Source: an uncultured Bacilli bacterium (GTDB lineage Bacteria; Bacillota_I; Bacilli_A; RF39; UBA660). Taken from it: 39,393 nt of DNA. Made by a program: the position numbers and the translations under genes. The notes under the pieces were generated by a model, which did not search any database, had not been told where the DNA came from, and was given only the letters and a program-made list of their open reading frames with translations. Positions 1-39,393 of this stretch are shown piece after piece; the stretch's first letter is position 1, and every line of letters begins with the position of its first letter. The DNA lies in NCBI GenBank assembly GCA_947598485.1, contig CANQFJ010000016.1, forward strand, positions 1 through 39,393, written 5' to 3'.

Positions 1-878
<878 letters not shown>

Positions 879-992
879 AAGATTTATAATTAAACCTTAT
901 TGTTTTCGTTTGATCTAAGCTACTCAAATTGACTTGTGTTTTTACTCAGTTTTCAAAGATCATTCTGCAGTCCTTTTTTCAACTGCACGATT

Positions 993-1021
993 AATATATC
1001 AAACAAAAAGTTTAAAGTCAA
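993..1021 (-). promoter_or_regulatory. rRNA operon promoter
   Basis: A near-consensus sigma-A promoter faces the 16S gene: -35 TTGACT at 1016-1021, a 17-base spacer, and -10 TATATT at 993-998, giving a start near 986. About 108 bases of leader follow before mature 16S. The leader contains ATCTTTGAAAACTGAG (about 945-960), an element typical of Firmicutes pre-rRNA leaders. Apart from this promoter and leader I see nothing in 879-1122. Confidence 0.85.
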
Positions 1022-1122
1022 CAAAAAATTCACATTTTTTAAAAAAAATCGTTAATTTGTCATTTTTTGCCTTATTTTTGCACTTTTTTAATGATATCTA
1101 CTATAATATATTCACTATTATT

Positions 1123-1668
1123 TTAAATATTACTATTATTTTCTTTTTCAGCAACTATATCTTTATAAATATCAAAATACTTTTCAATTATTTCCTTTTG
1201 AAAAGGAATATCCTTGTTTTCTTTCATCTTTATAAGCCTATTTAAACTATCTTGAACAATTATATCTATTTCTTCACTATATTTCATTGCCATCTTATGG
1301 TATTTATATTCATTTTTATCTAAAACTTTAAAAGACCCATCAGGAAATATCCTTAAATCTAAATCATAATCAATATATTTTATTATATTACCATCAATAA
1401 CATAAGGTGAAGCAATATTGCAATAATAGAATAAACCGTATTTTTTTAATTGAGCCAAAATATTAAACCATTCTTTTTTATAGAAAAATAATATTGCAGC
1501 CTCTTTTGTACGATGAGATCGCCCATCATTTTCTGTTAGCTTTACTCTATTATTAGCGCATACTATGTAATCATCGGTAATGTCAAGGACAATTGCCTCA
1601 CCGCTTATTCTATCGATTTTGCCATTATGTTTATAACAATGAATTGCTAATTTATCTCCTTTTTCCAT
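1123..1668 (-). CDS. Nucleoside tri-/diphosphate phosphatase, DUF402 family (Ntdp/YgaC-like)
   Basis: The 181-residue protein aligns by eye along its length with Bacillus Ntdp (DUF402): an N-terminal GDKLAIHCYKHNGKIDR, a middle ANNRVKLTENDGR and FFYKKEWFNI, then YYCNIASPYV and the acidic signature KYIDYDLDLRIFPDG followed by VLDKNEY. The family hydrolyses nucleoside tri- and diphosphates to monophosphates in the cytoplasm, using an acidic metal site. An upstream in-frame ATG exists at 1713, but I chose 1668 because it has AAAGAGG six bases upstream and matches the homologous N-terminus. It is the last minus-strand gene before the rRNA operon, on the same strand, about 100 bases from the rRNA promoter. 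Confidence 0.88.
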   Translation of the reverse strand: MEKGDKLAIHCYKHNGKIDRISGEAIVLDITDDYIVCANNRVKLTENDGRSHRTKEAAILFFYKKEWFNILAQLKKYGLFYYCNIASPYVIDGNIIKYIDYDLDLRIFPDGSFKVLDKNEYKYHKMAMKYSEEIDIIVQDSLNRLIKMKENKDIPFQKEIIEKYFDIYKDIVAEKENNSNI

Positions 1669-1726
1669 ATTTAACCTCTTTAATATTATAGCTTTAATCA
1701 CGTTAATAGGCAAACAAAAAGCTACT

Positions 1727-2908
1727 TTAACTAAGCAGCTCTATTGCTTTGTTTAGTTGATTATCTATAATTTGTTGGATAATTGTTGGATTTTCCTTAT
1801 CATAAATATATTCATTTTCAACTACATAATCAGGAATAATTCCTATTTCATCAATGCAGTTTTTATTAGGCATAAGCCATCTTGAAGAAGTATATTTTAC
1901 CATATCATTATTATTTAAAGATATTGTATGTTGAACTTTGCCTTTACCATAAGTCTTTGTTCCTACTAAAGTTGCATTATAACTATATTTTAAAGCACCT
2001 GTTAATATTTCGGCAGCCGATGCTGTAGAGCTATTAACAAGAACTACAACTGGTACATCCAACATCTCAACCGTTTCGTCTTTTTCTTCTTCTAACTCAT
2101 TTTTATTTTCTAGATAATATATTATTTTACCTTTCTCTAAAAATAAAGATGCTACACTTTTAGCCTGATCAAGAAATCCTCCTGTATTATTTCGCAAGTC
2201 AATAATAAGTTTATTCATTCCTTGTTTTTTTAAATCACTAATTGCATTAATACTATCATTATATAATTTTGTAGAGAAAATAGACATTTTGATATAGCCA
2301 ATTGAAGTATTTTCAATCATTTTATATTCTACTGGAGATATATCAAACTCTTCAACTTGCATACTGTATTCAAGATTTTCACCATTTCTTTCAATATTTA
2401 TAATGACATTTTCTCCATTTTGCTTAATTAAATCAGATATTTCATTACTGTTCAAATCTTCTACTTCTTTACCATTAATATTCTTTATTTTATCGCCTAG
2501 CTTTATGCCACTGCGATCAGCAGGAGAACCACTAGCAATACTTATAACCTCAGAGTCCCTGATAGTTATACCAATACCTGTATATTTTCCATTTAATTCT
2601 TGCTTCAAGGTACTGGCATTATCGCTATCTAAGTACGTGGTGTAAGTTTCATCTAAATAGCTTGTCATCGCATCAATAGCACTATCTATCATCGCCTTTT
2701 TATTAATGTCTTCATAATAATCATTTGTTAATTTATCATAGACATCAAGAAATTGTTGAACATTTTCATCTAAGACCAAATCAGTATAAGACGTACCATT
2801 AGCACTTAATGAACTAGTAACTATAATACCCGTAGTAATTGCCGAAATAATTGAAGTTGTTATAATAATAATTATTACATGAGATAATCTGTATCCTTTT
2901 TTATTCAT
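1727..2908 (-). CDS. S41 family C-terminal processing peptidase (CtpA/CtpB-like)
   Basis: This 393-residue protein has an N-terminal membrane anchor or uncleaved signal (about 10-34), a PDZ domain (about 105-185, with GSPADRSGIKLGDKI) and an S41 protease domain. The Ser-Lys-Gln set is visible: S297 in NSSTASAAE, K322 and Q326 in YGKGKVQ. The 25 and 4 residue spacings match CtpB-type enzymes. Such proteases cleave exported proteins near their C-termini outside the membrane. No C-terminal peptidoglycan-binding domain is present; the protein ends soon after the PDYVV element. The SD GGAGACTAGGA lies just before the ATG. The specific substrate is unknown. Confidence 0.93.
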   Translation of the reverse strand: MNKKGYRLSHVIIIIITTSIISAITTGIIVTSSLSANGTSYTDLVLDENVQQFLDVYDKLTNDYYEDINKKAMIDSAIDAMTSYLDETYTTYLDSDNASTLKQELNGKYTGIGITIRDSEVISIASGSPADRSGIKLGDKIKNINGKEVEDLNSNEISDLIKQNGENVIINIERNGENLEYSMQVEEFDISPVEYKMIENTSIGYIKMSIFSTKLYNDSINAISDLKKQGMNKLIIDLRNNTGGFLDQAKSVASLFLEKGKIIYYLENKNELEEEKDETVEMLDVPVVVLVNSSTASAAEILTGALKYSYNATLVGTKTYGKGKVQHTISLNNNDMVKYTSSRWLMPNKNCIDEIGIIPDYVVENEYIYDKENPTIIQQIIDNQLNKAIELLS

Positions 2909-2943
2909 TCCTAGTCTCCCATATTAATAATATCATTATTAAT

Positions 2944-2968
2944 AAAAAAAAGAAAGCCGAAGCATTCT
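2944..2968 (-). terminator. Rho-independent terminator with UUCG loop
   Basis: Minus strand: GAATGC-TTCG-GCTTTC hairpin with one mismatch, then eight T residues (2944-2951). It starts directly after the stop codon of the 2969-3535 gene. Confidence 0.8.
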
Positions 2969-3535
2969 TTATTGTAAAATAGATTCTATTGTTTCAATAT
3001 CCTCTATATATCTTGTTACTCTACCTTTTTGAATCTCAAGTAATGTAACTTCTCCAAAAGCGAAATCCTCAACCTTTTGCGCCTTCGGATTACTTTCTTC
3101 TTTTGCATATTCCTTATTAAGAGGATTACTTAGATCACAAAAGAATATTTTTTCATGTTCTTCTTTATCATTATATTGTGTAATTAGAGTTGAATAATAT
3201 ATAGCATTTACAGAATCAGCATCATATACCATAACATAATATTTACTATATTGATTTCTATTAAGTATCATTCCTACATTTACTTTATTATAATCAATCT
3301 CAGCTTCTGTAGATGTATTGCTTGTATTAGTATTACCTTTGTCATCTTTAGATACTAAACTAGATATTAAATAAATAGCTAAAACCAATAATAGTATTAC
3401 TATAAAAATAATTATAAATCTATGTAAAGTTTCACCCTCTTCTGTACGAATTTTAGGTTCTTTTATCTTTTTCGCTTTTGTTTTTGCTTTAACTTCATTT
3501 TCATTTTCTGTTTTCTTTGCTTTAATTTTTGCCAT
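2969..3535 (-). CDS. Membrane-anchored protein with possible thioredoxin-like extracellular domain
   Basis: 188 residues: a Lys-rich cytoplasmic N-terminus (about 1-38), one strong transmembrane helix (about 40-62) and an outside domain. The start at 3535 was chosen over an upstream ATG at 3595 because AGGAG lies 8 bases before it. The outer domain has YYVMVYDADSVNAIYYSTLI and then FFCDLSNPLNKEYA. This strand-helix-strand order resembles thioredoxin-fold membrane proteins, but no CXXC is present, so any redox role is doubtful. That fold call is an inference; the family is not recognised with certainty. It has its own promoter and terminator, so it is probably monocistronic. Confidence 0.7.
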   Translation of the reverse strand: MAKIKAKKTENENEVKAKTKAKKIKEPKIRTEEGETLHRFIIIFIVILLLVLAIYLISSLVSKDDKGNTNTSNTSTEAEIDYNKVNVGMILNRNQYSKYYVMVYDADSVNAIYYSTLITQYNDKEEHEKIFFCDLSNPLNKEYAKEESNPKAQKVEDFAFGEVTLLEIQKGRVTRYIEDIETIESILQ

Positions 3536-3554
3536 AACACATCTCCTATGGCTT

Positions 3555-3584
3555 ATTATATAATAAAATACTCTTCTTTGACAA
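3555..3584 (-). promoter_or_regulatory. Promoter of the 2969-3535 gene
   Basis: TTGTCA at 3579-3584, an 18-base spacer, and TATAAT at 3555-3560. The -35 element overlaps the T-tract of the preceding terminator. Confidence 0.6.
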
Positions 3585-3607
3585 GAAAAAGCCACTATTT
3601 TGTGGCT
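3584..3607 (-). terminator. Terminator of the lipoprotein gene, overlapping its stop codon
   Basis: Minus strand AGCCAC-AAAATA-GTGGCT followed by TTTT. The TAG stop of the lipoprotein gene lies inside this hairpin region. Confidence 0.75.
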
Positions 3608-4593
3608 AGGGTTGTTTTACTATTTCCTAAAGAAGAGGCAATACTTACCATTTCATCAATCGATAAATCATTACTAGCTAAGTAATAATCTACATTGCCA
3701 CTTGTCCAATACATTGAATTACTTGATAAAGCAGCAATAGTATCATTAAGCATTAAAGGCTCTCCATAGACTGGTATTATTTCATGGCTATTTTCAACTT
3801 TAGCGCCTTCCTCAACAATCACAAAGTTTTTATCACCTGTAAATGTAAGAATAACTCTACTATCAGCATCACTAGTTACCACTTCAGAACTGTTGAGATA
3901 AGTATTTGATGGCATATATAAAGGATAAATTGCATCCTCTATGTTACTCATAGTTGTTTTACTTTCACAATTTTCTTCATTTTCACATGTATCATCACTA
4001 ATATAATTTTCTAATTTAAATTCATCTTCTGATATATTAGCCTTTAAATCAACAGTATCAAATTCAATTTTAATATTTGGTAAATCAGAGTCACCATATA
4101 CTTCAACTTTTGATAATTTTCCATCTTTTGTTAAATATATTTTTTGATACTTTAATTCTTTATTATTAGGATAATCTACTTTAACTTCAATAACATTATC
4201 CTTAACTTTAACATCTTTATCATTTTTAATATCCTTAACTAAAGAAGATAAGATATAGCCTTGTGATGAATTATCAGGCCAATTACTATCAAACTTAAAG
4301 CTTTTATTAAGTGATGGTGTAACAACATATAAGCCTTCAGAATTTTTAAGAATAATTTGTTCATGATTATTGGTAGTATTTATCATTTTAACTTTATAAT
4401 AATCTTTTAAATACATTACATCAATATCATAATTAAATGTTTCTTCACCCGAATTTAACTCCATAGATCCTGCTAAATGATAAGCTTTACTTTTTTCAAC
4501 ACTTTTTTGAAAATCTTTTATAACATTATTAGCGTTATCTTTAGAACAGCCTACAATGCAAAGGCATAACAATAATAACAATATTTTCTTCAT
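3595..4593 (-). CDS. Lipoprotein with LolA-like and DUF4367-like domains
   Basis: 332 residues. The N-terminus has a lipoprotein signal with lipobox IVGC (Cys16). Residues about 25-200 look like the LolA/LolB-type open beta-barrel used by Gram-positive LolA-like lipoproteins: repeated strands such as YHLAGSMEL, YDIDVMYLKDYYKVKM and a long C-terminal strand pair. Residues about 215-325 resemble DUF4367: YPLYMPSNTYL, VILTFTGDKNFVIVEE, then IAALSSNSMYWTSGNVDYYLASNDLSIDEMVSIASSL. It is probably exported, diacylated and held on the outer leaflet. The role is unknown; related proteins occur in monoderm sporulation and envelope contexts. The SD AAGGA precedes the ATG. Confidence 0.78.
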   Translation of the reverse strand: MKKILLLLLCLCIVGCSKDNANNVIKDFQKSVEKSKAYHLAGSMELNSGEETFNYDIDVMYLKDYYKVKMINTTNNHEQIILKNSEGLYVVTPSLNKSFKFDSNWPDNSSQGYILSSLVKDIKNDKDVKVKDNVIEVKVDYPNNKELKYQKIYLTKDGKLSKVEVYGDSDLPNIKIEFDTVDLKANISEDEFKLENYISDDTCENEENCESKTTMSNIEDAIYPLYMPSNTYLNSSEVVTSDADSRVILTFTGDKNFVIVEEGAKVENSHEIIPVYGEPLMLNDTIAALSSNSMYWTSGNVDYYLASNDLSIDEMVSIASSLGNSKTTLATK

Positions 4594-4694
4594 TTATTCA
4601 CTTTCCTTTTCTAATTAACTATATTTTTATTAATTTAAAATATTCGTGTATAAAATATGATAAAAGTTTAATACTAATATCAGAAAGGATAAGT

Positions 4695-4916
4695 ATGGAA
4701 ACATTTTATAAAATAACTTTACTACTTACCATTATTGGTGCAGTAAACTGGGGTTTAATTGGATTTTTTGATTTTAACCTTGTGGAATCATTATTCTCAC
4801 AAAGTGAAACTATTTCTTCAATCATATATGGAATTGTAGGAATATGTGGATTAATTGACATAGGTCTATTCTTTACCCATATTGGTGGAGAAGCAACAAA
4901 AAACAGATCAAATTAA
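4695..4916 (+). CDS. DUF378 family small membrane protein (YuzA-like)
   Basis: 73 residues with two hydrophobic helices (about 6-26 and 38-60). The order KITLLLTIIGAVNWGLIGFF followed by a short loop and IIYGIVGICGLIDIGLFF is the DUF378 pattern; the family has no assigned function. The SD GAAAGGA lies upstream of the ATG. It is the first plus-strand gene in the window, monocistronic, and ends inside a bidirectional terminator. Confidence 0.88.
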   Translation: METFYKITLLLTIIGAVNWGLIGFFDFNLVESLFSQSETISSIIYGIVGICGLIDIGLFFTHIGGEATKNRSN

Positions 4917-4936
4917 CTGATCTGTTATTTTTTTTA
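4902..4936 (+). terminator. Bidirectional terminator between DUF378 gene and cdaR
   Basis: A perfect 9-bp stem AACAGATCA / TGATCTGTT (4902-4910 and 4918-4926) with a 7-base loop and a T-run at 4928-4935 on the plus strand. The complementary strand also ends in five T residues, so it can serve the convergent cdaR gene too. The TAA of the DUF378 gene is in the loop. Confidence 0.88.
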
Positions 4937-6289
4937 TTCTTTTGATATTCGAACCGTAATTGTTGATGAAACAATATATGAAAGTAAAGGATTATCACTA
5001 TCTATCTTAACTTCGACATCATGATCACCAACACCTTTTCCTGTCAAATCAACATATGCTTTGATGTTGTCTGCTGTTATACCATCAAGGACGGAAGTAA
5101 CGCCTTTAGCGGTTACCGTTATACCATTTTGTGATAATATATTTGGTTTTAAACCACTTCCTAAATTTCGAGGTGTTATATCGGTTATAACAATTTCTTT
5201 TTGATCTTCATTACCAAAAGTTAAAGATACAGAAATCGTTGACTCAGACATATATCTAACACCCGTCGGTTTTGATAAATTAACTGTATATGTCTTAATA
5301 TTTTCCGTTCCTTCACCATCAACATTAATAGTAACAGGAATAGATTTTAAGTTTGAAATGACTTCCTCACTACCATAAACCGTTAATGTATATTCTTTAC
5401 TATCTTTATTATTGATAAGAACAGAAGCTATCGCCTTACCAGGAACTAGTGTACCCTTAGTCTTAATTTCAATTGGAATTTGCGCAGAATAACTATCAAG
5501 CTCTACAGTCGCATCTAAGGTACCTGGTACAATCTCAATATTATTTAAAAGCTTTCCTTGATTGTCATAAGCCACTAACTTAACATTGCTGATTGCATAT
5601 GTTCCAGCATCAGTTAAATCTGAATCGCTTAAATCTACTAAAGCTTTAACCGAAGCAATCTTATCAAGGGCACTTTCGCTACCCTTTACTACTACTTCTG
5701 ATTTAGATAAAGTTACTTTCTTAACGCTAAGTTTAGAATCTAACTTATCTTGATTAATAAGTTCGTATTGAACTGAAGCGATTGAGCTTACCTTATTTTT
5801 AATCATAACAGATACATAAGATGGATCAAGTTTATAATTTAAATTATCAATATTTTTAGAATAAGTAAAGTAAACTTTATAAGCTGCATCTGAAGCAGTA
5901 TATTCTGTTAAATCTAGTGTTACTTCATATTCTCCTAATTGTTTAGATAGATAAATATCACTTTTTCTACCTGTTATAGTAATATCTACGGTCTCAGGTA
6001 CCCCTTCAACTACATATGCTTCTTCATTATATTTTAACTTAACAGGAACATCATTAATAACTTCAGCATTATTTTGAACTAATGTTACTACTTTAGAGTC
6101 TATTAAGAAAAATAACCCCACGGCAAGAGCCAAAGATAAATATATTAAAAATGTTGGTCTATTTAAAATTCTATCTAAAAAGTTACCATTTTTTCTTAAA
6201 AGATTTTGAATGTTATAAACAACTCTACTAATAGGAACAACTATGCAACGGTCTAATAAGCGATAAAGAGCTCTAAAAAACTTACGCAT
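4934..6289 (-). CDS. cdaR: CdaR-like regulator of diadenylate cyclase, YbbR repeats
   Basis: About 451 residues from the start chosen here: an N-terminal cytoplasmic basic stretch, one transmembrane helix (around residues 45-65) and about four YbbR-type beta repeats outside the membrane, seen as recurring PV.VKY, DVTITG, V.VKGSESALDKI.SVKALVDLS and VTAKGVTSVLDGITADNIKAYVDLT motifs. CdaR binds and modulates CdaA. The reading frame is open upstream to an ATG at 6325, but the ATG at 6289 has GAAGGTGAAG before it and starts 8 bases inside the end of cdaA, the typical coupled arrangement. The 36 upstream bases are only the other frame of the acidic cdaA tail. Confidence 0.9.
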   Translation of the reverse strand: MRKFFRALYRLLDRCIVVPISRVVYNIQNLLRKNGNFLDRILNRPTFLIYLSLALAVGLFFLIDSKVVTLVQNNAEVINDVPVKLKYNEEAYVVEGVPETVDITITGRKSDIYLSKQLGEYEVTLDLTEYTASDAAYKVYFTYSKNIDNLNYKLDPSYVSVMIKNKVSSIASVQYELINQDKLDSKLSVKKVTLSKSEVVVKGSESALDKIASVKALVDLSDSDLTDAGTYAISNVKLVAYDNQGKLLNNIEIVPGTLDATVELDSYSAQIPIEIKTKGTLVPGKAIASVLINNKDSKEYTLTVYGSEEVISNLKSIPVTINVDGEGTENIKTYTVNLSKPTGVRYMSESTISVSLTFGNEDQKEIVITDITPRNLGSGLKPNILSQNGITVTAKGVTSVLDGITADNIKAYVDLTGKGVGDHDVEVKIDSDNPLLSYIVSSTITVRISKE

Positions 6290-7103
6290 CTTCTTCACCT
6301 TCACTTTCTTTTTCATCTGAGGCAAAGAATATTTCTGATTTTGGACTTAATTCATCAAGTAGCATAGTTCTCATTTCTTCATTTGTTAAATTATAATGAA
6401 GTTCACTATCCATTGCTAATGACAATCTGCCTGTTTCTTCTGAAACTACTACTGCAAGAGCATCACTTTCTTCAGCAATTCCCAATGCAGCTCTATGCCT
6501 TGTTCCTAAACGTTTTGATAAGTTTTGATTAACACTTGTTTTAAATACTGATCCAGCACAAGTAATACGATCTCCTTGAATGATAACACCACCATCATGA
6601 AGTGGAGAATTAGGGAAGAAAATAGTTTCTAATAAAGAGTCATTAATATTAGCATATATTTTTGTAGAATTACTAATGTATTCTTGTAATGAAACTTCTC
6701 TTTCAATTACAATTAATGCTCCAATACGATTTTTCTTTAACCAGTCACAGGCTTTCATAATTTCATTAACTACTTTTTCTCTTTCATCAATAGTTAAAAC
6801 TTTATGTCTTCCTAATAATTGGGTACGGCCTAATGATTCAAGAACACTTCTTATTTCTGGTTGGAAAATAACTATCAGTGCTAATGGTCCCCACTCTACA
6901 ACATATTCCAATAGTACACCAACAGTATATAAGTCTAGTAAGTCACTAATAAGTTTAATCAATAAAATAATGATTACACCCTTGACTATCAATACCATTT
7001 TTATATTATTTTTAACATTTTTTAAAATAAAATAGAAAAATATCCATACAAAGCATATATCAATTATTTTTGTAATAATATTCCATATAAGCGATAAATT
7101 CAT
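6282..7103 (-). CDS. cdaA: Membrane diadenylate cyclase CdaA (c-di-AMP synthase)
   Basis: 273 residues: three N-terminal transmembrane helices (about 8-28, 35-58, 60-80) then a DisA_N/DAC domain (about 100-245). Visible active-site blocks are SPLHDGGVIIQGDRI (DGG at 170-172) and GTRHRAALGIAEESDA (RHR at 202-204), followed by VSEETGRLSLA. The protein makes c-di-AMP from two ATP at the membrane. The usual DGA motif reads DGG here. It ends in a short acidic tail that overlaps the start of cdaR. The SD AAGGAGGT is strong, and an extended -10 (TGGTATAAT, 7125-7133) lies just upstream. The usual third partner, glmM, is not in this window. Confidence 0.95.
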   Translation of the reverse strand: MNLSLIWNIITKIIDICFVWIFFYFILKNVKNNIKMVLIVKGVIIILLIKLISDLLDLYTVGVLLEYVVEWGPLALIVIFQPEIRSVLESLGRTQLLGRHKVLTIDEREKVVNEIMKACDWLKKNRIGALIVIEREVSLQEYISNSTKIYANINDSLLETIFFPNSPLHDGGVIIQGDRITCAGSVFKTSVNQNLSKRLGTRHRAALGIAEESDALAVVVSEETGRLSLAMDSELHYNLTNEEMRTMLLDELSPKSEIFFASDEKESEGEEDA

Positions 7104-7124
7104 CGTTACCTCCTTAGCTTTTCT

Positions 7125-7133
7125 ATTATACCA
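7125..7133 (-). promoter_or_regulatory. Extended -10 promoter of cdaA-cdaR
   Basis: TGGTATAAT on the minus strand; no good -35 is seen at the expected distance. The strong SD AAGGAGGT follows. Confidence 0.55.
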
Positions 7134-7179
7134 AATACATCTCGAAATAAAAAGACCATGAGATTTTTTTGCTTAATTT

Positions 7180-7887
7180 TTATTGATTCGTATTTATATT
7201 CTCATCATTCCCAGGGTTATTATTTATGTTAGAAGTATTTTGAAAATTATTGCCCAAATTATCCACAGGGATATTTGATTCAATATAAGGAAGAATCGTT
7301 TGGGATACCATGCTTTCTCCCTGTTCTTGTGGTTGAGCTACACCAGGCGCTATATTTGGCATGATAGTATCAGTAATTTGTGCAGTTCCTGCAGCGGTTT
7401 GAGCATATTGATTGTTCCAAGTTTGATCTAAATTATTTTGACTAACGTTATCAAAACTTTCGACAGGTATGGGACTTATGCTAACGTTCTCTTGTACAGG
7501 CACTGTATTATTTTGATAGTTTACGGCTGCCACATTATTAAAATCATAATTTTGTTCTAATGGTTGCTGAGTAGTATTAGCTACTACACTATTTTGCCAA
7601 GAGCTATCAACATTTTCTCCATTTGAAAATTTAGTATTTAAAGGGACATTATTTTCTACTGTGTCAGAAGATTTATTTTTATTCTTTTTCCCTTTTTTTA
7701 TCTTAGAACTATCACGTTTTATATTTAGGGATATTTTACTACCAAAAATGGGAGTAACTTCAGCATCTTTACGCGTTTTTTTATCAACTAGATAGCCAAT
7801 TAAAGATAACACCAAAAAAACAGATATTATAACAAATATAATATAATTATTTGCTATTACACCTAGTATCTCACTAAAAATCCCCAT
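7180..7887 (-). CDS. Single-pass membrane protein with long Asn/Gln-rich tail
   Basis: 235 residues, no family recognised. One transmembrane helix at about 12-34 precedes a basic stretch (SKIKKGKKNKNKSS, about 60-75) and then a low-complexity tail of more than 150 residues rich in Asn, Gln, Ser, Thr and Pro, with no predicted fold. By the positive-inside rule the basic region and the tail would sit in the cytoplasm. The start is supported by GGTGAG five bases before the ATG. It follows the DUF3048 gene by one base and so is the last gene of the pilin-rnr-smpB operon. Confidence 0.75.
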   Translation of the reverse strand: MGIFSEILGVIANNYIIFVIISVFLVLSLIGYLVDKKTRKDAEVTPIFGSKISLNIKRDSSKIKKGKKNKNKSSDTVENNVPLNTKFSNGENVDSSWQNSVVANTTQQPLEQNYDFNNVAAVNYQNNTVPVQENVSISPIPVESFDNVSQNNLDQTWNNQYAQTAAGTAQITDTIMPNIAPGVAQPQEQGESMVSQTILPYIESNIPVDNLGNNFQNTSNINNNPGNDENINTNQ

Positions 7888-7888
7888 A

Positions 7889-8974
7889 TTAACTCACCAC
7901 TATTGATCCACCATTAGAAGGCAAAATTTGAATAAAAGTATTACCATCATTTACTTTCAATTCAGTTCCGTCTTCTAAAGTATATTTAGTTTGGGCAGTT
8001 CTACTGCTTTTTGACCACTTAATGTTTATAACTTTTCCTTCACTTATAAAGTAGCCATTACCACTACCGATATTTTCAACTTTAATTCTATTTTTTTCAT
8101 CATTTGGTATATTATAACAATTTACTTGATAGACAATAATATTCTTTGCAGTAACTTGAGTATCAGTTTCATGATCTATATTTGCTTGATTATTCAAATT
8201 ATATCTTTTATAAACTTTTTCAGTTTCATCGTACAAATAAGTAACTTGAGTATAATTAGAGTATGTTAGAACGACTTTTAAGGCATCAGAATAGGATTCT
8301 TCTTTAGAATAATCTACAGAATCCGTTGAGTAATTTAATAATGAATCTTTATCAGATGTCATTCTATATCCCTTTTGTTCAGCTGTAGCTTTAATATTTG
8401 CCATACTAGAAAAACCAGTATGCTCATATGCAAGGCCGGCAGGATACTCACCAGGTTGTAAACGATAGAATCCTTGATCATATAGCCCGTTTATATTATT
8501 AACACCAAGTTTAGGAATATCAATTTGTGCTTGAGGAGACCAACCCCAGTGAACATATATAGCATCATTTTCTAATGCATAATCAAGATAGTAGTCTCTA
8601 GCACTTCTAATGGAACCTAATTTTTCAACATCAGCATCTTTAAAAACAGCCATTAGCCTAGTAATTCCGCCTTCTGCTAAAAGCTCATAAACTATATAGG
8701 CTTTAGATATTCCTGATTGAACAGTTCTTGCTTCATTTATATTATTTATCATGACGGCAATTGGCCGAGAATCAGATTCAAGATCAATAATACTTAATTT
8801 TTTATTTTCTTGAACATTTTCTTTTTCTGTGACATTATTACTTTTATTATTTGGTTTTTCATTTTCTTTATTTTTTGCATTTAATATTAATGCAATAGCA
8901 GCTCCTAAAAGCAAAATAACAACGAACGAAATACAAATAAATACTATTTTTTGCTTTTTATTTAGTTTTTTCAT
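7889..8974 (-). CDS. DUF3048 domain membrane-anchored protein (YerB-like)
   Basis: 361 residues. The N-terminus is a signal anchor (about 9-32) with no lipobox cysteine, unlike YerB-type lipoproteins. The rest matches DUF3048: RPIAVMINNINEARTVQSGISKAYIVYELLAEGGITRLMAVF, then SIRSARDYYLDYALENDAIYVHWG, and a C-terminal part with VKVNDGNTFIQILPSNG (family conservation from memory). The biochemical role of the family is unknown; it acts outside the cell membrane. It lies 27 bases after smpB and 1 base before the next gene. Confidence 0.88.
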   Translation of the reverse strand: MKKLNKKQKIVFICISFVVILLLGAAIALILNAKNKENEKPNNKSNNVTEKENVQENKKLSIIDLESDSRPIAVMINNINEARTVQSGISKAYIVYELLAEGGITRLMAVFKDADVEKLGSIRSARDYYLDYALENDAIYVHWGWSPQAQIDIPKLGVNNINGLYDQGFYRLQPGEYPAGLAYEHTGFSSMANIKATAEQKGYRMTSDKDSLLNYSTDSVDYSKEESYSDALKVVLTYSNYTQVTYLYDETEKVYKRYNLNNQANIDHETDTQVTAKNIIVYQVNCYNIPNDEKNRIKVENIGSGNGYFISEGKVINIKWSKSSRTAQTKYTLEDGTELKVNDGNTFIQILPSNGGSIVVS

Positions 8975-9001
8975 GCTCTATCACCGTCCCAATCATACCA
9001 T

Positions 9002-9442
9002 TTAAATATTAATTTGTCTATCTATGCGTTTAGCATCTTTATCTCTTATAGAGGCTCTTTTATCATAGACCTTCTTACCTTTGCAAACTCCTACTAAAAC
9101 TTTGGCATACCCCTTTTTAATGTATATTTTAAGAGGAATAAGTGTTAATCCTTCAATTGATACTTTTTCTTTCAACTTTTTAATTTCTTTGCGATGAAAA
9201 AGAAGTTTTCTTTCCCGATATTCATCATGATTATAAAATTCTCCTACTTCATATTTAGCTATATACATGTTAATAATAAATGCTTCATTATTTTTAATTC
9301 TAATATAACTATCTTTAATATCAGCAGATCCTTTTCTAATGCTTTTTATTTCTGTTCCTGAAAGTACTAATCCTGCTTCATATTCCTCTTGTACAAAATA
9401 ATTAAAATAAGCTTTTTTATTCTTTATCTCTGCCATTTTCAT
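9002..9442 (-). CDS. smpB: SsrA-binding protein SmpB
   Basis: 146 residues, normal for SmpB. It has NKKAYFNYFVQEEYEAGLVLSGTEIKSIR near the start, then KGSADIKDSYIRI, and the C-terminal KGKKVYDKRASIRDKDAKR tail that becomes ordered in the ribosome A-site. It binds tmRNA and rescues stalled ribosomes. The ATG lies 26 bases inside the end of rnr, and no clear SD is seen, so translation is probably coupled to rnr. A second ATG two codons later is possible. The tmRNA gene itself is not in the window. Confidence 0.97.
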   Translation of the reverse strand: MKMAEIKNKKAYFNYFVQEEYEAGLVLSGTEIKSIRKGSADIKDSYIRIKNNEAFIINMYIAKYEVGEFYNHDEYRERKLLFHRKEIKKLKEKVSIEGLTLIPLKIYIKKGYAKVLVGVCKGKKVYDKRASIRDKDAKRIDRQINI

Positions 9443-11516
9443 TATTATTTACAATTTCAAAGTCAATAGTTCTAGCTTCTTTTGAAGCACCGACTACTTT
9501 AACTTTAACTGTATCTCCAATTGTATATTTTATATTATTTTCACTAACTAAAGATAATAATTCAGGTACATAATTATAAAAGCCATCTAAAGTTGAAATA
9601 TGAACTAAACCTTCAACTAAATTAGGCAATTGCACAAATAAGCCAAAGTTAGTAACACCTGTTATAATACCTTCATACTCTTCGCCTATATGATCGGTCA
9701 TAAACTCAGCCATTTTCATATCAAGTACTTCTCTTTCAGCTTCTTGTGATTCAATTTCTCTTTCAGAAATATTGTCACAAGCTGTTGGTAAATATGCTTC
9801 ATAATATCTTATGGTTTCTATATCAATTTTATGTTCAAACAAATACTTACGCAATAAAGTATGGACAATTAAATCAGAAAATCTTCTTATTGGAGAAGTA
9901 AAATGAGTATAAGTTTTGCTAGCAAGACCAAAGTGACCTATGTTGTTGGCACTATATACCGCTTTTTTCATGCTTCTTAATAGCATATCACTGAGAATTT
10001 TATATTCTTTTTTATCCTCTAAAGCAGCTAATATTTCTTGCATAGTTATAGGAGTTATTTCTTTAGTATCTACAGATAAAGAGTAACCCAATGTTTTAAC
10101 AAGATTTAAAAATTCCGTTATTTTTTCTTCTCTTGGTGTACCATGTACTCGGTATACAAATGGCAAATCCATATTTTCAATGTGCAAAGCTACTGTTTCA
10201 TTAGCAACTACCATAAAGTCTTCAATTAAATTTTCTCCTAAAGAAGTTACCCTTTTAACAATATCAATAGCTTTACCATTTTCATCTTGTATTACTTTTG
10301 CTTCATCAAGCTCAAAATTAATATACCCTTTTGCTACTTTAGCTTTTCTAAGTATTTGAGCTAACTCTTCCATCATAATAAGATTATCTTTAAAGGGCTC
10401 ATATCCTTCAGGCACTTCATTATCTACTAAAATCTTATTAACATTTTTATAAGTCATCTTTTTTTTGCTATTAATAACTGATGGATAAATATCGTGTTCA
10501 ATTACTTTACCATTATTATTAATTAACATTTCACATGTTAAAGCTAGCCTATCGACTCCTTCATTTAGGGAGCATATGCCATTAGAAAGTTCATGAGGAA
10601 GCATAGGCAAAACAGTATCTGCTAAATAAGATGAATTACCCTTTTCATAAGCACTATCATATAAAGCCGTTCCTTCTTTTACATAATGCGAAACGTCAGC
10701 TATATGAACTCCTAGACGATAATTATCTCCTTCTTTTTCTATTGAAATAGCATCATCTATATCCTTGGTATCATCGCCATCAATCGTAAAAATAACTTTA
10801 TCTCGCAAATCATGACGATTTTGCATTTCTTCAGCGCTTACTTCCATAGGAAGAGCATTAACTTCTTCTCTAACAGCGTCATTAACGTCTAAGTAAATAC
10901 CATGATTTGCGGCAATAGCTAAAATATCAACACCCGGATCATTTTTATGGCCAATAATTTTAGTAACTTTACCTAAATAATAATTAGTATCAAGCTCTTT
11001 AATAATTTTAACAATTACTTTATGACCTTCAACACATCTATCTAATGTTTCTTTAGTTATTTCAACTCTAATATCCTTCTTTTTATCATCTAGCTCAAAA
11101 GCAAGTTTGTTATGTTTTTTAACTATTTCTCCGACTAAAAAGGTAAGATCTCTTTTAAGAATATTAACTACTATACCTTCATTATCATGGACATCTATTT
11201 CAACATAATCGCCATCTACAGCACCATTTAAGTTTTCTCTAGCAACAAATGTATCATAATCATATTTGGTATCAACAAAACCATTGCCTTTTTTATTAAT
11301 ATGGATTATACCCGTTAATAAAGAAGAACAATTTTCCATTAAAATGAATTTGTCTTTCTTGCTTTTATGAACATCTCCTGATGAAACTAATTCCATTATA
11401 TCTTTTCGTAAATTTTTATATTCATCTACAGTTGTTAAGCCAAGTAAGTCGTTAATTTCAATTAAGGTAAGACCTTTTGTTTGTTCTTTTAATACTTCTA
11501 ATATTTTATCTTTCAT
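9417..11516 (-). CDS. rnr: Ribonuclease R
   Basis: About 699 residues. Order: N-terminal winged-helix region, cold-shock domains, RNB catalytic domain and a C-terminal S1 domain (EEYEGIITGVTNFGLFVQL). The RNB metal-binding aspartates are seen in FTIDGDDTKDIDDAIS. It degrades structured RNA 3' to 5'. The Lys-rich tail seen in many RNase R proteins is missing or very short. Two ATGs are possible (11522 and 11516); the second has GGGGTG seven bases upstream and makes a TAATG overlap with the prepilin-like gene. smpB follows with overlap, and both work in trans-translation and RNA quality control. Confidence 0.96.
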   Translation of the reverse strand: MKDKILEVLKEQTKGLTLIEINDLLGLTTVDEYKNLRKDIMELVSSGDVHKSKKDKFILMENCSSLLTGIIHINKKGNGFVDTKYDYDTFVARENLNGAVDGDYVEIDVHDNEGIVVNILKRDLTFLVGEIVKKHNKLAFELDDKKKDIRVEITKETLDRCVEGHKVIVKIIKELDTNYYLGKVTKIIGHKNDPGVDILAIAANHGIYLDVNDAVREEVNALPMEVSAEEMQNRHDLRDKVIFTIDGDDTKDIDDAISIEKEGDNYRLGVHIADVSHYVKEGTALYDSAYEKGNSSYLADTVLPMLPHELSNGICSLNEGVDRLALTCEMLINNNGKVIEHDIYPSVINSKKKMTYKNVNKILVDNEVPEGYEPFKDNLIMMEELAQILRKAKVAKGYINFELDEAKVIQDENGKAIDIVKRVTSLGENLIEDFMVVANETVALHIENMDLPFVYRVHGTPREEKITEFLNLVKTLGYSLSVDTKEITPITMQEILAALEDKKEYKILSDMLLRSMKKAVYSANNIGHFGLASKTYTHFTSPIRRFSDLIVHTLLRKYLFEHKIDIETIRYYEAYLPTACDNISEREIESQEAEREVLDMKMAEFMTDHIGEEYEGIITGVTNFGLFVQLPNLVEGLVHISTLDGFYNYVPELLSLVSENNIKYTIGDTVKVKVVGASKEARTIDFEIVNNNENGRDKE

Positions 11517-11947
11517 TAACATTCACCCCAGTTATCAAAGCTTTCTATATTTTCATTACTTAATTCTTTACATGAGCCTTTATATTTTGTCTTTTTTTTA
11601 CCACTTTGCAAAGTAATTTCGATTGTGTCACTTGCGACAAAATTGCCACTTTTCTTATATGGATTTTGTTTAGAATAATAATCTCGATCAACAAGGCCAG
11701 CATTTACTAAAGCATCTAGTCTTACTGTACACTTCTTGGTAGAGTCTAAATCACATGCTGTCGTACTTTCAACATAAATATTTGCGTTTTTAAAAAGTTC
11801 GTTATACATTTGACGATAATTAGCCTTTTTAGAATTATTAAATACGTTAGCGGAACCTACGCCAAAGGCAATTGATAAAGCTGCAATTATTGAAAGAGTT
11901 ACAAGCATTTCTATCAAAGTGAAACCATTATTATTAACATTTTCCAT
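11516..11947 (-). CDS. Type IV prepilin-like protein (class III signal)
   Basis: 143 residues. The N-terminus has a short leader, then the prepilin peptidase site G|FTLIE with the conserved Glu5, then a hydrophobic helix (LVTLSIIAALSIAFGVGSA). The globular part has four cysteines and no recognised subfamily; it resembles ComG or type II pseudopilins only in the N-terminus. An upstream ATG at 11968 lies inside the promoter. The ATG at 11947 is six bases after the -10 and would be the transcript's first codon, so translation is probably leaderless. No pilin assembly gene is nearby. The stop codon overlaps the rnr start. Confidence 0.85.
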   Translation of the reverse strand: MENVNNNGFTLIEMLVTLSIIAALSIAFGVGSANVFNNSKKANYRQMYNELFKNANIYVESTTACDLDSTKKCTVRLDALVNAGLVDRDYYSKQNPYKKSGNFVASDTIEITLQSGKKKTKYKGSCKELSNENIESFDNWGEC

Positions 11948-11953
11948 AGTATA

Positions 11954-11982
11954 ATTATATAGCACCATACAATAATTTTCAA
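11954..11982 (-). promoter_or_regulatory. Promoter of the pilin-rnr-smpB operon (leaderless)
   Basis: TTGAAA at 11977-11982, an exact 17-base spacer, and TATAAT at 11954-11959. The expected start coincides with the A of the ATG at 11947, with no room for an SD. Confidence 0.85.
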
Positions 11983-11985
11983 TTT

Positions 11986-12008
11986 AAAAAGCGACTTATC
12001 TGTCGCTT
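11986..12008 (-). terminator. Terminator after secG
   Basis: AAGCGAC-AGATAA-GTCGCTT on the minus strand followed by five T residues; it lies between secG and the pilin promoter. Confidence 0.85.
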
Positions 12009-12017
12009 CTTATGAAA

Positions 12018-12257
12018 TTAACTAAAATTACTCATTAAGAATATTGCTAGAGAAATGCCAAAAAACAAAATTCCTAAAAGTAAGGTAAGTCTTGAAATAA
12101 ATAATTCTAGACCTCTTTCTTTCATGTTTTTAAATAAAGCTTCGTTGCCTCCCGTAATGATATTTGAAGCATCACTAGCTTTATTACTTTGCAATAATAC
12201 AATTATTATTAATAAAACCGAAACTATTAACAATATAACTTCCAATATGTCTCTCAT
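12018..12257 (-). CDS. secG: Preprotein translocase subunit SecG
   Basis: 79 residues with two transmembrane helices (about 4-22 and 54-75) around the SecG signature LLQSNKASDASNIITGGNEALF. It is part of the SecYEG channel in the membrane. It follows ftsH after a two-base gap and is closed by the terminator at 11986-12008. Confidence 0.94.
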   Translation of the reverse strand: MRDILEVILLIVSVLLIIIVLLQSNKASDASNIITGGNEALFKNMKERGLELFISRLTLLLGILFFGISLAIFLMSNFS

Positions 12258-12259
12258 TA

Positions 12260-14191
12260 TTATTCACCACCCTTTTTCTTTTTAGTTTCTTTGTTTTCTT
12301 GATCATCTTTTTCTTCATTAGTTGCGGTATCTATGGCTTCATCTATAGCCTCTATTGTACCATTTTCTACTAAAGAGTCAATTTGTTCTTTCGTTAATGT
12401 TTCATATTTCATTAAAGCATCGCTTAAAAGTACAACCAATGCTTCGTTATCAACAATTAACTTTTTGGCTTTTTCATAACATTCTTCAATTATCTTACGT
12501 GTTTCTCTATCAATTTCTAAAGCCACTTGATCAGATATATTTCTTGATTTAGTATAATCTCTTCCTAAGAAAACATCTTGATCTTTTTCTTCATATTGCA
12601 TTGGTCCAAGATCAGACATACCATATTCTGTAACCATACTACGAGCAAGTCTTGTAGCTTTCTTAAAGTCATCAGATGCTCCTGTAGACATTTCATGTAA
12701 GAAATGTTCTTCACTTACACGGCCTCCTAAAAGACCTGTTATTTGAGCAAGCATTTCCGATTTAGTTACAACTGATATCTTATCTTCTTTAGGAAGCATC
12801 ATTGTATAACCACCAGCAAAGCCACGGGGAATAATTGTTATTTTATGAACTACTTCTGCATCTTCAAGTTTTAAACCGATAACGGCATGACCAGCTTCGT
12901 GTAAACTTACTAGTTTCTTCTCTTTATCAGTTATTTTTCTGGTTGTTTTCGCAGGTCCTAGAATAACTCTATCTGTTGCTTCATCTATCTCATCCATAGA
13001 AATATCATCACGATCGCGTCTTACAGCAAGTAAAGCGGCCTCATTTAATAGATTTTCAAGGTCAGCTCCTGAGAAGCCTGGCGTTCTTGATGCTAAGTTC
13101 TTAAGATTTACATCATCATTAAATATCTTATTTTTAGCATGTACTTTAAGTATTGCTTCTCTTTCATTAGCATCAGGTAAATTAACTGTAACTTGTCTAT
13201 CAAAACGTCCTGGACGAAGTAAAGCTTTATCTAGAACATCAGGTCTGTTAGTCGCGGCAATTATAATAATACCCTCGTTAGCTCCAAAGCCATCCATTTC
13301 CGTAAGTAATTGGTTCAAAGTTTGTTCTCTTTCATCATGTCCTCCACCAATACCTGTTCCTCTTTGACGACCTACAGCATCTATTTCATCAATAAATATT
13401 AAACATGGAGCAGTTCTTTTAGCTTCTTTAAACATATCACGAACACGTGAGGCACCAACACCTACAAATAATTCAACGAAATCAGAACCACTTATATAAT
13501 AAAACGGCACATTAGCTTCCCCAGCAATAGCTTTAGCAAGTAAAGTTTTACCAGTTCCCGGAGGACCTACAAGCAAAACACCCTTAGGTATTCTTGCGCC
13601 TAATCTTGTAAATTTTTTAGGATTTTTTAAGAAGTCTATTAATTCAGCAACTTCTTCTTTTTCTTCTTTTAATCCTGCTACATCAGCAAATGTTTTTTTA
13701 TCTTTATCATCACTTAGTCTTGCCTTGCTACGGCCAAAATCCATTGAGCCTTTATTTGAAGCAGACAATCTAGCAAATAAATAATACCCGAATATAATTA
13801 TTAATATAATTGGTAAATAATTAACTAAAAAAGGTACAAACCAACCTGAACCAGGATCTTTATTAGTATCATATTTTTCAATTTCATACTCTTTTATTAA
13901 GCTAGTTAATGATTCCATTTCGGGAGTAGATACGATTGTTTTAAAACTTTCGTCATCATCATAGCTATTTAATTTTCCCTCAACATAATATACTGATTCA
14001 TCACTTTTAGGAGTAATTACTATCTCCGTTACTTTACCTTGTTCAATATATTTTATAAGATTACCTGTTTTTATTTTATGAACAGACTCTCCTTGAAAAT
14101 TAGCTGCTATTACGATTGCCCCAATTATTAATATAAGGACTAAATAAGGAGCAAAATTCTTAAATGCTTTATTTTTCTTTACGTTATTCAT
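12260..14191 (-). CDS. ftsH: ATP-dependent zinc metalloprotease FtsH
   Basis: About 643 residues. Two membrane helices (about 15-33 and 122-143) flank the extracytoplasmic domain. Then comes an AAA module with Walker A GPPGTGKT (211-218 in the longer reading), Walker B LIFIDEID (266-273), the second region of homology with RPGRFDRQV, and zinc site HEAGH (433-437). It degrades membrane and short-lived cytosolic proteins. An upstream GTG at 14197 is in frame, but AAGGA is better placed for the ATG at 14191. It overlaps tilS by 8 bases. The C-terminus is acidic, then basic and low-complexity. Confidence 0.97.
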
Positions 14192-15485
14192 TGCCACTTT
14201 TCCTTTCGCTAGAAAGTATTATATCATACTTTTCCCTTTTGTCTTTAACAAATTTACTTTTTTTTATGCCTGGAATCCATAATATTATTCCTGCACTATC
14301 TGTTACAATAGGCCACGCATTTCTTTCATCAATATCAATCTTATTATCAATAAAAATATCTTTTACTTTTTTATGACCTAAATTCTTAGCATCTATAACA
14401 TCATTCTCTCTTTTATTTCTTATAATAAGAGGAAGTTTTATTTCCGTACTATCAAGTCTAATTACATAATTATCATTCTTCTCTTCCTTAGAAACTTCCT
14501 TTATTTTAAACATATCATTTTGAAAACTATGTGAAAAAACTTCTTCATAATCTTTTCTTGGAACATTTGTAATAATCTCAAACTTATTATAAGCTTTTTT
14601 AGCTATAAGATTATCTTTTAAAGAATATTTAATATTGCTCTTATTATTCTTAATTACTTTTAAGATGTCTGCAACGGTCTTTTTAGATACTTCAAATTGT
14701 CTTGTCTTTTGAATATCACTAATATAATCTTCAACAATTTTTTTCTGAATAAATTCATCAAGTTCTAAAAAACTTTTTATATCAATATAATTATCTTTTA
14801 TGACATTTAATTTTTTAATATATCTTTTAAGATATTTATCACACTCATTTATTTCTTTAGAAAACGCAAAATACTTTTCATGAATTTTAGAATTTTCTTC
14901 TTTTAAAAGAGGTAGTATTTTATGACGATATCTATTTCTAGTATGATCATCTTCATCATTAGTATAGTCATTAAAGTAAGTTATATTGTTTTCTCTATTA
15001 TATTTTATTATTTCATCTTTAGTCGTAAGTAATAAAGGTCTTAAATATTTACCATCTTCATATACTATTCCAGCATACCCACTTAATGAACTACCACGCG
15101 ATAAACGCATTAGAATTGTTTCTACTAAATCATCGCCATGATGGGCAGTTATAATATATTTAGCTTCATACTTATTTAATAGTTCATTAAAAAAAATATA
15201 TCTTTTCTTACGTGCTTCAGCTTCAAAATTATCACTAGAGTAATCCTTTATAGTTAAAAGCTCAAAAGTCATATTATGATCTTTAGCATATTTTCTCAAA
15301 TACTTTTCCTCATCATCACTTTCTTTTCTAACTTTATGATTAACATGAGCAAGTATTATTTTAAGACCATTTATTTTTTCAAGCAAAGAAAGAAGGCACA
15401 TTGAATCAGGGCCTCCGGATATACAAGCAATTACGACATCACCTGTGGATAAATATTTATTAAGTGTATCTATAACTTTTTCCAA
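14184..15485 (-). CDS. tilS: tRNA(Ile)-lysidine synthase TilS
   Basis: 433 residues. It has the PP-loop SGGPDS (23-28) of the N-type ATP pyrophosphatases, HVNHKVR and TAHHGDDLVETILMRLSRG, then the C-terminal TilS domain with LIIRNKRENDVI and GHKKVKDIFIDNKI. It makes lysidine at C34 of the AUA-reading tRNA-Ile. The start codon is TTG: AGGGA lies six bases upstream and no in-frame ATG precedes it. It sits before ftsH, the common order in Firmicutes, but the usual hpt gene between them is absent. Confidence 0.95.
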   Translation of the reverse strand: MEKVIDTLNKYLSTGDVVIACISGGPDSMCLLSLLEKINGLKIILAHVNHKVRKESDDEEKYLRKYAKDHNMTFELLTIKDYSSDNFEAEARKKRYIFFNELLNKYEAKYIITAHHGDDLVETILMRLSRGSSLSGYAGIVYEDGKYLRPLLLTTKDEIIKYNRENNITYFNDYTNDEDDHTRNRYRHKILPLLKEENSKIHEKYFAFSKEINECDKYLKRYIKKLNVIKDNYIDIKSFLELDEFIQKKIVEDYISDIQKTRQFEVSKKTVADILKVIKNNKSNIKYSLKDNLIAKKAYNKFEIITNVPRKDYEEVFSHSFQNDMFKIKEVSKEEKNDNYVIRLDSTEIKLPLIIRNKRENDVIDAKNLGHKKVKDIFIDNKIDIDERNAWPIVTDSAGIILWIPGIKKSKFVKDKREKYDIILSSERKSGNE

Positions 15486-15545
15486 TTTTATCCCTTCGTT
15501 AAAAACACTTGTATTATACTTATGTAAATAGATTAAATCAAGATA

Positions 15546-16608
15546 TTACTTAATATTTTTTAAATTATATTCTAGTAAAGAAAGTATCTCACCATCTAAA
15601 ATTTTATCAGGTTCATTACTTTCGAAATTAGATCTATTATCTTTAACAAGTTTATATGGCTCTAAGATATAGCTTCTTATTTGGCTACCAAAGTTAATAC
15701 TATCATTTAGTTTAAATTCGCCAGCCTTTTCTTCTTGTTCGGCAAGTTGCATAGCATATAATTTACTTTGCAAGATATTCATAGCTATTTCTTTATTTTT
15801 TAACTGGCTTCTTTCATTTTGCACACTAACAACTATTTTCGTAGGTAAATGAGTAATCCTAACCGCCGAATTTGAAGTATTAACGGATTGTCCTCCCGCT
15901 CCGGAAGAATGAAAAACATCAATCTTTAAATCTTTTTCATTTATCTCAATGTTGCATTCTTTAGCAAATTCGGGTGTAACATTAACAGACGCAAAAGAAG
16001 TATGCCTTCTTTTATTAGAATCAAAAGGCGATATTCTAACTAAACGGTGAACTCCACCCTCTCTTTTAAGATAGCCAAAAGCATGAGGACCCGTTACTTT
16101 CATAAAAATAGATTTATAGCCTGCTTCTTCACCTTCTTGCGAATCTATAACTTCATACTTATAATTATTCTTTTCGAAAAATCTTTCATACATTCTTCCA
16201 AGCATTTGACACCAGTCACAAGCTTCTGTTCCACCAGCTCCCGAATGAATTTCTAAGAAGCAATTTAAATCATCATACTCACCACTTAAGTAAGTATTAA
16301 GTTCAAGTTCATCAATAGCTTTTTCAAGCTCTTCAATTTCACTTGGCTCTACGAGTTCAATAAGCTCTAAAGAAGCATTAATTTTTTCTAAAAGATTATT
16401 ATAATCCTCAAGCTCTTTTTGAATATTACTTATTTTAATATTAACTTCCGTAGATAATTTTACATCATCATAAAACCCTGGAGCGAGGGTTTGTTCTTTT
16501 AACTCTTTTAACTCTCTAGTTAATTTATCAGTGTCAAAGTGACCTCCCTAATACGGTCATTTTATCTTGCATTTGCTCTAGAGCATTTTTAATATCTTTT
16601 GTATCCAT
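15546..16608 (-). CDS. prfB: Peptide chain release factor 2, with programmed +1 frameshift
   Basis: Reading starts at the ATG 16608-16606, runs 24 codons to CTT, hits an in-frame TGA (16536-16534), and continues in the +1 frame from 16535 to give about 353 residues. The shift site has the known parts: SD-like GGGAGG, then CTT TGA C. RF2 reads UGA, so the shift autoregulates the gene. The second frame holds EIHSGAGGTEACDWCQML, the tripeptide SPF (about 193-195) and GGQ (about 238-240). The ATG overlaps the preceding gene's TAA by one base. A caller that ignores the shift finds only the last 219 residues, from 16205. Confidence 0.95.
16531..16552 (-). promoter_or_regulatory. RF2 programmed frameshift site
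   Basis: Minus-strand GGGAGG, then TCA CTT TGA CAC. The SD-like block, slippery CTT and stop-plus-C context match the bacterial prfB site. Confidence 0.93.
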
Positions 16609-18206
16609 TATGCAATTTCTCCAATTGATACAATATTATTAACAGCATCTTCTTGATAACTTATTTTGTAAGTATCTCCGGTTTTAATAAATGGTAATAA
16701 TAAACTATCTACCTTAATAGAGGCTACAAATAACATACCTTCAGTATCTTCAATATAGTAATAAGTATTACCATCCATAATAGCATTTCTAATAGATTTA
16801 ATAGTTATATTCTTTTCAAGTACTTTGGAATCTGTTGTATCAAACTTAACTTCGCTTAAATACTTTTTCGCAGCAGCTTCAATACCTAAAGATGAATCAT
16901 TAACAACTACTTTTTGATAGTCAGCAACATCGACAAAAGCATACATCTTAACAAGACCAGCATCATCTTTTAAACTAAGTAAGTATGTAGGCTTACTATT
17001 TAAATTAATAAGAAGTGGGAATGATGCTTCATAGCCTTTTTCTTGAACTAGGCCTTCGGCAGAAGCCATAGCACTATATTCTTCTGCGCCTGGCGCACTA
17101 TAATAATGAGTTTCTTTAGTACGCATATTAACAAGAACAAAGCCTAAATTACTTTCATCAGTAGATACCGAAGTTATACCCGTATATAAATAAACATCAT
17201 CATTTAAGACTAAGTAATTATATCCTTCCGTAGTATTAACAACATTCTTTTGGCCAAAGATAGAGTTCCAGAAACCTTCTTTATAACTTCCCCAGTCATT
17301 GAGCTCTTCTTCAATTAAAGAAGCAGAATAAACATGATCTACCCAAGTAGGTACATCTTCTACGGCATATTTTTTAGATTCTCCAGTAATAGGATTTAAG
17401 ATAATAACATCTTTTATTTCTTTTCTAAGACCTATACCACTATATTTAACTGTAGGTACTATCCAATATGGATTACCTTCATTATCTATTTCAAAATTAG
17501 CTTCATCAAAGATAGCAGTCGGATATTTAATACGAAGTTTACGATATAAATTTTCAAAGAAGTAAGCACTTGGCATATATTTCATACCTTTATCTAGTTT
17601 AACTAAACTTGCTTCTCCCGTTACTGAGTTGACAGTTATATAACCTTTAATACCTGAACTACGATTAGTAAAATACTTAATTATATCAGCATATTCAATT
17701 GGTGTTACTCTAATAATTGAATCATTGTAATTAATTTGGGTATATAAATCACTTACATAATATTGACTAACCCATTCTGTAGCTTGACCCATCTTACGAT
17801 CACCAAGTTTTTGGCTACTTGTTTTATCAAGAAGAGGGATTTTACTAAAATCTACAGGGGCAACATCTTCAGTGAACTCTCTAGTTTCATCGACGCTAAT
17901 ACGGTTAGCGTATTTCGATGAACTAAATAAAGGTGAACAAATGACATTTACAATAACTAATAAAATAGCAAAACCCGCGACAGCTTCGAATACCCAGATT
18001 ACAACCTTAGGCATTCTATTAATTTTTTGTTTTTTAAATAATTCAAGGAATGCCGATGGCAAGAAAATCACGGCTGTAAAGAATACCACAAATAAAAGAA
18101 ATGACCAAAACTCTGGTGCACTTAAATTTAATGGTGGTAGCATAATATACCAAAGTAAGAATAACACTATTACTTCAACTATAATAGATATAATTTTATT
18201 TTTCAT
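16608..18206 (-). CDS. Conserved multi-pass membrane protein, large extracellular domain, function unknown
   Basis: 532 residues, no family named. Three hydrophobic helices (about 5-22, 33-52, 66-90) are followed by a soluble domain of more than 400 residues with Trp/Tyr/Gly-rich beta motifs: YPTAIFDEANFEIDNEG, VIILNPITGESKKY, WVDHVYSASLIEEELNDWG, LVNMRTKETHYYSAPGAEEYSAM. They suggest two copies of a repeated beta unit, but no catalytic signature was seen. From memory such proteins recur in Firmicutes as unnamed membrane proteins. AGG lies five to six bases before the ATG. The stop shares a base with the prfB start, so the two are co-transcribed. Confidence 0.75.
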   Translation of the reverse strand: MKNKIISIIVEVIVLFLLWYIMLPPLNLSAPEFWSFLLFVVFFTAVIFLPSAFLELFKKQKINRMPKVVIWVFEAVAGFAILLVIVNVICSPLFSSSKYANRISVDETREFTEDVAPVDFSKIPLLDKTSSQKLGDRKMGQATEWVSQYYVSDLYTQINYNDSIIRVTPIEYADIIKYFTNRSSGIKGYITVNSVTGEASLVKLDKGMKYMPSAYFFENLYRKLRIKYPTAIFDEANFEIDNEGNPYWIVPTVKYSGIGLRKEIKDVIILNPITGESKKYAVEDVPTWVDHVYSASLIEEELNDWGSYKEGFWNSIFGQKNVVNTTEGYNYLVLNDDVYLYTGITSVSTDESNLGFVLVNMRTKETHYYSAPGAEEYSAMASAEGLVQEKGYEASFPLLINLNSKPTYLLSLKDDAGLVKMYAFVDVADYQKVVVNDSSLGIEAAAKKYLSEVKFDTTDSKVLEKNITIKSIRNAIMDGNTYYYIEDTEGMLFVASIKVDSLLLPFIKTGDTYKISYQEDAVNNIVSIGEIA

Positions 18207-18244
18207 TTAGACCTGCTTTCTTGCCTATATTGTATCATATTTAT

Positions 18245-18796
18245 TTAGGAATTACTTCTTTTATCCATAATATCGAAATATTCCAACAAATATTGCCAGC
18301 AATCTACTTTTTCTGTAAGACTATCATAATTATCATTTATAAGTTTTTGAATTTCCTCTTTAGTAAACCATTTAATATCTTGAACTTCCTCTTTATCTAA
18401 AGTTATATCTTTTATATCAATATCTTTATGAGCAATATAATATTCATTAAAATGCCGATTTATAATATCATCTTTTATATTTTCCGAAATGGTAGAACCA
18501 ATAAACTCTATTTCATTTTTGTTTATATCAATGCCGATTTCCTCTTTGGTCTCCCGAAGTACTGCTTCCCAGCCAAGTTCTCCTTCTAGGACATGACCAC
18601 CAGATGTTATATCCCAAAGACCTGGCCAAAGTTTTTTATTGTTGCTTCTTTGTTGAAGTAATACTTTACTGTTATCAGTGCTTAAGACAAATAGCACTAC
18701 GGCTTTATGCCATAAACCTTTGCTATGACATTCTTCTCTACTTTTTACTTCGCCAGTAAAAGAGCCTTTTTCATTTAAAACGTCAAAATATTCCAT
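18245..18796 (-). CDS. NUDIX hydrolase (YfcD/isopentenyl-isomerase-like group)
   Basis: 183 residues. The Nudix box G-x5-E-x7-RExxEExG is complete in SGGHVLEGELGWEAVLRETKEEIGI (residues 66-89). The N-terminus FDVLNEKGSFTGEVKSREECHSKGLWHKAVVLFV and the LWPGLWDITSGGH context match the YfcD/IDI-like NUDIX group; substrates are unproven. An LPIP cluster is absent. The SD GGAA precedes the ATG. It follows the HD-domain gene by seven bases, and both may clear odd nucleotides, but that is only inferred from the neighbourhood. Confidence 0.88.
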   Translation of the reverse strand: MEYFDVLNEKGSFTGEVKSREECHSKGLWHKAVVLFVLSTDNSKVLLQQRSNNKKLWPGLWDITSGGHVLEGELGWEAVLRETKEEIGIDINKNEIEFIGSTISENIKDDIINRHFNEYYIAHKDIDIKDITLDKEEVQDIKWFTKEEIQKLINDNYDSLTEKVDCWQYLLEYFDIMDKRSNS

Positions 18797-18803
18797 AATA
18801 TTC

Positions 18804-19232
18804 CTACTTACTACTTAAATAATTAATAGCCCGACGATATTTGATTAATCTGGCTACATCTTTAAAGGTTACCTTATTAAATCTTGAAGTAATACTATTG
18901 TGTTTTAAATCTGCGAGTTTTACTTTTCTAGCTATAGGATTAGGTTTTATTTTCTTAATATAATCAAAGTATTTATCCTTTTTATCATGAGTTAAAAGTT
19001 TTAAAGTTTCAATTACTTCTTCATCAAAATAATGAGCTAAAAATTCTATGGTAACGCTTGTATTCTCAACTACATCATGAAGTAAAGCTACTATACACTC
19101 TCTTTCCGTAGCCATTTGCTCTGCTACATGCATAGGATGAAAAATGTAGGGCACATTACCTGGATCAACTTGACCAGCATGAGCTCTATATGCTATTTGC
19201 ATTGCAAGGGCTGTTTTCTTTGTATATATCAT
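18804..19232 (-). CDS. Small HD-domain protein, RelA/SpoT-hydrolase-like (Mesh1 type)
   Basis: 142 residues, matching the stand-alone hydrolase domain of Rel/SpoT proteins: HAGQVDPGNVPYIFHPMHVAEQM, LLHDVVENTSVT and KVKLADLKHN. The metal ligands H32, H52, D53 and D108 can be assigned. The ED pair that follows the HD in active (p)ppGpp hydrolases is E56-N57, so the aspartate is replaced by asparagine. No synthetase, TGS or ACT domain follows. It may remove the pyrophosphate of alarmones or hydrolyse another nucleotide. GGAGGG lies upstream of the ATG; the NUDIX gene is downstream. Confidence 0.8.
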   Translation of the reverse strand: MIYTKKTALAMQIAYRAHAGQVDPGNVPYIFHPMHVAEQMATERECIVALLHDVVENTSVTIEFLAHYFDEEVIETLKLLTHDKKDKYFDYIKKIKPNPIARKVKLADLKHNSITSRFNKVTFKDVARLIKYRRAINYLSSK

Positions 19233-19359
19233 AAATATCCCTCCATACTCTAAATTAAAAAAGTGTCTCTATTTTAATATTAAATAATTTACATTATATC
19301 TTCAAGAGATTTATTTTACATTTACATTATACTATCTATTTCTACATAAAATAATTAAT

Positions 19360-19390
19360 ATAAAAACTACCTAGTTTTTCTAGATAGTTT
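19360..19390 (-). terminator. Terminator after the ABC exporter genes
   Basis: Minus-strand 11-bp stem AAACTATCTAG / CTAGGTAGTTT (one G-U pair) with a five-A loop and T-rich tail; the stem touches the stop codon at 19389. Confidence 0.8.
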
Positions 19391-21551
19391 ACTCAGTTAC
19401 TTTACTAAATTGAGAATTATAAAGTTCGGCGTAGAAACCATTTTTAGCAATTAATTCATCATGGCTTCCTTGTTCAACAATATTACCTTCCCTCATAACA
19501 AGAATTATGTCAGCATTTTTAATTGTTGATAATCTGTGGGCAATTATAAATGAAGTTCTACCTATGGTTAATTTGTCCATAGCCTTTTGAACTAATTCCT
19601 CAGTTCTAGTATCTACATTACTTGTAGCTTCATCAAGTATTAAGAATGGCGCATCTTCAATCATACCACGAGCGATAGTAAGAAGTTGTTTTTGACCATT
19701 TGATACAGACTCGCTATCATCAAGCTTAGCATTTAAACCACCAGGTAGAGTTTTAACATAATGATCTACACCCACGACTTTAAGAGCATTCCATATTTCT
19801 TCATCACTGATATCATCTCTATTAAACTTTATGTTTTCTCTAACGGTTCCATCAAATAACCAAGTATCTTGAAGAACCATAGTAAATAAACGATGGATGT
19901 TTTCCCTTTTTAACTCTTTAGTAGATATACCATCAATAATGATATCTCCTTCATCGATGTCATAGAATTTCATAAGTAGATTAACAAGTGTAGTTTTACC
20001 TGCTCCTGTAGGACCTACGATAGCAATTTTTTGGCCAGATTTAACATCTATACTAAAGTCTTTAATAATAGTTCTTGATTTATCATAACCAAACTTAACA
20101 TGTTTAAACTCGATATTACCTTTAGCGTCTTCTACTGCAAGTTTCTTATCTAAGGCATCTTCATTAGGCATTTCTTCTTCATCTAAGAATTCAAATACTC
20201 TTTCAGAGGCTGCAGCAGTCGCTTGAAGACCATTCATTCCTTGCGCAATTTGAGTAAGGGGACTCGTAAATAATCTAACATATATAATGAAAGCAATAAT
20301 AACTCCAAATTCAATGACATTATTAATTACGAGAATAGCTCCTACAATACAAACGGCTACAAAGCCAAAGTTACCAATAAAGCTCATCATCGAAGGCATA
20401 AGGCCTGATAAGAATTGACTCTTTTGATTACAATTATATAGATTTTTATTTAATCTATTAAATTCCTTATAAGCTGTTTCTTCACCATTATAAGCTTTAA
20501 CAATATTATGGCCAGAATATATCTCTTCAATATGGCCATTTAAGTTACCAAGTTCTTTTTGTTTTTGGTTGAAATACTTTTGGGATTTAGCAAGTATTAG
20601 TATCATACCTGCGAAGCCTATTACTGATGCCAAAATCGCGGTAATAGCCATAATACCATTTGTATAGAACATCATAATAACTGAACCAACAAATAAGGTA
20701 ATAGCACTAACTAAAGCTGCTAAACTATTATTTAAATGCATACTAATAGCATCAACATCATTAGTTACTCTTGATAAAACATCACCCATCTCATGAGTAT
20801 CGAAATATCTAAGAGGTAATTTATTAATTTTAATAGAAATATCTTTTCTTAATGTTTGAGCAAAGCGATTAGAGACAGTACTCAAAGCATAATGTTGAAT
20901 AAAAGAAAATAAAGCACTTATAAGATATAATGCTACTAAGAAAATAGCTAATTTTTTAATATAAGTTAAATCCATTTGGGGTTTAACAACATTATATACA
21001 CTCTTAGGCAAGCTATCAAACTTAGCAATAGCTTCTTCTTGGTTATCTATATTAATAGAACTTAATATCTTTATCGTACTAAGACTATCTTCTTTGCTTA
21101 TGGTAGTTCCATCAATGTTTACATCTTGAATAAGTTTAATAAATATTGAATCTGGTATTGATGATATTAGTGAAGTTTTTTCTTCATCAGAGGCAGCAGT
21201 CATACTAGCCATTACTTCTTGGAATTTAGCTTTATCATCATCACTTATATCGGTTGAAGTCATTATTTCAGGCATTGTCCTACCCATGTACTCTTGGTCT
21301 TCAAAGCCAGCCATAGCACCTTCCATTATTTCGGATAGTTTTTCCGTTTTAGGTACTAGCCCCTTTTGAATAGCCGTTGCTATATCAGATATTCTATTCG
21401 GAGCAACTAAGGAAATAATAGAGCCTAAGGCTGCTAAAAAGACGGAAGCAATAACAATATAATGCCATTTTTTCATACTTTTTAATACTCTTTTAATTGC
21501 TTTAGGGAAATCATTTGCTTTTTCCGCAGGCATTCTTCCTGGTCTAGGCAT
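19389..21551 (-). CDS. ABC exporter half-transporter, active-site subunit, with extracellular insert
   Basis: 720 residues, about 130 longer than a usual half exporter. TM1 (about 31-50) is separated from TM2 (about 198-218) by a hydrophilic Ser/Asp/Glu-rich segment that should be outside. The NBD has Walker A GPTGAGKT (513-520), signature SVSNGQ (615-620, degenerate), Walker B FLILDE (636-641, normal Glu) and H-switch H672. The start at 21551 has AGGAGG upstream and overlaps the partner's end by 8 bases. With its partner it forms a heterodimer of the BmrCD/LmrCD/TM287-288 kind, probably for drug or lipid export. Substrate unknown. Confidence 0.92.
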   Translation of the reverse strand: MPRPGRMPAEKANDFPKAIKRVLKSMKKWHYIVIASVFLAALGSIISLVAPNRISDIATAIQKGLVPKTEKLSEIMEGAMAGFEDQEYMGRTMPEIMTSTDISDDDKAKFQEVMASMTAASDEEKTSLISSIPDSIFIKLIQDVNIDGTTISKEDSLSTIKILSSINIDNQEEAIAKFDSLPKSVYNVVKPQMDLTYIKKLAIFLVALYLISALFSFIQHYALSTVSNRFAQTLRKDISIKINKLPLRYFDTHEMGDVLSRVTNDVDAISMHLNNSLAALVSAITLFVGSVIMMFYTNGIMAITAILASVIGFAGMILILAKSQKYFNQKQKELGNLNGHIEEIYSGHNIVKAYNGEETAYKEFNRLNKNLYNCNQKSQFLSGLMPSMMSFIGNFGFVAVCIVGAILVINNVIEFGVIIAFIIYVRLFTSPLTQIAQGMNGLQATAAASERVFEFLDEEEMPNEDALDKKLAVEDAKGNIEFKHVKFGYDKSRTIIKDFSIDVKSGQKIAIVGPTGAGKTTLVNLLMKFYDIDEGDIIIDGISTKELKRENIHRLFTMVLQDTWLFDGTVRENIKFNRDDISDEEIWNALKVVGVDHYVKTLPGGLNAKLDDSESVSNGQKQLLTIARGMIEDAPFLILDEATSNVDTRTEELVQKAMDKLTIGRTSFIIAHRLSTIKNADIILVMREGNIVEQGSHDELIAKNGFYAELYNSQFSKVTE

Positions 21552-23304
21552 TTTCTAATTCCTCCTTTGATAATTGTGATAAAGCTATTTCACGGTATAC
21601 CTCACAATTTTTTAATAATTCTTTATGAGTACCCATACCAACACATTTACCTTTATCTAATACAATAATTTTATCAGCATTAATAATGGTACCAATTCTT
21701 TGCGCTACTATCATATTAGTGGCATCTTTAGTATAACCTCTTAAAGCTTTTCTTAGCTCAGCATCAGTTTTAAAGTCTAGAGCAGAGAAAGTATCATCAA
21801 AGATATATATTTCTGGATTTCTTGCGATAGCTCTAGCGATAGAAAGTCTTTGTTTTTGACCACCCGAAACGTTAGTACCGCCCCTTGCGATATTAGCATC
21901 ATACTTGCCATCCATCTTTTCAACAAAGTCAGATGCTTGAGCGACATCAATAGCTTCTTTTACTTTATCTAAAGATATTTCTCCCTTACCATTATCACCA
22001 TAGGCAACATTTTCTTTAACACTAGCATTAAACATAAATGCTTTTTGCGAAACATATCCAAGTTTATTATGAAGGGTTGATAACTTATAATCTTTAACAT
22101 TAACTCCATCAACTAAAACTTCGCCATCAGTTGTATCATAAAATCTAGGCACTAAGTTAATTAAAGTAGATTTACCAGATCCGGTAGATCCAATAAAAGC
22201 AATAGTTTCTCCTTTATTTGCTTTAAAGGAAATATCTTTTAAAACATATTCATCAGCATCAGGATATTTGAATGAAACATTTTTAAATTCGACAACACCT
22301 TTTTCGGAAGTATCTTCATCAAAATCACCATCTTTAATAGTTAATTCTTCATCTAATACTTCATTAATTCTTTTGGCAGATATACTTGCTCTTGGTAAAA
22401 TCATAAATATCATAGCAAGCATTAAGAATGACATAACTACCTGCATACCATAACTAGTAAATACTACAACATTACTAAACATAGCTATCTTATCAGCCAT
22501 CATTGAACTTTCAATTAAGAAAGCTCCAATAAAATAGATACCTAAAGAAAGTGAATTCATAACAAGATTCATAATCGGATTCATAACGGCAAATACTCTT
22601 TGATTAAATAGTTGAGTATTAGTTAGATTATCATTAATCTCGGCAAATCTTTTTTCTTGGTAATCTTCAGCATTAAAGGCTCTTACAACTCTAATACCTG
22701 TTAAGTTTTCTCTAGTTACACCATTAACCTTATCAATAAGTTTTTGAACTTTAGAAAACCTTGGAATAACAATAACCATAACAGTACCTACAGTAGCAAG
22801 TAGTACTACAACACTGGCTCCTGTAAAAGCACTTAGCTCAACACTCTTATTAAGAATCTTAGAAACAGCCCATACTGCCATAATTGGTGCTTTAATAAGC
22901 ATTTGCATACCCATAGATATTAACATTTCCATTTGGGTAACATCGTTAGTAGTTCTAGTTATTAAACTACTTGTTTGGAATTTCTTTATCTCCGCAGTAC
23001 TAAAGTTTTCAACTTTATTAAATATCTTTTCTCTTATATTCATTGAGAAATCTGAAGATATAACTGAAGATAAATATCCTACACATACCGCAGAAACTAA
23101 GCTACCAAAAGCACATGCTAACATGTAAGCGCCTTCTTTTAAAATTTCACTTATCTGTGTACTTTCACTTTGAATTAAAGCCGTAATATTGCTCATATAA
23201 TCTGGCATTTTTAAATCAAGCCAAACTTGGAAAACAATAAGAGCTATGCAAATTAAAAGTTCAATATAATTTTTCGTTTTCAAATTTTTAAATAATTTAA
23301 ACAT
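21544..23304 (-). CDS. ABC exporter half-transporter, degenerate-site subunit
   Basis: 586 residues from the ATG at 23304, which has GGGAAGGAG upstream; ATGs as far as 23385 lack an SD and lie between the promoter and this start. It has six transmembrane helices (about 15-300), Walker A GSTGSGKS (372-379), signature NVSGGQ (478-483), Walker B IYIFDD (499-504; Asp in place of catalytic Glu) and Gln535 at the H-switch (AQRIGT). These two changes mark the subunit whose Walker motifs form the inactive site of heterodimeric exporters. The normal SGGQ signature completes the active site on the partner. Confidence 0.93.
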   Translation of the reverse strand: MFKLFKNLKTKNYIELLICIALIVFQVWLDLKMPDYMSNITALIQSESTQISEILKEGAYMLACAFGSLVSAVCVGYLSSVISSDFSMNIREKIFNKVENFSTAEIKKFQTSSLITRTTNDVTQMEMLISMGMQMLIKAPIMAVWAVSKILNKSVELSAFTGASVVVLLATVGTVMVIVIPRFSKVQKLIDKVNGVTRENLTGIRVVRAFNAEDYQEKRFAEINDNLTNTQLFNQRVFAVMNPIMNLVMNSLSLGIYFIGAFLIESSMMADKIAMFSNVVVFTSYGMQVVMSFLMLAMIFMILPRASISAKRINEVLDEELTIKDGDFDEDTSEKGVVEFKNVSFKYPDADEYVLKDISFKANKGETIAFIGSTGSGKSTLINLVPRFYDTTDGEVLVDGVNVKDYKLSTLHNKLGYVSQKAFMFNASVKENVAYGDNGKGEISLDKVKEAIDVAQASDFVEKMDGKYDANIARGGTNVSGGQKQRLSIARAIARNPEIYIFDDTFSALDFKTDAELRKALRGYTKDATNMIVAQRIGTIINADKIIVLDKGKCVGMGTHKELLKNCEVYREIALSQLSKEELENA

Positions 23305-23353
23305 TTTATCTCCTTCCCAATAATTTATTACTATGTAAAAAGACAACATTTTA

Positions 23354-23382
23354 ATACTACAATGAATAAAATTAATTGTCAA
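23354..23382 (-). promoter_or_regulatory. Promoter of the ABC exporter operon
   Basis: TTGACA at 23377-23382, a 17-base spacer, and TAGTAT at 23354-23359. It faces away from the acyltransferase promoter. Confidence 0.75.
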
Positions 23383-23416
23383 CAAACTTCACCTAATTTT
23401 CGGATTACTCAAGTTA

Positions 23417-23425
23417 TGGTATAAT
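23417..23425 (+). promoter_or_regulatory. Extended -10 promoter of the acyltransferase gene
   Basis: TGGTATAAT, with TATAAT at 23420-23425 and only TTTTCG at the -35 distance. The start would be about 23432, one or two bases before the ATG, so the mRNA is leaderless or nearly so. Confidence 0.6.
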
Positions 23426-23433
23426 ACCCTTAG

Positions 23434-24186
23434 ATGTTTATGAAAAAAATATATTACTTTGATAGTTATGAAGATGACGTTGTACAAAGCAAAAATCAAG
23501 ACTATAAATTAAAAGATAATTATAAATGGATTCATAAAAACATTTTTTATCGTTTTTTCTCTTGGATTATTTACTACCTTTTTATGCTCGTTAGTTTAGT
23601 ATATTGCAAGTTAATATTAAAGGTTACTGTTAAAAATAAAAAAGTATTAAAAAAGGCCAAAAACTTTTTTGTATACGCCAATCATACCCAAGAACTTGAC
23701 GATGTTTTTAACCCTTTGCTTATCCTATTTCCTAAAAGGCCATATGCTGTATGCTCTGCTGCTAACTTAGGAATACCCGTTTTAGGTAAAGTTTTACCAA
23801 TGCTCGGAGGAATTGTTATTCCTGATGATATTCATAGTATGATGAAGTTTAATGATGCTGTTAGTTATTATGCGAGAAAGCATCCCATCGTAATATATCC
23901 TGAGGCTCATCTATGGCCATATTACACTGATATAAGACCTTTTGGTAATGCCTCATTTACTTACCCTGTAAAGCTTAATCTTCCTTGTTTTACATTTACT
24001 ACTACTTATCAAAAAGGTAAAAAAAAGCCTAAGATAACTATATATATTGATGGACCATACTATCCAAATAACGATATTCCTTTAAAAGATGCCAGAAATG
24101 AATTACATGATAAGATATATAAGCAAATGAAGGAAAGAAGTAAAAATAGTAACTTTGAATTTATTACATACAAAAAGAGTATCTAA
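23434..24186 (+). CDS. PlsC-like acyltransferase, variant motif III
   Basis: 250 residues. An N-terminal hydrophobic helix (about 35-65) precedes an acyltransferase domain with motif I NHTQELDD (H-x4-D) and a YPEAHLWPYYTDIRP block where PlsC enzymes have FPEGTR. The GTR is replaced, so this is not a standard 1-acyl-glycerol-3-phosphate acyltransferase. The protein at 26274-27140 has the same unusual block. It probably moves an acyl chain to a phospholipid or glycolipid at the inner membrane face. The start is 23434 or the ATG two codons later; no SD is seen. It is divergent from the ABC exporter and convergent with aspS. Confidence 0.82.
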   Translation: MFMKKIYYFDSYEDDVVQSKNQDYKLKDNYKWIHKNIFYRFFSWIIYYLFMLVSLVYCKLILKVTVKNKKVLKKAKNFFVYANHTQELDDVFNPLLILFPKRPYAVCSAANLGIPVLGKVLPMLGGIVIPDDIHSMMKFNDAVSYYARKHPIVIYPEAHLWPYYTDIRPFGNASFTYPVKLNLPCFTFTTTYQKGKKKPKITIYIDGPYYPNNDIPLKDARNELHDKIYKQMKERSKNSNFEFITYKKSI

Positions 24187-24198
24187 GTTCTCTTTTTT
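24172..24198 (+). terminator. Bidirectional terminator between acyltransferase gene and aspS
   Basis: AAAAAGAG / CTCTTTTT stem (24172-24179 and 24190-24197) with a ten-base loop. T-runs on both strands let it serve the convergent genes; it contains the acyltransferase stop codon. Confidence 0.6.
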
Positions 24199-25951
24199 AG
24201 TCATCAGTTTGAATAGCAAGGCCAAGTTCATCTAATTGTTCATCGGATAGCACGTTAGGAGATCCCATCATCAAATCTTGACCACTAGCACTGGTTGGGA
24301 ATGCTTGAACTTCTCTTAAGTTTGGTTCATCTAAAAGAAGCATTAAGATTCTATCAATTCCCGGAGCCATTCCACCATGAGGAGGGCAACCATATTCAAA
24401 GGCTGTAATAATAGATTTAAACTTTTCTTTAACCTCCTGTCTAGTATAACCTACGATTTCAAAACCTTTGATAAGACTTTCAACATCATTATTTCTAATA
24501 GCTCCTGAAGCCATCTCATTACCATTACATACAAAGTCATATTGATAAGCTAGTATTTCCTCAGGATTTTTTTCTTCATAATCCTTTATACCACCATGAG
24601 GCATACTAAAAGGGTTATGACAAAATTCTAATTTTCTGGTCTTTTCATTATATTCAAACATTGGGAAATCATTAATAATGCATAATTCTAAACGATCTTT
24701 ATCAATAAGGTTACACTTGTTTCCAAGTTCTATTCTAATTAAGCCGGCATACTTTTGAGCTACTTTTTTATCTCTATTAGCGATAAAGAACATTACGGAA
24801 TCGGCCTTCATATCAAACTTTTTAATTAAGTCATCTCGCTCTTTATCAGTTAAAAACTTATCAATAGGGCCTTTTAAAGAACCATCTTCCATTAAAGTTA
24901 CATAACCAATTCCTGGCATTCCTATACTTGAGGCATAATCAACGATTTCATTGAACCAAGAGTTAGAGTTTTTACCAATATTATCTACAACTATTACTTT
25001 TATACAAGAATTTTTAAATGGCCCAAAGGTTGTATCTTTTAATACTTCACTAGCATCTTTAATAATCAATGGGTTTCTTAAATCCGGTTTATCTGTTCCA
25101 TAATCTTCCATGGCGTCTTTATAGGCAATTCTTCTAAAAGGTCGAGGTGATACTTTCTTATCTGAGAATTTAGTAAATGTATCATAAAAGATTGCTTCTC
25201 CTATACTAATAACATCTTCTTCGGTTACAAAACTCATTTCTAAATCTAGTTGATAAAACTCTAAAGTTCTATCTGCTCTAGCATCTTCATCTCTAAAGCA
25301 TGGAGCTATTTGAAAATATTTCTCTACTCCTCCGACCATCAATAGTTCTTTATATATCTGAGGAGCCTGAGGAAGAGCATAAAACTTACCCTTAAATAAT
25401 CTAGATGGAACAACAAAATCTCTTGCTCCCTCGGGACTTGAGGCTGTCAAAATGGGTGTTTGAACTTCCATAAAACCTAAATCATACATTTTGTTCCTTA
25501 AGAAATGTAATACTTGAGATCTTAGTTCTAAATTGCTTTTAACTTTCTTATTACGCATATCTAAATAGCGATATTTAAGTCTTACATCTTCTTTAGTATT
25601 TTTAGAGTTTATAATTTCAAAAGGTAACTCACTTTTAGATTTACCTAATAATTCTAAAGTATCTACAAGTAGCTCTATTTCACCAGTTTTAATCTTGGGG
25701 TTATAAGTTTCCTCATCTCTTTTTCTAATTATGCCACTTACTTTAATGACGCTTTCCTTACTTAAACCTTTAAAGATACTATCATCGTTACTTACTACTT
25801 GTAATACTTCAGTGTTATCTCTTAAATCTAAGAAAAGGACACCACCATGGTCTCTTATTGTTTCAATCCAGCCAGAGACTGTAACTGTTTCACCCACTTT
25901 AGAGATATCTAAATCTTTGCAATAGTGAGTGTGATAAATGTTTTCTTTCAT
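24197..25951 (-). CDS. aspS: Aspartyl-tRNA synthetase, probably non-discriminating (Asp/Asn)
   Basis: 584 residues, bacterial-type AspRS: OB-fold anticodon domain (about 1-110), class II motif 2 FRDEDARADRTLEF, a GAD insertion (about 290-410), and motif 3 GMAPGIDRILMLLL. It attaches Asp to tRNA-Asp. In the anticodon domain the segment IRDHGG carries His35. Non-discriminating bacterial enzymes such as the P. aeruginosa one have His there, and discriminating ones such as E. coli have Leu. With the Asn-codon T-box upstream this suggests it also charges tRNA-Asn with Asp for GatCAB. That is an inference. GGAAGGAT precedes the ATG. Confidence 0.96.
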   Translation of the reverse strand: MKENIYHTHYCKDLDISKVGETVTVSGWIETIRDHGGVLFLDLRDNTEVLQVVSNDDSIFKGLSKESVIKVSGIIRKRDEETYNPKIKTGEIELLVDTLELLGKSKSELPFEIINSKNTKEDVRLKYRYLDMRNKKVKSNLELRSQVLHFLRNKMYDLGFMEVQTPILTASSPEGARDFVVPSRLFKGKFYALPQAPQIYKELLMVGGVEKYFQIAPCFRDEDARADRTLEFYQLDLEMSFVTEEDVISIGEAIFYDTFTKFSDKKVSPRPFRRIAYKDAMEDYGTDKPDLRNPLIIKDASEVLKDTTFGPFKNSCIKVIVVDNIGKNSNSWFNEIVDYASSIGMPGIGYVTLMEDGSLKGPIDKFLTDKERDDLIKKFDMKADSVMFFIANRDKKVAQKYAGLIRIELGNKCNLIDKDRLELCIINDFPMFEYNEKTRKLEFCHNPFSMPHGGIKDYEEKNPEEILAYQYDFVCNGNEMASGAIRNNDVESLIKGFEIVGYTRQEVKEKFKSIITAFEYGCPPHGGMAPGIDRILMLLLDEPNLREVQAFPTSASGQDLMMGSPNVLSDEQLDELGLAIQTDD

Positions 25952-25965
25952 AAATCCTTCCTAAC

Positions 25966-26006
25966 ATAAAAACCCGTACCATCCTATATAAGGACGAATA
26001 CGGGTT
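25966..26006 (-). terminator. T-box attenuator hairpin before aspS
   Basis: AACCCGTA / TACGGGTT stem (25971-25978 and 25999-26006) with an inner TCCT/AGGA pair and a T-run at 25968-25972 on the minus strand; the 5' arm begins right after the T-box sequence and is exclusive with the antiterminator. Confidence 0.9.
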
Positions 26007-26240
26007 CGTGGTGCCACCTTACTTTATTACTAAGTTATTAACTTTATTTTAGTAATCTCTTTTCTGCTCAATCAAGCATAGCAACATGATAACGGGTTGC
26101 TTTCCGAATTAGTCTACTAAGAAAAAATCTTTTCGGTAATTAGCTCCAGGGTGTTCTTTCACAAAATATTTATAACTAGTTCTCACTATACCTAGCTCAC
26201 TTATATAAATAATAATGTTACTTTTCCCTTTCAAAGCACT
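25966..26240 (-). promoter_or_regulatory. T-box riboswitch leader of aspS, Asn specifier
   Basis: The leader has AAGGTGGCACCACG (26007-26020), the T-box element that pairs with the uncharged tRNA acceptor end, followed by the terminator. Stem I has a base helix with AGGG and GCTTT pairing with CCCTGGAGC. Its 3' loop reads GAAAG-AAC-A directly before CCC. The layout GAAAG-codon-A-helix matches the B. subtilis glyQS leader (GAAAGGCA, specifier GGC), so the specifier is AAC, Asn. No GAC or GAT occurs in Stem I. Uncharged tRNA-Asn should thus raise aspS expression. Confidence 0.88.
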
Positions 26241-26243
26241 TTC

Positions 26244-26272
26244 ATTTTATCATTATATGAAAGGCTTGTCAA
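26244..26272 (-). promoter_or_regulatory. Promoter of the T-box aspS transcript
   Basis: TTGACA at 26267-26272, 17-base spacer, TAAAAT at 26244-26249. The -35 lies directly after the stop codon of the upstream acyltransferase gene. Confidence 0.8.
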
Positions 26273-26273
26273 A

Positions 26274-27140
26274 TTATTCGCCTGCTATAAAGCCGGCAAT
26301 ATCATCATAAGAAAAATCATAAGAAAGTTTTTTATTATAAGCCTTTTCATAAGCTTCTTTCTTTTGATTATAATCAGTATCGGCCATAATAATACTATTT
26401 TCTTTTATACTTTTACTACTATCAGGATAAATAGTTTTTAAGATGTGGACAGTTTGTTTAGTGTTTAAGAATTCGTCATTATCTTTCGTATCTAAATTAT
26501 CAATTTGGACAAATAAAGATATAACTGGCACATTTAATTGACTAGCAAATTGGTAAGCTCCTCTTTTACAAGGTCTAGGTTTCTTGTAATTAAACCACAT
26601 TTCTTCTTCTGGATATATCAGAATAATATTGCCTTCATCTAATACTTTCTTTATTTCAGGAATAAATGTTTTTAAGATATAATTAGGTTTCTTAGTTATA
26701 GGTATTGTATTAGCGTAGTTCATAATTAAGCCTAGTTCTCCGGGCATAGCTAAGTTTGTTTCTTCAATAACTATATATAACTTTTTATGAAGAATTTCCT
26801 CGACTACTTTACGAATATTATAACTATCTAAAGGATTAAAATGATTACAAGTGATAATCGCCCCTTTTGATAAATCTAGATCCCGAAGATTATCTTCACC
26901 AACTACATTTATACTATTCAGAATATCTTTACCTGTTTTATATATTCCTTTTAAAACCGCTTTGTTTTTAAGCTTATAAGATAAAGATTTTTTTTGTTTA
27001 TAAAATCTATTTAAGTATTCATCAATTTGTTCATCGGTAAGAACAGCATCATTAACTTCAACTTTTTTATTATATTCTTTATCTTCGATATTCTTCTTAA
27101 TGTTACTTATTACTTCTTTTTTAGACCCACCTATAATCAT
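26274..27140 (-). CDS. PlsC-like acyltransferase, second paralog
   Basis: 288 residues. The acyltransferase core holds NHFNPLD (H-x4-D, motif I) and IYPEEEMWFNYKKPRPCKRGAY in place of the usual FPEGTR block. Both this and the 23434-24186 protein keep the Tyr-Pro-Glu, a Trp three or four residues later, an Arg-Pro and then NLPC/NVPV. Residues about 1-75 are a charged N-terminal extension with no strong membrane helix. It follows a GT8 gene by eight bases and is the last gene of the acyl-ligase operon. AGGTGAG precedes the ATG. Its acceptor is unknown; the context suggests a glycolipid or envelope polymer. Confidence 0.82.
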   Translation of the reverse strand: MIIGGSKKEVISNIKKNIEDKEYNKKVEVNDAVLTDEQIDEYLNRFYKQKKSLSYKLKNKAVLKGIYKTGKDILNSINVVGEDNLRDLDLSKGAIITCNHFNPLDSYNIRKVVEEILHKKLYIVIEETNLAMPGELGLIMNYANTIPITKKPNYILKTFIPEIKKVLDEGNIILIYPEEEMWFNYKKPRPCKRGAYQFASQLNVPVISLFVQIDNLDTKDNDEFLNTKQTVHILKTIYPDSSKSIKENSIIMADTDYNQKKEAYEKAYNKKLSYDFSYDDIAGFIAGE

Positions 27141-27148
27141 ATACTCAC

Positions 27149-28108
27149 CTAAATTCTTTTTTCTTTACCGCTTTCAAATACTTTTTTAAATGTTACTTCA
27201 TTGTGGGTTATTTCTTCTGCACGAGAAACTAGGCTGGCAAAAGTTGCATCATCTTCCGCTTTATCTTTGTCCGTAAAATTATCTCTTTCTCTTTCGATTT
27301 CTTCTTTAAATAAAGATTTATTAGCATATTCCCAGAAATAATTAGCATATTCAACATTAGGATAATGCCATGCTTTAGAAAACAAATTAAAATGAACTAT
27401 TTTAGGATTATCAAATACTAATTTACCACCCGTAGGCATGGCGTCCCATTCATTAGGAAGAGGAAGTATTTTGCCATAGGCCATCGCATTAATATAGTCT
27501 TGATCTGGGCAAACAGTATCAAAATGATATTTATTTAATAAATATAAGAAATGACTTTGAAAATCAACTTCTCTTAGCTTTTTCATATTCATTAAAAGAA
27601 CACCTGAGTTAATATACTTATCGACAGTAACTCCGGCATTTTCCTTAAAATATTCACATAATATGGCATTATCTTGACAAGATATATCATTACATCCCCC
27701 GAATAAATTATCTTTTAGATCATAGTTATAAAGTTCAGATATATCACCAACAACACAAGTATCACTATCGATATAAATAGCTTTATCATACTCTTTAAAC
27801 ATAAAAGGGATAAAGATTCTAAAATAAATAGTTAATGATTTAAAGAAATCATTTTTTAAAAGACTTTGTTTACTATCTATTATACTTTTAAAACCATCTT
27901 TCATTTCCGTAAAAACAATTTCAGCATAAGATGTTTCTAAAGATTTTAATTTTGCTTTATTTTCTTCGCTCAAAGATTCGTATACGACATGAATAATATA
28001 TTCATTATTAGGATTAGCATTTTCTATTAAAGAAGCAATAGCAACGCTTAAAAAGCATGCATAATTATTATCAATAGCGAAAAATATTGGTATTTTAACT
28101 TTGTTCAT
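27149..28108 (-). CDS. Family 8 glycosyltransferase, first copy
   Basis: 319 residues. IPIFFAIDNNYACFLSVAIASLIENA at the N-terminus and AIYIDSDTCVVGDISELYNYDL (DxD motif DSD) are GT8 marks, with KYINSGVLLMNMKKLRE and the DQDYINAMAYGKILPLP block. GT8 enzymes move galactose or glucose from a UDP-sugar with retention. The C-terminal extension after residue 260 is charged and has no recognised domain. The SD AAGGAGAA is strong. It follows the second GT8 gene after a 94-base gap. Confidence 0.92.
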   Translation of the reverse strand: MNKVKIPIFFAIDNNYACFLSVAIASLIENANPNNEYIIHVVYESLSEENKAKLKSLETSYAEIVFTEMKDGFKSIIDSKQSLLKNDFFKSLTIYFRIFIPFMFKEYDKAIYIDSDTCVVGDISELYNYDLKDNLFGGCNDISCQDNAILCEYFKENAGVTVDKYINSGVLLMNMKKLREVDFQSHFLYLLNKYHFDTVCPDQDYINAMAYGKILPLPNEWDAMPTGGKLVFDNPKIVHFNLFSKAWHYPNVEYANYFWEYANKSLFKEEIERERDNFTDKDKAEDDATFASLVSRAEEITHNEVTFKKVFESGKEKRI

Positions 28109-28202
28109 TTCATTCTCCTTAATATAATTGTTGAAAAGACAATAATTATATATAATAGTGTAACACGCAGAGCTATTTTAGCCAAACGAAACCCTATTAT
28201 CT

Positions 28203-29021
28203 TTACATTTTTGCCTTTATTTTTAAATACTCATCAAGTATATCATCAAACTCATGCGTATCAAGTATATCATGCATTCTATCTATTTGCCATGGTTTAA
28301 CTTTTTGTGTTTTGATTCTAGGGAATAGAATAAAAGTTGTACTAAAGTGTCTAAATATCGTATCAGGACATACTTTGTGTTGATCATTATATTTAGTATC
28401 GATAATAAGTTTTGAAGTAGCGCATTTATTTAAAGCACTTTGATCAGGCAAAAGCATTCTTTTACTAGCACATCTTTTACGAGCTTTTTTTAAAAGACCT
28501 GTTTTCTTAATAAGTTTTAGATTCATTAATAAAACACCAGAATTAACATACGTTCTTCTTAACCATTTTCTTTTAAAGAAATGACTACCATAGTAATCTA
28601 ATACTCCTGCATATTCATAATTAGTAATATCGATATCATATAGCTCGCTAATGTTATTATAACAAACAACATCATTATCTAAATACAGTATTTTCTCTGG
28701 CATATCAGGTATCAAATCACAATAAAGTCTAAGCATACAGTAAGGAGTAAATCTTGTTTCAATATTTGCCGTAGGTTTTACTTTAGCAAATATCTCTGTA
28801 ACATCTATTAATTTAATACAGCTTTTTTCATTTTTATCTTTTAATAATTTTTCTAATACTTTAATACACTTTTCACTAACAGGCTCATGATCTGCATATG
28901 TCATGGTTAAAACGTATACATTAAAAGCATTAGCATTATGCTTTATTAAAGATAAAATGGAAATAATAAGTCCATCTTCGATATTTTTATCACCACAATA
29001 TAAAATATTAATAAATACCAC
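28203..29021 (-). CDS. Family 8 glycosyltransferase, second copy
   Basis: 272 residues. FINILYCGDKNIEDGLIISILSLIKH, KILYLDNDVVCYNNISELYDID (DxD as DND) and YVNSGVLLMNLKLIKKTG mark GT8. The H-S-T block (FRHFS) near the end corresponds to the family's HxS sugar-phosphate site. The start codon is GTG, three bases after the stop of the phosphopantetheinyl transferase gene, so translation is probably coupled. An ATG two bases upstream is in another frame. It pairs in the operon with the copy at 27149-28108, but the two proteins are only distantly alike. Confidence 0.9.
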   Translation of the reverse strand: MVFINILYCGDKNIEDGLIISILSLIKHNANAFNVYVLTMTYADHEPVSEKCIKVLEKLLKDKNEKSCIKLIDVTEIFAKVKPTANIETRFTPYCMLRLYCDLIPDMPEKILYLDNDVVCYNNISELYDIDITNYEYAGVLDYYGSHFFKRKWLRRTYVNSGVLLMNLKLIKKTGLLKKARKRCASKRMLLPDQSALNKCATSKLIIDTKYNDQHKVCPDTIFRHFSTTFILFPRIKTQKVKPWQIDRMHDILDTHEFDDILDEYLKIKAKM

Positions 29022-29024
29022 ATC

Positions 29025-29477
29025 CTAACTGTTTTTAAGGCATATTGCCATATACAAATCTTCATTATTTGTAACGCTGATATCAAGTTTAATTGTATCA
29101 ACATTATTAAGACCATATGAAAGTCCTTGCCCAAGCATTTTAAGGTAAGCTTCTTTCTTTACCCATATAGCTGTAAAAGCATCTTCCTTATCTAAAGAAT
29201 TATCAATATAAGCTTTTTCTTCTTTGGTAAAATACTTATCTTTTACCCGAGGTTTATAACATTTATACTGGATATCTACGCCTACTTCTTTATCTGATAC
29301 CGCTACTACAATAATATTCTTGGTATGAGATATATTAAAGTATACAGCATTATCCTTTAAATAAGGTTTGCCATACTCATTATAAACTAGTTCATAGTGA
29401 GTAATATGATGCTTAGCCAAAGATTTTTCTAATGCTTCTTTTGAAGATATATTTTTATACTCATAAATCTTAAGCAT
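29025..29477 (-). CDS. 4'-phosphopantetheinyl transferase, Sfp-like (short)
   Basis: 150 residues, short for the Sfp family (usually about 220). Visible motifs are YFNISHT, VGVDIQYK, YFTKEEKAYI and AIWVKKEAYLKMLGQGLSYG, which carry the Mg2+/CoA binding residues. It should attach the phosphopantetheine arm to the carrier protein encoded upstream. Its ATG overlaps the carrier protein gene by 8 bases and no SD is seen. The pairing with a dedicated carrier suggests a matched set; an AcpS-type enzyme may exist elsewhere. Confidence 0.9.
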   Translation of the reverse strand: MLKIYEYKNISSKEALEKSLAKHHITHYELVYNEYGKPYLKDNAVYFNISHTKNIIVVAVSDKEVGVDIQYKCYKPRVKDKYFTKEEKAYIDNSLDKEDAFTAIWVKKEAYLKMLGQGLSYGLNNVDTIKLDISVTNNEDLYMAICLKNS

Positions 29478-29694
29478 TTTTTTCTATATAACTTATAATA
29501 TCGCCAACGGTTTGTATTTCTTTGATATCTTTATCCGGAATTTCCTTACCAATTTCTGATTCAAGCTCCGCGATTAAGGTAACTAAATCCAAGCTTTCTA
29601 AATTTAAATCCGTTAATAAATTAGAATCTTCATTTATTGACTCTTTTGGTATACCTGTTACATTGGAAATTATTGTTATAACTTTTTCTTTCAT
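29470..29694 (-). CDS. Acyl carrier protein, dedicated
   Basis: 74 residues, the usual ACP length. Serine 34 in LNLESLDLV is the site for the phosphopantetheine arm, in an ESLD context where most fatty-acid ACPs have DSLD. Helix I EKVITIISNVTGIPKESI and the acidic recognition helix are clear. GGAGGAGT precedes the ATG. It lies between the acyl-activating ligase and the Sfp-like transferase, so it is likely the carrier for the ligase product. Confidence 0.94.
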   Translation of the reverse strand: MKEKVITIISNVTGIPKESINEDSNLLTDLNLESLDLVTLIAELESEIGKEIPDKDIKEIQTVGDIISYIEKNA

Positions 29695-29697
29695 TAT

Positions 29698-31266
29698 TTA
29701 CTCCTCCATTATTTTATCACGTAGTATTTTACGATTGTTATTTTTCTTAAATTCTTTTGTTCTAAGGACAGCTTTAGCAAGTTGATGATTTTTAGGAACA
29801 TTACGATTATACTTAGCAATTAAATTATCAAAATATTGTTGATTTTGCATATACTCCTCATTTGGATAAATATAGGCTATTAAAAGATTATCTTTTTCGG
29901 CAACAATAACTTCACAAACTCCATCATCTTCTGCAAGTTTTGCTTCAATTACTTCAGGAGATATATTTTCCCCATTGCTTAGTATTATAATATTTTTCTT
30001 TCTACCTGTTATAAATAAAAAACCATCATCATTTATGTAACCATAGTCACCGGTATGAAACCAACCATCTTTTATAACTTCATCTGTTGCCTTCTTATCT
30101 TTATAATAACCAAGCATTACGATATCGCCCTTAATACACACTTCATTATCTATAATCTTAGCTTCAACATCCCGACATATTTGGCCAACACTACCATCAC
30201 AGCCATATTTGTTACGGTTAACGGATACAACAGGTGAACATTCAGTTATACCATAGCCATTAAGAATTTCAATGCCAATATTCCGAAACCATTTAACATA
30301 TTTACTTTCTAAAGGTGCTCCTCCACATATAACGAAATCTAGGTTACCTCCGAATTGATTCTTTATGCTAGCAAAAAGTTTTTTTCTTATATCAATATGA
30401 CATTTCAAAAGCAAACTACTAATCTTTATTCCAATTTTTAATTTTTTTTCTTGATTAGTTTTCCGAGCTGTAGACCAAATTTGTTTGTAGAAAGTTTCAA
30501 CAAAGGCAGGTACAACGAACATCGTATTAGGTTTAGCTTCTTGAATTTCTGGCAACACTCTTTTTAAACTGCTGTTAATAAAAACCGGAACTTGATAATA
30601 ATAAGGTTTTAATATAGCTGTTATAAGGCCAAAGGCATGATGAAATGGAAGAGGTGCAAATGCCGCTCCATAAGGTTTAAATAAGCTTGCAGCCCCATAA
30701 AGATCGGCACATATATTCTTTTGACTTAACAAAACAGCTTTATTAAAGCCTGTAGTTCCACTGGTAAAGAAAATAACTGCGGGTTTAGTATTATCTATAA
30801 CTGCTTTGTTTTCTAGCTTTTTGCCTTTATTAATATAAAGATTAAGATCATCAATGTAATTAACATTAAATTTTTTAAGATTTATTGAATCAACATAATT
30901 TTTTGAACAAAAGATATCCTCAGTATCACTAATATTTAATAACTTTTCAATTCTTTCTGGTTCTAAATCTTTATCAATAACAACAGCGACATTGCCACTA
31001 ATAATTATTGCATAAAATAACACAACCCAACTATAACTATTTTCGGCAATTATAGCAATGTGTTTATTATTATAACTATTAAATAGATAACTACTTAAAT
31101 TTGTTACTTCTTCATAAAAGTTTTCATAAGTTTTTGATATTGTATTTAAAGAGGAGTCTTTGTAAATAAAAGCTATACCATCTTTATTAGTTTTATAGTT
31201 TTTTTCCAGTAATTCCCGCAAGTCATTTAATTTATTATGAGAATAATAAGCATAATTTTTGGCCAA
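29698..31266 (-). CDS. AMP-dependent acyl ligase (acyl-ACP or acyl-CoA synthetase)
   Basis: About 522 residues of the ANL superfamily. AMP-binding motifs are FFTSGTTGFNKAVLLSQKNI, NGYGITECSPVVS, GWFHTGDYGY and GRKKNIIILSNGENISPEVIEAKL; the C-terminal lysine is in NNRKILRDKI. The ligase activates a carboxylic acid, probably a fatty acid, by adenylation. Given the ACP and PPTase directly downstream, the acyl acceptor is probably the ACP (AasS-like); this is inferred. I chose TTG at 31266 because GGGGAG lies six bases before it; an ATG at 31284 has no SD. Confidence 0.9.
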   Translation of the reverse strand: MAKNYAYYSHNKLNDLRELLEKNYKTNKDGIAFIYKDSSLNTISKTYENFYEEVTNLSSYLFNSYNNKHIAIIAENSYSWVVLFYAIIISGNVAVVIDKDLEPERIEKLLNISDTEDIFCSKNYVDSINLKKFNVNYIDDLNLYINKGKKLENKAVIDNTKPAVIFFTSGTTGFNKAVLLSQKNICADLYGAASLFKPYGAAFAPLPFHHAFGLITAILKPYYYQVPVFINSSLKRVLPEIQEAKPNTMFVVPAFVETFYKQIWSTARKTNQEKKLKIGIKISSLLLKCHIDIRKKLFASIKNQFGGNLDFVICGGAPLESKYVKWFRNIGIEILNGYGITECSPVVSVNRNKYGCDGSVGQICRDVEAKIIDNEVCIKGDIVMLGYYKDKKATDEVIKDGWFHTGDYGYINDDGFLFITGRKKNIIILSNGENISPEVIEAKLAEDDGVCEVIVAEKDNLLIAYIYPNEEYMQNQQYFDNLIAKYNRNVPKNHQLAKAVLRTKEFKKNNNRKILRDKIMEE

Positions 31267-31305
31267 TTTTATCTCCCCAATCAATCATTTTTATTACATT
31301 GCAAA

Positions 31306-31334
31306 ATTATACTACATATTTAAATACATTTCAA
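31306..31334 (-). promoter_or_regulatory. Promoter of the acyl ligase-ACP-PPTase-GT8 operon
   Basis: TTGAAA at 31329-31334, a 17-base spacer, and TATAAT at 31306-31311. Confidence 0.8.
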
Positions 31335-31355
31335 ATTTGCTTAAATTTTTGCAAT

Positions 31356-31377
31356 AAAAAAAGGCCCGTAAGCCCTT
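31356..31377 (-). terminator. Probable terminator between cyclophilin-like gene and acyl operon
   Basis: AAGGGC-TTAC-GGGCCTT with one internal mismatch and a T-run at 31356-31362 on the minus strand. The stem is imperfect. Confidence 0.55.
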
Positions 31378-31386
31378 AGTTATTTC

Positions 31387-31461
31387 CTATAGTAATGGCA
31401 AAGAATATATTTCTAATAGTTCATCAGCAGATTTATTCAAAACTTCATCGATAGAGCTATA
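31387..31461 (-). pseudogene. Possible remnant of a gene tail
   Basis: An open stretch of 24 codons with TAG stop at 31387-31389 encodes a protein-like sequence with SSIDEVLNKSADELLEIY. No start codon and no SD are visible, and a TGA closes it upstream. It may be the end of a decayed gene. Chance coding in AT-rich DNA remains possible. Confidence 0.3.
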
Positions 31462-31491
31462 TCAAATATATCAAAAAAATCTAGTGTTATG

Positions 31492-31965
31492 TTACTTTTC
31501 TATCTTAACAGTAATGTTTTCTTTTGATAAATCAGGTAAATTAACAATATGTCCTATCTTAGTATATGAGTACGTAGTTATAAAATCTTTATAGAAAATT
31601 ACAATACAATTACCATTATAAAGCATTACATCACCCTTTTGGATTTGCTTTGGAATTGCATCATTACTAGGCAAGGTAGTATCTAAATAATAATATTTCT
31701 CATTGCCATTTAATTCTTGCATTTCAAAATTAAGAGGAAGCATAGCAAAAAATGCTTTAGCGGTATCATTGTCTTCCAAAATAAGTTCATAGTTTTCACC
31801 ATAAATATTAATTTTAACGTTTTTATTAAATAGATCAGTCATATCATTTTCTCCTTTATAGTTTGTATTATTATTGTCCCGTATAATTTTTTTATAAAAA
31901 ATGCCTAGGCTAATTCCCAACAAAAATAATACTAAAATTGTGAAAAGATAATATTTTTTATTCAT
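31492..31965 (-). CDS. Membrane-anchored cyclophilin-like fold protein
   Basis: 157 residues. A signal anchor (about 5-25) is followed by a cyclophilin-like domain (Cyclophil_like2 group) from about 48: ENYELILEDNDTAKAFFAMLPLNFEMQELNGNEKYYYL, then IQKGDVMLYNGNCIVIFYKDF and YSYTKIGHIVNLPDL. Proteins of this group are mostly free cytoplasmic or lipoprotein-like with unknown function. An internal ATG at M42 (MTDLFNKN) with GGAGAA upstream may allow a soluble form without the anchor. The annotated start at 31965 overlaps the 26-residue ORF upstream by 8 bases. Confidence 0.8.
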   Translation of the reverse strand: MNKKYYLFTILVLFLLGISLGIFYKKIIRDNNNTNYKGENDMTDLFNKNVKINIYGENYELILEDNDTAKAFFAMLPLNFEMQELNGNEKYYYLDTTLPSNDAIPKQIQKGDVMLYNGNCIVIFYKDFITTYSYTKIGHIVNLPDLSKENITVKIEK

Positions 31966-32038
31966 TAGTCTTCCCGTTTTTTTCTAGTGTTAAAAGTAAT
32001 AAAGCCATGCCAATCAAACCAAATATATTTAAAATCAT
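31958..32038 (-). CDS. 26-residue hydrophobic membrane peptide, coupled to the cyclophilin-like gene
   Basis: Starts at ATG 32038 with SD AAGGAG eight bases upstream and ends at TAA 31960-31958, overlapping the next gene by ATGAATAA. The product has a single hydrophobic stretch (about residues 2-18, ILNIFGLIGMALLLLTL) and a short charged tail. It could be a leader that couples translation, a membrane peptide that partners the anchored protein, or a small toxin-like peptide. No family is recognised. Confidence 0.6.
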   Translation of the reverse strand: MILNIFGLIGMALLLLTLEKNGKTNE

Positions 32039-32059
32039 ATGGAATTCTCCTTTTTCATA

Positions 32060-32088
32060 ATTATATAAATTTTTATAAACAATAACAA
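32060..32088 (-). promoter_or_regulatory. Promoter of the small peptide/cyclophilin-like operon
   Basis: TTGTTA at 32083-32088, a 17-base spacer, and TATAAT at 32060-32065. The rest of 32089-32230 holds the upstream region of the plus-strand GNAT gene and nothing else that I recognise. Confidence 0.6.
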
Positions 32089-32230
32089 TCTAAACTACAT
32101 TAAATATTAAAAGTCATCTTTTGTCAAAAAAATGTATACTCCCAATTTAGGTTTATTTATCAATGTGCATTGACATTATATAATAGCTATAGAATAAATA
32201 AGTTTCTTAGAAAGAAAATGAGGTAAAATA

Positions 32231-32926
32231 ATGGATATTACTTTTAGAAAGGCTACTCTTGATGATGTTGAGTCGATTATAGCTTTATGTAATGAGCGTT
32301 TTAATGAAAATACTCCTATAGAATATGCATTAGATAGTTTTAAAAAAACGCAAAATGATCCAAATCAAATATATATTGTCGGTATTGCTGAAAATAAAGT
32401 AGTAGCTCACACTAAAATAACGATTATCCCTACTATGTATGAAGATATGAATACCTATGCTGTTTTAAATCACGTTTGTGTAAAGCCAGAATTACGACGT
32501 GAACACATTGGAACCAAAATGTTAGATGAATGTTTTAAAATAGCCAAAAGTGATAAGGAATTAGCAGAATTCTTAGCTATATCAGGATATAGATATGAAA
32601 CTTTAAGAGATACTTTAGATTATATAAAGTATTTATGGTCTATGACTAAAAATTATGTTACATCAGCCCAAAAACTTTTTGATGGACTTAAATCTGATGT
32701 AACTATTAAATCAGTAGAAAGTTTAACTATTGTAAGCTCCATGAGTGCCAGTGCAGCATTACTTGAACTATTTACAGAATCAGCACCTACATTCACAGCA
32801 TTTGGCTTTATATACTTCTTTATTTTAGCCCTTATTGGTTGGGGTTCAACCAAGATACTAAATACTATAGCAAGTAAAAGAAAATATGAAGTATCAGATA
32901 TTGAGTACGAGAAAAATATTAAATAG
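32231..32926 (+). CDS. GNAT acetyltransferase domain fused to a membrane segment
   Basis: 231 residues. Residues about 1-107 follow the GNAT fold: ITFRKATLDDVESIIALCNERF, IVGIAENKVVAHTKITII, then YAVLNHVCVKPELRREHIGTKMLDECFKIAK (motif A, acetyl-CoA site; the first Gly is His). The usual C-terminal beta strands are missing. Instead a helix-rich piece of about 120 residues follows with hydrophobic stretches at about 173-187 and 188-210, then a basic tail. Activity is doubtful because the second half of the fold is replaced. The SD GAGGT precedes the ATG. Confidence 0.75.
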   Translation: MDITFRKATLDDVESIIALCNERFNENTPIEYALDSFKKTQNDPNQIYIVGIAENKVVAHTKITIIPTMYEDMNTYAVLNHVCVKPELRREHIGTKMLDECFKIAKSDKELAEFLAISGYRYETLRDTLDYIKYLWSMTKNYVTSAQKLFDGLKSDVTIKSVESLTIVSSMSASAALLELFTESAPTFTAFGFIYFFILALIGWGSTKILNTIASKRKYEVSDIEYEKNIK

Positions 32927-32961
32927 CAAAACTACTTATCAAATTGTAAGGAACATATAAG

Positions 32962-34248
32962 TTATCTTTTAGGAGTTCCACTATCAGGGGCTTCACCTAC
33001 TCTTTGAATTTTTGCCTTTTTATTATCAATACCGCAAAGAGTAAATATATCATAAGTATCCATGTCTAAATTTCTTTCAGCTAAAAGACGGATTTTATTT
33101 AAAAGTTCTTCTTTAGCAGAAGGATCTTTAGACATTTTTTCAAATGCATTAGTAGCTAAATAATGGCCTATTATATAAACATATGACTCATATACTAAAT
33201 CAGGATATAAAAGCATTGTTTCTAAATAACTATCGCATTGATCACAGGCCATTCTAACAGGGTCTAATGCTTCAGGCATTTTGGCTCTTATCATTTCAAT
33301 TACATCCCTAGGCACAGCTTTTTCAACGGAATTTACTTTTATGCTCGCCATTTGAACCATTTTTTCTTCACTAATTAAGCCATCCTCCAAGAAAGTGATG
33401 AAATAATCAAATATTGGTAAGGAATATAATATTAAACCATTTATATTACTTATTCTATCATCATATAGAGCATGAACCTCTTCTTCGCTATAATTTTGGC
33501 TTAAGAAATACCTAGTAGCATACATTTCATAAAATATTGAATAAAATTCTAATAGAATTCTTGGCAGTTCTCCTTGCGCTTTATTCTTACTAACATAATG
33601 AGCAAACTCATGCACTATTGATGTTACATCATATATTGAATACCTTCTTGTTATAAAAATTACATATTTGTCATCTATTTTAGCTATAAAATCAGTTGAT
33701 GAGGCATTGAAATTATATTTAGCCATAAGCTCGTTTTTTTGCTTTTCACTTAATTCATCAAGATAAACTAATCTACCTTCACTTTGAAGCTTTTCATAAG
33801 CAGTTAGCCATTCGGGACTGATTTGGCTTAAAATGTTTTTAGCATGATATTCTATTTCTTCTTTAGACAAAGAGGATAGTTTATACTCCGATTTTTTTCT
33901 ATTTTGAAAGCAAGAGGAAGCATGTTCTAATGTTATTTCAAATAAGGGTTTTAAATTGGTGAATAGGAAAAGATCCTTAGCATCACCTTGTACAAAATTT
34001 TTTAAAAAATGATAAATTAAAATACTAAGCAATGGAAAACGATTGGTTTTTTCTAGCCATTTATATAACTTATCTTCATCTTCTTCCAAGACTCCCGTTT
34101 GTTTTTGATAAAGTTCTCTTACTCTTTTATATATAGCCTCTTTAGAAAAGGGAATATTAAACGAAGTGTTACTCTCAGCAAAAACCTTTTCCATCTTAAG
34201 CATGCCAAATAAATCGTAAGATTCTAATTCATTTATATCTTCAGACAT
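32962..34248 (-). CDS. Gluzincin-like metallopeptidase (HEFAH motif), uncertain family
   Basis: About 428 residues. HEFAH is at 213-217 within SIVHEFAHYVSKNKA, and LLEFYSIFYEMYATRYF follows with E234 as the probable third zinc ligand. The layout is like M3-type oligopeptidases, but the whole chain does not match a family I know. The N-terminal 200 residues are helical and charged, with no signal peptide, so a cytoplasmic role is likely. The start at 34248 was preferred over the in-frame ATG at 34281 because GGGGG lies six bases before it. The promoter carries a perfect CCACATGTGG palindrome. Confidence 0.72.
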   Translation of the reverse strand: MSEDINELESYDLFGMLKMEKVFAESNTSFNIPFSKEAIYKRVRELYQKQTGVLEEDEDKLYKWLEKTNRFPLLSILIYHFLKNFVQGDAKDLFLFTNLKPLFEITLEHASSCFQNRKKSEYKLSSLSKEEIEYHAKNILSQISPEWLTAYEKLQSEGRLVYLDELSEKQKNELMAKYNFNASSTDFIAKIDDKYVIFITRRYSIYDVTSIVHEFAHYVSKNKAQGELPRILLEFYSIFYEMYATRYFLSQNYSEEEVHALYDDRISNINGLILYSLPIFDYFITFLEDGLISEEKMVQMASIKVNSVEKAVPRDVIEMIRAKMPEALDPVRMACDQCDSYLETMLLYPDLVYESYVYIIGHYLATNAFEKMSKDPSAKEELLNKIRLLAERNLDMDTYDIFTLCGIDNKKAKIQRVGEAPDSGTPKR

Positions 34249-34257
34249 AGTAACCCC

Positions 34258-34267
34258 CCACATGTGG
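34258..34267. promoter_or_regulatory. Palindrome CCACATGTGG (possible operator)
   Basis: A perfect 10-base palindrome starting four bases past the -10, at the expected transcription start of the metallopeptidase-like gene. A related site lies at 36748-36763. Confidence 0.5.
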
Positions 34268-34270
34268 AGT

Positions 34271-34299
34271 ATTATAATCACATTATGTTATTTTAGCAA
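34271..34299 (-). promoter_or_regulatory. Promoter of the metallopeptidase-like gene
   Basis: TTGCTA at 34294-34299, a 17-base spacer, and TATAAT at 34271-34276. Confidence 0.7.
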
Positions 34300-34479
34300 T
34301 ATAATTATTAAAATCAATTGTTATTACCTGTCAAATCTTGTATAGCTCATATTTGACTTTATTCATCAAGCATTTTGCTGTTATATAATTATAATTGAAA
34401 ATTATTTTATTTATTTAAAATGGATTAAACACTTTAAAGCAAAATACTAAGCAATTGATAACCATAAAAGGAGTTATGT

Positions 34480-35487
34480 ATGGCAAATTCAAATAATTTT
34501 GGGCAATTCCATAATAGTACAGCAGCAACATACGCTAATCTTGTAGCACTAAAAATATACGCGGGTTCTTTTGATGAGTTTATAGTTTTATCTGCCCAAG
34601 AAAAGGCGCAATTAATCACGCAATTAGAATCAATAAAAGAAAAATACAAAAAGGATTTAAAAAGAGGTATATTTAATGGAACTATCGTTGAATATGCCTC
34701 ATTAAATGAAATTGAGCAACTTGAATTGAGAGTAAAAAGATTTGTGTGGAAAAAAGGGGCGGTTCTTGATCTTGCTGAAAGACTTGTTAGAGAATTAAAA
34801 ACTGCTGATTTAAATCAATTTGAAAGTTTAAGCGAATCTTATTATAGTGATTTAATGCCATCTTTTTATAATTATGTAAGTCAAATACCTTCGGACTTAT
34901 TTTCTGAAGTCTCTCACTGGGGTATTCCAGTTCCCGAAGATTTAACTAGTTTAGTTTCAACAGAAATTGAACGACCAAAATTTGGCTTTATGGAAAAGAA
35001 ATATAAAGTATTAGATAGCTTAATTACCGATCAATATATTTTCAAATTAAAGACAAGACAAATTGATAGCGATTTTAGTACTGACGAAGACTATAATAGT
35101 AAACAAAAATGGAAAGCTTACTTAGATAGAAAAGCTGATGAATATAGACAATTAATTAATGATGGCCTTTATGATGGTTCTTTTGAAAGTTATTTAAATG
35201 AAGATATTATTACTACAACGGGTTTATTAAGGTTTAATAAAAGAAAAAAATTTCCCAGCTTTGATACTACCGAAAGCTTGTGGTTTACTTATCAAGCAGA
35301 CAAGGTTCAAACGGATGCCCATAGGAAGATGATTGAAATAATGCGAGGCCCTGCAGCTCAAGATCTTATGTACCATACTGTAAGTGCCATGAGAAATATC
35401 ATGGGAGACGAAGCTTTGCGTGATCTTGAGCAAAGGTATAGAAATGGCGAATTTGATGATCCACCCGAGCAGCCTAGAAGAATGTGA
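34480..35487 (+). CDS. Unrecognised protein with three short GxxxGSF-type repeats
   Basis: 335 residues, no family recognised, no signal or membrane helix, charged and helical. A short motif recurs: LKIYAGSFDEFIVLSAQEKAQL (about 24-45), KRGIFNGTIVEYASLNEIEQLEL (about 62-84) and NDGLYDGSFESYLNEDI (about 227-243). Each has an aromatic, a Gly-Ser/Thr and an aromatic-acid pair, followed in the first two by a helix. The C-terminal QRYRNGEFDD is shared with the 38963-39232 protein. AAAAGGAG lies just before the ATG. It diverges from the metallopeptidase-like gene. Confidence 0.7.
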   Translation: MANSNNFGQFHNSTAATYANLVALKIYAGSFDEFIVLSAQEKAQLITQLESIKEKYKKDLKRGIFNGTIVEYASLNEIEQLELRVKRFVWKKGAVLDLAERLVRELKTADLNQFESLSESYYSDLMPSFYNYVSQIPSDLFSEVSHWGIPVPEDLTSLVSTEIERPKFGFMEKKYKVLDSLITDQYIFKLKTRQIDSDFSTDEDYNSKQKWKAYLDRKADEYRQLINDGLYDGSFESYLNEDIITTTGLLRFNKRKKFPSFDTTESLWFTYQADKVQTDAHRKMIEIMRGPAAQDLMYHTVSAMRNIMGDEALRDLEQRYRNGEFDDPPEQPRRM

Positions 35488-35503
35488 TTACATTCTTTTT
35501 TAT
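35478..35503 (+). terminator. Terminator of the repeat protein gene
   Basis: AAGAATGT-gatt-ACATTCTT hairpin with T residues after it; the TGA stop overlaps the loop. Confidence 0.85.
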
Positions 35504-35536
35504 ACGATGATAAAATTTATAAGTACAAATCTTTTG

Positions 35537-36732
35537 CTAATTGCATTGCCATTGTTTTTGGCTAGCTATATCCATTATATATTCAATTGGTTTATTATAG
35601 TACTCTCCTAAACCAACCTCATTAGCTTCCTCAAATGATGTGGCGGATTTAGTAACTTCAATAATATTTTTATCTCCTCCTATAGTGCAATTCATACTTG
35701 TAATTGGACATTCAATTTTCATTAAGTCACAATTATAATAAACTTTTCCGTCAGAAGTTAAGCATGGTTTTTCAAGAAGCTCATCTTCAGAAAAGTAATA
35801 GTTATAATCAGCTTTAAAAATTGATTTAATTTCATTAACGCTATTGTTTTCAAAATAAAATATGTACCTTAAAAAATTATATTCTTCTTTTTGAATATCA
35901 CAAACTAACACTTCGTCTTTTGGCTCTTTATATCCTTCAATAATACTCTTTTCAAAATAGTATTTACTTGTTTTATCATCTTTTTTAAATATTGTTACAA
36001 TAGTTGAACTTTCATCAAGGTAATCGTTTACTGAAATAGTGTTATTTCTAATAGTATCAGAATCGTATACCTTTGTATCAATCTTTTCTTGCATTTTATA
36101 ATCTTTATATATTTCTATAATTTGTTTATCATCAAATGGATCTGAGATATTTTGATAATATATTACATTTTCTTTTATCGTAATCGTGTCTTTTTCTATA
36201 ATTGCTTCAATTATTTTTCTCTCCTCCAATTTAGGATATAAAGCCGTTAAACCGCCAATTCCTCCAAAAGAACCTACAAAAGCGTTCAATTTATCATCAT
36301 AAGTATTTAATTCAAAACCAGAACCATCTACAAAATCAGTATTATATAAAGCATAAGTTCTATTAAGTTCATAATCAACGCTAATTGGACTTTTAAAATA
36401 CATTTCTAGATTTTGATCTAAAACATCTTTTTTTACTATATATTTGTTAACATTATAAGTACCATTATTATACTTTTCTACTTTAAAATCTTCATTTTTT
36501 AAATCGGTTAAAGCAATTTCTGTTAATTCATCATTCGTAAAACTCTTTATGCCACTATCTCTATTTTGGGTATAAGTATAAGGTTTTAGCTTTTCATAAA
36601 TATCATAGAACCTTTTATCTTTCAAAGAAATTTTCCTTGGCATGCGAAAGTAAATAAATAATATACTAAAGATTATAATAATTGCTATAGTTAATGATAA
36701 AACAGCAATAATTATGAAATTTTTTTACTCAT
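35537..36732 (-). CDS. Membrane-anchored protein of unknown function, frame broken by an A7 run
   Basis: The expected start is ATG 36732 with GGGAG six bases before it. After MSKK the frame breaks at a 7-base A run (36720-36726 read as T on the plus strand) and ends at TAA. With eight A residues the N-terminus would read MSKKNFIIIAVLSLTIAIII, a transmembrane helix continuing in frame into the large ORF (368 residues from 36643). The full product would be about 398 residues. The outer part has two cysteine-containing loops (VCDI; KPCLTSDGKVYYNCDLMKIECP) and no known domain. The gap may be slippage, phase variation or a sequence error. Confidence 0.65.
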
Positions 36733-36747
36733 AATGAACTCCCTATA

Positions 36748-36763
36748 TACCACATTTGTGGTA
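36748..36763. promoter_or_regulatory. Palindrome TACCACATTTGTGGTA (possible operator)
   Basis: 7-base arms TACCACA / TGTGGTA around TT, lying between the promoter at 36780-36788 and the start codon. It shares its CCACA...TGTGG core with the site at 34258-34267. Confidence 0.5.
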
Positions 36764-36779
36764 ATAATTACTATCCACT

Positions 36780-36788
36780 ATTATATCA
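36780..36788 (-). promoter_or_regulatory. Extended -10 promoter of the 35537-36732 gene
   Basis: TGATATAAT on the minus strand, with no good -35. Confidence 0.5.
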
Positions 36789-36854
36789 GTTTTTTATTTT
36801 AATGAATATAAGTTGAATATGTTATAATTAATGTATAAATACTGTGAGGTTAAC

Positions 36855-37655
36855 ATGATAAAAATGATAGTATTAGACTTAGATGGAACGATTTTAGATT
36901 CTAACTCAAAAGTTTCGGATAATACAAAAAGATATTTAAATAAATTAAAGGAAAAAGGCTATATTATAGTCATTGCCACGGGTCGAAATTTTGCTTCCGC
37001 CTTCCAGGTGACTAATAAAGCCATTTTTGCTAATTACATTATCTCTGATACAGGCTCTTGTATATATAATGCTCAGACTGCAGAAGCTTTATTTTTAAAT
37101 ACAATTGCAAGAAATGATGCTCTAAAAATTTTAAATAGCTACAATGATGAATGTGAGTATATAGATGTTTGTGATAAAAATTGGTACTATAAATATTGTG
37201 ATTATATTTATAAAAGTGACTTAACAATTGCGACTAATAAAGTTGATGATATAGTAAGTAATTGCCAAAATATTTCTCACATGTCTCTTTCTTTTAAAGA
37301 TTACAAAAAAGTAAATGAAATTTATCAAAACTTAAGTAATGAATTTAAAAACCTAAATATTATCATTATGCAAGATTCTTTTTCCGAAAAAAAGTGGATT
37401 GAAATTTTACCTTTTGAATGTTCAAAATACAACGCTATTAAAAAACTAGCCGATTATTTAAAAATAGCTAATGAAGAAATTATATGCTTTGGCGATGGTC
37501 TAAATGATTTAGAAATGTCGAAAAAATGTGGAATCGGTATAGCTTTAAAAAATGCATTACCTGAGGTAAAAGAAAACGCAAAAGATGTTACAGCATATGA
37601 TAATGATAATGATGGTGTCATTAAATATTTACAAAAATTAATTGATAATGATTAG
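36855..37655 (+). CDS. HAD superfamily Cof-type phosphatase
   Basis: About 266 residues. Motif I is LDLDGTILD (D8 and D10), motif II IVIATGRN, and the motif IV block ICFGDGLNDLEMSKKCGIGIALKNA is complete. The cap segment about 85-190 belongs to the Cof/YidA group, which acts on sugar phosphates or similar small phosphates. A frame open to ATG 36831 exists, but the ATG at 36855 has GAGGT five bases upstream and matches the family N-terminus. An extended -10 (TGTTATAAT, 36820-36828) lies upstream. Confidence 0.9.
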   Translation: MIKMIVLDLDGTILDSNSKVSDNTKRYLNKLKEKGYIIVIATGRNFASAFQVTNKAIFANYIISDTGSCIYNAQTAEALFLNTIARNDALKILNSYNDECEYIDVCDKNWYYKYCDYIYKSDLTIATNKVDDIVSNCQNISHMSLSFKDYKKVNEIYQNLSNEFKNLNIIIMQDSFSEKKWIEILPFECSKYNAIKKLADYLKIANEEIICFGDGLNDLEMSKKCGIGIALKNALPEVKENAKDVTAYDNDNDGVIKYLQKLIDND

Positions 37656-37660
37656 TTATT

Positions 37661-38917
37661 TTACTTTACAAGAACAATTCTATCTATTGTTTCTAAAAAA
37701 TCGTTATCAACTTCAGAAACAATAACTGATAAAGCTTGACCACTGGCATGAATTATATAGTTTTTGTTATGAACCTGCCCTAAATAAAGCATTACATGAC
37801 CTGGGCGATACAGTAAACACGGACCATCTGCTTCAATTATTTGCTTTTTTTCGTCTGCTGTCATATCCAAAACATTTATACTTTGACCTATACTTACTTT
37901 TTGACTAGAAGTATTACGGGGAAAATAAAAGCCAAAACAACGGTATACATTAGCAACAAAGCTTGAACAATCTACACTTTCATTTAGTCCACCCCAACTA
38001 TACTCTGAACCCTCATATTTAAAAGCTTGAAGTAAAAGATTTTTATTATTGTACTCTAAAAAGCCTATATGCGCGGCTTTTTTTGGAATGATTACTTTTG
38101 ATTTAGTAACCATATCATTAGCATCTTTAGTAGGCAAGATTGCTTCGTAGCCCTCATTAGTTTCTTTAATAAATGGGAGAGTCACACTCATATCTAAACT
38201 TATTTCATCACATGTATATGTCTTATCAGTGATTAATATAAATTTTTCATTATTTAAAAAGTAGTCCCAATCATCTTCATTTGCAAAAGCTATATTTTCT
38301 TTTTCAATCCATCCTGCATAAAAAGGGCTAATAACAAATTCCCACGCTTGATTTTTACTTTCGTGAATAACTATGACAGGAGTATTTACTAATAGCTCGC
38401 TTTCTTGCAGTGTATCAAATTTTTGAAGATTTTGATTATCATAAAAATGCTTATTCGTGGGAAAAGATCTTAGGTTTGCCCGTTTAATCACTATGGCTTT
38501 TTTCCCTTCATTTTCAGTTATATTTTCAAGATTTAAATTTTCTAGTATGTCCAAGGTATTCTCCCTAGTATATACTATGTCATTTTCATATTTTGGAAAA
38601 TCAGGAAGCTTGTACTTATTTATAAAATTTAATATATCAGAGTAAGAAAAAAAGTTCATTTGATTTAAATCATAATATTCATCTGTTTTCGATTTAATAA
38701 GATTATTCATATTATGTATTTCTTCTTTGGTTAAAATTAATTTAGTATTGCTTAATAAATTTGTAAATTTTAATGCTTTTTCATTTATATATTCATTTGT
38801 TTCATTAGTAAGTTTATCTTCAGATATGGCATCTTTTTTCGTATTAAAGATTTTTATCATAATCCCTCCTAATAATAAAATAACAAGCAATATTCCCACT
38901 TTAATAATTTTATTCAT
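37661..38917 (-). CDS. NlpC/P60 endopeptidase with SH3-type domains
   Basis: 418 residues. A signal anchor (about 5-25) precedes a helical region (30-130), SH3-like segments (about 143-280, with RANLRSFPTNKHFY and AGWIEKENIA) and a C-terminal NlpC/P60 domain: YSWGGLNESVDCSSFVANVY (Cys317), GHVMLYLG (His374) and IIHASG (His390). It should cut peptidoglycan stem peptides outside the membrane, as in the YkfC-type dipeptidyl-peptidases. An SD-like GGAGAA lies upstream of the ATG. It ends convergently six bases from the HAD gene, and no clear terminator is visible. Confidence 0.93.
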   Translation of the reverse strand: MNKIIKVGILLVILLLGGIMIKIFNTKKDAISEDKLTNETNEYINEKALKFTNLLSNTKLILTKEEIHNMNNLIKSKTDEYYDLNQMNFFSYSDILNFINKYKLPDFPKYENDIVYTRENTLDILENLNLENITENEGKKAIVIKRANLRSFPTNKHFYDNQNLQKFDTLQESELLVNTPVIVIHESKNQAWEFVISPFYAGWIEKENIAFANEDDWDYFLNNEKFILITDKTYTCDEISLDMSVTLPFIKETNEGYEAILPTKDANDMVTKSKVIIPKKAAHIGFLEYNNKNLLLQAFKYEGSEYSWGGLNESVDCSSFVANVYRCFGFYFPRNTSSQKVSIGQSINVLDMTADEKKQIIEADGPCLLYRPGHVMLYLGQVHNKNYIIHASGQALSVIVSEVDNDFLETIDRIVLVK

Positions 38918-38962
38918 TTATTCTCCATTTTTCATATAATAGGTTATCAAATAATAATGTAT

Positions 38963-39232
38963 TTATTCTTTAGTTAAAGAACGGCTCATATCTTCATTTG
39001 CTAATCCTAATGCTATTTTTTTATCTCTAAGCTGAGCGAAAAACATCCGAAGTATTCCACTGCTTTGATTTAATAAACATTCTACTTCCTCAACCGTAAG
39101 TTTGTCCCAAAAACTAGGCTCGCCTGCAGCTGTAAAGATTTGCGCAAGAGTTAGATTTGTATCGCCAAATTCTCCATTACGGTATCTTTGCATAATTTCA
39201 TTATATTCTTGTACATGATTAATTAAATCCAT
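38963..39232 (-). CDS. Small hypothetical protein sharing the QRYRNGEF motif
   Basis: 89 residues, no family recognised. Helical and charged, with no membrane segment. The N-terminal part holds MQRYRNGEFGD, the same motif as the C-terminus of the 34480-35487 protein, and the DNA coding it is also alike. Then follow TLAQIFTAAGEP, KLTVEEVECLLNQ and a Leu/Phe-rich helix. GAAGGT lies five to six bases before the ATG. It is upstream of the NlpC/P60 gene on the same strand with a 45-base gap. Confidence 0.6.
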   Translation of the reverse strand: MDLINHVQEYNEIMQRYRNGEFGDTNLTLAQIFTAAGEPSFWDKLTVEEVECLLNQSSGILRMFFAQLRDKKIALGLANEDMSRSLTKE

Positions 39233-39259
39233 ATGTTATACCTTCATTCCTATTAGGTA

Positions 39260-39301
39260 GTGTGCATAGTTTATACACAAACTACCTGTTTTTTCCTTTA
39301 T
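39260..39301 (+). terminator. Hairpin with T-tail (orientation uncertain)
   Basis: AGGTAGT / ACTACCT arms around a partly paired 20-base loop, followed by GTTTTTT on the plus strand. No plus-strand gene precedes it here, so it may end an antisense RNA or be a hairpin in the leader of the minus-strand gene at 38963. Nothing else is recognised from 39302 to the window end. Confidence 0.35.
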
Positions 39302-39393
39302 TTATCTATATTTTTCTATATATTTTCTTTTACCCTCTATTTTAAAAGTAATTTTTATATAGAATCTTCTATTTTTATCTATCAAAAAATGAC

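Follow-up and report, generated by a model that had tools for sequence, protein, structure and literature searches.

Introduction

In Clostridium acetobutylicum, a T-box specific for tRNA-Asn precedes an operon encoding an aspartyl-tRNA synthetase (AspRS) and GatCAB (Saad et al. 2012 JBC; 2013 PNAS; as recounted in PMC4206432 and PMC4052509), and one of the three aspS genes of this species is listed as T-box regulated (Wels et al. 2008, PMC2494555). Second synthetases of this kind are also described elsewhere. Thermus and Deinococcus possess an extra, archaeal-type AspRS beside AsnRS and GatCAB and have no asparagine synthetase (PMC4206432), and the GluRS1/GluRS2 pair of Helicobacter pylori comprises a cognate and an amide-tRNA mischarging enzyme (PMC9976931). 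With respect to tRNA choice, bacterial GatCAB is reported to need the U1-A72 pair in tRNA-Asn, a pair found in all 186 surveyed genera having GatCAB as the sole route (PMC4206432), and G1-C72 and U20a of tRNA-Asp are antideterminants for GatCAB (PMC9976931).

Here we analyse a T-box upstream of an AspRS gene, named aspS2, of an uncultured bacterium belonging to the Bacilli. The gene is located on a stretch of 39,393 nucleotides, hereafter the window, which is contig 16 of an assembly of 1.26 Mb (96.6% complete). A partial 16S rRNA gene lies at the contig edge (window positions 1-877, minus strand).

Results

A complete T-box with an asparagine codon is located upstream of aspS2

A search with Rfam cmscan revealed a full T-box (RF00230) at 26243-25987 that spans the entire model, positions 1-219, with a score well above the gathering score of 93 bits. 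It is one of 11 T-boxes found in the whole genome. The initial annotation had assigned a T-box to positions 25966-26240 and named no strand; the T-box plus its terminator are indeed present there, and they are on the minus strand. The features of the region are as follows.

25987..26243, minus strand: T-box leader RF00230, whole model (110.8 bits, E 7.8e-24)
26146..26243, minus strand: Stem I, including the AGUA bulge and the distal loop (cmscan alignment, sequence)
26153..26155, minus strand: AAC specifier codon for Asn; next on its 3′ side are A and CCCU, a strand of the basal helix (cmscan alignment)
25993..26024, minus strand: antiterminator with T-box bulge UGGC (cmscan; tRNA-Asn ends in GCCA)
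~25967..26005, minus strand: intrinsic terminator, with hairpin ACCCGUA...UACGGGU and then UUUUU (minimum-energy fold)
26244..26272, minus strand: putative promoter TTGACA-17-TAAAAT, its -10 preceded by TG (consensus bases at 11 of 12 positions)
24197..25951, minus strand: aspS2, bacterial-type AspRS of 584 aa; residue 35, in IRDHGG, is His (TIGR00459, PRK00476, translation)

The putative promoter, which is sigma-70-like and was called by consensus match only, ends at 26244. The terminator hairpin overlaps the 3′ side of the antiterminator, so these are competing structures. A simple terminator scan of the leader missed the hairpin that is apparent in the minimum-energy fold. The hairpin and its five U residues are followed by a ribosome-binding site and the ATG start codon at 25951.

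In the cmscan alignment the specifier columns are occupied by AAC, in agreement with the initial proposal that this T-box preceding an AspRS gene reads an Asn codon. The specifier loop reads GUGAAAG-AAC-A-CCCU; on its 3′ side, UGUGAAAG-AAC-A-CCCU, the CCCU strand pairs with AGGG, the 5′ strand, in AAAGGGAAAAGUA. Reading of Stem I revealed neither GAC nor GAU, as had been claimed, and the same loop had been lined up with GAAAGGCA, given as a glyQS sequence. GAAAGAACACCC was found at a single place in the window, 26149-26160, while 0.07 copies are expected allowing one mismatch. Application of the same position rule to four other T-boxes of the genome gave UUC for pheS, AUC for ileS, UCU for serS and ACU for thrS. 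The rule is thus calibrated, since these Phe, Ile, Ser and Thr codons agree with the synthetase genes concerned. In the metS T-box of this genome (L024 1039-1220, contig C9), the specifier columns align with UGG (Trp) and not with AUG; that element lacks the AGUA and GAA motifs, and its specifier loop is possibly degenerate or non-standard.

The AAC codon matches a tRNA of the genome, in which one tRNA-Asn(GUU) was found. The variable C of the UGGC bulge fits the G73 (G73-CCA) of this tRNA; tRNA-Asp likewise has G73, and this match therefore cannot discriminate between the two.

AspRS2 is an additional AspRS in a genome that also encodes AsnRS and GatCAB

The aspS2 product scored 595.6 bits against TIGR00459 and 713.4 bits against PRK00476, above cutoff and over full domains. 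Hence, the assignment of the gene as encoding an AspRS stands, but it does not encode the only AspRS of this cell, as the genome contains a second bacterial-type gene, aspS1. This gene forms part of an operon hisS-x-asnS-aspS1-gatC-gatA-gatB, and its product has Met at the position of His35. Residue His35 of AspRS2 corresponds to the anticodon-domain His of solved enzymes annotated as Asp/Asn ligases, whereas Leu occupies this position in the T. thermophilus Asp ligase. As the initial annotation had noted for the IRDHGG segment, the same His is found in the non-discriminating enzyme of P. aeruginosa, where it is H31. The residue facing G82 of the latter enzyme is Glu and not Gly in AspRS2, according to a hand alignment; taken at face value, this weak test would count against a non-discriminating enzyme. 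Judged by its sequence, AspRS2 may be either non-discriminating or dedicated to tRNA-Asn.

The initial annotation had explained the Asn codon by formation of Asn-tRNA via the indirect route through GatCAB. GatCAB is present: GatB is encoded by a single gene beside those for GatC and GatA, and scores above the NCBIfam cutoff, with GatA and GatC slightly below theirs. However, AsnRS is also complete (a strong equivalog match of 624.6 bits versus a cutoff of 414). The window gene is thus an extra AspRS and a direct route to Asn-tRNA exists as well, so that the indirect route is unneeded for Asn-tRNA as such. Model searches of the 96.6% complete genome gave no match for AsnA or for AsnB, although positive controls elsewhere were matched. 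This absence suggests that the likely purpose of aspS2 is production of asparagine itself. One LysRS gene was found, and a single gene of the GluRS/GlnRS family, which implies that there is no separate GlnRS. In the genome-wide T-box search none was detected at the asnS-aspS1-gatCAB operon; among the AspRS, AsnRS and GatCAB genes, aspS2 is therefore the only one visibly under tRNA-Asn control here.

Most relatives have aspS2 linked to gatCAB

We surveyed 145 genomes of the same family, 56 of which were taken to carry the AspRS lineage of aspS2. The public loci come from metagenome-assembled, host-associated Bacilli that are uncultured and mainly from the gut, including Candidatus Coprovivens. 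In the fetched loci of most relatives aspS2 is linked to gatCAB, and the layouts are T-box-gatC-gatA-gatB-[asnS]-aspS2, T-box-aspS2-gatC-gatA-gatB, or forms led by hisS. The nearest relatives (97-82% identity) have an AAC T-box before aspS2 and no adjoining gatC on the stretch fetched. Another AspRS, being of bacterial type 1, of archaeal type or a Leu paralogue, was present in 44 of 47 relatives having the His enzyme (a hand tally, in which two archaeal-type enzymes were checked). Dedication of AspRS2 to tRNA-Asn is consequently possible, and both options stay.

Some layouts combine two AspRS genes. In L224, L225, L035 and L036 a gene for an archaeal-type AspRS (NCBIfam aspartate--tRNA(Asn) ligase) immediately precedes aspS2, which is of bacterial type, and both share an operon with gatCAB. 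Genome G094 (L223 4213-7741) has a tandem of AspRS genes of one lineage, the Leu type followed by the His type, which lies between T-box-hisS and gatCAB; it looks as though an AspRS had been duplicated and the two tRNA roles divided.

The specifier codon and the tRNA-reading residue changed together

Comparison with other aspS T-boxes, which the initial annotation had proposed as a check, bore out the Asn codon and its association with the His residue. Among leaders with a readable Stem I, the specifier was AAC in about 83 distinct ones upstream of operons encoding a His-type enzyme (76 assigned by pattern and 7 by eye), and GAC was found in all four readable leaders before Leu-only genes (L221, L236, L237 and L239), counts that are phylogenetically non-independent owing to shared descent. 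In leaders with an extra A before the helix, AAC was read from the GAA side and the gene context, not from the helix alone. The automated Stem I codon ACA in some leaders was wrong, as an extra A precedes the helix, and was corrected by eye; GGTGGNACC motifs inside genes gave spurious Stem I calls, which were likewise checked by eye.

All 105 relatives that are gat-linked or AAC-linked have His at position 35, and 16 other members have Leu. In a tree built without column 35, seven Leu enzymes form a clade that lies within the His enzymes (support of the enclosing node 1.0, local support of the nearest node 0.65). This clade accounts for three of the four GAC leaders, and its genomes have AsnRS. 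As the Leu clade is nested and the column itself was left out of the tree, the sequences indicate that the specifier codon and the tRNA-reading residue changed jointly, at least once in the reverse direction. In contrast to the window genome, genome G007 of the same genus carries a GAC T-box (L239 2899-3079) upstream of a gene for a Leu-type AspRS; G007 also encodes AsnRS.

tRNA-Asn has G1-C72 and is itself preceded by T-boxes in a subgroup

The sole tRNA-Asn found in the genome (L062 1117-1192, contig C30) starts with G1-C72, and hence does not follow the U1-A72 rule for bacterial GatCAB; tRNA-Gln of the same genome has U1-A72. All tRNA-Asn seen across the family start with G1, and about 40 tRNA-Asn genes of relatives have G1-C72. 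Such a tRNA-Asn also occurs in 17 genomes without detected AsnRS, all of the surveyed genomes being metagenome assemblies in which genes may be missing. For three of these 17 (G094, G105 and G051) no archaeal-type enzyme was listed either. AsnRS was not found in G094, which was fetched as a whole genome. As the tRNA set of G094 is incomplete and two AsnB-like matches are present, this genome backs the point only in part. The tRNA-Asp of the source genome has extra D-loop bases, which are a possible alternative signal for GatCAB.

About twenty relatives have tRNA-Asn genes, from one to five of them, directly between the AAC T-box and gatC. These T-box-tRNA-Asn-gatC loci are L079 (444-1373), L065, L077, L177, L183-L188, L193 and L196, and further L198-L202, L207, L210, L214 and L232. 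In L079, the five tRNA genes are followed by another AAC T-box. The terminator U-run is kept in the leaders of L079, L210, L214 and L196, and is unclear or absent in others. If the T-box controls these tRNA-Asn genes, it would regulate its own ligand. No report of T-boxes before tRNA genes was found in the literature searched, which leaves out most subscription journals.

The use of G1-C72 tRNA-Asn in asparagine synthesis would mean that GatCAB tells Asp-tRNA-Asn from Asp-tRNA-Asp without U1-A72. We give even odds to the view that the family synthesises asparagine on G1-C72 tRNA-Asn, with GatCAB discriminating without U1-A72, perhaps by means of a dedicated AspRS2, and with a T-box controlling tRNA-Asn in a subgroup.

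Discussion

The T-box and its codon, the gene set, and the coupled change of codon and residue can be read directly from the sequences; from these we infer tRNA charging by AspRS2, amidation by GatCAB and regulation by the leader. The leader would act as a transcription-attenuating T-box that binds tRNA-Asn via AAC:GUU. Uncharged tRNA-Asn would stabilise the antiterminator and allow transcription to proceed into aspS2, and with charged tRNA-Asn the terminator would stay. AspRS2, as a non-discriminating or tRNA-Asn-dedicated enzyme, would then aspartylate tRNA-Asn, and GatCAB would amidate the resulting Asp-tRNA-Asn. In this way, asparagine shortage would turn on asparagine production, while AsnRS would use asparagine taken up from outside. 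Since no AsnA or AsnB was found, the tRNA-based route is the only recognisable asparagine synthesis in this genome. We estimate the probability that the AAC T-box switches on AspRS2 for tRNA-dependent asparagine synthesis when asparagine is short at about 0.83. The conflict with the GatCAB rule counts against this mechanism, as the sole tRNA-Asn has G1-C72 whereas U1-A72 is reported to be necessary.

It is possible, though doubtful, that AspRS2 is a mere backup to AsnRS for making Asn-tRNA, and that asparagine is taken from the gut and not synthesised. The host-associated life of the relatives and a complete AsnRS, encoded together with GatCAB and AspRS1, would fit such a role; against it stand the lack of AsnA and AsnB and the expectation that AspRS2 and GatCAB together would provide asparagine too. 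The two readings in fact overlap. We regard it as highly improbable that AspRS2 is an ordinary discriminating AspRS with a drifted or borrowed AAC T-box, tRNA-Asn serving as a loose signal of nitrogen or amino acid shortage. The gene does fall in the bacterial AspRS family, and T-boxes can change specificity during evolution. However, conservation of AAC in His-type leaders and confinement of GAC to Leu-type enzymes argue against drift, as do the linkage to gatCAB in most relatives and the presence of another AspRS in the genome.

The T-box of C. acetobutylicum is said to read two overlapping codons, for Asn and Glu. An analogous reading, in which the specifier loop holds GAA (Glu) as well as AAC and the leader also senses tRNA-Glu, seems unlikely for the window. 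G does precede AAC in the window and its nearest relatives (GAAAGAACA or GAACGAACA), but an overlapping GAA occurs in just about a third of the leaders. The bases between GAA and AAC in 76 leaders were T (25), A (24), AG (17), G (8), C (1) and CG (1). Because the base before AAC varies, the family as a whole does not share an overlapping GAA codon; the subgroup of the window does have it.

The comparison has implications beyond this locus. A riboswitch codon can reveal for which tRNA the controlled enzyme is specific, AAC going with His-type and GAC with Leu-type enzymes, with a reversal inside the tree, and this coupling provides a sequence-only test for AspRS annotation. In addition, the rule by which bacterial GatCAB selects its tRNA becomes directly testable, given that genomes without detectable AsnRS contain G1-C72 tRNA-Asn.

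Compared with canonical aminoacyl-tRNA synthetase T-boxes (RF00230), the leader shares all structural parts, the terminator layout and the order of codon, A and basal helix, but its codon is that of the tRNA that the enzyme would mischarge and not of the amino acid giving the enzyme its name. Unlike the second AspRS of Thermus and Deinococcus, for which PMC4206432 describes no T-box, AspRS2 is of bacterial type and T-box controlled; the extra AspRS beside AsnRS and GatCAB and the lack of asparagine synthetase are common to both. The H. pylori pair likewise divides two synthetases over cognate and amide tRNAs, with Glu/Gln in place of Asp/Asn, and dedication of AspRS2 is only suggested by the second AspRS in most relatives. 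The arrangement in the window is of the kind already known from Clostridium. In both, as far as the C. acetobutylicum system is recounted in the sources cited above, the genome encodes AsnRS, and a tRNA-Asn T-box before an additional AspRS gene forms the control point of tRNA-dependent asparagine synthesis, for the window a probable one. The C. acetobutylicum T-box drives AspRS and GatCAB jointly, an operon form also found in relatives of the window; in the window itself, by contrast, aspS2 stands alone with the single GatCAB encoded elsewhere, and no asparagine synthetase was found in its genome. The Clostridium case is thereby extended to a large uncultured group, and to an extra AspRS that is controlled alone.
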